Assembly: GCA_947258985.1 (NCBI GenBank)
Contig: CAMYKI010000012.1
Location: 1-64,000, forward strand
Source of the DNA: an uncultured Acidimicrobiaceae bacterium
Lineage (GTDB): Bacteria > Actinomycetota > Acidimicrobiia > Spongiisociales > UBA5794
DNA length: 64,000 bases
Direction: 5' to 3'
Shown one piece after another: positions 1 to 64,000 of this stretch; the stretch's first letter is position 1, and each line of letters begins with the position of its first letter. Position numbers and translations under genes: made by a program. The notes beneath the pieces were generated by a model that worked only from the letters and a program-made list of their open reading frames with translations, did not search any database and was not told the origin of the DNA.

Positions 1-235
1 CACGGTCACGACGATTCTGGCCTTCCGCTTGTTCGACCAGGTATACATCATGCCGCGGGTTCCGGGCGGTCCGCTGGACTCGACTCGGACAATGATGCTC
101 GAGTTGGTCGAGACCGGCTTTGGTGCTCAGGCAATCGGGCGAGGTGCGGCCATTGCCGTCATCTTCTTCGTAATCGTGCTGGTGCTCACCTTGATCCAGC
201 GTCGGTTCATTCGTGAGGAAGGGGAGGCAACATGA
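1..235 (+). CDS. Sugar ABC transporter permease (MalF-like), C-terminal part, truncated by window start
   Basis: Open frame from window start; C-terminal TM segment; stop overlaps the start of a second permease, as in MalF/MalG pairs. Confidence 0.7.
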   Translation, partial: TVTTILAFRLFDQVYIMPRVPGGPLDSTRTMMLELVETGFGAQAIGRGAAIAVIFFVIVLVLTLIQRRFIREEGEAT

Positions 236-1122
236 CAGCTCAGCCTGCCACTGCAGAAGTGACCGAGCTGGGGTCGATGGAGCGAGCCCGGCGCCGCAAC
301 CTCATCATCCAGTACATCTTCATGGTGCTGCTGGCCGCCTTCTTCCTGTTCCCGCTGGTCTTCGTGTTCGTGGCCGCTTTCAAGGAAGATGCCTCGGTGC
401 TGGCGGACAGCGACGGTATTGGGGCCTTCATCCCCGATCCCGACACATTGGTGGGCTTCGACAACTTCGCCAGTGCGGCGGACCGCGCCAGTTTGTGGCG
501 AGTCTTCTTCAACTCGGTGATCATTTCGAGCTTCATCGTGGGCTTGGGGCTGATCGTCAACAGCCTGTTGGGCTACGCCCTGGCTCGTCTCCGCTTTCGT
601 GGGCGCAACTTGCTGATTGCGGTCATCATTGCGCTGATCATCATCCCGTTCGAAGCGCTAGCAGTTCCGTTGCTGTATATCACGGCGGAATTGGGATGGT
701 TGGATACGTACCACGTGCAGATCTTGCCGTTTGTCGCCAATGCGCTGTTCATCTACTTGTTCTACACGTTCTTCCTGAACGTGCCCGTGTCCCTGGAGGA
801 GGCAGCGCGGGTAGATGGGGCGGGGCCGGTGCGCACTTTCGTCTCGGTAGTCGCGCCGCTCGCCAAACCGGCTTACGCCACCATGGCCATTCTCGGCTTC
901 CTGTTCTCGTGGGGACAGTTCCTGTGGCCGGTGATGGTGACCCGGGGAGTCGACGTGCGGCCGTTGCCCGTAGGCATTGGGGTGTTCAAGACAACGCCAC
1001 CTGTGCAATGGGGCGACATCATGGCGTACGCGGCGATGATGACTCTCCCGCTGTTGATCATCTTCTTGATCTTCCAGCGGTACTTTATTCAAGGCGTCGC
1101 CTCTTCCGGCGTGAAGGGCTAG
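232..1122 (+). CDS. Carbohydrate ABC transporter permease (MalG-like)
   Basis: Multiple TM helices and the EAA motif (EEAARVDGAGPVRTFVSVVAPLAKP). Confidence 0.93.
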   Translation: MTAQPATAEVTELGSMERARRRNLIIQYIFMVLLAAFFLFPLVFVFVAAFKEDASVLADSDGIGAFIPDPDTLVGFDNFASAADRASLWRVFFNSVIISSFIVGLGLIVNSLLGYALARLRFRGRNLLIAVIIALIIIPFEALAVPLLYITAELGWLDTYHVQILPFVANALFIYLFYTFFLNVPVSLEEAARVDGAGPVRTFVSVVAPLAKPAYATMAILGFLFSWGQFLWPVMVTRGVDVRPLPVGIGVFKTTPPVQWGDIMAYAAMMTLPLLIIFLIFQRYFIQGVASSGVKG

Positions 1123-1131
1123 ATACAACAT

Positions 1132-2088
1132 ATGAGTCTGCAACTAGCGGGCCAATGGGTCTGGGACTTCTGGCTGGCCCAGGATCGGGGCCTATGGCAC
1201 CTGTTCTATTTGCACGCACCACAGACCCCGGATGACCCCGACAAACGACACTTCGCAGCAACAGTCGGCCACGCCGTCTCCACCGACCTGGTGCGCTGGG
1301 ACGTACTCCCGGACGTGCTGGGTCCGGGGCCGGCAGGCTCCTGGGATGACGTGGCCACTTGGACCGGCTGTGTCGTCCCCCACCCGGATGGCGGCTGGGC
1401 CATGCTGTACACCGGAGTGGGAAGTGCCGAGGATGGTTTGGTGCAAAGGATCGGGTTGGCCCGATCGGCTGATTTGCGCACCTGGGTCAAACATCCGCAG
1501 AACCCGGTTGTGGAGGCGGATCCCCGTTGGTACGAGATGCTCAACTTGGACGTCTGGTTCGATCAGGCCTGGCGCGATCCATGGGTAGTGCTCGACGCAT
1601 CAAGCGTCTTGTTTCATGCGTTCATAACGGCACGATCCAATGCCGGAGACCCGAACCAACGTGGCGTCATTGGTCACGCAACGTCCCCGGACCTTGCGAG
1701 CTGGGTAGTGGGGCCTCCGATCAGGTCTCCGCAGGGTTTCGGATACATGGAGATACCCCAGGTGTTCTACCTCGAGGGTCGGTGGCATCTGCTGTTCTCG
1801 GCCCCGGCCTGGGCGCAGGAGGCGCGTCCCGGGTCACATTGCACAGGGACCCTCCACGCAATTTCCGATCGACTCACCGGAACGTATCGGGAAATGTCTC
1901 CTCTGTTCTGCGACGGCCAAGAGAGCCTGTACGGAGGAAAGGTTCTCGTAGCGGACGACGGCTTGTCCTGTCTTGCGTTCCGCTACCTGGATACGGCGGG
2001 CGATATCGTCGGCGAGCTGACGGACCCGATCCCGGTCAACATTGCTGCCGATGGTGCTCTGACTCTGGTAGAAAGCCACCCCTACTGA
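1132..2088 (+). CDS. Glycosyl hydrolase, five-bladed beta-propeller (GH32/GH43/GH68-like)
   Basis: WHLFYLHAP..., HAVSTDLVRW, RDP motif (AWRDPWVV), YMEIPQVFYLEGRWHLLFS pattern. Confidence 0.8.
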   Translation: MSLQLAGQWVWDFWLAQDRGLWHLFYLHAPQTPDDPDKRHFAATVGHAVSTDLVRWDVLPDVLGPGPAGSWDDVATWTGCVVPHPDGGWAMLYTGVGSAEDGLVQRIGLARSADLRTWVKHPQNPVVEADPRWYEMLNLDVWFDQAWRDPWVVLDASSVLFHAFITARSNAGDPNQRGVIGHATSPDLASWVVGPPIRSPQGFGYMEIPQVFYLEGRWHLLFSAPAWAQEARPGSHCTGTLHAISDRLTGTYREMSPLFCDGQESLYGGKVLVADDGLSCLAFRYLDTAGDIVGELTDPIPVNIAADGALTLVESHPY

Positions 2089-2101
2089 AGGAGCTGAGGT
2101 C

Positions 2102-3415
2102 GTGCACATCCTGCAGATCACCAATCATGGGTTGCACGAGTGGCAGGTGACGCCTGGTCTGCCGGACACCGGTGGCCAGAACGTATACGTCAACCACCTG
2201 TCTGCTGCCCTGGTTCGGCTCGGCCACCGTGTCACGATCGTTAATCGAGGTGGCTATCCGCACCCGCTCACCGGGGAGATGCACACCGGCGTCGTGCCCG
2301 CCCTCGATGGCCGGGCCCAGATCGTGTACCTCACCGACAGCACTTCATCATTCGTCCGCAAGGAGGATATGGAGGCTCAGGTTCCGGAGCTGGCTCGGCA
2401 ACTGGACGAGTTGATGCGGGGGCAGGGTTTCGATCTGGTCTTCTCGCACTACTGGGACGGAGCGCTGCTCGGCGTATTGGCTAATCAGACCTATCGGTTG
2501 CCGCACTACTGGGTCCCGCATTCGCTGGGCGCCATCAAGCGCCGCAATGTAGAGCCCGCGGCATACGCCGGGCTGCGAATCGACGACCGAATCGCCGCCG
2601 AGGCCCGCATCCTTGCTGCAGTCGACGGGGTGGTTGCCACTTCGGCTGCGGTTCGAGATAGCGTGCAGCACGACTACGGCTCCCAAGCGGAGTACTTCCT
2701 GCCACCCGGGGTCGACTACGAACGGTTCCGGCCGTTACCCGCCGCGGAATGTGAGCCGATCTGGGACTTCCTAGCCGAGCGATTGGGTACCGATCCCGCT
2801 GCGGTGCGCGACCGCCCACTAATCCTCGAGATCAGCCGAACCGACACCACCAAGCGGAAGGATGTACTGCTTCGTGCGTTTGCGGCTGCGGCGAACACAG
2901 AACCCCGGCCACTGCTGGCGGTCACGATCGACGACATCAACGAAGCACTGCATCAGGACCTGATAGACCTGATCGAGCAACTCGGAATCGGAGGCGATGT
3001 CGCAGTGCTCGGCTCGGTCTGGGACCAGCTCCCGTGCCTCTACTCCGAGGCGGCCATCTACTGCACCCCTTCGATCATGGAGGGCTTCGGTATGAGCGCC
3101 GCTGAAGCGGCGGCAGCGGCCACCCCCGTCATCGCCTCCGACCGCGTTCCTTTTGCGATCGAGCATCTACTCGGGGCGGAAGCGACTACCCGACCGATCT
3201 CTGAGGACACATCCATCACGATCGGTGCCGGGGTCATAGTGGTGCCCGCGGATTCGGTTGAGGGCTTTGCCGCCGCACTCGAGTTGCTTCTCGCCGACAA
3301 CGAGATGAGAGCCCGAATGGGGGACGCGGGCTATTCGATAACTGTGCCCGCTTTCGGGTGGGATCGCCTGGCGGGTTCGTTCCTCGAGTCTGTCTTCGAG
3401 GCATCCGATGGCTGA
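2102..3415 (+). CDS. Glycosyltransferase family 4, sucrose-phosphate synthase/sucrose synthase-like
   Basis: GTG start; PDTGGQNVYVNHLSAALVRLGH N-terminal motif, SRTDTTKRKD, GT-B EGFGMSAAEAAAAATPVIASD. Confidence 0.85.
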   Translation: MHILQITNHGLHEWQVTPGLPDTGGQNVYVNHLSAALVRLGHRVTIVNRGGYPHPLTGEMHTGVVPALDGRAQIVYLTDSTSSFVRKEDMEAQVPELARQLDELMRGQGFDLVFSHYWDGALLGVLANQTYRLPHYWVPHSLGAIKRRNVEPAAYAGLRIDDRIAAEARILAAVDGVVATSAAVRDSVQHDYGSQAEYFLPPGVDYERFRPLPAAECEPIWDFLAERLGTDPAAVRDRPLILEISRTDTTKRKDVLLRAFAAAANTEPRPLLAVTIDDINEALHQDLIDLIEQLGIGGDVAVLGSVWDQLPCLYSEAAIYCTPSIMEGFGMSAAEAAAAATPVIASDRVPFAIEHLLGAEATTRPISEDTSITIGAGVIVVPADSVEGFAAALELLLADNEMRARMGDAGYSITVPAFGWDRLAGSFLESVFEASDG

Positions 3416-4316
3416 GCCGCTCGCGCGCCGGCTGATCGATACGTGGGCGGATCAGATCCGATCGGGGTTCATATTGGGTGATCCGCATGCCCCGGTGGAG
3501 ACCCGATTTGTGCCCGATCCCGAGTCGGGGGTGACCTTCCGTCTGCGCTGGTTACCGCATCGAGAACTGCGAACCGACACTGGAGCATTGGAGAGCCGGG
3601 GTATTCTCAACCCCGACCGAGATGAAGCAGCCTTGCTCAGAGACCCGCGGGACCCGTCGGGGCGACACTGCTTCCTATGTCCTTCGAATGTGCGGATCTG
3701 CCATCCGCTCGAGGAACTGCTGCCAATTCGCGCCGGTGGTCGGACCTGGCTCGCCGGGGCGAACTTCGCCTGGTTGGCGCAGAACCACTTCACCGTTATG
3801 ACGGACGAGCATGTTGATCAGCTGTTCGACAGATCCGTCATCGAGGCAATGCTCGACCTCCAGGACCAGACCGGCGGTGAGTTCCGCATCGTCTTCAATG
3901 GTTCCCATGCGGGAGCCACCATTCCGTGGCACCTGCATGTGCAGATCACCACCGACTCGTTCCCGGTGGAGGAGATAGCGCCACACCGCATCTCGCGCTA
4001 CCCGACGCCGCTGCGGGTCTTTGATGGCCCCCGCTCGATCGCCATGGATGTAGCCGACTATGTAGCTTCCTGGGAGGAACGCGACCCGCACCATCATCGG
4101 GTCAATCTCCTGGTGTCTCTCCGGGAGGGGGTCCCAATCGTCTACACGTTCCTACGGGATACCCGGGTCACCGTTGCCCGAAACAAGGGGTTGATGGGAG
4201 GCTGGGAGGTTGCCGGAGTCTTCGCTTACAGCGATCGCCGCCCGGATTTCGAGGGAGCAGATATCGAATCGGTGCGGGCTGCATTCGCCGAGGTCCGGCC
4301 CCCCGACGCTCCGTAG
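3408..4316 (+). CDS. GalT/HIT-superfamily nucleotidyltransferase or phosphorylase-like protein
   Basis: HCFLCPSN motif, NHFTVMTDEHVDQ, WHLHVQ (HxHxQ) motif; start overlaps the preceding GT gene. Confidence 0.65.
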   Translation: MAEPLARRLIDTWADQIRSGFILGDPHAPVETRFVPDPESGVTFRLRWLPHRELRTDTGALESRGILNPDRDEAALLRDPRDPSGRHCFLCPSNVRICHPLEELLPIRAGGRTWLAGANFAWLAQNHFTVMTDEHVDQLFDRSVIEAMLDLQDQTGGEFRIVFNGSHAGATIPWHLHVQITTDSFPVEEIAPHRISRYPTPLRVFDGPRSIAMDVADYVASWEERDPHHHRVNLLVSLREGVPIVYTFLRDTRVTVARNKGLMGGWEVAGVFAYSDRRPDFEGADIESVRAAFAEVRPPDAP

Positions 4317-4358
4317 ACGCGTCGCGAGGTTCTCTGCCGACGTCGGTAACATTCGCTG

Positions 4359-4952
4359 ATGACGTCTATCAACTACGACCGAGAGATGGCGCTCGTCGTC
4401 GTCGACGTGCAGAACGACTTCGCCGACCCGAATGGGAACCTCTACGTCGCGGGGGGCGAGGCGGTGGTCCCGGTAATCAATGCCGAGATTGCCGCTGCCC
4501 GGAGCGCCGGTGCCCGTGTCATCTACACCGCCGACTGGCACCCGGCGACGACACCTCATTTCGCTAAGGATGGTGGGACCTGGCCGGTCCACTGTGTGGG
4601 AGATACCTGGGGTGCCGAATTCCACCCGAGGCTGATCGTCGACGGTCCGGTGGTTCGCAAGGGAACCGGGGGCGAGGACGGCTACTCCGGATTCAGCGTG
4701 CGCGACCCGGAGTCGGGCCTTGTCACCGCTACCGCGCTGGCCGATCAGCTGGAGCGGTGGGGCGTACACACCGTGGTGATTTGCGGGTTGGCGACCGATT
4801 ACTGCGTCAAAGAGACGGCGCTCGACGGCGTGAAGGGCGGGCTTCGAGTTCTGCTGCTGGAGGAGGCGATGCTGCCAGTAGACCTCGAGCCGGGTGACGG
4901 GGTGCGTGCGCTGGCGGTAATGGTCGAAGCCGGGTGTGAGCTGGCCCTCTAG
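4359..4952 (+). CDS. pncA: Nicotinamidase / isochorismatase family hydrolase
   Basis: VVDVQNDFADPNG, KGTGGEDGYSGF, CGLATDYCVKETALD catalytic pattern. Confidence 0.9.
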   Translation: MTSINYDREMALVVVDVQNDFADPNGNLYVAGGEAVVPVINAEIAAARSAGARVIYTADWHPATTPHFAKDGGTWPVHCVGDTWGAEFHPRLIVDGPVVRKGTGGEDGYSGFSVRDPESGLVTATALADQLERWGVHTVVICGLATDYCVKETALDGVKGGLRVLLLEEAMLPVDLEPGDGVRALAVMVEAGCELAL

Positions 4953-5749
4953 AGCGGGAGCAACCCGCTGGTGGCGAAGATGCGATGAGGCACGTTGAGC
5001 TCGCCGGGGAATTCGCCGGCAAGCAGTTGGCCAAGATCCTCATCAAATCTCTTGACCGCGGTCGGTTCGAGCGCCGAACCCACGCCGTTGCAGGTACGGA
5101 TTCGGCCCCGCCATGCCTCATGGCTGAACGGCACGTCAACTACGTAGCTGAAGCTTTCGACACTCGTGAACCCGCCTTCATCTAGTGCCCGAACCTGTTC
5201 GGGGTGCACGCCACGCCATCCCGCCTTGGGCCATCCCGGGTTGTACTCGAGAACCAGATCCTCGGTCCTTCCGCTCACAGTTCCCGCCAATGGCAGGTAG
5301 CTGAAATTACAGATGAGGAGTCTCCCGCCGGGGGCCAGCACCCGACGGGTCTCGGCGATGGTTGCGTCCGAATCGAACCACCACCAGCACTGGCCGGCGC
5401 TGACCAGGTCGAAGCTACTTCCGTCGAGGCCGGTTGCTTCGGCGCGACCCTCGACAAATAGGGCGGCCAGACCGCGCTCGGCGGCGTGATGGCGCGCTAC
5501 GGCGAGAAGCTCCGCGGAGATATCCAGCCCGGTCACTTCGAGGCCGCGGGCTGCGAACCCCAGGGCGAGTGAGCCGGTACCGGTGCCCAGATCGAGAGCG
5601 CGTTGACCGGACGTGATCCAGTCCCTGGCTGTCAGGTGGTCGAAGAAGCTCTCGGGGAACCCGGGTCGATAGCGCTCGTAATCGGTGACGGTGCGACCGA
5701 AGTCGATGACGCGCCCTTCGTGATCCCTGTTGCTGGTTTCGTCGGGCAT
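4949..5749 (-). CDS. Class I SAM-dependent methyltransferase
   Basis: LDLGTGTGSLALGFAARGLEVTGLDIS motif I/II; start placed at MPDETSN, longer ORF reaches 5800. Confidence 0.88.
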   Translation of the reverse strand: MPDETSNRDHEGRVIDFGRTVTDYERYRPGFPESFFDHLTARDWITSGQRALDLGTGTGSLALGFAARGLEVTGLDISAELLAVARHHAAERGLAALFVEGRAEATGLDGSSFDLVSAGQCWWWFDSDATIAETRRVLAPGGRLLICNFSYLPLAGTVSGRTEDLVLEYNPGWPKAGWRGVHPEQVRALDEGGFTSVESFSYVVDVPFSHEAWRGRIRTCNGVGSALEPTAVKRFDEDLGQLLAGEFPGELNVPHRIFATSGLLPL

Positions 5750-5851
5750 GGCGATGAGGCTAGATGAGTAGCTGGCGCCGTGGAGACGCGCCTCGCGCAC
5801 AACGCCCTACGATGCCGTGGTTACAGCAGTCGACCCGTACGGAAACGAACC

Positions 5852-8329
5852 TTGACGACGCAGCAGACGAGCCGCGGCACACTCGGAACCTTCGCAGGAG
5901 TTTTTACTCCATCGATCCTGACGATCCTCGGGATCATCCTCTTCCTCCGCTTGGGGTATGTGGTTGGCAACGCCGGTCTCCGCAATGCGCTGATCATCAT
6001 CGGGATCGCCACGGCCGTTTCGACCCTCACCAGCATCTCGCTTGCGGCGATCGCCACGAACATCGACGTCAAGGGCGGCGGCGACTACTACATGATCTCC
6101 CGAACTCTGGGAGTGGAATTTGGCGGAGCCATCGGCATAGTGCTGTTTCTCGCACAATCGGTATCGATCGCCTTCTACGCCGTCGGCTTCGGGGAAGCGG
6201 CAACGGCGATCTTCGGCATCGAAGCCGATTGGGCGGCGCAGGTTGTCGCCGCAGTTGCGGTGCTTCTGTTGTTCGGCCTCGCCTGGGCCGGCGCCGATGT
6301 CGCCAGCCGCTTTCAGCTTGTCGTCATGGTGCTTCTCGGGTTGGCGTTGGTTTCCTTCTACCTGGGTGGCTTCGGCGGCTATGAGTCGGCGGTGGCTTCG
6401 GAGGGCTGGTCTGTGACCGACGGGGGGCTCGGGTTCTGGGCGGTATTTGCGATCTTCTTCCCCGCCGTCACCGGGTTCACCCAGGGCGTGAGCATGTCTG
6501 GAGATCTCAAGGATCCCGGGCGCAGCCTGCCCCGCGGTACGTTTGCCGCCGTCGGGCTCTCGACCGTCGTGTACGTCTCGGTGGCGATCTTGATCGCCGG
6601 GAACGCATCGTCAACCGAGTTGATCGAAGACACTTCGATCCTCAACAAGATCGCCGCATTCGGTCCGCTGATCGATGCCGGCGTCATTGCGGCAACCCTC
6701 TCCTCGGCGATGGCTTCCTTTCTTGGAGCGCCGCGCATCTTGCAGTCACTGGCCGCCGACAGGGTGTTCCCCGTTCTTGGCTATTTCTCCAAGGGGCACG
6801 GGCCTACGTCGAATCCACGCCGGGCGGTTCTGCTCTCGCTTGGCATAGCCCTTGCGACCGTTGCCATCGGCAATCTCAACGCCATCGCGCCCGTCGTGTC
6901 GATGTTTTTCCTCATCTCATACGGTCTGCTCAACTACGCCACCTACTACGAGGCCCGAGCCGCCAGCCCTTCGTTCCGGCCCCGCTTCAGGTTCTTCGAT
7001 CGACGACTCAGCCTGCTCGGTGCTCTGGCCTGTGCCGGGGCGATGTTGGCGATCAACGCCACTGCGGGCCTTGCCGCCATCCTGATCTTGCTCGGCATTC
7101 ACCAATACCTCAGGCGGGCCGGTACCCCGCAACGCTGGGCCGACGCCAGCCGTTCGTATTACTTCCAAAGGGTGAAGGAGGGAATCCGGGCAATGACCGC
7201 AGAAGCCGAGAACCCACGCAGCTGGCGCCCGCAGGTCCTTGCCTTCTCGGCAGATCCGCGGCGGCGGGCTCGACTGCTCCGTTTTGGGTCCTGGTTGGAG
7301 GGCGAAAGTGGGCTCACCGCAGCGGTGCAGATCGTTGTCGGCGAAGGTGCGTTGAAGCGGCGGGAGCGACAGGAGCTCGAAGATCAGCTCCGCGGCGAAA
7401 TCGAGGAACTTGGTCTGGACGTCCACGGAAGGGCTGTGCTCGCTCCGGATGCGATGGAGGCGTTGCCGACCATTGTTCAGTCCTTTGGCCTGGGCCCGCT
7501 CAAGGCCAACACGGTTCTCTTCGGCTGGCCTGAGGAGACGGCCGCGGAGCATCTCGCCGGCTATGCACAAGCGGTGCGGGAGACTCACCGGCTGGGTGTC
7601 AACGTGGTGAGCATGCTCAGCGACGAGCAACGCTGGGGTGCCCTCGAGGCTCTTCCGCGGGACCGGCGCCGCATCGATGTGTGGTGGCAGGATGACGACG
7701 CCAGCAGGCTTGCCTTGCTCACGGCCTATCTGTTCACCAGGACGAAGGACTGGTCGCGGGCCCCGATTCGGGTGTTGACGCAGGTCGAAGGCGACCAGGG
7801 TCATGATGAGGCTGAAGCCGAGCTCAGGAAGGTGCTCGACGAGGCCCGGATTTCTGCGGACGTGCAGTGTGTCGGCGAGACGTCTGCCGAGGACATCGCG
7901 AGAACATCGGCCGGGGCGGGGTTTGTGTTCCTCCCCGGGGTCTTGCGGCCCGCGGGCTTTTTCGGTCCGTTCGATTTGTCTACATCCGACGTCGTTGGGC
8001 GTCTTCCCGTATCTGCGGTGTTCATGGCCGGAGCACCGCTCGACCTCACCGCCGGACCGGAGACGGAACTCAGCGTGAAGCTGCGGGCCGCCGAGGAGCT
8101 GGTGCAGGTCGCAGAGAATCGGCTGCGCACTCTGGAACGGCAGCAAGAACGGCTCGAGGCTGAGATCGAGATTCGAACCGGCGCGGAGTGGGCCGCCGAC
8201 GACATAGCTGCAGCCGAGCAGCGACTCCGAACCGTAGAGCGGCGGCTACTCACAACCCGGGCCAAGCGCGACTCTGCCCGGACGGATGTCGACAACCTGC
8301 TCAACGGCGAGAGCGCTCCCCGCACCTAG
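5852..8329 (+). CDS. SLC12-type cation-chloride cotransporter / APC family permease with C-terminal coiled-coil
   Basis: GTLGTFAGVFTPSILTILGIILFLRLGYVVGNAGL is the CCC-family signature; 12-TM pattern then soluble C-terminal domain; TTG start inferred. Confidence 0.85.
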   Translation: MTTQQTSRGTLGTFAGVFTPSILTILGIILFLRLGYVVGNAGLRNALIIIGIATAVSTLTSISLAAIATNIDVKGGGDYYMISRTLGVEFGGAIGIVLFLAQSVSIAFYAVGFGEAATAIFGIEADWAAQVVAAVAVLLLFGLAWAGADVASRFQLVVMVLLGLALVSFYLGGFGGYESAVASEGWSVTDGGLGFWAVFAIFFPAVTGFTQGVSMSGDLKDPGRSLPRGTFAAVGLSTVVYVSVAILIAGNASSTELIEDTSILNKIAAFGPLIDAGVIAATLSSAMASFLGAPRILQSLAADRVFPVLGYFSKGHGPTSNPRRAVLLSLGIALATVAIGNLNAIAPVVSMFFLISYGLLNYATYYEARAASPSFRPRFRFFDRRLSLLGALACAGAMLAINATAGLAAILILLGIHQYLRRAGTPQRWADASRSYYFQRVKEGIRAMTAEAENPRSWRPQVLAFSADPRRRARLLRFGSWLEGESGLTAAVQIVVGEGALKRRERQELEDQLRGEIEELGLDVHGRAVLAPDAMEALPTIVQSFGLGPLKANTVLFGWPEETAAEHLAGYAQAVRETHRLGVNVVSMLSDEQRWGALEALPRDRRRIDVWWQDDDASRLALLTAYLFTRTKDWSRAPIRVLTQVEGDQGHDEAEAELRKVLDEARISADVQCVGETSAEDIARTSAGAGFVFLPGVLRPAGFFGPFDLSTSDVVGRLPVSAVFMAGAPLDLTAGPETELSVKLRAAEELVQVAENRLRTLERQQERLEAEIEIRTGAEWAADDIAAAEQRLRTVERRLLTTRAKRDSARTDVDNLLNGESAPRT

Positions 8330-8418
8330 AAGAAGACGACCGTCGTACGACGAGCCAGTGTTGGCAGCAGCCGGACCAGCTGGGGGTTTCTTTGGCCTCG
8401 CCTGTACCCTGCCGAGCC

Positions 8419-9252
8419 GTGGCCATTCTTCTCGCACTCGCAGCAGCGACCCTCTCCGGATCTGGTGATTTCCTTGGCGGTATCGGCAGTCGGCAGGGTC
8501 GTGTCATGGCTGTGGTGTGGTTCAACCACCTTGCAGGGATTGTTGCCGTGCTCGTTCTGGGGCCGCTGTTTGGCGGCGACCTCGACACCGCGACCGTGTC
8601 GTGGGGAGCGATGGCGGGTCTCAGCGGAGCGTTTGCGGTGGTTTCTCTATACCGCGGTTTTGCGCAAAGCAGCATGGCCGTGGTCTCGCCGATTGCTGCT
8701 GTGGGAGCGGGTGTCTGGCCGGCGCTGTGGCAGATTGCCCGCGGTGACGTACCGGGACCGGTAGTCATGACCGGCCTGATCATTGGCCTTGTCGCGATCT
8801 GGACGATTAGCAGCGGGGGGCATATCAACGACTCCGAGGATGTCCGCTCCGGTGTGATCTACGGGATGTTGGCGGGGCTCGGGTTCGGCGGTCTGCTGAT
8901 ATTCCTCAGTCTCGGGTCGGATTCTTCCGGCATCTGGGCTCTGCTGCCCGCCCGGGTCGCCGGCTCCATCGCGGTGTTGGTCGTCATCCTGATAACGGGA
9001 CGGGAACTCATTCCGCACCGCAAGGCGGTGGCGCCGAGCATCGGGGCGGGTGTTCTGGTCACGCTTGGCAACGGGTTGTTCGTGATCGCCACCACGAAGG
9101 GTTCGCTCGCAGTGGTCTCGGTCCTGGCTGCCATGTTTCCCGCGGCAACCGTCATCCTGGCGTGGCTCGTCCTCGGTGAGCGCCTCACCCGCCAGCGCCA
9201 GCTGGGACTGGTGCTGGCCCTCGTTGCAGTAGGTCTGGTGGCGGGCGGATAG
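8419..9252 (+). CDS. EamA/DMT family transporter
   Basis: Ten-TM repeat pattern, VSVLAAMFPAATVILAWLVLGERLTRQRQLG; GTG start in frame with ORF 8188-9252. Confidence 0.85.
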   Translation: MAILLALAAATLSGSGDFLGGIGSRQGRVMAVVWFNHLAGIVAVLVLGPLFGGDLDTATVSWGAMAGLSGAFAVVSLYRGFAQSSMAVVSPIAAVGAGVWPALWQIARGDVPGPVVMTGLIIGLVAIWTISSGGHINDSEDVRSGVIYGMLAGLGFGGLLIFLSLGSDSSGIWALLPARVAGSIAVLVVILITGRELIPHRKAVAPSIGAGVLVTLGNGLFVIATTKGSLAVVSVLAAMFPAATVILAWLVLGERLTRQRQLGLVLALVAVGLVAGG

Positions 9253-9261
9253 GTGCTTCCT

Positions 9262-9313
9262 GGCGTCTGGCGTACGTGAGCGCTGTATACAGCGCTCACG
9301 TACGCCAGACGCC
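9262..9313. repeat. Perfect 52-bp palindrome
   Basis: GGCGTCTGGCGTACGTGAGCGCTGTATACAGCGCTCACGTACGCCAGACGCC equals its own reverse complement. Confidence 0.97.
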
Positions 9314-9343
9314 GAAGGGAGCCGGCACCGGCCGGCTCCCTTC
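9314..9343. terminator. Bidirectional terminator-like hairpin (13-bp stem, 4-nt loop)
   Basis: GAAGGGAGCCGGC ACCG GCCGGCTCCCTTC between convergent genes. Confidence 0.75.
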
Positions 9344-9359
9344 TCATAGAAGTGCAGTG

Positions 9360-10604
9360 CTACCCGGCGGAGGTCTTCTCCGAAGGCATTGCGACCTGTT
9401 CCTCTTCAGTATCCATCGGGAGGATCAGGTTGGCGACCACGCCGATGACGGCTGCGAGTGCCAGACCCGAGATCTCGACATCGCCGATGGACAGCGGTGA
9501 CGACAGCCCGGAAACACCCAAGCCGAACACCAAGATGAGGCCGACAACGATCATGTTGCGGCTCTTCTTGAAATCGACCTGTCCCTCCACGAGGGTCCGC
9601 AGGCCGACTGAGGCGATCATGCCAAACAGAACGACCGACAACCCACCCAGCACCGGAACCGGGACGGTCCGCAGCACCGCAGCCAGCTTCGGGATCAGGC
9701 CAAGGAAGATCGCAAACAGGGCACCGATCCGGATGATGAACGGGTCGTACACCTTGGTCACGGCTAGCACCCCGGTGTTCTCTGAATAGGTTGTGTTCGG
9801 CGGACCACCGACCAGGCCGGCGAACGCAGTAGCGATACCGTCACCGAGCAGCGTCCGGTGTAGCCCCGGCTCGGCGAAGAAGTCCTTTCCGACCACCCTG
9901 CCGTTCGCCAGGATGTCGCCAACGTGCTCGATCATCGTCACGAAGGCAATGGGTGCAATCAGCGCGATGGGTGCCCAGGAGATGTCGCCCAGGCCCCAGA
10001 CAAAGTCCGGCCAACCGAGCCAATCAGCTTCCGTCACAGGATCGAAGCTGAAGCCGTCGTAGAAGAGAACACCTGCGACGTAGCCAACGATGGCGCCGGT
10101 CAGGATTGGGAGCATCCGGAACAGTCCCCGGAAGAAAATCGCCGCACCAATCGTGGCCAGCAGTGTCACGATCGCCAGCCACCATGCGCCTTCGGCCTGG
10201 CTGATAGCAACCGGCGCCAGCGTAATACCGATGACCGTGATCACGGGTCCGGTGACGATCGGTGGAAAGACTCGCCTAATGACGTCGCTGCCGACAAATG
10301 TCACCAGGATCGACATGGCAAGGTAGACCACTGCAGCACCGACGATGCCGGCACCGATCCCGGCCCAGGAGTACCCGCGCTCAACCCCGATCAGGATCGG
10401 TGGAATGAACGCAAATGAAGAGCCCAGGAACACGGGCACCATCTGTTTTGTCACCAGGTGGAACATCAGGGTTCCGACGCCGGCCGCAATCAGTGCCACC
10501 GACGGGTTGAGCCCGGTGATCAGCGGTACCAGGACCGTTGCTCCGAACATCGCGATGGTGTGCTGTAAGCCCAGCACCACCTTCTTTTGCATCGTTAGTT
10601 CCAT
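9360..10604 (-). CDS. uraA: Uracil-xanthine permease (NCS2 family)
   Basis: LGLQHTIAMFGATVLVPLITGLNPSVALIAAGVGTL; PPNTTYSENTGVLAVTKVYDP signature. Confidence 0.93.
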   Translation of the reverse strand: MELTMQKKVVLGLQHTIAMFGATVLVPLITGLNPSVALIAAGVGTLMFHLVTKQMVPVFLGSSFAFIPPILIGVERGYSWAGIGAGIVGAAVVYLAMSILVTFVGSDVIRRVFPPIVTGPVITVIGITLAPVAISQAEGAWWLAIVTLLATIGAAIFFRGLFRMLPILTGAIVGYVAGVLFYDGFSFDPVTEADWLGWPDFVWGLGDISWAPIALIAPIAFVTMIEHVGDILANGRVVGKDFFAEPGLHRTLLGDGIATAFAGLVGGPPNTTYSENTGVLAVTKVYDPFIIRIGALFAIFLGLIPKLAAVLRTVPVPVLGGLSVVLFGMIASVGLRTLVEGQVDFKKSRNMIVVGLILVFGLGVSGLSSPLSIGDVEISGLALAAVIGVVANLILPMDTEEEQVAMPSEKTSAG

Positions 10605-10629
10605 TTACCCTTCCTCTCCCACATAAAGT

Positions 10630-10657
10630 GAGAGCCACTCCCTGCGGAGTGGCTCTC
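10630..10657 (-). promoter_or_regulatory. 12-bp-stem hairpin in the leader of the uracil permease gene
   Basis: GAGAGCCACTCC CTGC GGAGTGGCTCTC, about 26 nt upstream of the start codon. Confidence 0.55.
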
Positions 10658-10797
10658 TTGCTTGCCCGTCGGGTCTGTCGCCCGAACCTGGTCAACGGCT
10701 TGCGCCTCGACCAAGACTGTGTGATGTGTGCCGTGCGGTCGCCGGGGGCTGGTGGTCCCTCCCCGTCCTCTGACCGTCACCGGATGTCTTTCGGTGT

Positions 10798-11172
10798 TCA
10801 TGCTGCCGTGAACACCATCCCGTAGTAGTCGTCGTATGTCTCCTTGCGGACCACTTCAACGGAACCCTTCACGGCCATGCCGATCTCGGGTTCCTCTATC
10901 TCGAGTTGACCCAACATCCGCATCCCATTTTCCAGTTCGACGATGCCGAGCCCGAGAGTAGCCACCTCGTACTGCGCGGGCAGGTTGTAGACCGTGGTGA
11001 AGGTCAACAGCTTGCCCGTCTTGGGTAGGGGAACCGTGTCGAACTCGAAGAAGTCGTTCTGCTTGCAGCCTTTGCACAGCATGCGGAACGGGTAGTGCAT
11101 CGTTCCGCACAGCCGGCACTTGTACGCGTAGATCTCGCGCGCCATCAGTCCTCCCTCACAAACGTGAGACAA
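10798..11172 (-). CDS. Zn-ribbon/OB-fold DUF35 protein (acyl-CoA-associated)
   Basis: CRLCGTMHYPFRMLCKGC zinc ribbon followed by OB-like segment; next to thiolase. Confidence 0.85.
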   Translation of the reverse strand: MSHVCEGGLMAREIYAYKCRLCGTMHYPFRMLCKGCKQNDFFEFDTVPLPKTGKLLTFTTVYNLPAQYEVATLGLGIVELENGMRMLGQLEIEEPEIGMAVKGSVEVVRKETYDDYYGMVFTAA

Positions 11173-12320
11173 ACAACGTTGTTGCCAAAGCCGCCGAAGT
11201 TGAGGGTGAGGCCCGTTTTGGCCCCTTCAACCTGCCGTTTCTCGCCGTCTCCGCGCAACTGGGTAACGATCTCCCATGCTTGGGCGACGCCGGTCGCGCC
11301 CACCGGGTGACCGCGGCCCTTGAGGCCGCCTCCCACGTTGATCGGGATCTTCCCACCGAGAGCGGTTTCGCCCTTCTCCAGGGCGATGTGCCCCTCTCCC
11401 TTGGGGAAGAAGCCCACCTCCTCGCTCTCGGCTATCTCGAGGATGGTGAACGCATCGTGCAACTCGGCCACGTCGATCTCTTCGGGGGAGAGCCCCGACA
11501 TCTCGTACGCATCCTTGGCCGCTTTGCGAACTGCCAACAGATCGGTCGGCTCTTCGCGCTCGAAAACCGCATGGGTGTCGGTTGCCTGGCCGAGGCCACT
11601 GAGGCGGATCATCGGACGACCCAACTCTTGCGCCTTCTCCTTCGAGACCAGGATGATGGCCGCTCCACCGTCGGAGACAGGACATGCATCGAAGAATCGC
11701 AACGGCTCGGCGACATATGGGTTGTTCGTCATAGCCTCGGGAGAATCGAGAATCCCCTCGAGTGTGATTCCCTGCTGCAGGTGCGCCCAGACGTTGTTGA
11801 GTGCGGCGTTCTGATTCTTGACGCCCACCATGGCGAGGTGGCGCTCGGTGACGCCGTACTTCTCCATGTACAAGCGGGCAAACATCGCTGCATGCGCGGG
11901 AAGGGTCACGCCGTAGATGTACTCCGTGAGCGGGTGGGTCAAGGTCGCAACGAAGTCGGTCGCTTCGAGGTTGTTCACCTCGCGCATCCGCTCCACTCCC
12001 GTGACCAACACCACATCGTCCATCCCGGAGGCCACTGCCTGGAAGCCGGCCTTGATGGCGGCGGCGCCCGAGGCGGGGCCGTTTTCGATGGCTGCCGCCC
12101 CCGCCGGGAGCAGGCTGAGACTGTCCGCCACCGCACTGGCCAGCGCCGTCTGGTGGTTCACTCGAGGGGCGCCCATGTTGGCCACGTAGATCTGATCGAC
12201 CTCGGTGACACCGGCGTCTTTGAGCGCCATCATCGACGCATACGAGGCAATCTCGACCAGCGGATACTCGAGCCGGGTGAAGGTGGTGATGCCGATGCCG
12301 GCTACGTAGACGTCACGCAT
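11145..12320 (-). CDS. Thiolase family protein (SCP2-type acetyl-CoA acetyltransferase)
   Basis: MRDVYVAGIGITTFTRLEY start; ENGPASGAAAIKAG, ELHDAFTILEIAESEEVGF, NVGGGLKGRGHPVGATG. Confidence 0.9.
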   Translation of the reverse strand: MRDVYVAGIGITTFTRLEYPLVEIASYASMMALKDAGVTEVDQIYVANMGAPRVNHQTALASAVADSLSLLPAGAAAIENGPASGAAAIKAGFQAVASGMDDVVLVTGVERMREVNNLEATDFVATLTHPLTEYIYGVTLPAHAAMFARLYMEKYGVTERHLAMVGVKNQNAALNNVWAHLQQGITLEGILDSPEAMTNNPYVAEPLRFFDACPVSDGGAAIILVSKEKAQELGRPMIRLSGLGQATDTHAVFEREEPTDLLAVRKAAKDAYEMSGLSPEEIDVAELHDAFTILEIAESEEVGFFPKGEGHIALEKGETALGGKIPINVGGGLKGRGHPVGATGVAQAWEIVTQLRGDGEKRQVEGAKTGLTLNFGGFGNNVVCLTFVRED

Positions 12321-13071
12321 TGCCGGCCCCCTTCTCCATCTCCCAGCGCTGCTGGACAAGGGCGGTAGCGGTCGGGTCATACATCGCCCGGGTGGCCGCC
12401 AGCGGGTCCAACGCAGGAGTCGGTGGATCGGAGGGTGGAAGGATGCTCTCCAGAGCCTTGTCGAGCAGTTCCGGCGGTACCGGTCGACGGCCGACGACAA
12501 GCTTGGAGCGGGCCCGGTCGAAGAGCTCCCGGGTCAACGCCCACGAGGGGACACCACCAAGTTCGTGTGGAATGTGGAAGCGCTTCTCGAGCTTGTATTC
12601 GATCATCCAGCGGCGGAAGCCGATTGGTGACTCGGCGACGATGAGGACCTCGTCGTGACCCAGCGTGTCGATGTGGTACTCCATTTTGGCGGCGAATCCA
12701 TGAGCGCCGATGCGTAGGCCGCGACGCAGCGCCAGCGTGTGCAGCGACAGCCCGAGGGTGGGTGTCACCTGGCGTCCGTTGACGATTGCGGCCAGCTCGC
12801 CGTCCACCTGCAATGCGAGCACGTACTGGTCCTGGAACCGGTACTGGTAGTAGCCGAGCAGCTCGGCGTAGACCCGGGCGGCGACGACGTCGTAGTAGTC
12901 GCGCTCCACGTGGATGAGCGGTTCGACGTGCTTGAGCAGGTCGGGGATCTCATCCCGGAAGACCTGCCGAACCACTACCGCCTCGCCGCTGGCGAGCATC
13001 ATGTACTTCGGCTCGTACGGTTTCATCTCCGCTTCGACGGGCCGAAGGATCTTCTCTAGATCGACGGACAT
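12313..13071 (-). CDS. Conserved hypothetical protein in molybdenum hydroxylase/thiolase cluster
   Basis: 252-aa ORF in an operon-like run; no family recognised with confidence. Confidence 0.7.
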   Translation of the reverse strand: MSVDLEKILRPVEAEMKPYEPKYMMLASGEAVVVRQVFRDEIPDLLKHVEPLIHVERDYYDVVAARVYAELLGYYQYRFQDQYVLALQVDGELAAIVNGRQVTPTLGLSLHTLALRRGLRIGAHGFAAKMEYHIDTLGHDEVLIVAESPIGFRRWMIEYKLEKRFHIPHELGGVPSWALTRELFDRARSKLVVGRRPVPPELLDKALESILPPSDPPTPALDPLAATRAMYDPTATALVQQRWEMEKGAGNA

Positions 13072-13074
13072 TCG

Positions 13075-15456
13075 CTATCCACTCCTCTTCTCGAGATAGG
13101 ACATTGCAATCTTCTCTTGGGTTATAGGCATCGACTTGATGCGGACACCGAGGGCGTCGTAGACGGCGTTGGCGATGACCGGGGCGGCGGCGATCATCGT
13201 GTGCTCCCCAACCCCGCGGGCACCAAACGGCCCGTCTGGTTGGGGCACCTCGACGATGATGGGGATGATCTCGTCGGGGATGTCGAAGGCCGTCGGGATC
13301 TTGTAGTCGGTGAATGTGGGGTTCATCATCTTGCCGCCCTCGTCGAAGCGCATGTCTTCATAGAGCACGGTGGCAAGGCCCTGGACGAGCCCGCCGACGA
13401 TCTGCCCCGTCACCAGGTCGGGGTTGATCGCCCGCCCGGCGTCCACTGCAAGTGCGGCCTTGCGCACCCAGATTCGGCCCGAGTCTTTGTCGATCTCGAG
13501 CACCACCCCGGTTGCTCCGACCGTGTAATGGACGTTGGGATGGCCACCCTGACCGGTCTCCGGGTCGCTGTTGGCATTAGTGAACTCGGGCATGAACTTG
13601 CCGGTAGCGATGATGGGGCCGCCCCGCCAGGTGCCCTCTTCGGTCTGGATACCGTCGATGACAAAGTCGCTGAGCAACTTCTCGAAGTCCGGGTCGGTCT
13701 TGCACTTGACCTTTTCGTCTTCGAGATACAGCGAGTCGTCCTCGTAGCCGTAGACCTGGTGGATCACATCGAAGATCTTGCCGCGGGCTTCGATGGCCGC
13801 CTTCTCCACCGCCAGACCCGAGCTCCAGGTGACATGCGAAGCAACCGTCTGCCACTCATAGGGGTTGCGATCGGTGTCGGGCGTCTCCACCCGGATCTTC
13901 TCAACGGGAACGGTGAGGACCTCTGAGGCGATCTGCGCCATCACGGTGAGGTAGCCCTGCCCGAGCTCCATGCCGGAGACGGTGATGTTGAGGCTGCCGT
14001 CCTCGTTGAACTTGAGGAACGATGCCGACGAGGCATTCGGCGGCATCGCCGGCGCCTTCCAGAACAGGGCCATTCCCTTGCCCATTACGGTGTCCGGGTT
14101 GTCTGATTCCTCGTCTGTGCCCCAATCGATGGCGTCGGCGACCTTGTCGATAGCTTCGATCAAGCCGGATGGATTCATATGTGCGCCGTAGGCGAGTTCA
14201 TCGCCTTCGACGATGGCGTTCTTGCGGCGGAAGTCCACCGGGTCCATGCCGATGGCTTCGGCAATGCGATCCATGTGTGATTCGAGCCCGAAGTGGAATT
14301 CTGAATACCCGAATCCGCGGTAGGGGCCACCGGGCGGGAGATTCGTGTACATGCACAGCGAGTCGTTGGTGATGTTGGGGACCCGGTAGGGGCCTGTGGC
14401 CGACAGCCCGGCCGCATTCACCACGTTGGCGCCGTATTCGACGTAGGCACCGGCATCCCAATAGAGCCTGTGCTCGACTGCAGTAATGGTGCCGTCGTTC
14501 ATGACGCCGACCTTGAGCTCGGCGATGACGCCCTGTCGCTGGTAGGTGTTGTAGAACTCCTGCTCCCGGGTCCAGCGCAGTTTCACGGGCCGACCCTTGA
14601 CGAGCGTTGCCATGGCGGCGCCCATGATCTCCATCGAAACCCCGGCCTTGCCGCCGAAGCCGCCGCCCACATAGGGCGTGATCACGCGAACGTCCTTGTG
14701 GGTGAACCCGAGCGGCGCCAGCGCCTCGGCAAACAGATGACGCTGGGTGTGCGGAGATTGTGATGCGGTCCACACGGTGAGCCGGTCCGACTGGTCGAGC
14801 TTGCTCACCGTGACATGCGGTTCGATGGCGCAATGGGCGTATCGGGGAACCGTGTAGGTGTCTTCGAGGACGTAGTCGGCTTCTGCGAACGCCTTCTCGG
14901 TGTCGCCCTTGCGGATCTTGCGCCAGTGGGCGATGTTGGTGTTGGCCTGTGGAAAGAACCAGGGGACGTGGGTGTAGTCGCCCAGGTCGGGGTGGACGAG
15001 CTCGGCGTCGTCGGCGAAGGCCTTCTTGGGATCGAGCAGCGGTTTCAGCACCTCATACTCGACCTTGATGAGCTTGGCCGCCTGTACGGCTTCGCGGTGA
15101 CTGCGGGCGATGATCCCGGCTACCTGCTCGCCGACGAAGCGGACATGGTCCTGGGCGAAGATGTACCTGTCCTCCATGTACATGCCGAACTTGTATGGGA
15201 AATCGTCGCCGGTAACGACGCGCACTACACCCTTCGCCTTCTCGGCCTCTGAGGTGTCGATCGACAGGATCTTGGCGTATGCGTGGGGACTCTCGACGAT
15301 GGCCGCATGGAGGAGCCCGGGGCCAAAGTCCATGTCATCAACGAACTCGGCGGCGCCGCTGATCTTGTCGAGGCCGTCGATGCGCACCGCTGCGGTGCCG
15401 ACGGTCTTCAGTTCATCTTCTGTGGACTCGGCCTCGAAGGGGAACGTCGTCGTCAT
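13075..15456 (-). CDS. Xanthine dehydrogenase/aldehyde oxidase family molybdopterin-binding large subunit
   Basis: VGGGFGGKAGVSMEIMGA, GGPYRGFGYSE, GARGVGEHTMIAAAPVIANA; start at MTTTFPFEAES overlapping the upstream stop. Confidence 0.93.
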   Translation of the reverse strand: MTTTFPFEAESTEDELKTVGTAAVRIDGLDKISGAAEFVDDMDFGPGLLHAAIVESPHAYAKILSIDTSEAEKAKGVVRVVTGDDFPYKFGMYMEDRYIFAQDHVRFVGEQVAGIIARSHREAVQAAKLIKVEYEVLKPLLDPKKAFADDAELVHPDLGDYTHVPWFFPQANTNIAHWRKIRKGDTEKAFAEADYVLEDTYTVPRYAHCAIEPHVTVSKLDQSDRLTVWTASQSPHTQRHLFAEALAPLGFTHKDVRVITPYVGGGFGGKAGVSMEIMGAAMATLVKGRPVKLRWTREQEFYNTYQRQGVIAELKVGVMNDGTITAVEHRLYWDAGAYVEYGANVVNAAGLSATGPYRVPNITNDSLCMYTNLPPGGPYRGFGYSEFHFGLESHMDRIAEAIGMDPVDFRRKNAIVEGDELAYGAHMNPSGLIEAIDKVADAIDWGTDEESDNPDTVMGKGMALFWKAPAMPPNASSASFLKFNEDGSLNITVSGMELGQGYLTVMAQIASEVLTVPVEKIRVETPDTDRNPYEWQTVASHVTWSSGLAVEKAAIEARGKIFDVIHQVYGYEDDSLYLEDEKVKCKTDPDFEKLLSDFVIDGIQTEEGTWRGGPIIATGKFMPEFTNANSDPETGQGGHPNVHYTVGATGVVLEIDKDSGRIWVRKAALAVDAGRAINPDLVTGQIVGGLVQGLATVLYEDMRFDEGGKMMNPTFTDYKIPTAFDIPDEIIPIIVEVPQPDGPFGARGVGEHTMIAAAPVIANAVYDALGVRIKSMPITQEKIAMSYLEKRSG

Positions 15457-15932
15457 TGCGAGTCTCCTTCCTGGCGGGCAGGCGCAGCTGCAAGAACCGC
15501 TTCGATGATCGGCTCGTATCCAGTGCAGCGGCACAGGTTGCCCGCCAGCGCGTCTTGCACGTCGTGACGGGTGGGGTCGGGGTTGTTCTCGAGCAGTTCG
15601 GTCGCCGCGAGGACTATTCCCGGGGCGCAGAACCCGCACTGGAAGGCGTTGGTGCTGATAAACAGATCCTGCAACTGGCTCATGCCCTCGTAGCTGATGC
15701 CTTCGACCGTCACGATGTCGTGGCCTTCAGCCTCGACGGCCAGTACCAGGCAACTCCGCACGGAGCGACCGTCCATGAGGATCGTGCACGATCCGCAGTC
15801 GCCGCGTTCGCAGCCGATCTTCGGGCTCTTGGTCCCGACCTGTTCCCTGAGAACGTCGAGCAGCACATCGGCCGGGGCGACGTTGAGCACCCATTGCTCT
15901 CCGTTGACATTGATCTCTAGATCCATCGTCAT
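15453..15932 (-). CDS. [2Fe-2S] subunit of molybdenum hydroxylase
   Basis: CERGDCGSCTILMDGRSVRSC and CGFCAPGIVLAA...GNLCRCTGY. Confidence 0.93.
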   Translation of the reverse strand: MTMDLEINVNGEQWVLNVAPADVLLDVLREQVGTKSPKIGCERGDCGSCTILMDGRSVRSCLVLAVEAEGHDIVTVEGISYEGMSQLQDLFISTNAFQCGFCAPGIVLAATELLENNPDPTRHDVQDALAGNLCRCTGYEPIIEAVLAAAPARQEGDSQ

Positions 15933-15936
15933 CCCC

Positions 15937-16821
15937 TCAGATAAGCCGGGCGCCGTAAGCCGGCCCGGTTCCGTCGAGTCTCTGTCTGGCCGCCCACAGC
16001 CCACGTTTGAGCATCACGCCGGTCATGTGAGTGCGGTACTCGGCGGTTGATCGCATGTCGGTGATCGGGCTGATTTCGTCGGGGACCATGGCCACCACCG
16101 CGGCTACGAGATCGTCGTCCAGCGGTTTGCCTCTCAGCGTCTCTTCGATCACGGCAGATCTAATGGGCGTCGGGGCCACGGCCCCAAACGCAACCCGGTA
16201 TTCGTTGTCGGGGTAGGCCACAATGCCGACGGCGGCCTGGGCGAGGTCCTCACCGGCGTAGCGCATTAGCTTGACGTAGACGCCCCCGTGTTGGCGCAGC
16301 TTGATAGTCAGATGAGTGACGACCTCATCATCGGTGCCGGCCGTCTGCCGGAGACCCGTGAACCAGTCGTTGATATCGACGCTGCGGTTGCCGCTGGGTC
16401 CGGTCAAATGAACAGCGGTGTCGTAGGCCAGCAAGACGGGCCCGGCATCACACGACGGGACTGCGGAGCAGATGTTCCCCGCCATCGTGGCGCGGTTGCG
16501 GATTCCGGGCGAGGCCACCGTCTCGGCCATCTCGGCGAGCAGGGGAACATGCTCTTTCACCACGTCGGATTCGATGAGCTCGGTGAAGGTGACCAGCGAA
16601 CCGATGTGCAATACATCTCCGTCGATCTTGATGTCACGCAGATCCGGGATGGCTTTGATGTCGATGACCAGGTCCGGGGCGATGGCGTCGTCGCGCAGCC
16701 AGGCAACAAGATCTGTTCCACCGGCAAGGACCTTCACCGAACCTGAATGCTGCGCAAGGACCTGGGTAGCCTCCGCAAGCGTCGTAGGACGTCGGTACTC
16801 GAACTCGTTGGCGATCACCAA
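15937..16821 (-). CDS. FAD-binding subunit of molybdenum hydroxylase
   Basis: FEYRRPTTLAEATQVLAQH, VLAGGTDLVAWLR, ASPGIRNRATMAGNICSAVPSCDAGP. Confidence 0.92.
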   Translation of the reverse strand: MVIANEFEYRRPTTLAEATQVLAQHSGSVKVLAGGTDLVAWLRDDAIAPDLVIDIKAIPDLRDIKIDGDVLHIGSLVTFTELIESDVVKEHVPLLAEMAETVASPGIRNRATMAGNICSAVPSCDAGPVLLAYDTAVHLTGPSGNRSVDINDWFTGLRQTAGTDDEVVTHLTIKLRQHGGVYVKLMRYAGEDLAQAAVGIVAYPDNEYRVAFGAVAPTPIRSAVIEETLRGKPLDDDLVAAVVAMVPDEISPITDMRSTAEYRTHMTGVMLKRGLWAARQRLDGTGPAYGARLI

Positions 16822-17071
16822 AGCAAACCTCCTCCAACCCGATCAACAAAGCTTACAAACTGTTAAGCGTCACTGGGAAGGGCCGAACGTCACCGGATCC
16901 ACGGACGGTATGACTTGAGGCGAGGCGGCGCTACCGCCGCGCCGCGCCTTTCCGTTCGTGCGTAGCCGGTGCCGGTATCTCGGCACGGCCAACGCAAGAA
17001 CCGGTGGGGGCGCGTTCACCCGAGCTCCCTGCGGGCGGCGCTGCGGAACCGAGTGACCGCGGTCTCGCGAC

Positions 17072-19373
17072 TTAGTCCAGCAATGCCGCCGCCGTTGCCG
17101 TCCCAAACGTGCCACGGACCTCGAACTCGATCTCACCGGTCGCGGTCTCCCATCCCGGTGCTTCAGGATTCCACCAACGCAGTTGCTCGCGGTTAATCGG
17201 TATGTCGACGATGGCAGATTCGCCTGCCTCCAGATGCACCTTGGCGAACCCTGCGAGGCGGCGATCTACGTCTCCGATGTCCTTGGCGAAGACCTGGATG
17301 ACCTCCGCGCCCTTGCGCTCACCGACATTTGTCAGGCGGGCAGACAAGACGACGTTTGCACCCCGCTCGGCAGCGGCGATGTCATCGATGGCGAACGTCG
17401 TGTAGGAAAGGCCGTGACCGAAGGAGAACATCGGCTCCAAGCCGAGTCTGTCGAAGCCCCGATACCCGACGTACACACCTTCGCCGTAGCGGACCTTCCC
17501 GGCTTCTCCTGGATAGTTGAGTAGGCCCGGATGCTGTTTCGAGTCTCGCGGGAAGGTCACCGGTAGCCGGCCACCCGGATCTGCGGTGCCGAACATCACG
17601 TCCGCCACCGCCGCCCCGACTTCTTGGCCGCCGTACCAAGCCTGGAGTACCGCTCCCGATTGGTCGAGCCACGGCATTTCGATTGCCGACCCGGACACTG
17701 TCACCACGACCGTGTTCGGCTGGGCCGCGGCTACTGCGCTGACCAAACGGTCTTGCTCGCCGGGTAGTGACAGGTCGGGGCGATCGAACCTCTCGCTTTC
17801 CCAATCCGGGTTCAGTCCAACCACAACGATGGCAACATCGGACTCTGCGGCGAGCCTGCACGCCTCCTCGATGGGGTTTGCAGGTGCGGGCAACTCACAC
17901 CCGATCCCGAGCCATCGCTCCCCTTCATTGGGTAGCGATCCGTATTCGACGACGAGATCCAGGTCATCTCCCGCACTCAGGTCTGCTTCCCAGATTGCCG
18001 GTTGCGGTTCTCCCTCATCCCACTGGTCGACCACTGCTGCATCGCCGGATGTAATCCGGAGCCGGCCGGCGGCTGCTGCCGCAAAGACATGGAGCCCACT
18101 TTCCCTTGCCACGAAACGTCCGGAGAGCCGTAGCGAGAATGCCTCCATGTCGACTTTGACGTCACCCTCACCTGCGAAGATCATGCGAGCCCCATCGGTT
18201 GACACGATCAGCGCCGGCTCGCCCTCAGGCTGCGGTGCGGCGAAGTACTCGGCTAGGAAACCAGAACCGGTTGCTGCATTGGTGAGTTGGCCTGCATCGA
18301 TTGGCGGCGGGTAGCGGTGGGCCGTGGCCCCCAACGCCCAGTCCAAAGTTGATCCGCTCGGTGCCGCGGCCTGGATTCCCTCCAGGATCGAGACGACTCG
18401 ATGCGGGTTCACCGCCGAGCTTCCGCCTCCTTGGTGCGGGGTAGCCGCGGCGAGTTCGCCAATCACGGCGATTCGCTTCGGTTTGGTGATCGGGAGCACC
18501 GACTCGTTCTTCAGCAGGACCATCGACTCGACTGCGACGCGGCGTGCCAACTGGCGATGAGCAGTCGGTTCTTCGGCACGCTCCGGCTCGGGTGCGAGGC
18601 GGTGACGGGCCCCGGTCCTGTCGAGCAGAGTCAGCAGCCGTTTCGCTTTGCGGTCGATGAGTCCCTCATCGATGGCCCCGGTAGCGAGAGCTTCCCGGAT
18701 GCGGTCGGCGGCCATCCATCGCGCCGGGCCCGGCATCTCGAGGTCGAGTCCGGATCCAGCCACATCCGGCCCGTAGGTTCCATGCCAGTCCGAGATGACC
18801 ACGCCGTCGAAACCGAACTCATCACGGAGAACGTCGTCGAGAAGTGGATTTTCGGATGCGGTTGTGCCGTTGATCGAGTTGTATGCCGACATTGCCGACC
18901 AGGGGTTGGACGCCGCAACAGCGATGCGGAACGGTTCGAGGTAGATCTCCCGCAACGCTCGTTCATCGACGACCGCGTCGATGGAGGTGCGCTCGTGCTC
19001 CTGGTCGTTGCATACGAAGTGCTTGATGCAGGCGGCGACCCCCTCGTCCTGGAGACCGCCCACATAGGCCGCCGCCAGTAGGCCCGAAAGCACAGGATCT
19101 TCGGAGAAACATTCGAAATTGCGGCCGGCATTGGGGACGCGGGGGATGTTTACGGTCGGCGCCAGCAACACGTCGGCACCCCGGGAAACTGGTTGATGTC
19201 GGTCCATGGTTCGTGTCGGCACCCCGGGCGCCGTTGGGTCCGTCGGTCACTTTCAGTGATGGCACACCGAGCCGATCGACCGGTACGGTCTCCCAACGAT
19301 TGTGGCCCGCCAGCATCGACATCTTCTCGTCGAGAGTCATCGCTGCGAGCGTGTCCGCGACCCACGTACTCAT
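17072..19373 (-). pseudogene. Glycoside hydrolase family 3 with PA14-like insert; frameshifted near 19190
   Basis: N-terminal GH3 frame (MSTWVADTLAAMTLDEKMSMLAGHNRWETVPVDRLGVPSLKVTDGPNGARGADTNHGPTSTSFPG) reads out near 19185; homology resumes in another frame at RGADVLLAPTVNIPRVPNAGRNFECFSEDP; intact downstream ORF 17072-19222. Confidence 0.65.
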
Positions 19374-19528
19374 CTCGGTCTCCTAGGCATGTTGCTTATC
19401 ACTTCTTCTTTGGGGTGCTCATAGCCTGCATGGCCGGACTCCCCGCTAGACGGCCAGCCGGTCGTATGGGCTGTCGAGTTGGGGGAGGCAGAGCTGTGCT
19501 GCCAGTATTGCAAGGTCGTACTCGGAGG

Positions 19529-20068
19529 ATGCGCACGGATTACAGAGAGACACGCAGACGCGTTTTTGCGGAACGCGTATGGAAGGCCATGCGCCTCGAT
19601 CCTCGCTTCTATTCGTCGGTGGCGGAGAACCCAGCTCGAACCAGAGAAGCCGTTCTCGTTGCCGCCCTGTCGTCTCTGATCATGGGTCTCGGATTGATGC
19701 TGATGAGGATCATCAGCCCGCTGTGGTGGTTGTTGGGGGCGTTCGCGTGGGCGACGGCGCTCCTTTTTGGCGGGACCTGGTTCCTGGTTGCAGTGGGTCG
19801 GCGCTTGGGCGGCGGCGCCGAATACGTTCAGATGCTGCGCCCTCTCGGGTATGCGATGGCTCCGCAGGCCCTGGGGTTTGTTCCGATTGCCGATTTCATC
19901 CCGGGCTTTCTCATTGGGGGAGTCTGGTCGACGGCATGCGCTGTAGTGGCAGTCAGCGAAGCACACCGCATTCCTACCCGGCTTGCGGCAGCGCTGGTGG
20001 TCGCCCCTGTCCTTGCGATCATCGCTGTAGTGCCACTGGTGGGTGTGATTCTCGCGGGGGGTGGCTAG
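19529..20068 (+). CDS. Yip1-like multi-TM membrane protein
   Basis: LDPRFYSSVAENPARTREAVLVAALSSLIMGL; five or so TM helices; start uncertain. Confidence 0.7.
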   Translation: MRTDYRETRRRVFAERVWKAMRLDPRFYSSVAENPARTREAVLVAALSSLIMGLGLMLMRIISPLWWLLGAFAWATALLFGGTWFLVAVGRRLGGGAEYVQMLRPLGYAMAPQALGFVPIADFIPGFLIGGVWSTACAVVAVSEAHRIPTRLAAALVVAPVLAIIAVVPLVGVILAGGG

Positions 20069-20282
20069 AGCGATGCTTGTGGATGTTTCGCTGCTGGCCC
20101 AGCGGAGGGAGCCGTATCCGCCTCCTCCGATCGTTTTCGATCTGATCTTGAGCCTGATCTTCGTTTGGGTCGGGTGGAAGGCGTGGAAGCGTGGCCGCGG
20201 CTGGAAATCGGGAGCACTGGTGTTGTGGCTTCTCGCACTCGGCGGCTTGTACACGTTCGCCCGCGGAGTCATCGTCGGCTGA
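20061..20282 (+). CDS. Small hypothetical membrane protein
   Basis: 73 aa, two hydrophobic segments, overlaps preceding ORF end. Confidence 0.55.
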   Translation: MARAMLVDVSLLAQRREPYPPPPIVFDLILSLIFVWVGWKAWKRGRGWKSGALVLWLLALGGLYTFARGVIVG

Positions 20283-23200
20283 TCAGCGACTCTGGCAGCC
20301 GGACTTCGATGTGTGCGACTTCACCCCGCCTTGCGAATACTGCGGCGCTCGTTTGCTTGTCGAGTCGCAGGTCCGAGAACGTCGCCGAGCTCCCGTCGGC
20401 GGCGCTCACCGTCACGATGCCCGCATCGTCACCGATGTGGTAGATGATGGGGACCTGGCAGTAGGTGAATGCGAGAGCGTCGGCCGGCACCTCGAGTGTC
20501 TGCTTCCGACCGGAACTGTCGTAGTAGATCCAATCCGTTTGCTCGGTGAGGAACTCGCGGCGCCGCAACAGGACGGGATCGAACTCGATGATTCCATCGT
20601 CGACACGGATACCCAACTCGCCCCAGCGGGTAAGCACCTCCTCCTTTACCTGGCCGGTCATGCCGGGCTGTTGCGCACCCATATGCGACGGGGAATGCGA
20701 GTAGGGGTCGGCGGGGAAGGCACCGTACTGGGCGGGCGTCTTGTCCGAGCTCAAACCGGCACGCACCCGGTAGTAGGCGTCGCCCAAGGCGTTCTGGGTT
20801 TCAGCAGACTCCCCCCTGGACCGTGCGTGCCAGAACGCCTCCTGCACCGCCAGGAGCAGCTTGGCAACCATGTGCCAGTAGATCGAGCCGAGTCCCTCGT
20901 ACTTGTACATGGATCCGGACCGGCCCGTGAACCTCTTGTGCTGGAACACCTTTTCGAATAGATCGTCGACCGCGGAACGGTGCGCGGCAACGAGTTCCGT
21001 CCACTCCGGCTCAGCGCTGAGATGATCGAGTGCCTCGGCCAGGTTGGCGCTGCTGGTGATCGACGGAGCGAATCGACGCGTACCGAGAGCATCCTTCTCG
21101 ATGACAGTCGTGTCTCCGGCTTCGAGGAGTGTCACCAACAGCGGGTTTGCATCCACATCCGGGTCGGGAAGCGTGTTCCGATCGAGAAAGTTCGGCAGTT
21201 GACGTGCCGGATACAACATGAAGCTGTTCTGATCAGGCCGGTACAGCGCGCTTTCGTAGAGAGCGTCGACGATGGCCAACACTTCAGCAGAGGACGCCAC
21301 TCCAGAACTGAGAGCCGCCACCTGTCCTTCGAGCATTGTCGGGAGATGATCGACGGACATTTCTCGGCCTTCGTCTTCGATGTGGACGAGGTTGTAGGAG
21401 TGGTACAGCCCGGACTCCTGACGGTTGGCACCGATGCTGTGATCGGCGTAGTCGACGGCTACCCGGCACAACGCGACGACATCCGCTGCGCTCACCGTTG
21501 CCTTGCCGGAGAACCCGTGCTCGTAGACGGCTGCTCGGTAGTCCGAGAATGCGGAGCCCAGCCAATCGAGTACGCGCTTGCGGCGGCGGTCGCTGACGTC
21601 AGGTTGCTCCAGGCGATCGGAATAGGTAGCAAGGCCGGACAGCGTCTGTTCCATCCACCGCGCCACCTCGGTGGACACGACGAACTCGCCGTCTCCCGTA
21701 TCACTGAAGAGATCCTCGCAGAAGGCGAAGTAGCGCCTGAGGTACGCCAGCGTGACCATCGACGACCCGTATCCAACCAAAGCATTGTTGGCGTCGTTCC
21801 ACTCAGGGCGCTGCGTGTTCATCCAGACGCCGCCGTCGACGACGAGATTGCCGAGCTTCGCCAACGCGGGAACGAGCAGCTTCTCCGCCAGGGTTACGTG
21901 CATAACGTTTCCCTCATGGTTCATGAGGAGCCTGCCGTCGGAGCCAAGGATGGCAGTACGGTCCGCGATTTCGCCGGCATGGTCGTGGTCGAAGTCGACT
22001 GTGTTCTTGGCATCCCGCAAGATGGCGTCGTATGGCCGTATCCGGTAGGGGACATCGGCGTAGCTGAACACCTCTCGGTTGAGCATCCTCGGAAGCGCAT
22101 CGGGATAGAAGGAACTCAGTGCCTCGAGTAGCCGAAGCAGATAGATGATCTGGTGATCGCCCCAATACCCGAAGTTGTTGCTCCAGGGATTCTCCGGCTC
22201 GGGGACCTCCCAGTCGATGCCGTCTCTTGTCACCCGGTATGGGTTGAATCCGTCGACGGTCGAGGCGTTCACGAATTTGGCGACAATGCTTTCCAGGTAG
22301 TTCGGGAAGCTGTAGCACAGTGCCTCCCAGTTCTGGAAGATGTCGCGCCAGTTTCCCTGGTAATCGAGTATCTGGTTGCCGTCGTCGTCTTGTACGTTGA
22401 TCGCAAACATGTTCCACGGTCGGCTGGGATCTCCGTGACGGCGGCTAAAGGTGAGGGGCAGATACTCATGGCAGAGGCGCTCCAAATCCGGGTCGTTCTG
22501 ATCTCCGGCCTGGTCGAGCAGTTGGCGCCGGTCGACACGGTCACCGAGCGACGACAGCCAGGCAGCGTGGGTGCGATAGGCAGCCCGGTTGCGGTGTTCG
22601 AGGAAGCTGGATAGGTCTTCAACGTCAACGGAGCCGTTCTCGACCAGAACGCCGCCTCGCATGCTGTTGAACAGGGTGTTGGCAAAGTGGTGTGCCGTTG
22701 CCATGACGTCCTGGGTGCATTGTGCGCCGTCGGCCATGGCAATCAGGCTGCGCAGCCGATCTGAGCCGCGATCGACATCTACGTCGATGGATTCCGACAG
22801 ATCGGACGCCGCAAGGATCTCGGCACGGCGATGCTGGACGTCTAGCTGGGTCTGATAGACATCGGCCACGATCTGCCAGGACCTCTTCTCACCGGCGGTC
22901 AGGCCGAAAGTTGCGTTGAGCAAGTAGGCGCCGCGGCAGCCCTTGGTGAGGCTCTCACCGTGTACAGGGTTTCCGCGCCGGAACTCAGCTATCTGGTCGC
23001 TCGACAGCGCCACCTTCACGTCTTCTAGACCGATCGGCCAGACCACGTTGGCGCGCAACGACTCAGCGGGCTCAGCTCCGTCGCTTATCCGCGATTCCAG
23101 GGAGTAGATGGCCATCCCTGTGCTGGGGTCCACTTCGTTGCGCCGATAGGCCTCAGCAAGGGTGCTGCTCGACTGCTGGAGCCCCAGCGGCACGTTTGCG

Positions 23201-23763
23201 GGCATGACATTGAGAAGACCGTCGAGGATCTCGACGCTCGCCGGGGCTGCCTCGTGGTTCCGGATGAGTGTTGAAGTGCGGACGAAGCCGTACTCAGCGG
23301 AGGTGCTCCACCGGTAGCGGAACGTAAGCCCGAGGTCGTCGCGAATCTCCTCGAAAACGACGGTGTCGCCGGTGAGGCTCTTGTAGAGATTCCGGGTCGC
23401 CGGGGTGAGTCCGACGATGTCGGTGAGCGGCTCCCACAGCACTGGTCCACGCTCCGCAACGGTGACGCGGAGGAGGGTGAAGGGTCCGGTGGTCCCTGCG
23501 GCCCGGTAGAGGCGGTCGTCGGTTTCGTATGGGAATAGCGAGCGTCCCGGGTCCACCCGCCCCGCGGCCAGACCGCCTCCGGTGGACACGTACATCCAGT
23601 GGTCCGAACTGGAGACGACGCTCACGAGGAACGGGGGCATATTGTCGAACCCGCTGATCTGGTACATGGCGACGCCCTCGAGATCGACAAACCGCCCGCC
23701 AATGGCTTCGACATCTGCTTCCAGGGGAGCCGCGGATGGGGTTGTGTTTTGGGTCTTTGTCAT
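20269..23763 (-). CDS. ~1164-aa protein resembling large glycoside phosphorylases / GT36-like proteins
   Basis: Start MTKTQNTTPSAAP; HWMYVSTGGGLAAGRVDP, WGDHQIIYLLRLLEALSSFYP, MNTQRPEWNDANNALVGYGSSMVTLAYLRR; family assignment is an inference. Confidence 0.7.
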   Translation of the reverse strand: MTKTQNTTPSAAPLEADVEAIGGRFVDLEGVAMYQISGFDNMPPFLVSVVSSSDHWMYVSTGGGLAAGRVDPGRSLFPYETDDRLYRAAGTTGPFTLLRVTVAERGPVLWEPLTDIVGLTPATRNLYKSLTGDTVVFEEIRDDLGLTFRYRWSTSAEYGFVRTSTLIRNHEAAPASVEILDGLLNVMPANVPLGLQQSSSTLAEAYRRNEVDPSTGMAIYSLESRISDGAEPAESLRANVVWPIGLEDVKVALSSDQIAEFRRGNPVHGESLTKGCRGAYLLNATFGLTAGEKRSWQIVADVYQTQLDVQHRRAEILAASDLSESIDVDVDRGSDRLRSLIAMADGAQCTQDVMATAHHFANTLFNSMRGGVLVENGSVDVEDLSSFLEHRNRAAYRTHAAWLSSLGDRVDRRQLLDQAGDQNDPDLERLCHEYLPLTFSRRHGDPSRPWNMFAINVQDDDGNQILDYQGNWRDIFQNWEALCYSFPNYLESIVAKFVNASTVDGFNPYRVTRDGIDWEVPEPENPWSNNFGYWGDHQIIYLLRLLEALSSFYPDALPRMLNREVFSYADVPYRIRPYDAILRDAKNTVDFDHDHAGEIADRTAILGSDGRLLMNHEGNVMHVTLAEKLLVPALAKLGNLVVDGGVWMNTQRPEWNDANNALVGYGSSMVTLAYLRRYFAFCEDLFSDTGDGEFVVSTEVARWMEQTLSGLATYSDRLEQPDVSDRRRKRVLDWLGSAFSDYRAAVYEHGFSGKATVSAADVVALCRVAVDYADHSIGANRQESGLYHSYNLVHIEDEGREMSVDHLPTMLEGQVAALSSGVASSAEVLAIVDALYESALYRPDQNSFMLYPARQLPNFLDRNTLPDPDVDANPLLVTLLEAGDTTVIEKDALGTRRFAPSITSSANLAEALDHLSAEPEWTELVAAHRSAVDDLFEKVFQHKRFTGRSGSMYKYEGLGSIYWHMVAKLLLAVQEAFWHARSRGESAETQNALGDAYYRVRAGLSSDKTPAQYGAFPADPYSHSPSHMGAQQPGMTGQVKEEVLTRWGELGIRVDDGIIEFDPVLLRRREFLTEQTDWIYYDSSGRKQTLEVPADALAFTYCQVPIIYHIGDDAGIVTVSAADGSSATFSDLRLDKQTSAAVFARRGEVAHIEVRLPESLISRR

Positions 23764-23824
23764 GAGTTGGCCGTGCTCTCTCGTTGTGGTGGCCGCCTGT
23801 GAATGGCATTCTAACGGACAACGA

Positions 23825-23838
23825 TGGGAGCGCTCTTT
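23825..23838. promoter_or_regulatory. Half-conserved LacI-type operator copy
   Basis: TGGGAGCGCTCTTT matches one arm and centre of the TGGGAGCGCTCCCA site. Confidence 0.5.
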
Positions 23839-23898
23839 CCGGTGAGCGCATGCCAGGCGATGTGCGGGCTTGACATTGTGGGATTCCCGCCAATAGAG

Positions 23899-23912
23899 TG
23901 GGAGCGCTCCCA
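23899..23912. promoter_or_regulatory. LacI-family operator (perfect palindrome)
   Basis: TGGGAGCGCTCCCA with central CG, upstream of the LacI gene and downstream of a TTGACA box. Confidence 0.85.
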
Positions 23913-23920
23913 GATGATTG

Positions 23921-23934
23921 TGGGAACGCTCCCA
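23921..23934. promoter_or_regulatory. LacI-family operator (near-perfect palindrome)
   Basis: TGGGAACGCTCCCA, centre 22 bp from the preceding operator centre. Confidence 0.82.
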
Positions 23935-23962
23935 CGCTGGTGTGCGAGGAGGAAGGGCTCGA

Positions 23963-24982
23963 GTGGCACGTACACTCGAACAGATAGCCGAACTGAGCGG
24001 CGTCTCCCGTTCGACCGTCTCCCGGGTCGTCAATGACGACCCCCGGGTCAGCGAAGCCACCAGAGAGCACGTCCGGGACGTTGTCCGCAGGGAGGGCTAC
24101 CGGCCCAATCTCGCCGCACGAGGACTGGCCTCGGGAACGACCAACGTTATTGCCGCGGTAATGCCCGGAGCGGTCGACAACATCCTCTCCGATCCGTTCT
24201 TCGTCAGCCTTCTGCATGGCCTCGCCGTGGCTGCCGATGAGCGAGACCACTTTGTCATGCTCTCGCTCGGGGATACCAGTTTCCGCCACACCGTGGACGA
24301 GATTGCCCGTCAGGGAGTAGTCGCCGGCATCGTTTTTGTTGCGGGGCAGGTCGACGATCCCCTGCTCGAGCCGCTGCTCGCTTCACAGACCCCGATGGTG
24401 AGCATCGGTCGATCAGATGACGATCGAGTCAGCTACGTCGACGTCGACAACCGGGGAAGCGCCCAGCAGATAACCAGCCACCTGCTCCGCCTCGGACACC
24501 GCCGGGTGGCCACGATCGCCGGCCCGAACTTTGCCCCAGCCGCCGCGGATCGGCTGGCCGGCTACAGGGCGGCAATCGAAGCGTTCGGCTTGAGGGTCGA
24601 CGAAACCCTCATCTACGAGTCCGACTTCTCGGAGGCCGGCGGTCGAGTCGGCATGAGAGCTCTGCTCGAGCACCGACCCGATGCGGTTTTTGCCGCCAGC
24701 GATCGGATGGCGGCAGGGGCGCTCAATGAGATACGCGCCGCCGGACTGCAAATACCGGACGACATTGCACTGGCCGGGTTCGATGACATGCCATTGGCTG
24801 CCGAGATGGAGCCGCCGCTCACAACCGTCCGGCAACGGCCGGAGAGGTTGGGCGAAGCGGCAGTGGCATTGCTTCTCGACATGATCGCAACCCCGGCATC
24901 GTCTCCCAGAAGAACGATTCTTCCCACCGATTTGATAGTGCGGGCCTCATGTGGCTCGCGTCAAGACCAGAAAGAAAGGTAA
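23963..24982 (+). CDS. LacI family transcriptional regulator
   Basis: GTG start; TLEQIAELSGVSRSTVSRVVNDDPRVSEATREHV HTH and periplasmic-binding-like domain. Confidence 0.95.
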   Translation: MARTLEQIAELSGVSRSTVSRVVNDDPRVSEATREHVRDVVRREGYRPNLAARGLASGTTNVIAAVMPGAVDNILSDPFFVSLLHGLAVAADERDHFVMLSLGDTSFRHTVDEIARQGVVAGIVFVAGQVDDPLLEPLLASQTPMVSIGRSDDDRVSYVDVDNRGSAQQITSHLLRLGHRRVATIAGPNFAPAAADRLAGYRAAIEAFGLRVDETLIYESDFSEAGGRVGMRALLEHRPDAVFAASDRMAAGALNEIRAAGLQIPDDIALAGFDDMPLAAEMEPPLTTVRQRPERLGEAAVALLLDMIATPASSPRRTILPTDLIVRASCGSRQDQKER

Positions 24983-24988
24983 TCACGC

Positions 24989-26476
24989 GTGAACATACGC
25001 AAACTCAATGTGATCGTGCTACTGCTGCTGGCGATGAGCCTCATCGCTGCGGCATGCGGCGGTAGTGACGATGCAGATGCAACAACTGCAGCGCCTTCAG
25101 GCGGTGATGACGGAACAACGGCGGCTCCATCGGACGACGGCAGTGCTGCTACCACGGCGGCGCCGTCCGGTGAAGCCGTTGAGCTCCGATGGTTTATCGG
25201 CATGGGTGCGGGCACGGACGCCCCGGTGATCCCGCTGCAGCAGGCCATCGTCGATGAGTTCAACGCCACCAAGCCACTCGGCGAGAACATTTCGCTGAAG
25301 ATGGAGGTCGTGGACGCCGATCAGGCTGCGACGATCCTGCAGACCCAGATCGCCGGCGGCAACCCGCCGGATATCGTCGGTCCAATGGGTGTTCGCAGCG
25401 CCGCCACGTTCTTTGGTGGATGGCTGGATATCGCGCCCTACATCGAGTCGAACAACTACGACTTGAGTGACTTTGATCAGGCGTTCGTCGACTTCTGGAA
25501 CATCGGAGGCGAGCAAATCGGTCTGCCTTTCGGGGCATTCCCGTCGATGGTGTGGTACAACTCGGCTCACTTCGATGAGGCCGGTCTGGCATACCCGCCG
25601 CAAGAGTTCGGTGCTCCCTATGTCGATGCCGACGGCAACGAGAAGCCCTGGAACGTCGACACCCTGCGCGAGCTCGCCATCGTGCTTTCCGTCGACGCGA
25701 ACGGGCTCACCCCGGCCGACGACGGTTTTGATCCCAACAATCAGGTGCAGTGGGGGTATTGCGCAACCGTCCAGAATGAGTTCCGCGGCCTAGCCACCCT
25801 GTTCGGAGCGGGCAACTTCGTCGCCGACGATGGCACCACCTTCCAGTTCCCGGAGCCTTGGAAGGATTACGCGCAGTGGCATCACGACAACATCTACGAG
25901 TACAACATCACCCCGACTCCCGACTTCCTTGCCAGCGACTTGCTGGCGAACCCGTCACCGCTCGGGTCCGGGAACTGTTCGATAATGGCCACCCACACCT
26001 GGTTCCAGGGTTGGGGTACCGGCGAGCTTCCGTTCGATGACTTCGACACAGCCGCGGTTCCCGCTGGACCCAGTGGCGAGGTCACGGCCAAGTTGCACGC
26101 CGATACGTTTGCGATCCCCAAGTCGAGCGCGTATCCCAACGAGGCCTTTCAGGTTGTCGGATGGATGTTGGGCCCGGAGATGGCTCCCGAGCTAGCCAAG
26201 GTCTACGGTGCGCTGCCGGCGCGGATCAGCGCCCAGGCCGACTTTGTCGCAGATCCGGCCAACGACGCCGGATTCACCTGGCAAGTCGCCCAGGATTCCC
26301 TGGCCTATCCGGATATTCCCAGCCATGAGGCATGGTGGCCCGCCTATATCGAGTCGATCGACGGTCTCGACAGCTGGTGGGATCCGCTAGTTCGTGATCC
26401 CAATGCCGACATCGCAGCTGCAATTCCCGAACTGGAAGGGATTCTGCAGCCGATCTTCGATCGGGCGGAGGGATAG
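24989..26476 (+). CDS. Extracellular sugar-binding lipoprotein of ABC transporter
   Basis: Lipobox (LIAAACGG), TTAAPS-rich linker, type I sugar-binding fold segments. Confidence 0.93.
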   Translation: MNIRKLNVIVLLLLAMSLIAAACGGSDDADATTAAPSGGDDGTTAAPSDDGSAATTAAPSGEAVELRWFIGMGAGTDAPVIPLQQAIVDEFNATKPLGENISLKMEVVDADQAATILQTQIAGGNPPDIVGPMGVRSAATFFGGWLDIAPYIESNNYDLSDFDQAFVDFWNIGGEQIGLPFGAFPSMVWYNSAHFDEAGLAYPPQEFGAPYVDADGNEKPWNVDTLRELAIVLSVDANGLTPADDGFDPNNQVQWGYCATVQNEFRGLATLFGAGNFVADDGTTFQFPEPWKDYAQWHHDNIYEYNITPTPDFLASDLLANPSPLGSGNCSIMATHTWFQGWGTGELPFDDFDTAAVPAGPSGEVTAKLHADTFAIPKSSAYPNEAFQVVGWMLGPEMAPELAKVYGALPARISAQADFVADPANDAGFTWQVAQDSLAYPDIPSHEAWWPAYIESIDGLDSWWDPLVRDPNADIAAAIPELEGILQPIFDRAEG

Positions 26477-26495
26477 CACAGGAGGCTGACCGTGT

Positions 26496-26520
26496 GGCGG
26501 GCCGGACTGTCCGGCCCGCC
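26496..26520 (+). promoter_or_regulatory. Intra-operon hairpin after sugar-binding protein gene
   Basis: GGCGGGCCGGA CTG TCCGGCCCGCC, 11-bp perfect stem. Confidence 0.8.
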
Positions 26521-26543
26521 AAAAGCCGGCGGAAGGGAGAGCC

Positions 26544-27518
26544 ATGACATTCACAGATGCAATCTCGAAGGAGAGGGCGGGACCAAGGTTTCGGCGTGGC
26601 AAGATGTCGGACTCCGAAAAGTACGAGGCGAAACTTGGTTTTGCCTTCATTTCTCCTTGGCTGATCGGCTTCCTGGTCTTCTACCTGATCCCGATGGCGG
26701 CCTCGTTTATCATCTCGCTATTCGACTACAACCTTGCCACCAACGAGGCCAGCTTTACCGGGTTGGACAACTGGACGCGGATGCTGTTCGACGATCCCAA
26801 CACGTGGTCGTCGTTATGGGTGACCCTGCGGTTTGGCCTGATAATGCTGCCGATTTCGATGTTCTCGGCGTTCATGCTGGCAGTGCTGCTCAACTCACTG
26901 AATCTGTGGGGCAGGAACATTTTTCGGACACTGTTTTTCGCACCGTCTTTGGTTCCGTTTGTGGCAGGGGCGCTCATCTGGGGTCAGGTGCTGAACTCGC
27001 AGACTGGTTGGCTCAACCGGATCATCGAGTTGTTCGGCATCAACGCGGTTGGTGTCGACGGCATCAGGTGGCTCGACAATCCAACCTTGATCCCGGTCAC
27101 CTACACCTTCATCGGCATCTGGGGAATCGGCAACATGATCCTCATCACCCTCGCCGGACTGCAGGGAATCCCGACCGCCCTGCACGAGGCTGCCCACATA
27201 GACGGTGCCGGATGGTGGCGCCGACTACGTACGATCAGCATTCCGATGGTAACCCCGGTGATCTTCTACAACCTGGTGCTGGGAGTTGTCGCTCTGCTCC
27301 AGTACTTCTTGCCTCCCTTTGTGCTCCAAGGCACCACCGGCTACCCGGAGGGAGCCACCAACTTCTTCATGATCTACTTCTATCAGCAAGCCTTTGACTT
27401 CTCGCAGATGGGATACGGTGCCGCCCTCGCTTGGTTCCTGTTCTTCATTGGATTGGCAATAACCATCCTCCTCTTTGGTACACAGAAATACTGGGTCTAC
27501 TACGCAGGGGGGGACTGA
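26544..27518 (+). CDS. Sugar ABC transporter permease (MalF-like)
   Basis: FAFISPWLIGFLVFYLIPMAAS and EAAHIDGAGWWRRLRTISIPMVTP. Confidence 0.94.
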   Translation: MTFTDAISKERAGPRFRRGKMSDSEKYEAKLGFAFISPWLIGFLVFYLIPMAASFIISLFDYNLATNEASFTGLDNWTRMLFDDPNTWSSLWVTLRFGLIMLPISMFSAFMLAVLLNSLNLWGRNIFRTLFFAPSLVPFVAGALIWGQVLNSQTGWLNRIIELFGINAVGVDGIRWLDNPTLIPVTYTFIGIWGIGNMILITLAGLQGIPTALHEAAHIDGAGWWRRLRTISIPMVTPVIFYNLVLGVVALLQYFLPPFVLQGTTGYPEGATNFFMIYFYQQAFDFSQMGYGAALAWFLFFIGLAITILLFGTQKYWVYYAGGD

Positions 27519-27519
27519 C

Positions 27520-28611
27520 ATGGCTACCTCAATCAGAGACAAGAGGCGGGGCGAGGTCGAACCCGAACCGGAGTGGAAGCTCAAAGCACGGCGTCGCACC
27601 CTCCTGCTGAAGATGGGTACGACAGCTCTGGCAACTGTTTTGCTGGCCATATTCCTGATGCCGATGGCCTATGCGTTCATCACATCCGTGAAGACCAGCG
27701 AACAGGCGTCGGATCCCGAAGCTCCGATCCTTCCTTCCCAGCCCGCCACCTTCGAGTATGAGGGAAGAGAATACGACATTCTGGCCGTACCGATCGATGG
27801 CGAAGTACAGAACTTGGCCATCGTCCAACCGGGTCGCCAGGAAAGCGAGTTCATCGACCCCGACGACCCCGACGCGGGGACGATTGTATGGGAAGGCAAC
27901 TGGAGACAGCTCGATTCGGTTCGTGAGTCCGCCTGGGCGTGGGGCAACTACCAGGATGCGTGGGACTTCATCAACTTCCCCCGCATGCTGTTCTGGACGT
28001 TGCTGTATGCCTTCGTAACCCTGGTGGGGGCGGTTTCCGCATCGGCCCTGGTCGCGTACGGGTTCGCCAGGTTCAGGTTCCCGTTCAGGAGCGTGCTCTT
28101 CATGGTGTTGATCGGGACGATCGTCCTGCCGCCGGCGGTAGCGCTGATCCCGAAATATGCGTTCTTCACGCAGATCGGGTGGACGGGCACTTGGTTGCCT
28201 CTGATAGTCCCATTGATGTTCGGAAACGCCTACAACGTGTTTCTGTTGCGTCAATACTTCATGACCATTCCGAGGGAAATGGAGCAAGCTGCAGCCGTGG
28301 ATGGGGCGGGACCGTTCCGCACGTTTATCCAGGTGATCTTGCCGCAGGCTGTGCCGGCGTTGACGGCTGTGTCGTTGTTCCACTTCTTCTTTGCGTGGAA
28401 CGACTTCTTCGACCCACTGATCTACTTGGCTGGGAACCGGGACATTGTTCCCATCTCGGTGGGTCTGACCTTCTTCAGCGGGACCTACGAAAACAACCCG
28501 AACCTGATCATGGCGGCGTCGTTCATCGCCCTGGTTATCCCACTGACGATCTTCTTCTTCTCGCAGAGGATCTTCCTGTCGGGAATCGTGGTGTCGGGTG
28601 CTGACAAGTAG
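27520..28611 (+). CDS. Sugar ABC transporter permease (MalG-like)
   Basis: EQAAAVDGAGPFRTFIQVILPQAVPA EAA motif. Confidence 0.94.
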   Translation: MATSIRDKRRGEVEPEPEWKLKARRRTLLLKMGTTALATVLLAIFLMPMAYAFITSVKTSEQASDPEAPILPSQPATFEYEGREYDILAVPIDGEVQNLAIVQPGRQESEFIDPDDPDAGTIVWEGNWRQLDSVRESAWAWGNYQDAWDFINFPRMLFWTLLYAFVTLVGAVSASALVAYGFARFRFPFRSVLFMVLIGTIVLPPAVALIPKYAFFTQIGWTGTWLPLIVPLMFGNAYNVFLLRQYFMTIPREMEQAAAVDGAGPFRTFIQVILPQAVPALTAVSLFHFFFAWNDFFDPLIYLAGNRDIVPISVGLTFFSGTYENNPNLIMAASFIALVIPLTIFFFSQRIFLSGIVVSGADK

Positions 28612-28703
28612 GAGAAGCGCGGAGAGTCATCCGCCGGCGCCCGGGCGCGGCATGCGATATCGGAGCAATGAGATGGGGCGATCCTCCTCCCTTCCCGCTC
28701 CTT

Positions 28704-28734
28704 GGGTTCTGGTCGGCACACCCGACCAGAACCC
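28704..28734 (+). promoter_or_regulatory. Hairpin between permease gene and GH3 gene
   Basis: GGGTTCTGGTCGG CACAC CCGACCAGAACCC, 13-bp perfect stem. Confidence 0.75.
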
Positions 28735-28761
28735 GGGCTCCGATTCGGCGAGGAGGTTCTA

Positions 28762-30678
28762 GTGGACGACCGATCGATCGATCGGCTGATCTCCGACATG
28801 ACGGTTGTCGAGAAGGTCGGCCAGATGACGCAGGTCGAGAAGTACAGCATCACGCCCGACGAGGTGGCGCAGTACGGCATCGGTTCGGTGCTGTCGGGGG
28901 CCGGCGGCAACCCAGAGCCGAACACGCCGGAAGCGTGGCGGGAGATGGTCAGCGCGTTTCAGGACGGTGCGCTTCGGTCCCGACTCCGCATACCTCTCCT
29001 GTATGGGGTCGACGCCGTGCACGGAAACACCAACGTCCACGGCTCCACCGTGTTCCCTCACAACATCGGACTTGGTGCAACCCGGGATCCCGATCTGGTG
29101 CATCGCATCGCCCGAGTCACCGCAGCGGAGCTGACCGCTACCGGGGTGCGATGGGACTTTGCTCCTCCCGTCAGCGTTCCGCAGGACATCCGATGGGGCC
29201 GTACTCTCGAGGCCTACTCCGAAGACGTTGACCTGGTTACCGAGCTGAGTGTGGCGTTTCTGCAGGGCCTGCAAGACGTTGCATCGGGAGATCTTTCGGA
29301 TCCCAGGGTGGTGCTCGGCTGCGTCAAGCACTTCGTCGCCGATGGCGCCACCAGTTGGGGCAGCGCCACACCTGAGGCAATTGTCGACGGCACACCCTTT
29401 GACGGTCTCGACGAGGATGGCGGGGAAGAGCGACGGAGGGTGATCGAGGAGCACGACGCCGAATTTGGCGAGTTGTATGAACACGGCACTTGGGGCCAGC
29501 AACTAGACCAGGGGAATGCCGACATCAGCGAACAGGAGCTGCGTCGAATGCACCTGCCTCCCTACGTGGCCGCCATTGCCAACGGCGCCCGCAGCATCAT
29601 GGTGTCACTGAGCAGCTGGCAAGATGCCAAGCTTCACATTCACGGCTATCTGCTCACAGACCTTCTCAAAGGGGAACTCGGTTTTGATGGCTTCTTGGTG
29701 TCCGACTGGCTGGGTCTCGATTACCTCGGGGACGACTACTACCGGGCAGTGGTGCTTGGGATAAACGCGGGTCTCGACATGGTCATGGTCCCGCATGAGT
29801 GGGAACGGTTCATGGTGGCACTCATCAGGGCCTCCGAGACGGGCGATGTTTCGATGGCACGCATCGACGACGCCGTCCGCCGCATCTTGCAGGTCAAGGC
29901 AGAACTGGGTCTCCTCGACGACGTGGCGCCGGAGCGCGGAACGACGGAAGCGGTGGGATCAGCTGAGCACCGCGCCGTGGCGCGGGAGGCTGTGGCCAAG
30001 TCGGTCGTCCTGCTGCAGGACAATGGTGCGGTGCCACTACGGAGGGATACCGAACTGGTTTATGTGGCCGGCGAGGCGGCTTCCGACATAGGCCTGCAAT
30101 GCGGCGGCTGGACCATTGAATGGCGAGGAATCCCCGGCGGTGACATCCCGGGGACGACGCTGCTGCAAGCAGTGGCAGGTGCCGTATCCGAAGAGACCGA
30201 GGTCGTCTACGACGCGTCCGGGCTATTCGGCGGACGAATTGCGGACGTCGGTGTGGTGGTAGTTGCGGAACCTCCATACGCCGAAATGACGGGCGATCGT
30301 GCCGACCTGACTCTCCCGCCTGGGGATATCGAGCTGATTGAAAGCATGCGGAGCCAGTGCCGCTCCCTCGTCGGTGTCCTCTATACGGGGCGACCTTTGC
30401 TGGTCACTGACGTGGCAGAGCAGTTCGACGCCCTAGTTACGGCGTGGCTGCCGGGGAGCGAAGCCAGCGGCATCACAGATGTGTTGTTTGGTGATCTGCC
30501 GTTCACCGGGAAGCTCCCCTATGCCTGGCCACGAAACCGCGACCAGGTCCCGTTGGCAGCGCTCGATGCGGCCCCAGAGCCGCCGCTCTGGCCACGCGGT
30601 CACGGGCTCCCGGGAGCTGTGGTGATAGCCAAACAGGAGGAAGTAGCCGTGGAGAGTAGTAGTCGGAGTGGAGCATGA
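28762..30678 (+). CDS. Glycoside hydrolase family 3 beta-glucosidase, no signal peptide (predicted cytoplasmic)
   Basis: LLYGVDAVHGNTNVHGSTVFPHNIGLG, GCVKHFVADG, GFLVSDWLGLDYL; GTG start. Confidence 0.9.
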   Translation: MDDRSIDRLISDMTVVEKVGQMTQVEKYSITPDEVAQYGIGSVLSGAGGNPEPNTPEAWREMVSAFQDGALRSRLRIPLLYGVDAVHGNTNVHGSTVFPHNIGLGATRDPDLVHRIARVTAAELTATGVRWDFAPPVSVPQDIRWGRTLEAYSEDVDLVTELSVAFLQGLQDVASGDLSDPRVVLGCVKHFVADGATSWGSATPEAIVDGTPFDGLDEDGGEERRRVIEEHDAEFGELYEHGTWGQQLDQGNADISEQELRRMHLPPYVAAIANGARSIMVSLSSWQDAKLHIHGYLLTDLLKGELGFDGFLVSDWLGLDYLGDDYYRAVVLGINAGLDMVMVPHEWERFMVALIRASETGDVSMARIDDAVRRILQVKAELGLLDDVAPERGTTEAVGSAEHRAVAREAVAKSVVLLQDNGAVPLRRDTELVYVAGEAASDIGLQCGGWTIEWRGIPGGDIPGTTLLQAVAGAVSEETEVVYDASGLFGGRIADVGVVVVAEPPYAEMTGDRADLTLPPGDIELIESMRSQCRSLVGVLYTGRPLLVTDVAEQFDALVTAWLPGSEASGITDVLFGDLPFTGKLPYAWPRNRDQVPLAALDAAPEPPLWPRGHGLPGAVVIAKQEEVAVESSSRSGA

Positions 30679-30721
30679 ATACCTTGGCAGATGAGAATTC
30701 AAATGACTTAGGAGGGCTCAA

Positions 30722-30991
30722 ATGGTCTGGGTAGCGTTTGGATCGGTTTCGTTGATCCTGGTTGTGGTCGTCGTCTTGGGTCTGGTTCATCTTTCTCGTC
30801 ATAGTGAGGGGATGACGAGCGGTCAGAAATGGATGTGGGCGGCCCTTATCGTGCTCCTCCCATTCATTGGGTTGATCGGCTATCTGTTCTGGCAACTCGA
30901 ACACAGCGACGCGATGGCACCCGCCATGGATAAGTCCCGACAGCGCGAATCTGCACCATTTCTCAAGGATCCCGGGTTCCACGACGACTGA
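30722..30991 (+). CDS. Small PLDc_N-like membrane protein
   Basis: VLLPFIGLIGYLFWQLEHSD after an N-terminal TM helix. Confidence 0.65.
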   Translation: MVWVAFGSVSLILVVVVVLGLVHLSRHSEGMTSGQKWMWAALIVLLPFIGLIGYLFWQLEHSDAMAPAMDKSRQRESAPFLKDPGFHDD

Positions 30992-31001
30992 CGGCAATTC
31001 G

Positions 31002-33383
31002 ATGAAACTCTCATACTTTCTCCTGGCGGCTGCACTGTCGGTAGCGCTCCTTGGATGCACAAGCGATCCGGAACCGGTTGATACCACTGCGGCTTCCACG
31101 ACCACGGCTGCGGCTTCCACGACCACATCAACAACCGCCGGCCCTGCTGCAGTCGGCCCGTCAGTGGATCTGGTTCCATTCAACGATCAGCTCTACGGAG
31201 TCGAGGGGGTGGCGCCCGCAGGTTGGTCCTTGGCAGAGTACGGAGTCGCCCTGCGCGGGGACTCGGCAACTGATGGAACGCTGCTCGTGCAGCAGGCGGC
31301 GCCGGCGGCGACCGCAGCCGAGCTCATGAGCGGCTTGGTTGCGAGCCTCGAACTCGCGGGACCCCCTCCTGCCGGAGATACCTTCGACACCGATTATCTG
31401 ACGTGGACGCAGTACTCATTCGAGACGGCAGCCGCGCAGTTCGGCGGCCAGCTGATGCGAGGCGAGGCGGCTTTGGCTGAGTCCGAGTTTGGAGCGTTTG
31501 TCGTCGGATTGATCGCTTCGCCCGAGGAGATCGATGCACTTGCGGGGTCGGTCTATCAACCCGCGGTGGAGGCGTTCACCCCACCTACGGTTCCCGCCGG
31601 CGCCGACATGTCGGCGCCGTATATGGACGCTTCGCTGTCGATCGATGAGCGGGTCGAGGATCTGCTAGGTCGGATGACGCTCGCCGACAAGATCGGCCAG
31701 ATGACACAGGTCGAGAAGGACAGCATCTTTCCCGAGGACATCGCTTACCTGGGCATCGGATCCCTACTCAGTGGCGGTGGTGGGTCCCCGGCGGAGAACA
31801 CGCCGGAAGCCTGGGCGACAATGGTCGATGAGTTTCAGGAGTACGCCCTGAACGGGCCCCTCGGGATTCCGCTGATCTACGGTGTCGATGCGGTTCACGG
31901 TCACAACAACGTCAAGGGGGCAACTGTCTTTCCCCACAACATCGGGCTCGGCGCCGCCAACGACCCCGAACTCATGCGCCGCATCGGAGAAGCTACCGCC
32001 GCCGAGGTTGCTGCCACCGGGATCGACTGGAACTTCGCACCCACGGTGGCCGCCCCGCAGGACATCCGTTGGGGACGAACCTACGAGGGCTATGGCGAGC
32101 ATCCCGACCTGGTGACTCCGCTCGCTGTTGCATACATGGATGGCCTGCAAGGCAGCGACCTCGCCGACGGCACGACTGTGTTGGCCACGCCGAAGCACTT
32201 CGTCGGTGACGGCGGCACGACCTGGGGCAGTTCGACCACGGCGGGCAGCATTGACCAGGGCGTAGCTGAGGTCGACGAAGAGACGCTGCGTGCAGTACAT
32301 CTCCCGCCGTATGTGGAGGCGATCAACAACGGTGCTGAGAGCATCATGGCGTCATATTCGAGTTGGAACGACACCAAGGTTCACGCCGATGAGTATCTCC
32401 TCACCGATGTCCTAAAGACTGAACTCGGGTTCGGCGGATTTGTGGTGTCGGATTGGGGAGCCATCGACCAGATCTCCGATGACTACTACGAAGCCGTAGT
32501 CACCTCGATCAACGCCGGCATCGATATGAATATGGTCCCCTATCAATACCATCGATTTGTCTTCCTCTTGCGGCAGGCAGTCGAAAGCGGAGATGTCTCG
32601 ATAGAGCGGATCGACGATGCGGTGCGCCGCATCCTGCGAGTCAAGTTCGAGCTTGGTCTCTTCGAATCGCCCTACTCCGATCCGAGTTTGTTGGCGAGCG
32701 TTGGGTCTGCGGATCATCGGGCACTCGCCCGCGAGGCGGTCGCCAAGTCGGCCGTGCTCCTCAAGAACGACAACGGGACTTTGCCGATCAGCAGCGATGT
32801 CGGCTCGATATTCGTCGGTGGCCAGGCCGGTGACGATATTGGGATTCAATCCGGGGGTTGGACCATCGAGTGGCAAGGTAGGGAAGGGGCCATAACCCCG
32901 GGGACTACGATTCTCGAAGGGATTCAGGCCGCTGTGCCCGAGGGCGTCACGGTCTACTACGACAAGTTTGGGAATTTCGACCGGGTCGATGCGCCTGGCG
33001 TCGAGCCCGACCTCTGCATCGCGGTGGTCGGCGAGAGACCCTACACGGAGTACGAGGGTGATAGCGCCGATCTGTCATTGGCGAGCCGGGACTTTCCGGT
33101 TCTGGAGAACCTCGCTGCCACCTGCGACGACATCGTCGTCGTCCTCATATCAGGACGGCCGCTCATGATCGCCGACATGATCGACGGATGGGACGCCTTG
33201 GTGGCGGCGTGGTTGCCGGGAACGGAAGGCCAGGGCGTGGCGGATGTTCTCTTCGGCATCGAACCGTTCACGGGGAGCCTTCCCTACACCTGGCCGGCTT
33301 CGATCGACCAGGTTCCCCTCTCGGCGCTCGAGGAGAGCAGCGAAGAACCGCTCTTCCCCTTCGGCTATCGGCTCGAGTCATGA
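31002..33383 (+). CDS. Glycoside hydrolase family 3 lipoprotein (exported beta-glucosidase)
   Basis: Lipoprotein signal MKLSYFLLAAALSVALLGC, TTAAST linker, GH3 motifs VDAVHGHNNVKGATVFPHNIGLG and GFVVSDWGAIDQI. Confidence 0.93.
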   Translation: MKLSYFLLAAALSVALLGCTSDPEPVDTTAASTTTAAASTTTSTTAGPAAVGPSVDLVPFNDQLYGVEGVAPAGWSLAEYGVALRGDSATDGTLLVQQAAPAATAAELMSGLVASLELAGPPPAGDTFDTDYLTWTQYSFETAAAQFGGQLMRGEAALAESEFGAFVVGLIASPEEIDALAGSVYQPAVEAFTPPTVPAGADMSAPYMDASLSIDERVEDLLGRMTLADKIGQMTQVEKDSIFPEDIAYLGIGSLLSGGGGSPAENTPEAWATMVDEFQEYALNGPLGIPLIYGVDAVHGHNNVKGATVFPHNIGLGAANDPELMRRIGEATAAEVAATGIDWNFAPTVAAPQDIRWGRTYEGYGEHPDLVTPLAVAYMDGLQGSDLADGTTVLATPKHFVGDGGTTWGSSTTAGSIDQGVAEVDEETLRAVHLPPYVEAINNGAESIMASYSSWNDTKVHADEYLLTDVLKTELGFGGFVVSDWGAIDQISDDYYEAVVTSINAGIDMNMVPYQYHRFVFLLRQAVESGDVSIERIDDAVRRILRVKFELGLFESPYSDPSLLASVGSADHRALAREAVAKSAVLLKNDNGTLPISSDVGSIFVGGQAGDDIGIQSGGWTIEWQGREGAITPGTTILEGIQAAVPEGVTVYYDKFGNFDRVDAPGVEPDLCIAVVGERPYTEYEGDSADLSLASRDFPVLENLAATCDDIVVVLISGRPLMIADMIDGWDALVAAWLPGTEGQGVADVLFGIEPFTGSLPYTWPASIDQVPLSALEESSEEPLFPFGYRLES

Positions 33384-33435
33384 ACTCTGACCGAACCTCA
33401 AATCTCGCAACCAATGCACCCGGGAGGTGTTTGTC

Positions 33436-34440
<1,005 letters not shown>

Positions 34441-34624
34441 GTGACGATCTAGGGCGACTGGCTCGCCGAGGATCCGCTGTGCGATTCGCCCTTGCCGTTT
34501 CGGCCTGTACCGGTGATGGGAACGTCGAGTATTTGGACTCAAGGCGCGTTTCCCACACAGCCGCATGTCACGCTGGTCGGGGCAAGCGCGTAGAGGGGTA
34601 GTCGAATTCTGGGGGTGCCGGGCG

Positions 34625-35725
34625 CTACCGGGGTGTCGGGGTAGCGTTGACATCAGAGCTTGCCACCGAACCGGATGCTGGGTACCGGCCATATGGGCCG
34701 CCCATCTCAACCTCCGTTGTAGGGAGGACCAGGTCAAAGCAGGTTCGGTCTGCGTCTCTGCGGTATTCGAGGGTGCCTTCCATGAGCTTGGCCAGGGTGC
34801 GCGACACGTAGAGGCCGAGGCCCAGCGAGTCGGTACTCCCGTTCGATGGATGTACACGTACGTGAGGCTCGAATATCGAAGCTACCTTGTCGTCGGGAAC
34901 ACCCGGACCGTTATCGCTGACCGTGATCACACAAGTGGCAGCGGTGTATCGGATGCCCACCTCGATGTTGTCACCACCGTATCGATGGGCGTTCTGGAGG
35001 AGGTTGCGTACTATCTGACCGACTCGAAGGCTGTCGGCGCAGGCAGGCCTCGGCACCGAGTCGTCGTGGAGTAGGACCACATTCTGTGATGACCAGCTCT
35101 CCGTGGCAACGGCAATCGCCTTGGTCACGCACACATCGAGATCGACGGGCATCTTGAGAACTTTGATCCTCTCGATATCCGCACGGGCTGCAACCAGCAG
35201 ATCCTCGATGAGTGCCTCCAGCTCAGCACTCTGCTGGGCAATCAGCCCACAGAACTCTGCGATCTCCTCGGTGGTGAACGACGCAGCACGATCAGAGAGT
35301 TCGTGGGAGAGCCCCACCACGGTACTCAGCGGAGTTCGCAGCTCGTGGGAGATCGTTCCGATCAACCGATCTTTCTCTTCAACGACCTGGCGCAGGCGGC
35401 TCTGCGAGAGATCTCGCAGGTAGCCAACCAGCCAACCCAGGCCGACCATGCCAAAGTTGCCGACCACCCCACTGGCTGTGGTGAGCATGAGTGAGTATCC
35501 ATGAGCGGCGTATTCCACAGCAACATTTACTGCGAAAGCCGCGGCACCGGCCTGAGCTCCGCGGGCACTGCCGTAGAGGAGCCCGATGGTTGTGACCGGC
35601 AGCAGTGCGAAGATGCCGTACGTGCCCTTGGTGTTCCAGAACACAGGCACCATCAGGACGTAGATGCCGACCGTCAAAGCGACCGTGACCCGCGGCGACA
35701 TTCGCCCAAGCCAGTTGGATCTCAT
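34625..35725 (-). CDS. Sensor histidine kinase (membrane-anchored)
   Basis: H-box TISHELRTPLSTVVGLSHEL, N-box VRNLLQNAHRYGG, G-box VSDNGPGVPDD and GLGLYVSRTL. Confidence 0.93.
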   Translation of the reverse strand: MRSNWLGRMSPRVTVALTVGIYVLMVPVFWNTKGTYGIFALLPVTTIGLLYGSARGAQAGAAAFAVNVAVEYAAHGYSLMLTTASGVVGNFGMVGLGWLVGYLRDLSQSRLRQVVEEKDRLIGTISHELRTPLSTVVGLSHELSDRAASFTTEEIAEFCGLIAQQSAELEALIEDLLVAARADIERIKVLKMPVDLDVCVTKAIAVATESWSSQNVVLLHDDSVPRPACADSLRVGQIVRNLLQNAHRYGGDNIEVGIRYTAATCVITVSDNGPGVPDDKVASIFEPHVRVHPSNGSTDSLGLGLYVSRTLAKLMEGTLEYRRDADRTCFDLVLPTTEVEMGGPYGRYPASGSVASSDVNATPTPR

Positions 35726-35792
35726 CAGGTACCTGCTTGCGGAGTCACTGCAACTTTTGTCGGCACGAACCGAGCAGAAGTAAAGCGCGCGG

Positions 35793-37271
35793 CTAGTCCC
35801 GGGTCACCTCGCTGAGTATCGTCCCGTCGGCGGCCCGAATGCGCATGATTATCGGCATCTGTCCGGGCAGGCTGTGGGTGGCGCAGGCGAAACAGGGGTC
35901 GTAGGCCCGGAAGGCCATCTCGACCTTGTTGAGCACCCCTTCGGTGACTTCAACACCTTTGTGAATCAACCCCTGTGCTGCCTTCTTGATCGACATGCTG
36001 ATCGAGGCGTGGTTGTTGGTGGTGCCCACGATCAGGTTGACCTTCTGCAGCAACCCGCGTTCATCCGTGACGTAGTGATGCGTCAGTGTCCCCCGTGGTG
36101 CCTCGACCGAGCCGATGCCTTCGGTCGGCACCTCGGTGGGCACCGTCCGGATGTCGGGGTTGGTGATCTCTTCGTCGAGCGCCAGCTCCATGGTGCGCTC
36201 TGCGGCATAGATCAACTCGACTACCCGCGCCCAATGGGTCGCCAGCGTCTGGTGCACCGGCGTACTTCCTGTCGGGTCGCCGGTGAGTGTCTTGAAGTAC
36301 CGCTCGTACTGCTCCTGCGCCAAGGGTGTCGCCATCCCCGTGGCTGCATTCAGGCGCGACAGGGGCGAGGCCCGATAGACCCCGCTGTCAATTCCGTCCG
36401 TGAATCCGGTCCAGCCCTTTGCCTTCAGGAACGGGAACTTGAGGTAGCTCCACGGCTCGACGTGCTCGGCGACATGGTCGAGGTAGTCCCGAGGGTGATA
36501 TTGAACGATCTCGGCGCCTTCGGTGTCGACAACCCGCACTTCTCCGTCGTAGAAATTGACGTGACCGTTCTCATCGACGGTGCCCATCGAATGGAAGCGG
36601 TGGGTATACGTGTCGGACAGGATCAGGTCCATGTAGTCGTGATTAGCCAGCACCACGTCGTCGAGGATCTGCAGGGTGAACTTGCCGAACTCGAGTAGCT
36701 GCTTGGCGTGGTCGACGATCTCCAGCCGTTCCTCCTCGGTGAGACCCTTGGTGACCCCTCCCGGTATGGACGTGACCATGTGGATGGTCTTGCCGCCGAG
36801 AATCTTGACTATCTCGTGCGCCGCAGCCCTGGCGCCGATGACCACTTTCCCCGTGTCGATGCCGAGTTTGTGGATCATCCCCAAAATGTTCCGCTCTGCC
36901 GGGGGAGCCTCCGGGCCCATCACGAAGTCGGGTCCACTGAGGATGTAGAAGTGCGTCGCATGGTCGCCGGTGAAGAACGCGTTGTACATCAGCTCGCGGA
37001 GCTTGCGCCCCGTCGGCGGGATCTCGACGTGGTAGGTGTCGTCGCAGGCCTTGGCCGCCGCCATGTGGTGGGCCTCGCTACATACCCCGCAGATGCGCGA
37101 TGTGATCCGCGGCATGTCCTCAACCGGGCGGCCGACGCAGAACGCCTCGAAGCCGCGCAGCTCGGGCACGATGAAGAAGCAATCGGCTACTTCGCCGTCG
37201 TCATCGAGGAAGATGTCGATCTTGCCGTGACCTTCGAGCCGTGTGATCGGGTCGATCTCGATCTTCCTCAT
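35793..37271 (-). CDS. mvhA: [NiFe] hydrogenase large subunit (MvhA/group 3-like)
   Basis: L1 RICGVCSEAHH, L2 DPCFACATH, RLEGHGKIDIFLDDDG; C-terminal extension after the L2 His. Confidence 0.93.
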   Translation of the reverse strand: MRKIEIDPITRLEGHGKIDIFLDDDGEVADCFFIVPELRGFEAFCVGRPVEDMPRITSRICGVCSEAHHMAAAKACDDTYHVEIPPTGRKLRELMYNAFFTGDHATHFYILSGPDFVMGPEAPPAERNILGMIHKLGIDTGKVVIGARAAAHEIVKILGGKTIHMVTSIPGGVTKGLTEEERLEIVDHAKQLLEFGKFTLQILDDVVLANHDYMDLILSDTYTHRFHSMGTVDENGHVNFYDGEVRVVDTEGAEIVQYHPRDYLDHVAEHVEPWSYLKFPFLKAKGWTGFTDGIDSGVYRASPLSRLNAATGMATPLAQEQYERYFKTLTGDPTGSTPVHQTLATHWARVVELIYAAERTMELALDEEITNPDIRTVPTEVPTEGIGSVEAPRGTLTHHYVTDERGLLQKVNLIVGTTNNHASISMSIKKAAQGLIHKGVEVTEGVLNKVEMAFRAYDPCFACATHSLPGQMPIIMRIRAADGTILSEVTRD

Positions 37272-38281
37272 GAGCCAGCCTCGCTTTCACCATTCCCGTT
37301 CCCTGCGCCGACGGTCACCGGCCCCAACGTCGCATGGGCCATCGAGAAGCGGTAGAACGTACCGACTGGGTCGACGATGCCGTCGAGGATCCGATCGATC
37401 TCTTCCGGGTCGTCGGAGTCGATGACCGACGCCAGTGCCGCGATCATCTTCGTGCCCTGATCCTTGGAGTTGGGTGCCGGCCCGTAGCAACCCCGACAGG
37501 GGACTCCAACACCGACGCACAGCCCTCCGCATCCGCTGCGTGTTGCCGGCCCCATGCAAACAATCCCCTGGTCCAGCAAGCATTGATCGGGATCGGGAAT
37601 CACCTCATGGATCCGGACGAATCCCTTGAGCTTCTTCTCTTTCCTCTCGCGAGGGCACTCGTCACAACAGGTCTTGTCGCCCGCGCCGAGAACCGTCCCC
37701 TTGGGGGGCAGCGGCTTGGCGTTCTCCAGGATGTCGATGACCGCCTCCAGGACACCCCAGATCTGGTGAGCCTGCGGCGGGCAGCCGGGCACGAAATAGT
37801 CGACATCGGTGATCTGGTCCAGCGCATACACCGTCTCGTAGAACTCAGGTAGCTCCAGCACGCCGACCGGGACTTCGGTTCGTGTTTGCGGCATGACCCG
37901 ATCCGGGTTCACCGTCGACGGGGAGTCGGCGAAGGCCCAGTTCAGAGTGGCGTCCCGCGTCGTCGTGTTCGACAACGCAGGGATGCAGCCCTCACATGCA
38001 CACGACCCAAAGGCAACGAGGATCTTCGACTTCCGTCGCAGCAGTTCTGCCATGTATTCGTTGTCCGACGTCCGCACCGCGCCGTTGAACAGACACAGAT
38101 CGATCTCGTCGTCGTCCATGGCTTCGACATCCTTGACCTTGAAGTCAACGGCGACCGGCCAGAAGACAACGTCGAAGAAGGCGTCGACATCGAGGATCTT
38201 CTCCTTGATGTCGAGCACTGCGATCTCGCAGCCCCCGCAGGATGCTGCCCAGTACAAAGCGAGCTTCGGCTTGTCACTCAT
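37268..38281 (-). CDS. mvhG: [NiFe] hydrogenase small subunit (MvhG-like)
   Basis: YWAASCGGCEIAVLD, FGSCACEGCIPAL, VPGCPPQ; several downstream Cys motifs. Confidence 0.92.
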   Translation of the reverse strand: MSDKPKLALYWAASCGGCEIAVLDIKEKILDVDAFFDVVFWPVAVDFKVKDVEAMDDDEIDLCLFNGAVRTSDNEYMAELLRRKSKILVAFGSCACEGCIPALSNTTTRDATLNWAFADSPSTVNPDRVMPQTRTEVPVGVLELPEFYETVYALDQITDVDYFVPGCPPQAHQIWGVLEAVIDILENAKPLPPKGTVLGAGDKTCCDECPRERKEKKLKGFVRIHEVIPDPDQCLLDQGIVCMGPATRSGCGGLCVGVGVPCRGCYGPAPNSKDQGTKMIAALASVIDSDDPEEIDRILDGIVDPVGTFYRFSMAHATLGPVTVGAGNGNGESEAGS

Positions 38282-38733
38282 GAGCCCACCTCCAACGGTC
38301 CCAGGGCTCTGATTCGGGCCGCCATCTCATTGGCAGTCTCGGCCCACTGGTCGCCTTCGCTCGCCGAAACCCAGACCAACTCGATCCGACTCGGGTCGAT
38401 CCCGAACCCCTCGATGAGGCGCTTCAGGAGATGGACCCGCCGCAGCGTCTTGTAGTTGCCTTCCTGGTAGTGGCAATCACCTGGATGACATCCAGAGACG
38501 ATCACGCCGTCTGCTCCCATGCTGAACGCCTTGGCAACAAACGTCGGGTCCATTCGACCCGAGCACATCACCCGGACGATGCTGACCGACGGATCCCACT
38601 GGATACGAGAGATCCCCGCCAGATCAGCCCCGGTGTAGCTGCACCAATTGCAGAGAAACGCCACGATTCTCGGCCGCCATTCGGCAGCGGTCACCTCCGG
38701 CGGTTTCAACGGAGCTTCCGTGGTGGTTGTCAT
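38278..38733 (-). CDS. mvhD: MvhD-like electron-transfer subunit linking hydrogenase to Hdr
   Basis: FLCNWCSYTGADLAG, VRVMCSGRMDP, VSGCHPGDCHYQEGN. Confidence 0.93.
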   Translation of the reverse strand: MTTTTEAPLKPPEVTAAEWRPRIVAFLCNWCSYTGADLAGISRIQWDPSVSIVRVMCSGRMDPTFVAKAFSMGADGVIVSGCHPGDCHYQEGNYKTLRRVHLLKRLIEGFGIDPSRIELVWVSASEGDQWAETANEMAARIRALGPLEVGS

Positions 38734-41700
38734 GTCGCCACCTCCTGAGCGATCGGGCCCGACAGAATCGGGGCCAGGATGCCGTCGAGTTCCGCAAGTA
38801 TCTGCTCGTCGGTGAATCCGGCGCCGGTGATCGCCGCCGCCGGGCAGGCAGCAACGCAGGTGCCGCACCCCTTGCACAGCGCCTCGTTGATCACTGCGTT
38901 GTTGTGCTCCTCGTCGAACGTGATCGCGGTGTATGGGCACAGCCCCAGGCACGTCTTGCAGCCGCCGCACAGGTGCTCCTGCACGGTCGCCCGCACCGGT
39001 TCGATGATCACCTCCCCCTTCGAGATCATTGCCAGGATGTTGGCTGCGGCTGCCTGCGCCTGGGCGACCGTGTCCGGGATATCCTTCGGTCCCTGAGCGC
39101 ACCCGGCGACGTAGACGCCATCCGTTGTGGTGCCGACCGGGTCGAGTTTGGGGTGGCGCTCCAGGAAGAACCCGTCGGGGCTGCGACTCAGCGAAAAGAC
39201 CCTTCCCACTTGCTCGGCATCCGGCTGCGGCTCGATGGCGCCCATGAGCACCACCATGTCCACAGGAATCTCGCGATAGCGTCCGATGAGCGTGTCCTCG
39301 GCCCGGACCACCAGATGCCCACCCTCGCCGTTGCTGCGGCGGGCGGGCATGACCTCGACAACCTTGCCGCGTATGACGTTGGCTCCCTCTTCGAGAACCC
39401 GCAGATAGAACTCCTCGTATCCCTTCCCGAAGGCCCGCATGTCGATGTAGAACTCGTAGAGCTCGGCATCGGTGCGGTCCTTGACCAGGTGGGCGAACTT
39501 GAGAGCTGCCATACAGCAGACCCGGGAGCAGTAGCGGTTGTAGTTCTCGTCGCGCGAACCGACGCAGTGGACGATGGCCACCGATCGTGGCGGCTTTCCG
39601 TTCTTGCACAGAATCTGGCCGCCCGTCGGCCCGGTGGAGTTGAGCATTCGCTCGAATTCGGCGCTGGTGACGACGTTGTCGTACCGACCGTACCCATACG
39701 GTGTCATTCGAGCCGGATCGAACGACTTGAAGCCGGTGGACACCAGGATCTGCCCGACCTCGAGTTCGACAAAACTGTCCTTCATGTCCAGCTGGACCGC
39801 ATCCGGCGGACAGATGTTCTGGCACGATTCGCACTCGACACAGACGCCGCAGTGCAGGCAGCGTGTTGCTTCGCGAATCCCCTCTTCTTCGGTCAGCCCG
39901 ATGTCGACCGTGTCGTAGTCGGCCAGTCGGGCGGCCGGATCACGTGCCTCCAGTCGGGCTCGGGGGATTTTCTCGATCTGGTCGTAGGTCGGGCCGTGCT
40001 CGTATGGCCGCTTCACGAAACCGCGTACCGGATCCGGCGGTGCCACGTGAGTCGAGAAGTCCTCCAGCGGCTTGCCTTGCAGGTACTTGTCGATTGCCTC
40101 GGCGGCACGCCGCCCCTGCCCCATTGCCTCGACTATCGAGGCCGGGCCGAGCACGACATCGCCACCGCCGAAGACACCTGGAACACCGGTCTGTAGAGAT
40201 TCTGCCTCGACGACCAGTGTGTCCCATTTGGTGAAACCGATCTCGCCTTTCTCGGGGACACTGCTCTTGTACCAGGTGCGGAAGGGCTGCTGGCTGACCG
40301 ACGGGATGATCATGTCGAATTCGCGCAAGTGTTCCGAGCCCTCCAATGGAACCGGCCGGGCCCGGCCGCTTGCATCGGGCTCGCCGAGGTCATTGATGAT
40401 GCAGCGCAGCCCGGTCACTTGTCCGTCGTCGACGATTACCTCGAGCGGCGACACGAGGTAATCGAACTTGACGCCTTCTGCGATGGCGCCTTCAACCTCC
40501 TCAGCGTCCGCCGGCATCTCCCTGGCCGTACGGCGGTAGAGGACGGATACCTCGGCGCCCTGGCGACGGGCAGTTCGGGCGACATCCATCGCCGTGTTGC
40601 CCCCGCCGATGACGGCGACGCGCCGTCCGGTGGGCTGAGCCCGACCCAGGTTGATTTCGCGCAGGTAGTCGATCCCGAGGATGACACCTTCGGTATCTTC
40701 TCCCGGAACTTTGAGCGGCAGCCCACGGTGGGCGCCGAGGCCCATGAACACGGCTCCAAAGCCAAACTCCGGCTTGTCGCTGAGCAGGTCGGCGAGCTTG
40801 AAGTCGACGCCGAGTTCGACACCGGTCTTCATCTCGACTCCCGTCTTGCGGATGTAGTCGAGATCGCGTTCGACGATCTCAGGCGGGCAGCGGTAGTCGG
40901 GAAGACCGACCGCCAGCATGCCGCCCAGCTTGTCGTGCTTCTCGAAGACCGTGACCTTGTATCCCTCCTGAGCCAGGTCGAATGCACAGGTCAGCCCGGC
41001 CGGACCCGAACCGATGACTGCGACCTTCTCGGTGTAGTCGTGTTCCGGTGGGTCGGGCTGCGGGTCCGGTTCGTGCTCCCGTTCCCAATCCATCGCCAGC
41101 CGTTTCAGGCCACGGATGGCGACGGGGTCGTCGACCTTGCCCCGGCTGCACGCCGTCTCGCAAGGGTGGTAGCAAACCCGGCCGCACACGAAGGGTAGGG
41201 GGTTGCGCCTGCGGATCAGCTTGGCAGCTTCGGCGATTCGCCCGTCGGCGATAAGTGCCACATAGCCCGCCGCATTCTGGTGGATTGGGCACGCCTCCAT
41301 GCATGGCGGGCTTCCCTGCTTCTCGATGACGTAGGTACTGGGGATCGCCTGCGGAAACGCCTTGTGAATCGCATGCCGGGTTGAGATGTATTCGTTGAAC
41401 GGATCCGGCACGTTGACGGGGCACACGTTGAGGCACTCGCCGCATGAGGTACAGGCGTCGGTCACGAATCGGGCCTTGTTGCGTACCTTCACCTTGAAGT
41501 TACCCACAAAGCCCTCGACCGATTCCACCTCGGCCATTGTCATCAGATGCAGGTTCTCCCGCCGCTCCGCAGACACCATCTTTGGGGTGAGGATGCAGGC
41601 AGCGCAGTCCAGGGTGGGGAAGGTCTTGTCGAACTTGGCCATCATGCCGCCGATGGTCGACTTCCGTTCCACCAGATAGACGTCGTTGCCGGCCTCGGAA

Positions 41701-42191
41701 ATGTTGAGCGCCGCCTGGATGCCGGCGATGCCGCCCCCGACGACCAGGGTTGCCGGGTTCATCTCCGCATAGGTGGGATCGAGTGGCTCGTGCAGCGCTA
41801 CCCGGCTGATAGCCCCGTTGACCAGAGACGCAGCCTTGGCGGTGGCGGCCGCTCGATCATCGTGTACCCACGCACATTGCTCGCGGATGTTGGAGATTTG
41901 CACGAGGTAGGGGTTGAGGTCGGCTTCTTGTGCGGCCGCCCGGAAGGTGGGTTCGTGCATCAGCGGGCTGCAAGCCGCAACGACGACCCGGTTGACCCCT
42001 TTTTCCTGGATGTCCTTTTTGATCAGATCCTGGCCGGCATTGGAACACATGAACTGGTAGTCGCATGCCGAAACGACATTGGGCCGAGTGGCGGCCTCAT
42101 CGCGTACCGCTTCGACATCGACGGTGGCGGCGATGTTGAATCCGCAGTGGCAGACATAGACGCCGACTCTGGGTTCTCCATTCTCAGCCAT
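38730..42191 (-). CDS. hdrA: HdrA-like iron-sulfur flavoprotein with inserted GltD/NfnB-like NAD(P)-dependent oxidoreductase module
   Basis: HdrA FAD domain TLVVGGGIAGIQAALNISEAG; second FAD motif VAVIGSGPAGLTCAFDLAQEG and nucleotide motif VAVIGGGNTAMDVARTARRQGAEV; C-terminal two [4Fe-4S] motifs. Confidence 0.93.
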   Translation of the reverse strand: MAENGEPRVGVYVCHCGFNIAATVDVEAVRDEAATRPNVVSACDYQFMCSNAGQDLIKKDIQEKGVNRVVVAACSPLMHEPTFRAAAQEADLNPYLVQISNIREQCAWVHDDRAAATAKAASLVNGAISRVALHEPLDPTYAEMNPATLVVGGGIAGIQAALNISEAGNDVYLVERKSTIGGMMAKFDKTFPTLDCAACILTPKMVSAERRENLHLMTMAEVESVEGFVGNFKVKVRNKARFVTDACTSCGECLNVCPVNVPDPFNEYISTRHAIHKAFPQAIPSTYVIEKQGSPPCMEACPIHQNAAGYVALIADGRIAEAAKLIRRRNPLPFVCGRVCYHPCETACSRGKVDDPVAIRGLKRLAMDWEREHEPDPQPDPPEHDYTEKVAVIGSGPAGLTCAFDLAQEGYKVTVFEKHDKLGGMLAVGLPDYRCPPEIVERDLDYIRKTGVEMKTGVELGVDFKLADLLSDKPEFGFGAVFMGLGAHRGLPLKVPGEDTEGVILGIDYLREINLGRAQPTGRRVAVIGGGNTAMDVARTARRQGAEVSVLYRRTAREMPADAEEVEGAIAEGVKFDYLVSPLEVIVDDGQVTGLRCIINDLGEPDASGRARPVPLEGSEHLREFDMIIPSVSQQPFRTWYKSSVPEKGEIGFTKWDTLVVEAESLQTGVPGVFGGGDVVLGPASIVEAMGQGRRAAEAIDKYLQGKPLEDFSTHVAPPDPVRGFVKRPYEHGPTYDQIEKIPRARLEARDPAARLADYDTVDIGLTEEEGIREATRCLHCGVCVECESCQNICPPDAVQLDMKDSFVELEVGQILVSTGFKSFDPARMTPYGYGRYDNVVTSAEFERMLNSTGPTGGQILCKNGKPPRSVAIVHCVGSRDENYNRYCSRVCCMAALKFAHLVKDRTDAELYEFYIDMRAFGKGYEEFYLRVLEEGANVIRGKVVEVMPARRSNGEGGHLVVRAEDTLIGRYREIPVDMVVLMGAIEPQPDAEQVGRVFSLSRSPDGFFLERHPKLDPVGTTTDGVYVAGCAQGPKDIPDTVAQAQAAAANILAMISKGEVIIEPVRATVQEHLCGGCKTCLGLCPYTAITFDEEHNNAVINEALCKGCGTCVAACPAAAITGAGFTDEQILAELDGILAPILSGPIAQEVAT

Positions 42192-42192
42192 G

Positions 42193-43116
42193 TCAACCCT
42201 CCCTCGTCCCGGCGATGGTCAGAGGCGCTCCGCGATCCTGCGCCGACCGCAGCCGAGGCGCCTTTGCATCCGGTGGAATCAGTGCGTGCTGCATGCCGAC
42301 CTCCTCGGGGGTGCAACCGATGGCGAGGCCGATGAGTTGGGTGAAGTAGAGGACCGGTATCTGATGCGACTTGCCGTTGCTGCCTTTGGTGACGTTGATC
42401 AGATCGAGATTGGACTGACACAGCGGGCATACGGTGACGATGCAGTTCGCCTCATTCGCAATCGCCCAGTCCACGAGATCCATGCTCAAGTCCGTGGCGA
42501 CCTCAGGCATGGTGGCAACGAGCATTCCCCCGCAGCAGCGGACCTTGGGCGGGTAGTCGACGGGGCGGGCGCCAAGCGCCGTGAAGAGGTTCTCCATCGA
42601 CATGGGCAATTCGGGATCCTCATCGACCGCACCGAAGGGGCGGACGATCTGGCAGCCGTAGTAGCAGGCCGGGCGGAACTCCTCCAGGCTGTGGGTCTGG
42701 GCTTCGATCAATTGCGGTATGCCGATGTCGGTGAGCAGCACCTCTAGGGGGTGGCGTACCGCGACGGTCAGGTCGGTTGCGAGACCTCCCGCTGCCAGAG
42801 CTTCGTCCACCTGGGCCCGCAACTCGGGATCCTCGCCCATGCCCTCGCGGGTGTGCTTGAGGGCGTAGTAGCAGGCGCTGCAAGGGGCGACGACGTCATC
42901 GCCGGTCCTTTCGGCGAGAGCCAGGTTGCGCGCCGAAACCGCAAAGGCAACGGTCTTCTGGACGGACATGTACGCCGTCGCCCCGCAGCAATTCCAGTCT
43001 TCGAGTTCGGCCAATTCAGAACCTAGCTTGTCGAACACGGCCCGCATCGATTTGTCGTAGGCGATGCCGGTGGCGTGGAGGCTGCAACCCGGGTAGTAGG
43101 TGTAACGCTTGTCCAT
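42193..43116 (-). CDS. hdrB: Heterodisulfide reductase subunit B-like (two CCG domains)
   Basis: YYPGCSLHATG...WNCCGATAY and CYYGCQIVRPF...RCCGGML. Confidence 0.93.
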   Translation of the reverse strand: MDKRYTYYPGCSLHATGIAYDKSMRAVFDKLGSELAELEDWNCCGATAYMSVQKTVAFAVSARNLALAERTGDDVVAPCSACYYALKHTREGMGEDPELRAQVDEALAAGGLATDLTVAVRHPLEVLLTDIGIPQLIEAQTHSLEEFRPACYYGCQIVRPFGAVDEDPELPMSMENLFTALGARPVDYPPKVRCCGGMLVATMPEVATDLSMDLVDWAIANEANCIVTVCPLCQSNLDLINVTKGSNGKSHQIPVLYFTQLIGLAIGCTPEEVGMQHALIPPDAKAPRLRSAQDRGAPLTIAGTREG

Positions 43117-43119
43117 GTC

Positions 43120-43791
43120 CTACCTCCCGATCGACTCGTAGCCGACAGCTGCCGTGACCTTCTCCTTGGTCACCTTTTCCTGAGGAAGATCGAATGTCTC
43201 TGCCTTGGCAATGATCTTCCTCAATTGCTCAATGCCCTTGATCTTGTCGGGACGGAGCTTGATCCGACCGTGACGCAACAGCGCAATACCGGCGTTGCGC
43301 TGCCGGAAGAGCCCGATCGGCTTGGTCTTGAGGAAGTATGTGAGCAGCAGGCCGACCTCGTAGTTGCGTCCGTAGCGTTTCACGTTATTGGTGAACGTTT
43401 CCGACATGACGTGTACCGGGAACCGCTTCGGGAAGATGCCTTCCTCGATGGCAATCCGTTTGAGCGCATAGAACAGGTCTGTGATTTGGATCTGGGCAGG
43501 GCAGCGCAATGTGCAGTGGTAGCAGGACGCACAGAGCCATATTGTGCGGCTTTCGAGCAGCTCCTCGATGGCCCCGGCTCGGAACATGCCGATGACCTGA
43601 CGCGGGGTGATGTCCATTGCGTGGCTCACAGGACACGATGCGGTACAGGTGCCGCATTGGATGCATTGGTTGAGTCGCCCCCCGCCGGGGATGCGCTCGA
43701 TCTCTTCGAGGAACGCTGTTCTCAGTTCATGTTCCTTCTTCGACAGCACGCCGGGCGCAATTGGTCCGGCCAACGGATCGAGCGTCTTCAT
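43120..43791 (-). CDS. hdrC: Heterodisulfide reductase subunit C-like, two [4Fe-4S] motifs
   Basis: CIQCGTCTASCPV and CASCYHCTLRCPAQIQI. Confidence 0.92.
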   Translation of the reverse strand: MKTLDPLAGPIAPGVLSKKEHELRTAFLEEIERIPGGGRLNQCIQCGTCTASCPVSHAMDITPRQVIGMFRAGAIEELLESRTIWLCASCYHCTLRCPAQIQITDLFYALKRIAIEEGIFPKRFPVHVMSETFTNNVKRYGRNYEVGLLLTYFLKTKPIGLFRQRNAGIALLRHGRIKLRPDKIKGIEQLRKIIAKAETFDLPQEKVTKEKVTAAVGYESIGR

Positions 43792-43794
43792 ATC

Positions 43795-44355
43795 TCACTC
43801 CCTGGGCTGTGTTCCCTCCGCAGAGGGCGGTGTTAGGTACTCGATAACTTCAGATACGACCTGCTCGACTGTGTCGGCTACGGGCGGCGAGAGGGTCTCG
43901 GAGAAGATGTCTGCCGTTCCCGCCTCGATGCCCCAGATGGCGATCGAGTCGGGCATTGCCCATCCAATCTCCCGACCAAGCGCCATCACCGTTGGGTAGC
44001 TGATGTCGTGAAAGGAATTGAGGCGGACCGATCCTGCCAGGTCCGTTTCGTCGAGGTGAACGATGGTGCCGGGCGGGTGCGAACCGGTCACCAGGCAGTC
44101 GATGATGGCGGCACGACGGCGGTCGCGAACGACGTCGAGAAGAGCAAAGCCGGCCCACGGCAGAGCGACCACATCAATGTCGGATCGCTCGGCAACCGCG
44201 GTTTCGAGGCGTCGGGCCGCAGCGATTCCTACGCCATCGTCTCCTGCGATGTCATTGCCCAGACCCACCACGATGTTGGGGGCCGGCACGAAATCAGGAT
44301 GAGGTGAAGTAAGGAAAACCTGGCCACTCTCACGGTGCTGAGTAGTTGATCCCAT
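43795..44355 (-). CDS. Hydrogenase maturation protease (HyaD/HycI family)
   Basis: VVGLGNDIAGDDGVGIAAARRL, AIIDCLVTG, first gene of hydrogenase operon. Confidence 0.85.
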   Translation of the reverse strand: MGSTTQHRESGQVFLTSPHPDFVPAPNIVVGLGNDIAGDDGVGIAAARRLETAVAERSDIDVVALPWAGFALLDVVRDRRRAAIIDCLVTGSHPPGTIVHLDETDLAGSVRLNSFHDISYPTVMALGREIGWAMPDSIAIWGIEAGTADIFSETLSPPVADTVEQVVSEVIEYLTPPSAEGTQPRE

Positions 44356-44439
44356 CTTGGATCCGATCAGACCGTGCGAGGTCACGCGCAAGATCTTGCC
44401 CGGCGTATGGCCCCGCCTTTGCCTTACCTCTCCATACTA

Positions 44440-44455
44440 TGTGAAAGTTTTCACG
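44440..44455. promoter_or_regulatory. Rex-like operator candidate upstream of hydrogenase/Hdr operon
   Basis: TGTGAA AGTT TTCACG; 11 of 12 arm positions match TGTGAA-N4-TTCACA; 85 bp upstream of first gene. Confidence 0.5.
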
Positions 44456-44734
44456 AGCGGTAGGTGTTCTTTCCGGTTCTTGCGGATCTGGATCGACACA
44501 AGGCGGCCGATGTCCGCAAGAGCGGGGGAGCGAGGGCCATCGACCGAGCTTATTGGGCCGGCGACGGTCTTGAGGGAACTACGCCCCGGTACCGTCTGGC
44601 TCCGATCGGGTCGCGTTGCTAGTCCACCCACCGTCGTTGGGGCCCCGATTCGCGGCGGCTCGGCGTTCTCACCGTTTCCCGAGGATTCGGGTGTGTGTGC
44701 GGACGCCACCGTGGTACGGAAAAGACGAAACTCG

Positions 44735-45748
44735 TCAGTCGGGATAACCGTCGGGGTTGTGCGACTGCCAGCGCCAAACGTCGGCGACCATCTCATCGAG
44801 GTCACGGGTTGCGGTCCAGCCGAGAATCCGCGCGGCCTTGGAGGCGTCGGCCCAACTTGCCGGGCCGTCACCTGGGCGACGGCCGACCACCTCTGTGGGA
44901 ATGGGCACGCCGGCGACCTGCTCGAACGCCGCAACCAGTTCGAGAACGGAGACCCCGTTGCCGGTTCCGAGATTGATCACGTCGAAGCCGGGACTCTGCT
45001 GCAGGTGCTCGACAGCAGCGACATGGCCCTCGGCAAGATCGAGGACATGGATGTAGTCCCGGACGCCGGTCCCGTCCGGCGTTGGGTAGTCGTCGCCGAA
45101 GATGTGCAGCGAGGGGCGCCTACCTACCGCAACCTGTGCCAGGAATGGCATCAGATTCGCCGGCACTCCCTGCGGGTCTTCGCCGATCAAACCCGACGGG
45201 TGGGCCCCCACCGGGTTGAAATAGCGCAGAGCAATGACGTTCCAGCGAGGGTCGGACTGGTGGAGGTCGGCGAGGATCTCTTCGCACATCAGTTTGGTTC
45301 GGCCATAGGGGTTGATCACCTCGGTAGGCGCGTCCTCCTGCAGCGGCAAGTCGTCCGACATGCCGTAGACGGTGGCCGACGAGCTGTACACGACATTGCG
45401 CACGTCATGCCGCTCCATCGCCTGAAGTAGGGCCACTGTTCCCGCGACCCCGTTCTTGTAGTAGTGCAGAGGGCGAGCAATGGACTCGCCCACGGCCTTC
45501 GGGGCAGCGAAGTGAATCGCACCGTCGAACGCCCGCTCGTTGAGCACGCGGTCGAGCGCAGCTGCGTCGGTGACGTCGGCTTCGTAGAAGTCCATGGTTA
45601 CGCCGGTGATCTCACGCAGCCTGTCGAGGACGGCCGGCTTCGAGTTCGAGAAGTTGTCGAACAGAGTGACCTCGTGCCCGGCATCGATGAGGGCAATGGC
45701 GGTGTGGCTCCCGATGTATCCGGTGCCTCCGGTGAGCAGGATTCTCAT
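44735..45748 (-). CDS. galE: UDP-glucose 4-epimerase
   Basis: MRILLTGGTGYIGSHTAIALIDAGHEVTLFDNFSNS; YSSSATVYG; NPYGRTKLMCE. Confidence 0.96.
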   Translation of the reverse strand: MRILLTGGTGYIGSHTAIALIDAGHEVTLFDNFSNSKPAVLDRLREITGVTMDFYEADVTDAAALDRVLNERAFDGAIHFAAPKAVGESIARPLHYYKNGVAGTVALLQAMERHDVRNVVYSSSATVYGMSDDLPLQEDAPTEVINPYGRTKLMCEEILADLHQSDPRWNVIALRYFNPVGAHPSGLIGEDPQGVPANLMPFLAQVAVGRRPSLHIFGDDYPTPDGTGVRDYIHVLDLAEGHVAAVEHLQQSPGFDVINLGTGNGVSVLELVAAFEQVAGVPIPTEVVGRRPGDGPASWADASKAARILGWTATRDLDEMVADVWRWQSHNPDGYPD

Positions 45749-47092
45749 CTACGAACCTCCCGAGCTGACAAAGGTTTCGACTGGCGACTCTGCCAGGAGT
45801 TCCCGGGTTACCGCGAGCCCCCAGTCGTCGAGGTCGGCGATGCGGTCGCTGCTGCCCCGTAATCCTCCGTAGCGGCGTACATGCTCGGCCCATTCCTTCC
45901 GACCTTCGACCGCGGGGCGGGCGATCAGGTCGTCTGGGTCGTTGATCCAGAATCGGCCCTGCTGGAACGCACGGCCCCGCCCGGTGAGCATTGCGGCGCT
46001 CACCGAAGGCTGGCTGAGGTCACCGCCGGCCGGCAGATATTGCGGTTCGGTGTCCGGGCTGACCCTCATGGCATCGACGAGACCGACGGTGGGAAGTATC
46101 GGTGCTCCGCATCCCAGGAAGTACGAATCGCCCATGGCCTCCCGCAGTTGCTGCATGCCAGAGCGGTAGGCGGCAATTGGCGACATATCTTGATGACGAG
46201 GCCCGGGGAGCGCCGCGGCGTACACAAAGTCGACTTTGAAGAAGTCGTAACCCCACCCGTGCATCGTCGAGAAGACCTCGGCGATCCATTCCATCGCCTC
46301 CGGATGCGTCGTGTCGAGGGCAAAGAGATCCCGGTTCCAGTTGTGGCCACCGTGCACCGGCTTGTCCGGGCCCCCGATCAGCCATTGAGGATGGCGCCGC
46401 GCCAGCTCTGATTCGGGGAAGACGAGGAAGGGAGCAACCCAGATGCCGGCGCGGCGCCCAAAGGATCTGATGCGATCGGCGATTCCCTGCAGGGAGCCGA
46501 AACGATCTGTGAGAGTGAGCCAATCACCGTGGGCCGTTTGATAGCCGTCATCGAGCTGGATCACGTCGACGGGGAGATCGAGGCGTTCGATGGCGTCGAT
46601 GTTCTCGATCATGTCGGCTTCGGTGACGTCGGTGAAGTACTGGTACCAGGAGCACCAGATGGTGGGGGCGCGGCGCATCTCGCCAACGCCGACCGAGGCG
46701 GCAAAGCCGTCGGCCCAACGGGCCAGGGCATTCTCGAGACTCCCCGGGCCCTGATCGAGCGTGGTCGCGACCGGACCGTCGCTGGATACGACAATGCGGT
46801 TGCCCTTGACCTCCGCGTGAATGCTCGGCACCGTTTCGGTGGCGTTTGCCACTGCATAGATGCGGACGCCGGAACCATCCCCGGGATCGATCGCCAGTAG
46901 TCCCTCGCCCCAATACACGTCGGCGGAGGGATTGGACTCCGGGCGGTAGCAGAGGAATCGGTTGCGTTCGTTGACCGGCCGATGGGGGCGGTCGCCGATT
47001 CCGTACGTTGTTGTCGGACTCCACGACTGCCAGCCGTGCTCATAGACGGCCGCATGGGTCGCGTCGATCGTGACCTCGTCGATGGCGTGCAT
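45749..47092 (-). CDS. Alpha-galactosidase (GH36/melibiase-like)
   Basis: GWQSWSPT, PTIWCSWYQYF, VDVIQLDDGYQ, YDFFKVDFVYAAAL. Confidence 0.88.
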   Translation of the reverse strand: MHAIDEVTIDATHAAVYEHGWQSWSPTTTYGIGDRPHRPVNERNRFLCYRPESNPSADVYWGEGLLAIDPGDGSGVRIYAVANATETVPSIHAEVKGNRIVVSSDGPVATTLDQGPGSLENALARWADGFAASVGVGEMRRAPTIWCSWYQYFTDVTEADMIENIDAIERLDLPVDVIQLDDGYQTAHGDWLTLTDRFGSLQGIADRIRSFGRRAGIWVAPFLVFPESELARRHPQWLIGGPDKPVHGGHNWNRDLFALDTTHPEAMEWIAEVFSTMHGWGYDFFKVDFVYAAALPGPRHQDMSPIAAYRSGMQQLREAMGDSYFLGCGAPILPTVGLVDAMRVSPDTEPQYLPAGGDLSQPSVSAAMLTGRGRAFQQGRFWINDPDDLIARPAVEGRKEWAEHVRRYGGLRGSSDRIADLDDWGLAVTRELLAESPVETFVSSGGS

Positions 47093-47117
47093 TGCGGCTC
47101 CCGGTGGAACTTGCTGG

Positions 47118-48020
47118 TTACCCCTTGGTTGACCCGAGTGTCAGGCCGGCCACGAACTGTCTCTGCAGGACCGCAAAGACAACCAGAGTGGGGATGGCCG
47201 CGAGTAGAGATCCCGCCGCCACCAGGTTGTTGTTGGTAAAGAACGTGCCGTTGAGGTTCTGCAGCGCCGAGGTGATCGGCCGTTGGTCGCCGGTCACCAT
47301 CAGTACTAACGCCCAGAAGAAATCGTTGTAGATCCAGGTGAACATCAGCACCGCCAGTGCGGCCAATGGAGGCCGGGTCAATGGGAGGATGATGTTCCAG
47401 TACTGGCGCCACACCGAGGCCCCGTCCACGAAGGCTGCCTCGTTGAGATCACCCGGCAGGGCCTTCATGTAGTTGGAGAGCACGAACGTGGCGAACCCCA
47501 TCTGGAAGGCAACATGGATGGTGATGATCCCGAAGTAGCTGTCGTAGAACACTCCGCTCGGCGACAGGAACTCGGGAAGCGGCAACGCCAGGAACATGCG
47601 ATACAGCGGCGTGATGATCACCTGCTGGGGGAGCAGGTTGCCCGCCGTGAAGATCATGAGCAACAACAGGTTGAACCTGAAGCTGAACCGCGACAGCGCA
47701 AAGGCGGCCATTGACGCAAAGAACAGGATCAGAATGACAGCCGGGATGGTGATCCACATCGTGTTGATGAAGAACTTGAGCATCTCGGAGTCGGTCCACG
47801 CCTGGGTGTAGTTGTCGAAGTTGTAGGTGCCGCCGATGGACACGTAGCCACGCTCGGCGGTGTCGGAGAACGGCCGCAGCGATGTGTAGAACGCCCAGAG
47901 CAACGGGACCAGCCAGACAAATGCGGTAATAGCCAGGAACGCTTGCAGGCCGCGTCTGCGCCACTTGTCCATGACCTGAGGCGTGGCCGTCTTGCCTTGG
48001 GTATCGGGTGCAGCAGTCAT
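47118..48020 (-). CDS. Sugar ABC transporter permease (MalG-like)
   Basis: LNEAAFVDGASVWRQYWNIILPLTRP EAA motif. Confidence 0.94.
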   Translation of the reverse strand: MTAAPDTQGKTATPQVMDKWRRRGLQAFLAITAFVWLVPLLWAFYTSLRPFSDTAERGYVSIGGTYNFDNYTQAWTDSEMLKFFINTMWITIPAVILILFFASMAAFALSRFSFRFNLLLLMIFTAGNLLPQQVIITPLYRMFLALPLPEFLSPSGVFYDSYFGIITIHVAFQMGFATFVLSNYMKALPGDLNEAAFVDGASVWRQYWNIILPLTRPPLAALAVLMFTWIYNDFFWALVLMVTGDQRPITSALQNLNGTFFTNNNLVAAGSLLAAIPTLVVFAVLQRQFVAGLTLGSTKG

Positions 48021-48970
48021 GCGGCCACCTCATCTGCTCGGAAGGTTCTCCATAGGTAAGGAATGATGATTCCCAATGAAACAATCAGGAGGATCACCGC
48101 AAGCGCCGAGCCAAACCCGATCCGGCTGGCCTCGCCGATGATGTTGTTGGTCACCGCGACCGATAACAACTCGAGCCCGTTAGTCCCCTTGTTGGTCACA
48201 TACACAATGTCGAACGCTCGCAGCGACTCGATGATCGTGATGACGAGGATGACGATATTGATGGGCTTGAGGACCGGGAAGACAACGTGGAAGAAGGTCT
48301 GGCGGCTGGTAGCGCCGTCGATAGCTGCAGCTTCTTTGAGCGCAGGATCGACGCTCTTAAGTCCCGCCAGATAGAGGATCATGATGTAGCCAACGTGGCG
48401 CCAGCTGGCGGCAATGAGGATCATCCACAGGTTGATGCTGGGGTTGCCCAGCCAGTCGATCAGGTTCTCCGGATCGGTTCGCCCGAGCACATTGTTGATC
48501 AACCCTTGCTCCGGCGAGTAGATCAGCTGCCAGATGAATCCGACGAGTGCCAGAGAGAGAACCACCGGCACGTAGAGAGCGTTCTGATAGAACTTGGAGC
48601 CTTTCATCTCCTTGTCGAGCTGGACCGCCAGGAACATACCAAAAGGCGTGGCGATGAGAATGAAGAACCCGAGCCAAATCAGGTTGTGGACAACGGCCGG
48701 CCAGAACGGCGGGTAGATAGTGGCGACTTGCTCATAGTTTGTGAGCCCGATCCATTCGATTGCTTCGACGCCGCCGATACCGTCCCAACGGCTGAACGAC
48801 AGCAGAATCGAAAGCAGTGCCGGGACCCACACGAAGAAGACGTGGATAAGGGCAGGCAGACCAAGCATGAATACGAGAACACCCAAATCACGGTTGGTCA
48901 ATAGTCGAAAGCGTTTCCGCTTGGTTCGTTCTCGCGCTACCGCGACTTCGACTTCGCTTCTCGTGCTCAT
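48017..48970 (-). CDS. Sugar ABC transporter permease (MalF-like)
   Basis: LKEAAAIDGATSRQTFFHVVFPVLKP EAA motif. Confidence 0.94.
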   Translation of the reverse strand: MSTRSEVEVAVARERTKRKRFRLLTNRDLGVLVFMLGLPALIHVFFVWVPALLSILLSFSRWDGIGGVEAIEWIGLTNYEQVATIYPPFWPAVVHNLIWLGFFILIATPFGMFLAVQLDKEMKGSKFYQNALYVPVVLSLALVGFIWQLIYSPEQGLINNVLGRTDPENLIDWLGNPSINLWMILIAASWRHVGYIMILYLAGLKSVDPALKEAAAIDGATSRQTFFHVVFPVLKPINIVILVITIIESLRAFDIVYVTNKGTNGLELLSVAVTNNIIGEASRIGFGSALAVILLIVSLGIIIPYLWRTFRADEVAA

Positions 48971-49026
48971 GCTCCCTCACTCCGCCACGATTTGAACTCG
49001 GATCTGATTACCACCCAATGGCTGGA

Positions 49027-49055
49027 TCGTGCGGGACCGCCAAGGTCCCGCACGA
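49027..49055 (-). promoter_or_regulatory. Intra-operon hairpin after sugar-binding protein gene
   Basis: TCGTGCGGGACC GCCAA GGTCCCGCACGA, 12-bp perfect stem. Confidence 0.8.
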
Positions 49056-49080
49056 CATGCCGGTTGGGAGGGGCTTACTT

Positions 49081-50451
49081 CTACTCCGTGAAGATTGCCA
49101 CTGCCTGCTCTTCCATCGAATCCGTCAACCCGTTGATGTCCTCGGGGTTGTTGAGGAATGTCTGGATAGAAGGCAGCACAACCGTCGATGCGAAGTCCGG
49201 CCGGGTATCCCGGTCGAGGAACTGCGCAATGTTGCTGGCCGATGCGATGAGCTCAGCACCCTTGTTCTGCAGTGCGTCGTAGCCGCTCGTGTCGGCGTCG
49301 TTGGCGGTAGCCAGCCAATTCGAGTTGGCATCGGTGTAGAACTTCTGGGCCTCACCGGTGCCGATGAACTTCAGCAACTCCTTGGCGCCGTCGATATTCT
49401 CCGGTGCCTTCGAGATCATGAAGCCATCGATCGGGGCATCGACCGAATCCTGTCCGTGATCCGGGTTGATCTCCGGGAAGGCGAAGAAGTCGAGATCGTC
49501 CCTGGCCTCTTGCGAGACCTCCTGGAACTGCTCGCCGACAAACATGCCGAGCAGATACATGCCGGCTTCTTTGTTCGCCACCGTCTGGGCGGCGTCCTGC
49601 CATGTCCGGCCGAGGGCGCCAGGCTGGTGATAGGGAAGCAACTCGGCCCAGGTCGCAAAGACCTGCTTGGTGCGGTCGTCGTTCCACTTCTCACGGTGGG
49701 CCATGAGATCGACGTGGTACTGATAGCCGTTGACACGCATGTTCAAGTAGTCGAACGTGCCCATTGCCGGCCAGCCGTCCTTGTCACCGAAGGCAATGGG
49801 AACAAAGCCGTCGGCCATCATTCCCTCTGACAGAGTCTTCAGCTCGTCGATGGTGGTCGGGATCGTGTAGCCGTTGTCCGCAAAGAAGCTCTTGCGATAG
49901 AAGAGCGCCCACGGGTAGGTGATGAATGGGACGAAATACTGGTTTCCGTCTAGGCCGGTAGAAGCCTGCTTGAACGAGCTGGCGTAGTTCGCGCCGATGG
50001 TGTCCCACACATCGTTTATCGATGTAGACAGGCCCTTGTCGGCGAAGAACTGCATCCGGTATCCGGCGAACCAGGTGAACGCATCGTCGGGACGTCCTTG
50101 CAGATACGTGTTGATCTGCTCCTGGAACGTGTTGTGATCGACGGTGTTGATGGCCAGCGTGACATCCGGGTTCTTCTCCTCGAACCTGGCGAACATCGCT
50201 GCGTATGCGTCCTTGGTCAGCGGATCGGAAGCGTTGGAACCAACAGAGACGGTGCCGCTTGCCATGGGGGCTTCGGTATCACCGCCACTCGCTGCTGCTG
50301 CTGTGGTTGTCGCCGCTTCGTCGTCGTCGCCACATGCTGCCAACAGGGCAGGTGCGGCCAGCACACCGGCTCCGGCGGCAACACCCTTCAGCAGGTTACG
50401 ACGAGAGATTTGCGTACCGCTCGTGTCGAGCGGCTCTTCGGGGTGCGTCAT
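49081..50451 (-). CDS. Extracellular sugar-binding lipoprotein with Tat-like signal
   Basis: SRRNLLKGVAAGAGVLAAPALLAACGDDDEA; start MTHPEEPLD behind GGAGGAGGAG. Confidence 0.93.
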   Translation of the reverse strand: MTHPEEPLDTSGTQISRRNLLKGVAAGAGVLAAPALLAACGDDDEAATTTAAAASGGDTEAPMASGTVSVGSNASDPLTKDAYAAMFARFEEKNPDVTLAINTVDHNTFQEQINTYLQGRPDDAFTWFAGYRMQFFADKGLSTSINDVWDTIGANYASSFKQASTGLDGNQYFVPFITYPWALFYRKSFFADNGYTIPTTIDELKTLSEGMMADGFVPIAFGDKDGWPAMGTFDYLNMRVNGYQYHVDLMAHREKWNDDRTKQVFATWAELLPYHQPGALGRTWQDAAQTVANKEAGMYLLGMFVGEQFQEVSQEARDDLDFFAFPEINPDHGQDSVDAPIDGFMISKAPENIDGAKELLKFIGTGEAQKFYTDANSNWLATANDADTSGYDALQNKGAELIASASNIAQFLDRDTRPDFASTVVLPSIQTFLNNPEDINGLTDSMEEQAVAIFTE

Positions 50452-50479
50452 GCTCCTCCTCCTCAGTTTGAGGGTCCGA

Positions 50480-50500
50480 TTGTTTGACCTAATCAAACAA
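50480..50500. promoter_or_regulatory. Inverted-repeat operator candidate for the DeoR-family regulator
   Basis: TTGTTTGA CCTAA TCAAACAA in the divergent region between sugar-binding protein and GH42 genes. Confidence 0.65.
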
Positions 50501-50523
50501 AAATCAACAGAACCTCGTGCCCT

Positions 50524-50552
50524 ATTTGACCCCCAATTCGCCGCGATGTCAA
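50524..50552 (-). promoter_or_regulatory. Sigma70-type promoter candidate for galactoside transporter operon
   Basis: Minus strand TTGACA - 17 bp - TCAAAT upstream of the binding-protein gene. Confidence 0.5.
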
Positions 50553-50676
50553 CCCCTAAATAGTGGAATTCGTGCCACTCTTGTGCAGCACCCGCAATAA
50601 TGAGCAGCAGATTGGTGTGCTCTTCTTCTGTTGGAATGTGTTGACTTATTTCCGATCCTGATGCAAGCTCTCTGAT

Positions 50677-52680
50677 ATGGGTGGCATGAGCATGAAGGCA
50701 CCCCGGATACGGTTCGGGGCCGACTACAACCCGGAACAGTGGGATCGCACCGTCTGGGCCCAGGACTTCGCACTCATGAACGAGGCAGGCGTCAACCTGG
50801 TCAGCGTCGGCATCTTCTCCTGGGCAGAACTCGAGCCATGCACTGGCGAGTATCGCTTCGACTGGCTCGATGAAGTCATGGACGGGCTCGCCGCTGCGGG
50901 AGTGATGGCGAATCTGGCCAATGCCACCGCCAACCCGCCTCCCTGGTTCTCGGCGTGCTACCCCGATGCTCTCCCGATGCTCAGCGACGGGAGCCGTCTC
51001 TGGCCGGGTGCCCGGCAGGCTTTCTGCCCCAGTTCTCCGGTCTATCGGAAGCACGCTCTGCGGATCACCCGCAAGATCGCGGAGCGCTACAGCGGCCACC
51101 CGGCGCTGGAGATGTGGCATGTCAGCAACGAAATCGGCAACCACAATGCCCTCTGCTATTGCGATGCGAGCGCCGCGGCCTTTCGTACGTGGCTCGAGGA
51201 CCGTTACGGCAGCCTCGAAGAGCTGAATCGAGCTTGGGGCACGACGTTCTGGGGACAGCGATATTCCGAGTGGGAGCAGATCCTCCCGCCGCGACAGACA
51301 ACATCGTTCGGCAATCCCACCCAGGATCTCGACTTCCGGCGCTTCTCCTCGGAGGCCTGTCTCGAGATCTATCGGGCGGAGCGTGATCTTCTGCGAGAGA
51401 TCACCCCGGAGATCCCGATCACCACCAACCTGACGCCGAATCATCTCGAACTCGATTACTGGTCCTGGGCTCCCGAATTGGACACCATTGCCGTCGATCA
51501 CTATCTGAAGGCCAACGATCCCGACGGCCACATCGAACTCAGTTTTGTCGCCGACCTCTCCCGGGGCCTTGCGGGGGGTGCGCCCTGGATGCTGATGGAG
51601 CATTCGACGAGCGCCGTCAACTGGCAGCCGCGCAATATTGCCAAGCGACCAGGGGAGATGGTCCGCAACAGTTTGCAGCATGTTGCCCGTGGCGCCGATG
51701 CGATCATGTTCTTTCAATGGCGGGCTTCCCGATTTGGTGCAGAGAAGTATCACTCAGCAATGGTTCCGCACGCCGGAACGGACTCGAAGATCTGGCGCGA
51801 GGTCGTCGAGTTGGGAGAGGTCCTCGACCGGATGGGCGAGGTCGCAAACACGACCCTCGATGCCGATGTCGCTCTCGTCTTTGATTGGGAGTCGTGGTGG
51901 GCGCTCGAGGCCAGGTCGCATCCCAGCGCCGACGTGCGCTACCTCGACCGGGTGCACGCTCTCTATCGGGCCCTCTGGGAGACGGGCATCACGGTCGAAG
52001 TGGTATCGCAGAATGTCGACCCATCGGGGTACCGCCTCATTGTGATCCCTTCGTTGTACATCGCCGATGCGGAGATTGCCGACCGTGTGAATCAGTTCGT
52101 CTCTGCCGGCGGATGTGCCGTCGTGACCTACCTCAGCGGAACCGTCGACGAGAATCTCCACATCGGCGCGCCTGGGCTCTCCGGCGCCTTCCATGACTCT
52201 CTTGGAGTGCGGGTTGAGGAGTACTTCCCGCTGCGTGAGGGCGAAGAGGTGGCGCTCGACGACGATTCGCTTGCGGCGGTGTGGACCGAGATGGTGCATC
52301 TCGAAGGCGCGGATGCGCTGGTGACCTACAAAGACGGCCCCCTTCCCGGGGTGCCGGCCGTCACCCGATACCGGTACGGGGAGGGGACCGTCTGGTACAT
52401 GGCGACTCGCCTGGACCGGGAGACCGTGGGAAGAGTTCTCAAGGAAGCTGTGAAGACCGCGGGTATCAAGCCGCCGATCCCGATGGTGACTGCACCTTCC
52501 GGGCTGGAGGTAACACGACGTAGCGGTGAGTCGGGGTCCTATCTCTTTCTGATAAACCATGGGACCGACACTGCACATGTGCGTGCCGAGGGCCGCGACC
52601 TCGTAGCCGATAGAGACGTTGGGGGAACGCTGAGCCTGCTTCCCGGTAGAGCCGCTGTCGTGCGCGAGGAGAGCGGCTGA
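50677..52680 (+). CDS. Beta-galactosidase (GH42)
   Basis: RFGADYNPEQWDRTVWAQDFALMNEAGVNLVSVGIFSWAELEP, WHVSNEIGNHN, LMEHSTSAVNWQP. Confidence 0.95.
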   Translation: MGGMSMKAPRIRFGADYNPEQWDRTVWAQDFALMNEAGVNLVSVGIFSWAELEPCTGEYRFDWLDEVMDGLAAAGVMANLANATANPPPWFSACYPDALPMLSDGSRLWPGARQAFCPSSPVYRKHALRITRKIAERYSGHPALEMWHVSNEIGNHNALCYCDASAAAFRTWLEDRYGSLEELNRAWGTTFWGQRYSEWEQILPPRQTTSFGNPTQDLDFRRFSSEACLEIYRAERDLLREITPEIPITTNLTPNHLELDYWSWAPELDTIAVDHYLKANDPDGHIELSFVADLSRGLAGGAPWMLMEHSTSAVNWQPRNIAKRPGEMVRNSLQHVARGADAIMFFQWRASRFGAEKYHSAMVPHAGTDSKIWREVVELGEVLDRMGEVANTTLDADVALVFDWESWWALEARSHPSADVRYLDRVHALYRALWETGITVEVVSQNVDPSGYRLIVIPSLYIADAEIADRVNQFVSAGGCAVVTYLSGTVDENLHIGAPGLSGAFHDSLGVRVEEYFPLREGEEVALDDDSLAAVWTEMVHLEGADALVTYKDGPLPGVPAVTRYRYGEGTVWYMATRLDRETVGRVLKEAVKTAGIKPPIPMVTAPSGLEVTRRSGESGSYLFLINHGTDTAHVRAEGRDLVADRDVGGTLSLLPGRAAVVREESG

Positions 52681-52681
52681 G

Positions 52682-53479
52682 ATGCTTGCCGAGCAACGCC
52701 AGGGGCACATCCTCGAGTTGGTTCGAAGAGACGGGGCTGTACGCGTATCTGACCTCGTACGGGATCTTGGCGTTTCCGACATGACTATTCGCCGGGATCT
52801 CGGGGTCTTGGCGGCATCGGGACTTGTGCAGAAGGTCCATGGCGGGGCGACTCTGGTTGCCGACAGCGCTTCCTACGAGCCCAGCTTCACCGCAAAGTCC
52901 ACGTTGGAGCAACAGGAGAAACGTACGATCGCCAGGGAGGCGGCGGAGCTGGTTGTACCGGGAACCGCCATCGCCATGAGCGCCGGCACCACCACCCACG
53001 CTGTCGCCGGTGAACTGCTCGATGTTCCCGGCCTGACGGTGGTAACCAATTCGGTCCACATTGCCGACCTGCTTTATCAGCACGGCAGGAGCGATCAGAC
53101 TGTTCTCTTGACCGGGGGGCTGCGCACCCCATCGGACGCCTATGTCGGCCCGCTGGCGGTGAACGCGCTGATCTCGATTCACGTCGACCTGGTCTTCATG
53201 GGTGTGCACGGAATGACCCTGGAGACCGGTTTCACCACGCCAAACATGCTGGAAGCAGAAACCGATCGGGCGCTGGTCGACGCCGGACGACGCCTGGTGG
53301 TTTGCGCCGACCACACTAAGTGGGGTGTCGTTGGCATCAGTTCCTTTGCCCGGCTCGATGAGGCAGACATCCTGATCACCGATTCCGCGCTCGAGCCCGC
53401 CGCTGCAGCCGTGTTGGAGGAGACAGTCGGCGAGCTCGTGCTCACTGGTCACGATTCACAAGACAGGACGACCGTATGA
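52682..53479 (+). CDS. DeoR family transcriptional regulator
   Basis: RDGAVRVSDLVRDLGVSDMTIRRDLGVLAASGLVQKVHGGA. Confidence 0.95.
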   Translation: MLAEQRQGHILELVRRDGAVRVSDLVRDLGVSDMTIRRDLGVLAASGLVQKVHGGATLVADSASYEPSFTAKSTLEQQEKRTIAREAAELVVPGTAIAMSAGTTTHAVAGELLDVPGLTVVTNSVHIADLLYQHGRSDQTVLLTGGLRTPSDAYVGPLAVNALISIHVDLVFMGVHGMTLETGFTTPNMLEAETDRALVDAGRRLVVCADHTKWGVVGISSFARLDEADILITDSALEPAAAAVLEETVGELVLTGHDSQDRTTV

Positions 53480-54564
53480 AAAAGACACCAACAAAGATGG
53501 CCGACGGTCGCGAGCTCATCTACTACGACGAGGATGAGTCGGCGATTCGCGAAACCTCGGATCTGCGTGACCTTCCCGACCTCCAGGTCACGTCGGAGGT
53601 CCGTCACGACCCGATTCTGGATGAGTGGGTCGTGGTTGCCTCCCACCGGCAGACGCGCACCTTCCTGCCTCCGACGAACCAGTGCCCACTCTGTGCCACC
53701 AACGCGGACAATGCGACCGAGATCCCGGCCGACGACTACGACGTCGTTGTGTTCGAGAACCGTTTCCCGAGCCTGGCCCTCAATGCGCTCGACGTGGATC
53801 CCAAGGTCCCGGTCGATTCCGATCTTGTGGAGCGCCGCCCGGCTCGGGGCCGCTGCGAGGTGGTGGTCTTCACCAGCAACCATGACAGGTCCTTCTCCCA
53901 GCTCCCCGTCGAGCGGGTCCGGACTGTCCTGGACGTTTGGGCAGATCGCACCGCCGAACTGAGTGCGATGCCGGGAATCGAGCAGGTGTTCCCGTTCGAG
54001 AACTGTGGTGTGGAGATAGGTGTCACGCTGAGCCACCCCCACGGCCAGATCTACTCGTATCCGTTTGTGACGCCGAAGACCAACCGCATGCTGCGTAGCG
54101 CCAGGCGCCACATGGAGGAAACCGGTCGGAATCTCTTCGCCGACGTGCTTGCTGCGGAGCGTAGGCTGAAGGCGAGAGTGGTCGCAGAGAACGACAACTG
54201 GACGGCGTTCGTGCCTTCGGCGGCGCGCTGGCCGATCGATCTCCACATCTACCCCCACCGCCGGATGGCCGATATGACGCAACTGACCGAAGCCGAGCGG
54301 GATGACTTCGCCGAGATGTACCTGGGGATTCTCCAGAAGCTCGACTCTCTCTACGGCAAGCCGCTTCCGTACATTGCGGGCTGGCACCAGGCTCCGGTCA
54401 ATCGAGATCGAGATCTTGCGTACCTGCATCTGGAGTTGCTCTCGGTGCAACGATCCGCCGACAAGCTGAAGTACCTTGCCGGCTCCGAGTCTGGCATGGC
54501 AGTCTGGATCAACGACGCCACGCCAGAGCGGATCGCCGAGATGCTGCGTGAGGCGGGGACGTGA
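53476..54564 (+). CDS. galT: Galactose-1-phosphate uridylyltransferase
   Basis: FENRFPSLAL, VTLSHPHGQIYSYPFVTP. Confidence 0.95.
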   Translation: MKKTPTKMADGRELIYYDEDESAIRETSDLRDLPDLQVTSEVRHDPILDEWVVVASHRQTRTFLPPTNQCPLCATNADNATEIPADDYDVVVFENRFPSLALNALDVDPKVPVDSDLVERRPARGRCEVVVFTSNHDRSFSQLPVERVRTVLDVWADRTAELSAMPGIEQVFPFENCGVEIGVTLSHPHGQIYSYPFVTPKTNRMLRSARRHMEETGRNLFADVLAAERRLKARVVAENDNWTAFVPSAARWPIDLHIYPHRRMADMTQLTEAERDDFAEMYLGILQKLDSLYGKPLPYIAGWHQAPVNRDRDLAYLHLELLSVQRSADKLKYLAGSESGMAVWINDATPERIAEMLREAGT

Positions 54565-55694
54565 ACGGTGCGGCCAGACTCTTTCGGTGGATATACGAAT
54601 CCGAGCCGGATGGTGTCTGGGCTGCACCCGGGAGAGTCAACCTGATCGGTGAGCACACCGACTACAACGATGGCCTCGTGCTTCCCTTCGCCCTGCAGGA
54701 ACGCACCTTGGCAGCTATCAAGCAGCGAGACGATGGGCTCATCCGGATCTGCTCTTCACAGAATCCCAATGAAATCATCGGCATACCGACCAAGGAACTT
54801 GCTCCAGGCTGGCCCGCTGGATGGTCGGGCTACGTTGCGGGAGTCCCGTGGGCGTTGGAGACCGACATCGGGTTTGATGTCGCCATCGACAGCTCGGTAC
54901 CGGTGGGATCTGGGCTTTCGTCTTCGGCCGCCCTGATTTGCGCCGTGGGTCTCGGACTGAACGAGCTCTTCGGTCTCGGCTTCAGCCGGCGTGAGCTGGC
55001 CCGTCGCACCCATTTGACTGAGAACGAGTACGTCGGTGCTCCCACCGGCGGTATGGATCAGATCGCATCGCTGTTGTGCATCGAAGGGCATGCCATCTTG
55101 TACGACGTTCGGGCCGACTCAGTGGACCAAATCCATTTTGATCCGATCGGCGCCGGTTTCGAGGTTGTGGTCGTTGACACCATGGTGCGTCACGGCCACG
55201 CCGGCGGCGAGTATGCCGCTCGCCGTGAGGACTGTGAGCTTTCCGCGGCGAAGCTGGGTGTCGCCACCTTGCGCGACGTGGCGTATGCCGATCTCGACTC
55301 GGCCTTGGACAAGCTCGGAGATGAGCAATTGATCAAGCGGACCCGGCATGTCGTGACAGAGAACCAGCGGGTGCTGGACACTGCTGCCGCTCTCGATGCC
55401 GACGACTGGCCGGCAGTAGGTGAGTTGCTGACGGCGGCACACACCTCGATACGCGATGATTTCGAAGCCAGTTGCGTAGAACTCGACATCGCCGTCGACA
55501 TGCTGCTCGACTCCGGCGCCCTCGGGGCGAGAATGACGGGCGGCGGATTTGGAGGCGCCGCTATTGCTCTCGTAGCCACCGAAAAGTCCGAGTCGGCCCG
55601 CCGCACTGTGCGGTCGGTGTTTGCCGACAACGGCTTCGTTCCACCTCACATTTTCACGGTTGTGCCTTCGGCCGGGGCAACCCGGATCGCCTGA
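54561..55694 (+). CDS. galK: Galactokinase
   Basis: APGRVNLIGEHTDYNDGLVLPFAL, VGSGLSSSAALICAVGLGL, MTGGGFGGAAIAL. Confidence 0.96.
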   Translation: MNGAARLFRWIYESEPDGVWAAPGRVNLIGEHTDYNDGLVLPFALQERTLAAIKQRDDGLIRICSSQNPNEIIGIPTKELAPGWPAGWSGYVAGVPWALETDIGFDVAIDSSVPVGSGLSSSAALICAVGLGLNELFGLGFSRRELARRTHLTENEYVGAPTGGMDQIASLLCIEGHAILYDVRADSVDQIHFDPIGAGFEVVVVDTMVRHGHAGGEYAARREDCELSAAKLGVATLRDVAYADLDSALDKLGDEQLIKRTRHVVTENQRVLDTAAALDADDWPAVGELLTAAHTSIRDDFEASCVELDIAVDMLLDSGALGARMTGGGFGGAAIALVATEKSESARRTVRSVFADNGFVPPHIFTVVPSAGATRIA

Positions 55695-55711
55695 AATCGC
55701 AAGGAGCGGCA

Positions 55712-57238
55712 ATGGACAGTAAGCGGTTCTCGCTTTATGGGAACACGATCACGCCTGCGCAGGATCGCAAGGCGTTGAAGTGGCAGGACATGTTCGTCAA
55801 GCAGTTTGGGTTTGACCCCGACGAACACTACGAGCTCAGTGTTCACGACAACTCCTACCTGGGTGATGTGCTCGGGATACGTGATATCAGGCGTGACGGC
55901 AGTGGGGACCCGATCGATCCCGAGACCGGGGTGATCATCTCGACGATCAGGATGGGTTTTGGCCACTACCGCATCGCCATGGCAGGCGCTTCGGCTGCAC
56001 GGGCGATGGGGTTCACACCTCTATGGCTGGACCTGCTCGGAATCCCGGGCGTCCCTTCTGACGTGATCAACTGGTGGAACACCAACTACAGCAAGTACTC
56101 CCGGGTATCGCAGCGGTCGAAGCTGTTCAACAAGTACGTGTGGGAATCGGTGACTTCCGGTGATCGCACCCTTCCCGGACTCAACTGGGCGCTCAACAAC
56201 TATGCGATCGGGTGGCCTTGGCGTTTCCTCAAAGCCAACGCTCGTGACTATCGCAAGAGTGAGCTGTTCGCACCGCTGCACAAGGCCCTCCCATCCGAGA
56301 TGCCGATCCTGACCGCACATATGTGGAACTGCATGGGGGCGGTGTCGGGCGGGATGACCAATGTCGTAGACATGATGTTCGACAACTGGCCGATGGCGTT
56401 CCAGTTGACGGAAGGCGCCACCCATGCCGTGCAGTCACCCTCGGGGTACTACGGCTTCCGCATCATGAACCAGTTTGATGAGAAGGATCGGCTGCTCAAC
56501 CCGACGCCGGCGGATGCGATCGAATTTGTCGGCCACCACGTTGACCACGAGCTGGTGGAGAACATCGAAGTGGATTGTGAGGCCCGGATGAGCCGCATGA
56601 GCGATGGTGAGCCGCGACGCTTCCTCCTCACGATGGGCGGCGCCGGAGCGCAGCGGGAGCTCTTCAAGGCCATCGTCGATCACTGTCTGCCCATGATCGA
56701 GCGAGGCGAACTGACGCTGTTCGTCAACCTGGGCGATCACGCCGACAACTGGGATTGGCTCGAAGGCGAGCTGGGGACGACTCCGGTCACGACACATTTC
56801 GATTGGGAGGAAACCAGGACTTTTGCTGATGGGATCAGGGACGGTTCGACCAGCGGGTTGCATGTGTTCTTGTACGACAACACCTTTCACGGCGTTTACG
56901 CCAGCAACTATCTGATGCGCGTATCGGATGTCTTGATCACGAAACCATCGGAGCTGGCGTTCTACCCGATTCCCAAAATCTTCAACGAGCGAGTGGGTGC
57001 CCATGAGGCATGGGGGGCAATCCGCAGCGCGGAACTGGGCGATGGGACCATCGAGACCCGCACCATCCCGCGCACCTTGCAGGCGATCGATCTGATGACC
57101 AAGGAGCAGGATCTGATGACGATGTTCTGCGACATGATCGTCAAGAACAAGGGCATTGGGATCTACGACGGCGCCTACAAGTGCGTTGAGCTGGCGACCG
57201 GGAAGAGGTTCGCCCGGGAGGAACTGGTCAGCTCTTAG
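55712..57238 (+). CDS. Uncharacterised ~508-aa protein, possible GT-B-type glycosyltransferase
   Basis: GFGHYRIAMAGASAARAMGF near N-terminus, LLTMGGAGAQRELFKAI in the middle, late KPSELAFYPIP; starts 17 bp after galK. Confidence 0.6.
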   Translation: MDSKRFSLYGNTITPAQDRKALKWQDMFVKQFGFDPDEHYELSVHDNSYLGDVLGIRDIRRDGSGDPIDPETGVIISTIRMGFGHYRIAMAGASAARAMGFTPLWLDLLGIPGVPSDVINWWNTNYSKYSRVSQRSKLFNKYVWESVTSGDRTLPGLNWALNNYAIGWPWRFLKANARDYRKSELFAPLHKALPSEMPILTAHMWNCMGAVSGGMTNVVDMMFDNWPMAFQLTEGATHAVQSPSGYYGFRIMNQFDEKDRLLNPTPADAIEFVGHHVDHELVENIEVDCEARMSRMSDGEPRRFLLTMGGAGAQRELFKAIVDHCLPMIERGELTLFVNLGDHADNWDWLEGELGTTPVTTHFDWEETRTFADGIRDGSTSGLHVFLYDNTFHGVYASNYLMRVSDVLITKPSELAFYPIPKIFNERVGAHEAWGAIRSAELGDGTIETRTIPRTLQAIDLMTKEQDLMTMFCDMIVKNKGIGIYDGAYKCVELATGKRFAREELVSS

Positions 57239-60200
57239 TGGGGAGTTCCAAGCCGACGTATTTGGCGGCGTAGGCGACAATCCGCTCGAACGACATTGTC
57301 GATCCCTCGTTGCGCGCCCGGTCGAACCGATCGCCCAAGACCGCACGCATGACCCCGGTCCGCTTCTCGAGCTGTTGTCGCTGCCACACCATCGTGACGA
57401 TGCCGCATTGTTCATATCCAGCGAGCGCCGCGGAATACAGGAGGGCCGCAGCCTCGTAGTCCGTCATCGAAAACGCGGCGTCGGCAACGATGTAGACCAC
57501 TTCGGCTGTGTCGGCAAGAGACTCATATCCGATGCTCATCTCCATCGACCGGCGGAGGAACGCCAGTGCCGTATTGATGTCACCCACGGCGATGCTGTAC
57601 ATCGCCTGCATCGTCGCCACGTCTCTCCTCAGACCCGGCGAACCGGTCGCGTCGACACACCTGTCGATCTCTGCAAGGGCGAGCAGCGCCCTCTCCGGTT
57701 CGCCCTTGGCAATCGCGGTCAGGAATCTAACAAGGTGATACATGAACAGCTCACTGGCGCCGAACTGGATGACGTACTGGTCTTCGTTGGCGAGCATCCG
57801 CTCCGCTTCGGCGAGATTTCCGGCGCATTGCTCGATCCACGCCCCGTACAAGTTGGCCGTGTAGTCGACAAAGCGATGGTCGGCCTTCGGATCTTGCCCT
57901 GCAAGCTCCCTCATTCGCTCGAGAACGCCGCGGGCCGTCGAGAAGCTCCCGGACCGAGCCAGCTGGAATGCGTAGAGGCCGAGCACATCTGTTGCCCGAG
58001 GATCGGCGGAGGAAACCAGGAGCTCACAGGACTCTTCGAAAAGGGGGAGCGCGCTCGACATATTGCCGGCCCGGACGGCGGCCATAGCTTCGTAGCCTCG
58101 TGCAACTCCCATGGTCCCGAAGTCCTCCGCTTCGGCGGCCTCCTCGAACAGAGACCCGGCCATATCGCGAGCTGCCGCATAGTCACCAAACATCATGAGA
58201 TCACCAACCTGCATCCAGCGCAGTAGTCGGCGCCGATGCGATCGTTCGCCATCGAGTTCGTCGAGGGCTCGTGCAACAGTCGAACCGGCCTCCACGTTCA
58301 GGTTTGACGCGTTTAGGTAGCCGCGGAACTCGATTGTGGTGTCAGCGCAGACGTCAGCATCGTGCGCCTCGCGCGACCACTCCAGGACGGCCCGAAAGGT
58401 GGCTTGTTCGTTGTGGCGCCACTGGTACCAGGCTTGATAGTCGGCGCGTGGATAGCCGTCTTCCGACTCAGGTCCATGTGCGTTCAGAAACGTGGCCAGC
58501 CGTCTCATCGTTGAAGTCATCTCGCCGCTGTTGTCGAGGTGAGTCTCCGCGTAAGACCGAATCGTCTCCAACATGCGGAATCGATCGCTCGACGGTTCGG
58601 GTAGTTCAATCAGCGAAGCATCAACGAGCTGATCCAGGCAGGACGTGACATGCTCGGGTTTGAGCGGCTCGAACCCGCAGACATGGCGGGCTCCAGCCAC
58701 GGTGAAGCTTCCAGCAAACGCAGCAAGGCGTCTGAATACCGCGCGCTCTTCACCTGTGAGAAGGTCGTGGCTCCAGTCCACCATGGCGCGCAACGTCTGA
58801 TGACGGCGGGGGGCTGTGCGTGCCCCTCGGGTGAGCAGCTCGTATCGGTCGCCTATGCCGTCGGCGATCCGGTCAAGGGCCATCGTGCTCATGCGGGCAG
58901 CCGCCAGCTCAATTGCGAGGGGTATGCCGTCGAGCTGTCTGCAGATGGTTGCGATGTGTTCGCTGTTGGCATCGGCCAGCCCGAATTGCGGATTCAGCAG
59001 CCTGGCTCGATCGACAAACAAGCGCACTGCCTCGGAGGCTGCAAACTCCCCATGGTCGGGAAGGGTCAGCGGGGGTACACGCATCAGAGCCTCGCCCGCA
59101 ACGCCAAGCGGTTCCCGGCTTGTTGCCAGGATGCTGACATCCGGAGCAGCCAGCAGAATCGACTGGGCAAACTCAGCCGCACCGTCGATGAGGTGCTCAC
59201 AGTTGTCGAGCACCATCAGCACCATCTGATCTCGCAGGCAGCCGGCAACTGCCTCGAGTGGGTCCTGACGCGGGCTCATGCTTGCGCCGATGACTCCGGC
59301 CGCGGTGCCGGGGATGAGAGTCCCTTCGGCCAGCGGTGCCAGGTCGAGCCACCAGATACCGTCCGGGAACACATCCGCCAGCTCCGTAGCCACGCGTATT
59401 CCGAGACTCGTCTTCCCGATGCCGCCTGTACCGGTCAGCGTCACGAGACGGTGCCCCGAGAGTCGGTGTGCCACAGCGTCGATTTCCGTCTCGCGCCCCA
59501 CAAAGGACGACAGACGTTGCGGCAGATTGCTTGGTGTTCGGGCGGCACGTGTTGGCTTGCCGACGCCGGGATCCTCGGTGAGGATCTTGGCTTCGAGAGC
59601 GGTCAGCATGGCGCTCGGTTCGAGCCCGGTTTCCTCTCCAATCTGGCGCCGGTATTCCTCGAAACAATGCAACGCCTCGGGCTGACGGTCACACCGGTAG
59701 AGCGCCAGCATTAGTTGACCGAGGAGGCGCTCCCGCTGCGGATGTTGTGCCACCAGTGACTCCAGCTCGGCCGTCACCTCACAGTGCCTTCCCAGCTCGA
59801 GTTCGCAGTCGATACGGTCTTCCGTTGCTGCCAGTCGCGCTTCTTCGAGATGAACCCGTTCTGCGGTGACGGCGGGACCGTCCCCGGCGCCCGACAACGC
59901 CGTGCCCCGCCACATGGCTATAGCTTCCCGCAGCAGCGCCGCCGAGTGGCCATGGTTGTCCGTTGCCTGCGCCCGGTGAACCAGTGCTCGAAATCGGTCC
60001 CAGTCGAGTTCGTCCTTGTCGACACGAAGGACGTAACCGCCGGGTTGTGTGGTCAGTCGGGTTTCGTCCTCCAGCGCCCTCCGGAGGCGTGAGATGTACT
60101 GCTGGACGATGTTCTTTGCCGACGAGGGTGGATCGTCACCCCACAATTCGTCGATGAGCCGCCCCATGGACACCGGCTCGTTGGCCAGACAAAGCAACAC

Positions 60201-60290
60201 CGCGAAGAGATGACGTTCCGCCGGTCCCCCCAGCGGTAGCTCCCGGCCCCCGTGCTCCACTTGGAGCGGTCCCAGAATCCGGAACTCCAT
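57228..60290 (-). CDS. SARP/BTAD-family transcriptional regulator with NB-ARC ATPase and TPR-like C-terminus
   Basis: MEFRILGPLQVEHGGRELPLGGPAERHLFAVLL winged-helix, BTAD, Walker A GTGGIGKTSL, VLDNCEHLID. Confidence 0.93.
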   Translation of the reverse strand: MEFRILGPLQVEHGGRELPLGGPAERHLFAVLLCLANEPVSMGRLIDELWGDDPPSSAKNIVQQYISRLRRALEDETRLTTQPGGYVLRVDKDELDWDRFRALVHRAQATDNHGHSAALLREAIAMWRGTALSGAGDGPAVTAERVHLEEARLAATEDRIDCELELGRHCEVTAELESLVAQHPQRERLLGQLMLALYRCDRQPEALHCFEEYRRQIGEETGLEPSAMLTALEAKILTEDPGVGKPTRAARTPSNLPQRLSSFVGRETEIDAVAHRLSGHRLVTLTGTGGIGKTSLGIRVATELADVFPDGIWWLDLAPLAEGTLIPGTAAGVIGASMSPRQDPLEAVAGCLRDQMVLMVLDNCEHLIDGAAEFAQSILLAAPDVSILATSREPLGVAGEALMRVPPLTLPDHGEFAASEAVRLFVDRARLLNPQFGLADANSEHIATICRQLDGIPLAIELAAARMSTMALDRIADGIGDRYELLTRGARTAPRRHQTLRAMVDWSHDLLTGEERAVFRRLAAFAGSFTVAGARHVCGFEPLKPEHVTSCLDQLVDASLIELPEPSSDRFRMLETIRSYAETHLDNSGEMTSTMRRLATFLNAHGPESEDGYPRADYQAWYQWRHNEQATFRAVLEWSREAHDADVCADTTIEFRGYLNASNLNVEAGSTVARALDELDGERSHRRRLLRWMQVGDLMMFGDYAAARDMAGSLFEEAAEAEDFGTMGVARGYEAMAAVRAGNMSSALPLFEESCELLVSSADPRATDVLGLYAFQLARSGSFSTARGVLERMRELAGQDPKADHRFVDYTANLYGAWIEQCAGNLAEAERMLANEDQYVIQFGASELFMYHLVRFLTAIAKGEPERALLALAEIDRCVDATGSPGLRRDVATMQAMYSIAVGDINTALAFLRRSMEMSIGYESLADTAEVVYIVADAAFSMTDYEAAALLYSAALAGYEQCGIVTMVWQRQQLEKRTGVMRAVLGDRFDRARNEGSTMSFERIVAYAAKYVGLELPTKS

Positions 60291-60402
60291 ACACAGATCG
60301 TACGCGGTATCCCCGGCTGCGGGAACCCGCAGATTGAGGCCGTTCAGCGTTCCTAAAGCGGCCGCCACCATCCTGAAGAAACCGATCGGAAAGGAGGACG
60401 AA

Positions 60403-60894
60403 ATGTCGAAGAATCAGACAACCGAAAAAGCTGGAACCGTGGTTGTCGTCTGTGAGAGCCAGCGGGGTCGTGCGGCTGCAGTCACCGAGGCGGCGCGGGA
60501 TGCGATCAGGGAGCGGGGCTACGACGCCACGGTCGGTGTCATCGACGATCTGGCGTCGTCGACTATTGCATCGGCCGATGCCCTGATCGCGGGATGCTGG
60601 ATGCCCGGCAAGGCGCCGTTCGGGGACGAGCCGATGCAGCGCATGGTGAGGTGGATCGACTCGCTGGAGCCGTTGGACGGAAAGCCGATCGGCGTATTCT
60701 GCACGTATCGGTTCTTCCCGCACACGTTTGCGGACACGGCAACACGGACGGCCGAGACCGAATATCTGCTGCAGGCCAAGTTCGAAGAGAAGGGCGGCAA
60801 GGTCGCCTCGAAGCGGGCGATCCACGTCAACTCCATCGAGGAAGACACCGCTGCACTTGTCGACACCGTGATGGAACACATACCGGCGGCATGA
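60403..60894 (+). CDS. Flavodoxin-like domain protein
   Basis: TVVVVCESQRGRAAAVTEAARDAIRERGYDATV; ADALIAGCWMPGKAPF. Confidence 0.65.
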   Translation: MSKNQTTEKAGTVVVVCESQRGRAAAVTEAARDAIRERGYDATVGVIDDLASSTIASADALIAGCWMPGKAPFGDEPMQRMVRWIDSLEPLDGKPIGVFCTYRFFPHTFADTATRTAETEYLLQAKFEEKGGKVASKRAIHVNSIEEDTAALVDTVMEHIPAA

Positions 60895-60895
60895 C

Positions 60896-61492
60896 ATGTT
60901 TCGCCTGAGACGCTGCAGCGTGTTGGTCGGCGTGATTGCGCTGGCGGGATCGAGTTGCGGCGGTGATGGATCGGCGACGCCCGCCGAACCGGTGGTAGGC
61001 GGTGACTTGGTTCTGGTGATGCAGCCGGGGGAAGGCAGCGCCACCAATACAGGCCGGTACTTCGTGGAGTTGTTTGATTGGGAGGGCAACTGGGGTGTGA
61101 AGGAGGGGACCGCGAATCACGTCGGTTGGATCGAGGCCAGGTACGGTCCGAGACACGTCGTGACGTTCACAGCGGCTCGTGATAACCCGCGAGGCGGCGA
61201 GCCGGAGTTCTGTTTCATTGTCTTTCCCGGTGGCGGCGGATGCGGGCTCGATCCCACCGAGGCGGCCATCTACGGGTGGGGCGAGGATTCGGCGGAACTC
61301 TTCGCTGGGTCTACTGGTGCCGAAGCTGTAATCACCACCGAGGCCGGAAGAACGGTTTCGATCTTGACCGTCGAAGGCTACGCCGTTGCCGAATGGCCGG
61401 GTGACTGGGGTGGACCGGAGTCCGTCAGCTATTACGCCGCCGATGGAGAGCTTTTGACGACTCTCGAGTTTCAGCCCGACCTTGGGGAGTAG
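60896..61492 (+). CDS. Hypothetical lipoprotein
   Basis: Signal peptide with lipobox (LAGSSCGG). Confidence 0.7.
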   Translation: MFRLRRCSVLVGVIALAGSSCGGDGSATPAEPVVGGDLVLVMQPGEGSATNTGRYFVELFDWEGNWGVKEGTANHVGWIEARYGPRHVVTFTAARDNPRGGEPEFCFIVFPGGGGCGLDPTEAAIYGWGEDSAELFAGSTGAEAVITTEAGRTVSILTVEGYAVAEWPGDWGGPESVSYYAADGELLTTLEFQPDLGE

Positions 61493-61496
61493 AGAG

Positions 61497-62057
61497 ATGC
61501 GGGTCTTGCTGGTCGCCGTGGTTCTGGTAGTAGGCGCTTGCAGCGACGCAGGCAGTTCCGATGATGCGGCTCATCTTACGGACGGCGCGGTCGTGACGCT
61601 CACCTTCGACGGGACGGGTTGCCACTACGACGGCCCGGAAAAGGTGCCGGAGGGCACCGTCGACTTACGATTCTCCAACACATCGGACCAGCCCTTTGCC
61701 GTAGCTGCGATGTCGGTCAATGAATATGCGCTCGCGGACTTCTTGCGTGAAGGGCAGGTTGGAACCGATTGGGACATACCCACGGGCCATCCCCGCTCCG
61801 GCGGCCTCGAGTGGCACAACCGGTGGCCCCTCGTACCCGTAGGAGAGTCTCATGAGTTCAGCTGGCTGCTGCCGGCGGGGACGTACTACTTCGACTGTGT
61901 ACTCAACCTCGACCAGGTGTGGCGGGTAGCGCAGCTCGAAGTGGAGGCCGTAGCGAGCGGGGCGACGGGTGTCACCACCCCGCCGACCCACAACGCGGGT
62001 GGTGGTCTGCTGCTCGCCATGGAACGGGCTCAGGACCCGGTGTCGAAGCTGAGATGA
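61497..62057 (+). CDS. Hypothetical lipoprotein
   Basis: Signal peptide with lipobox (LVVGACSD). Confidence 0.7.
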   Translation: MRVLLVAVVLVVGACSDAGSSDDAAHLTDGAVVTLTFDGTGCHYDGPEKVPEGTVDLRFSNTSDQPFAVAAMSVNEYALADFLREGQVGTDWDIPTGHPRSGGLEWHNRWPLVPVGESHEFSWLLPAGTYYFDCVLNLDQVWRVAQLEVEAVASGATGVTTPPTHNAGGGLLLAMERAQDPVSKLR

Positions 62058-62182
62058 TGCTGGGGCCGACGGCCAACCGTGCAGCCTTGCGACGGTTCTC
62101 GAGCCAATCGCTTGACCTCGGAACGCCCCCCGTCGTGGCTGAGCCTGCCGGTATCGTTGAGGCAGTCGGGTGAGGAGAGTCA

Positions 62183-62662
62183 ATGCGAGTGCTGGTGGCT
62201 TATGGGTCGAAGATGGGCGGTACCCGGGGTGTGGCAGAGATGCTCGGTGCCGACCTGGCTGACCTGGGCTACGAGGTTGACGTCCGTCCCGCCAAGGAAA
62301 CTACCGATATTGAGCCGTACGAGGCCGTCATCGTCGGCGGTGCCCTCTACTACTTCGTGTCCTGGCACAAGGACGCCCGAGCCTTCCTGAAACGGCATCG
62401 GGCCGCTCTCCGGCAACGCCCGGTGTGGCTGTTCAGCAGCGGGCCGCTCGACGAGTCGGCTACGCAGAAAGAGATCCCGCCGGTCCGTTCGGTGCGCAAG
62501 GAGATCGACCATGTAGGTGCACGTGGTCACGTCACCTTCGGGGGCCGTCTCGAGGAAAAGAGTGGGAGCCTCCCCCTTGGCGACTGGCGGGATCCCGAGC
62601 ATGTTCGCCGGTGGGCGGAAGCCATCGCAGGGGAGCTGGCCGCCTCTGGATCGGTTGACTGA
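62183..62662 (+). CDS. Flavodoxin domain protein
   Basis: MRVLVAYGSKMGGTRGVAEMLGADLADLGYEVDV; YEAVIVGGALYYFVSWHKDARAFL. Confidence 0.88.
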   Translation: MRVLVAYGSKMGGTRGVAEMLGADLADLGYEVDVRPAKETTDIEPYEAVIVGGALYYFVSWHKDARAFLKRHRAALRQRPVWLFSSGPLDESATQKEIPPVRSVRKEIDHVGARGHVTFGGRLEEKSGSLPLGDWRDPEHVRRWAEAIAGELAASGSVD

Positions 62663-62707
62663 CCAACCGGTGTGGAGCCTCGGTACCCGTCGCCTACAGT
62701 TGCTCCC

Positions 62708-63688
62708 ATGACCGAAACGCTGCACCCGTTCACCTTGACCCCGGTCCTCTCTGCGCGACCGTGGGGGGGACGTCGCCTCGAGGAATACGGCAAGCATCTT
62801 CCCGATGGTGTGTTGATCGGCGAGAGCTGGGAGGTGGCCGACCTTCCGGATCACGTCGCCCCCTACATCGATGACCCGAGATCGCGGGTCTCGTCGGGAC
62901 CGCTGGTTGAGCTGTCCCTGTCTGAGGTGATCGAAGGGTATGGCGAGGAATTGCTCGGGCCGATTCCGCCCACAGCTGAAGGCCGGTTCCCGCTTCTTGT
63001 CAAGTTGCTCGATGCCAGAGAGAATCTCTCGGTCCAGGTCCACCCCCACGAGGGCTACGTTGCCGAGCACCCCGACACCCGGCTGAAGGTGGAGTCGTGG
63101 TACGTGATGGAAGCGAGGCTCGGTGCGGCGATGTTCCACGGCTTCAAGCCGGGGCTGAGCCACCAGCAAATCGCCGCGAAGACTGGTACAAGGGACGTGG
63201 TGTCGACATTGAGGGCGAGCAGGCCTCTGCCTGGGAGCTTCCACAACGTCCCTCCCGGTCTCGTCCATTCGCTCGGTGCGGGTTTGATGGTCGCCGAGAT
63301 CCAGACACCGTCGGACACGACTTACCGGCTGTATGACTGGGCGGTGGAGTACGGCCGAGAGCCTCGCCAACTCCATGCCGAGGAGGGTGCCGCCAGCATT
63401 CTGCTGGACCCCGTCGATGCCGGCAGCTTGCCTCCCGCAACGGGCCGGGGTGTGCGATTGCTCACCTCGAACAGCCACTACTGGATCCGCGAGCATCGCA
63501 CCCATGCCGGGATCGAGTTGTCCAACCTGCCGGGGCCTCGAGTCATGATGGTGATTCGAGGGGATCTGTCTGTTGGAGATCTGACCCTTGCGCAAGGCGG
63601 GACTGCCATCATCCCGGCCTGTGCCGTCGGCACTCCCGTTGCCGCCCGGCGCCCGTCGACGATCCTGGAGATCGGGCTGGCCGGCTAG
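62708..63688 (+). CDS. manA: Mannose-6-phosphate isomerase, class I
   Basis: PWGGRRLEEYGK, SVQVHPHEGYVAEH, YRLYDW. Confidence 0.93.
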   Translation: MTETLHPFTLTPVLSARPWGGRRLEEYGKHLPDGVLIGESWEVADLPDHVAPYIDDPRSRVSSGPLVELSLSEVIEGYGEELLGPIPPTAEGRFPLLVKLLDARENLSVQVHPHEGYVAEHPDTRLKVESWYVMEARLGAAMFHGFKPGLSHQQIAAKTGTRDVVSTLRASRPLPGSFHNVPPGLVHSLGAGLMVAEIQTPSDTTYRLYDWAVEYGREPRQLHAEEGAASILLDPVDAGSLPPATGRGVRLLTSNSHYWIREHRTHAGIELSNLPGPRVMMVIRGDLSVGDLTLAQGGTAIIPACAVGTPVAARRPSTILEIGLAG

Positions 63689-64000
63689 CTCTCTGCTGCG
63701 TCCATCGCCAGAGCGATGGCGCCTATCAACCCGGCATCCTGACCGAACGCGGGGGCGACCACGTAGTCTTCGACGGAGCCGCGGAGCAGGTCATGGGTCG
63801 TGTACCCGTTGAGTTGATTGACCAGCTTGCTTCGTACGAGATCGATGAGGCCGTCCTGTTGCATGACCCCGCCGCCCAGCAGGATGCGTTCCGGGGCGGC
63901 GACGTAGGTAAATGTCCGGAGAGCCTGCGCCAGGTACGTCGCCTCGAGGTTCCACACCTCGGGTCGGTTGCCGAGTTCGGCGCTGGGAGCGCCCCATCGG
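63685..64000 (-). CDS. ROK family sugar kinase (fructokinase-like), C-terminal part, truncated by window end
   Basis: Open frame to window end; EATYLAQALRTFTYVAAPERILLGGGVMQQDGL. Confidence 0.8.
   Translation of the reverse strand, partial: RWGAPSAELGNRPEVWNLEATYLAQALRTFTYVAAPERILLGGGVMQQDGLIDLVRSKLVNQLNGYTTHDLLRGSVEDYVVAPAFGQDAGLIGAIALAMDAAES

Follow-up and report, generated by a model that had tools for sequence, protein, structure and literature searches.

A GT4 glycosyltransferase gene coupled to a gene for a DUF4922 HIT-superfamily protein behind a sugar ABC transporter in an uncultured Acidimicrobiaceae bacterium

Introduction

HIT-superfamily enzymes that phosphorolyse GDP- or ADP-sugars exist in plants and animals: the plant GGP is a HIT enzyme lacking one histidine, and hence prefers phosphate to water, and another Arabidopsis enzyme uses phosphate to cleave ADP-glucose (PMC11066809). 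The DUF4922 domain has been reported in a rose protein of the GGP group (PMC9871823), and for its bacterial versions we found no assigned function in the literature searched. Among the glycosyltransferases, TeSPS uses R105 and R178 to hold the phosphate of sucrose-6-phosphate, with H158 and E331 being essential (PMC7264703). The TreT trehalose synthases of the GT4 family, which link a disaccharide to an NDP-sugar, accept free glucose and several NDP-glucoses (PMC11046441); no mention of a HIT partner of TreT was found in the literature searched.

Here we describe a locus, at the start of a window of 64,000 nucleotides (the whole stretch of DNA analysed) from an uncultured Acidimicrobiaceae bacterium, in which a GT4 glycosyltransferase, designated GT4-1, is coupled to a HIT-superfamily protein with a DUF4922 domain, here simply called HIT, behind sugar ABC permeases and a putative glycoside hydrolase (GH). 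It is a combination of known families for which no description was found in the literature searched; the literature on DUF4922, NDP-sugar phosphorylases and mannosylfructose, searched mostly without subscription journals, yielded no account of a GT4-HIT pair.

Results

The window begins at the start of its contig (C12, in a 3.6-Mb genome), which cuts away the regulator, the binding protein and the bulk of the first permease; these are seen in relatives only. The plus-strand run that follows opens with what remains of the first sugar ABC permease gene, its 3' end (2..235), an open frame whose stop overlaps the next ATG and whose position is that of permease 1 in the related loci L012 and L014. 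The second sugar ABC permease, of the MalG/UgpE type (232..1122; Pfam BPD_transp_1, 8e-16; UgpE/MalG-like NCBIfam matches below cut-off), is 88-91% identical to its counterparts in the genomes G003 and G005. Gaps of 9 and 13 bp then separate it from the GH gene (1132..2088) and the latter from the GT4-1 gene (2102..3415), which has a GTG start, and the stop of GT4-1 and the start of HIT (3408..4316) share an 8-bp overlap, ATGGCTGA (3408..3415), indicative of translational coupling. With a dN/dS of 0.12-0.19 for each against their relatives, GH, GT4-1 and HIT are genuine genes kept under purifying selection. The window's operon contains no kinase or phosphatase by which a sugar phosphate could be made or removed. 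The gene order, coordinates, overlap and sequence motifs given in a preliminary description of this DNA, namely the missing WMNDPNG of GH, the PDTGGQ of GT4-1 and the HxHxQ and CxxC of HIT, were all confirmed in the sequence.

GH is a protein of 318 aa (Pfam Glyco_hydro_32N, 2e-16), predicted to form a five-bladed beta-propeller of the GH32/GH68 type. Its AF2 model (pLDDT 81) retrieves from the PDB almost exclusively GH32/GH68 structures, with E-values down to 3e-15, which upholds the fructoside-active, GH32-like side of the GH32/43-like assignment made in that description. With the beta-fructofuranosidases and fructansucrases of these families (clan GH-J) it shares the propeller and the Asp/Asp/Glu triad, here D12 (in WVWDFW), D149 (of R148-D149-P150) and E207, invariant in eight homologues down to 31% identity. 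It differs from them in having WVWDFW in place of WMNDPNG, in a chain that stops after the propeller without the C-terminal beta-sandwich, and in an identity of only 14-21%. Since both the WMNDPNG motif and the GH32 beta-sandwich are missing, GH is, on the strength of its model, a GH-J-like protein outside GH32 proper, and its predicted action on a fructofuranoside is likely. The N-terminus, judged by eye, is unlike a signal peptide. In G005 a paralogue (41% identity) is preceded by ABC permeases, a canonical GalT gene and a GH1 gene, and hence the substrate range across the GH family may differ.

GT4-1 is a protein of 437 aa with one GT-B domain (Pfam Glycos_transf_1, 1e-23), in which we recognize LPDTGGQ (residues 20-26), H140, R246/K251 and the EX7E pair E327/E335. 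An SPS-like GT4 from the same order (GT4-2) also carries PDTGGQ, and the motif is not diagnostic. Among solved structures, those of SPS (6kih) and MshA (3c4q/3c48) come nearest, with an identity of about 25% (22-28%), and GT4-1 is roughly equidistant from SPS, MshA and GT4-2; TreT is not among its PDB sequence matches. It falls short of both NCBIfam equivalogs, scoring 111.7 bits against a cut-off of 462.5 for MshA and 88.5 bits against 576 for SPS, while Pfam GT-B_Sucrose_synth reaches an E-value of only 0.23. In common with SPS (TeSPS 6kih, HoSPS 2r60) and MshA (3c48) are the single GT-B domain, the GGQ/GGM loop, the catalytic His and Glu, the EX7E motif and the acceptor-phosphate K/R, Y, S/T, K and R positions; what differs is an EGFG in place of EPFG/ESFG and the lack of an SPP partner in the window's genus. 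After shifting the TeSPS chain numbering by 3, its R105, R178, H158 and E331 align with K87, R163, H140 and E327 of GT4-1. The seven GT4-1 proteins keep these four as well as Y117, S141 and K146, and K87, Y117, S141, K146 and R163 are the acceptor-phosphate positions of SPS and MshA.

The two solved sucrose synthases (AtSUS1, 3s27; NeSuSy, 4rbn) share with GT4-1 the GT4 fold family and a PDTGGQ-like loop, but both have Gln/Ala at the positions of R163/S141, which all GT4-1 proteins keep. The acceptor pocket of GT4-1 thus appears to be of the SPS/MshA type, and R163 sets it apart from sucrose synthase without amounting to proof of a phosphorylated acceptor. A sucrose-synthase-like GT4, as put forward in the preliminary description, is not borne out: at 437 aa against about 800 aa, with no SSN N-terminal domains and without the Gln/Ala pair, GT4-1 was rejected as a sucrose synthase. 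Its single-domain SPS/MshA architecture and phosphate residues, together with an S6PP gene 32 nt upstream in one relative (G396), also disfavour the cleavage of free sucrose.

HIT matches DUF4922 (PF16269, 2e-10) with 41.2 bits against a curated cut-off of 23.6, as do all seven members of its family (7/7). At an E-value of 10, the Pfam search returned beyond this only weak chance-level matches, and none to the Ap4A phosphorylase/ATP-transferase families or to the GalT domains PF01087 and PF02744. Its motifs comprise C88-F-L-C91-P-S-N, H127 and IPW-H175-L-H177-V-Q179 (HLHVQ, 175-179), and across 11 homologues, two of them from Bacteroidota, W13, C88, C91, H127, H135, Q138 and IPWHLH (172-177) are among the invariant positions, the last residue of HxHx(Q/H) being variable across the family. 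The CxLCPxN and HxHxQ motifs are in common with GalT of the Leloir pathway, without full-length homology; a full-length relationship was ruled out, the likeness being at motif level only (hhalign probability 11-16). Likewise, HIT was ruled out as the GalT of this genome, which has a GalT-like gene (53476-54564) with GalK (together 53476-55694).

PDB sequence searches with HIT gave nothing convincing, and the AF2 model (pLDDT 79) has yeast Apa2 as its sole significant PDB fold match (E 5e-7, TM 0.55-0.6). HIT thus shares the fold of this Ap4A phosphorylase at 14-15% identity and with no match to the Pfam Ap4A families, so that the grouping with Ap4A phosphorylases, which the preliminary description had set against its own proposal, is found for the fold and not for the sequence family. 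With the GDP-L-galactose, GDP-glucose and ADP-glucose phosphorylases (VTC2, the C. elegans enzyme and At5g18200) it shares the two-His motif of the HIT superfamily; at the sequence level, it gave no match to a solved structure or a Pfam model of any such enzyme. Motifs and modelled fold are compatible with a phosphorylase or nucleotidyltransferase, as had been proposed. By analogy with the plant GGP and the Arabidopsis ADP-glucose enzyme, NDP-sugar phosphorolysis is our best guess for the function of HIT, and an Ap4A-type activity is its main rival.

GT4-1 occurs in seven of the 138 genomes of the order, in four genera, and in all seven it lies directly in front of HIT, which itself occurs in nine of the 138 genomes, in five genera. 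No further genome with HIT was found among 395 sampled from the class (E 1e-15), and a sample of 297 genomes across the phylum added, besides the window's own genome, three marginal matches only. The two genes overlap by 8 bp in five genomes and by 4 bp in two (G391 and G396), the overlap ATGNCTGA being the same in G003, G004, G005 and G042. The chance that four GT4-1 genera should all fall within the five HIT genera out of 61 is about 1e-5, a figure that ignores relatedness and joint transfer and assumes independent genera, which these are not fully. HIT without GT4-1 is found in G001 (77% complete) and G050, which implies a role for HIT that is independent of GT4-1.

The complete order LacI-SBP-permease-permease-GH-GT4-HIT is preserved in G003 (L012), and the part from the second permease onward is seen in G004. 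This full operon and the GT4/HIT overlaps bear out the coupling of the unit to a sugar importer. In G005 (L014) GH is missing and GT4-1 comes after the permease, and in G391 (L033) one strand carries a binding-protein-like gene, permeases and GH, and the other, about 6 kb off on the same 10-kb contig, carries GT4-HIT. GH being absent from the GT4-HIT locus in both G005 and G396, it is not an obligate partner; of the triplet whose conservation was in question, it is the GT4-HIT pair (7/7) that holds. The substrate-binding protein of G003, encoded at L012:9330-10652, retrieved nothing in a PDB sequence search at 1e-12, and three Bacteroidota DUF4922 loci contained no neighbour resembling the window's genes. 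A guanylate-kinase-like gene lies 3' of HIT in G003.

Outside this arrangement, the pair is found in sucrose-type company. In G396 (L034), GT4-1-HIT lies 32 nt behind the S6PP gene (PF05116, 2e-62), and its neighbours include the SPS-like GT4-2 and a GH100-like gene. The pair and GT4-2 converge in G042 (L015), where a distantly GH32-like gene is nearby. An S6PP gene adjacent to GT4-1 is seen in G396 only; in related genomes S6PP adjoins GH100 or GT4-2 without GT4-1, and neither GT4-2 nor an S6PP above noise is present in the window's genus, G000 (93% complete) included. The placement beside sucrose-type genes in two of the four genera supports a sucrose-like metabolite for GT4-1-HIT, for which the sucrose-type genes themselves are not required.

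Discussion

We tentatively favour, with a probability of about 0.38, an explanation of the whole locus in which a LacI-regulated ABC operon would import a small glycoside, a cytoplasmic GH-J-type enzyme would cut a fructofuranoside-like bond in it, and GT4-1 and HIT would share one NDP-sugar, the enzyme chemistry being modelled on family precedents. GT4-1 would interconvert NDP-hexose plus sugar-phosphate with glycosyl-sugar-phosphate plus NDP, and HIT, via a nucleotidyl-histidine intermediate, NDP-hexose plus Pi with hexose-1-phosphate plus NDP. The NDP would cycle between them, the net outcome being a reversible phosphorolysis (or synthesis) of the glycosyl-sugar-phosphate. That GT4-1 is found only overlapping HIT, in 7/7 genomes and 4/4 genera, suggests the exchange of an activated sugar within the pair and favours the sharing of an NDP-sugar. 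The mechanism is further favoured by the SPS/MshA acceptor-phosphate residues of GT4-1, the GalT-type motifs and phosphorylase fold of HIT, the plant and animal NDP-sugar phosphorylases (PMC11066809) and the DUF4922 of a plant GGP-group protein (PMC9871823), as well as by the fold and triad of GH and by the grouping of these genes in one operon with those for LacI, the binding protein and the permeases. It is weakened by the persistence of HIT without GT4-1 in G001 and G050, the lack of a sugar-phosphate kinase or phosphatase in the window's operon, a sole significant fold match to an Ap4A enzyme rather than a nucleotide-sugar enzyme, the variable last residue of HxHx(Q/H) and the dispensability of GH. 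The more specific proposition, that GT4 and the DUF4922 HIT protein make up a two-enzyme disaccharide(-phosphate) phosphorylase with a catalytic NDP carrier and no net use of nucleoside triphosphate, by which a glycoside would be broken down to, or assembled from, hexose-1-phosphate, we consider unlikely; if true, it would provide the bacterial DUF4922 proteins with a function.

The pocket of GT4-1 would also suit biosynthesis, a possible though doubtful alternative in which the product of an SPS-like GT4 is a disaccharide phosphate, akin to sucrose-6-phosphate and on the way to a compatible solute, which is then dephosphorylated by an S6PP-type enzyme. HIT would here trim or repair the NDP-sugar pool, as proposed for the animal GDP-glucose phosphorylase, and the importer and GH would recycle leaked or environmental sugar. 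The S6PP gene upstream of the pair in G396, with its SPS-like GT4 and GH100-like neighbours, and the adjoining SPS-like GT4 in G042 point in this direction. However, the partner is missing in the window's genus, where the operon is best formed; S6PP pairs with GT4-2 or GH100 in related genomes and needs no GT4-1; and the link to an importer points to expression that is induced by uptake. Of an SPS with a partnered phosphatase, the other outcome that the preliminary description had set against its proposal, the phosphatase is present in one of the four genera (G396), with GT4-1 staying below the SPS equivalog score.

That proposal itself, a sucrose-synthase-like GT4 that works backwards on a disaccharide imported without a phosphate, with HIT phosphorolysing the NDP-hexose to hexose-1-phosphate, stands in its HIT part, which is plausible, and not in its GT4 part, which is probably wrong. 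As a whole we hold it to be very unlikely: R163/S141, the conserved SPS-type phosphate residues and the absence of the SuSy N-terminal domains speak against it, and GH would be a competitor for this disaccharide, even if the shared operon of importer and LacI regulator, the GT4-HIT coupling and the use of free glucose and several NDP-glucoses by TreT (PMC11046441) are consistent with it. It is also decidedly unlikely that HIT phosphorolyses dinucleotides of the Ap4A type or hydrolyses nucleotides, with no relation to sugars and coupled to GT4-1 by happenstance. The Apa2 fold match, the lone HIT genes of G001 and G050 and the guanylate-kinase-like gene of G003 would fit such an activity, against which stand the lack of any Ap4A phosphorylase family match at E 10, the GalT-like CFLCPSN motif and the coupling of all seven GT4-1 genes to HIT.

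The strict DUF4922-GT4 coupling provides a concrete and cheap hypothesis, namely nucleotide-sugar phosphorolysis. If it is true, cells could tie glycosyl transfer to phosphate rather than pyrophosphate chemistry, with a saving of high-energy phosphate. Should HIT act on dinucleotides instead, the pair would still illustrate the recruitment of a minor nucleotide enzyme into a sugar operon.

Immediately 3' of HIT, the window has an isochorismatase/nicotinamidase-like gene (4359-4952), followed by a methyltransferase gene on the other strand, and the lone HIT of G001 is followed by counterparts of these two genes and of the window's transporter genes.

Divergence and genomic neighborhoods of the GT4-HIT pair

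Between the window and L014, a locus of G005 from the same order, DNA identity is 84% over the permease part (window 1-1122) versus 70% over the glycosyltransferase GT4-1 (2102-3415) and the DUF4922 histidine-triad protein HIT (3408-4316). This disparity suggests that the importer and the enzymes have either evolved at unequal rates or had separate histories. G005 also has a paralogous operon (L041:343-6698) with ABC permeases, a canonical GalT, a GH1 enzyme and a paralogue 41% identical to the window's GH32-like enzyme (1132-2088).

In G396, GT4-1 and HIT lie within a sucrose-type cluster (L034:4618-10903) together with a sucrose-phosphate synthase-like GT4, a sucrose-phosphatase and a GH100-like hydrolase; the phosphatase is followed by GT4-1 and HIT, all three sharing one direction, with the hydrolase on the opposite strand. 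In G003, HIT is immediately followed by a divergent guanylate-kinase-like P-loop protein (L012:3361-4110, minus strand), an observation from one genus-mate. This neighbor may point to guanine nucleotides. In the window genome its sole counterpart is a weak match at another place.

Other regions of the window

A GalT-like gene with an SHPHGQ motif overlaps GalK by 4 bp (53476-55694), with a DeoR regulator upstream. Permeases and a sugar binding protein lie in the same region, as does a melibiase-like hydrolase. Directly downstream of GalK, a protein (55472-57238) combines DUF6937 (E 2e-89) with DUF6938 (E 1e-95). The genes at 35793-43791 look like a NiFe-hydrogenase or heterodisulfide-reductase-like redox cluster, to judge from a match to Oxidored_q6 and from a large iron-sulfur flavoprotein, the remaining genes having been assessed by eye.
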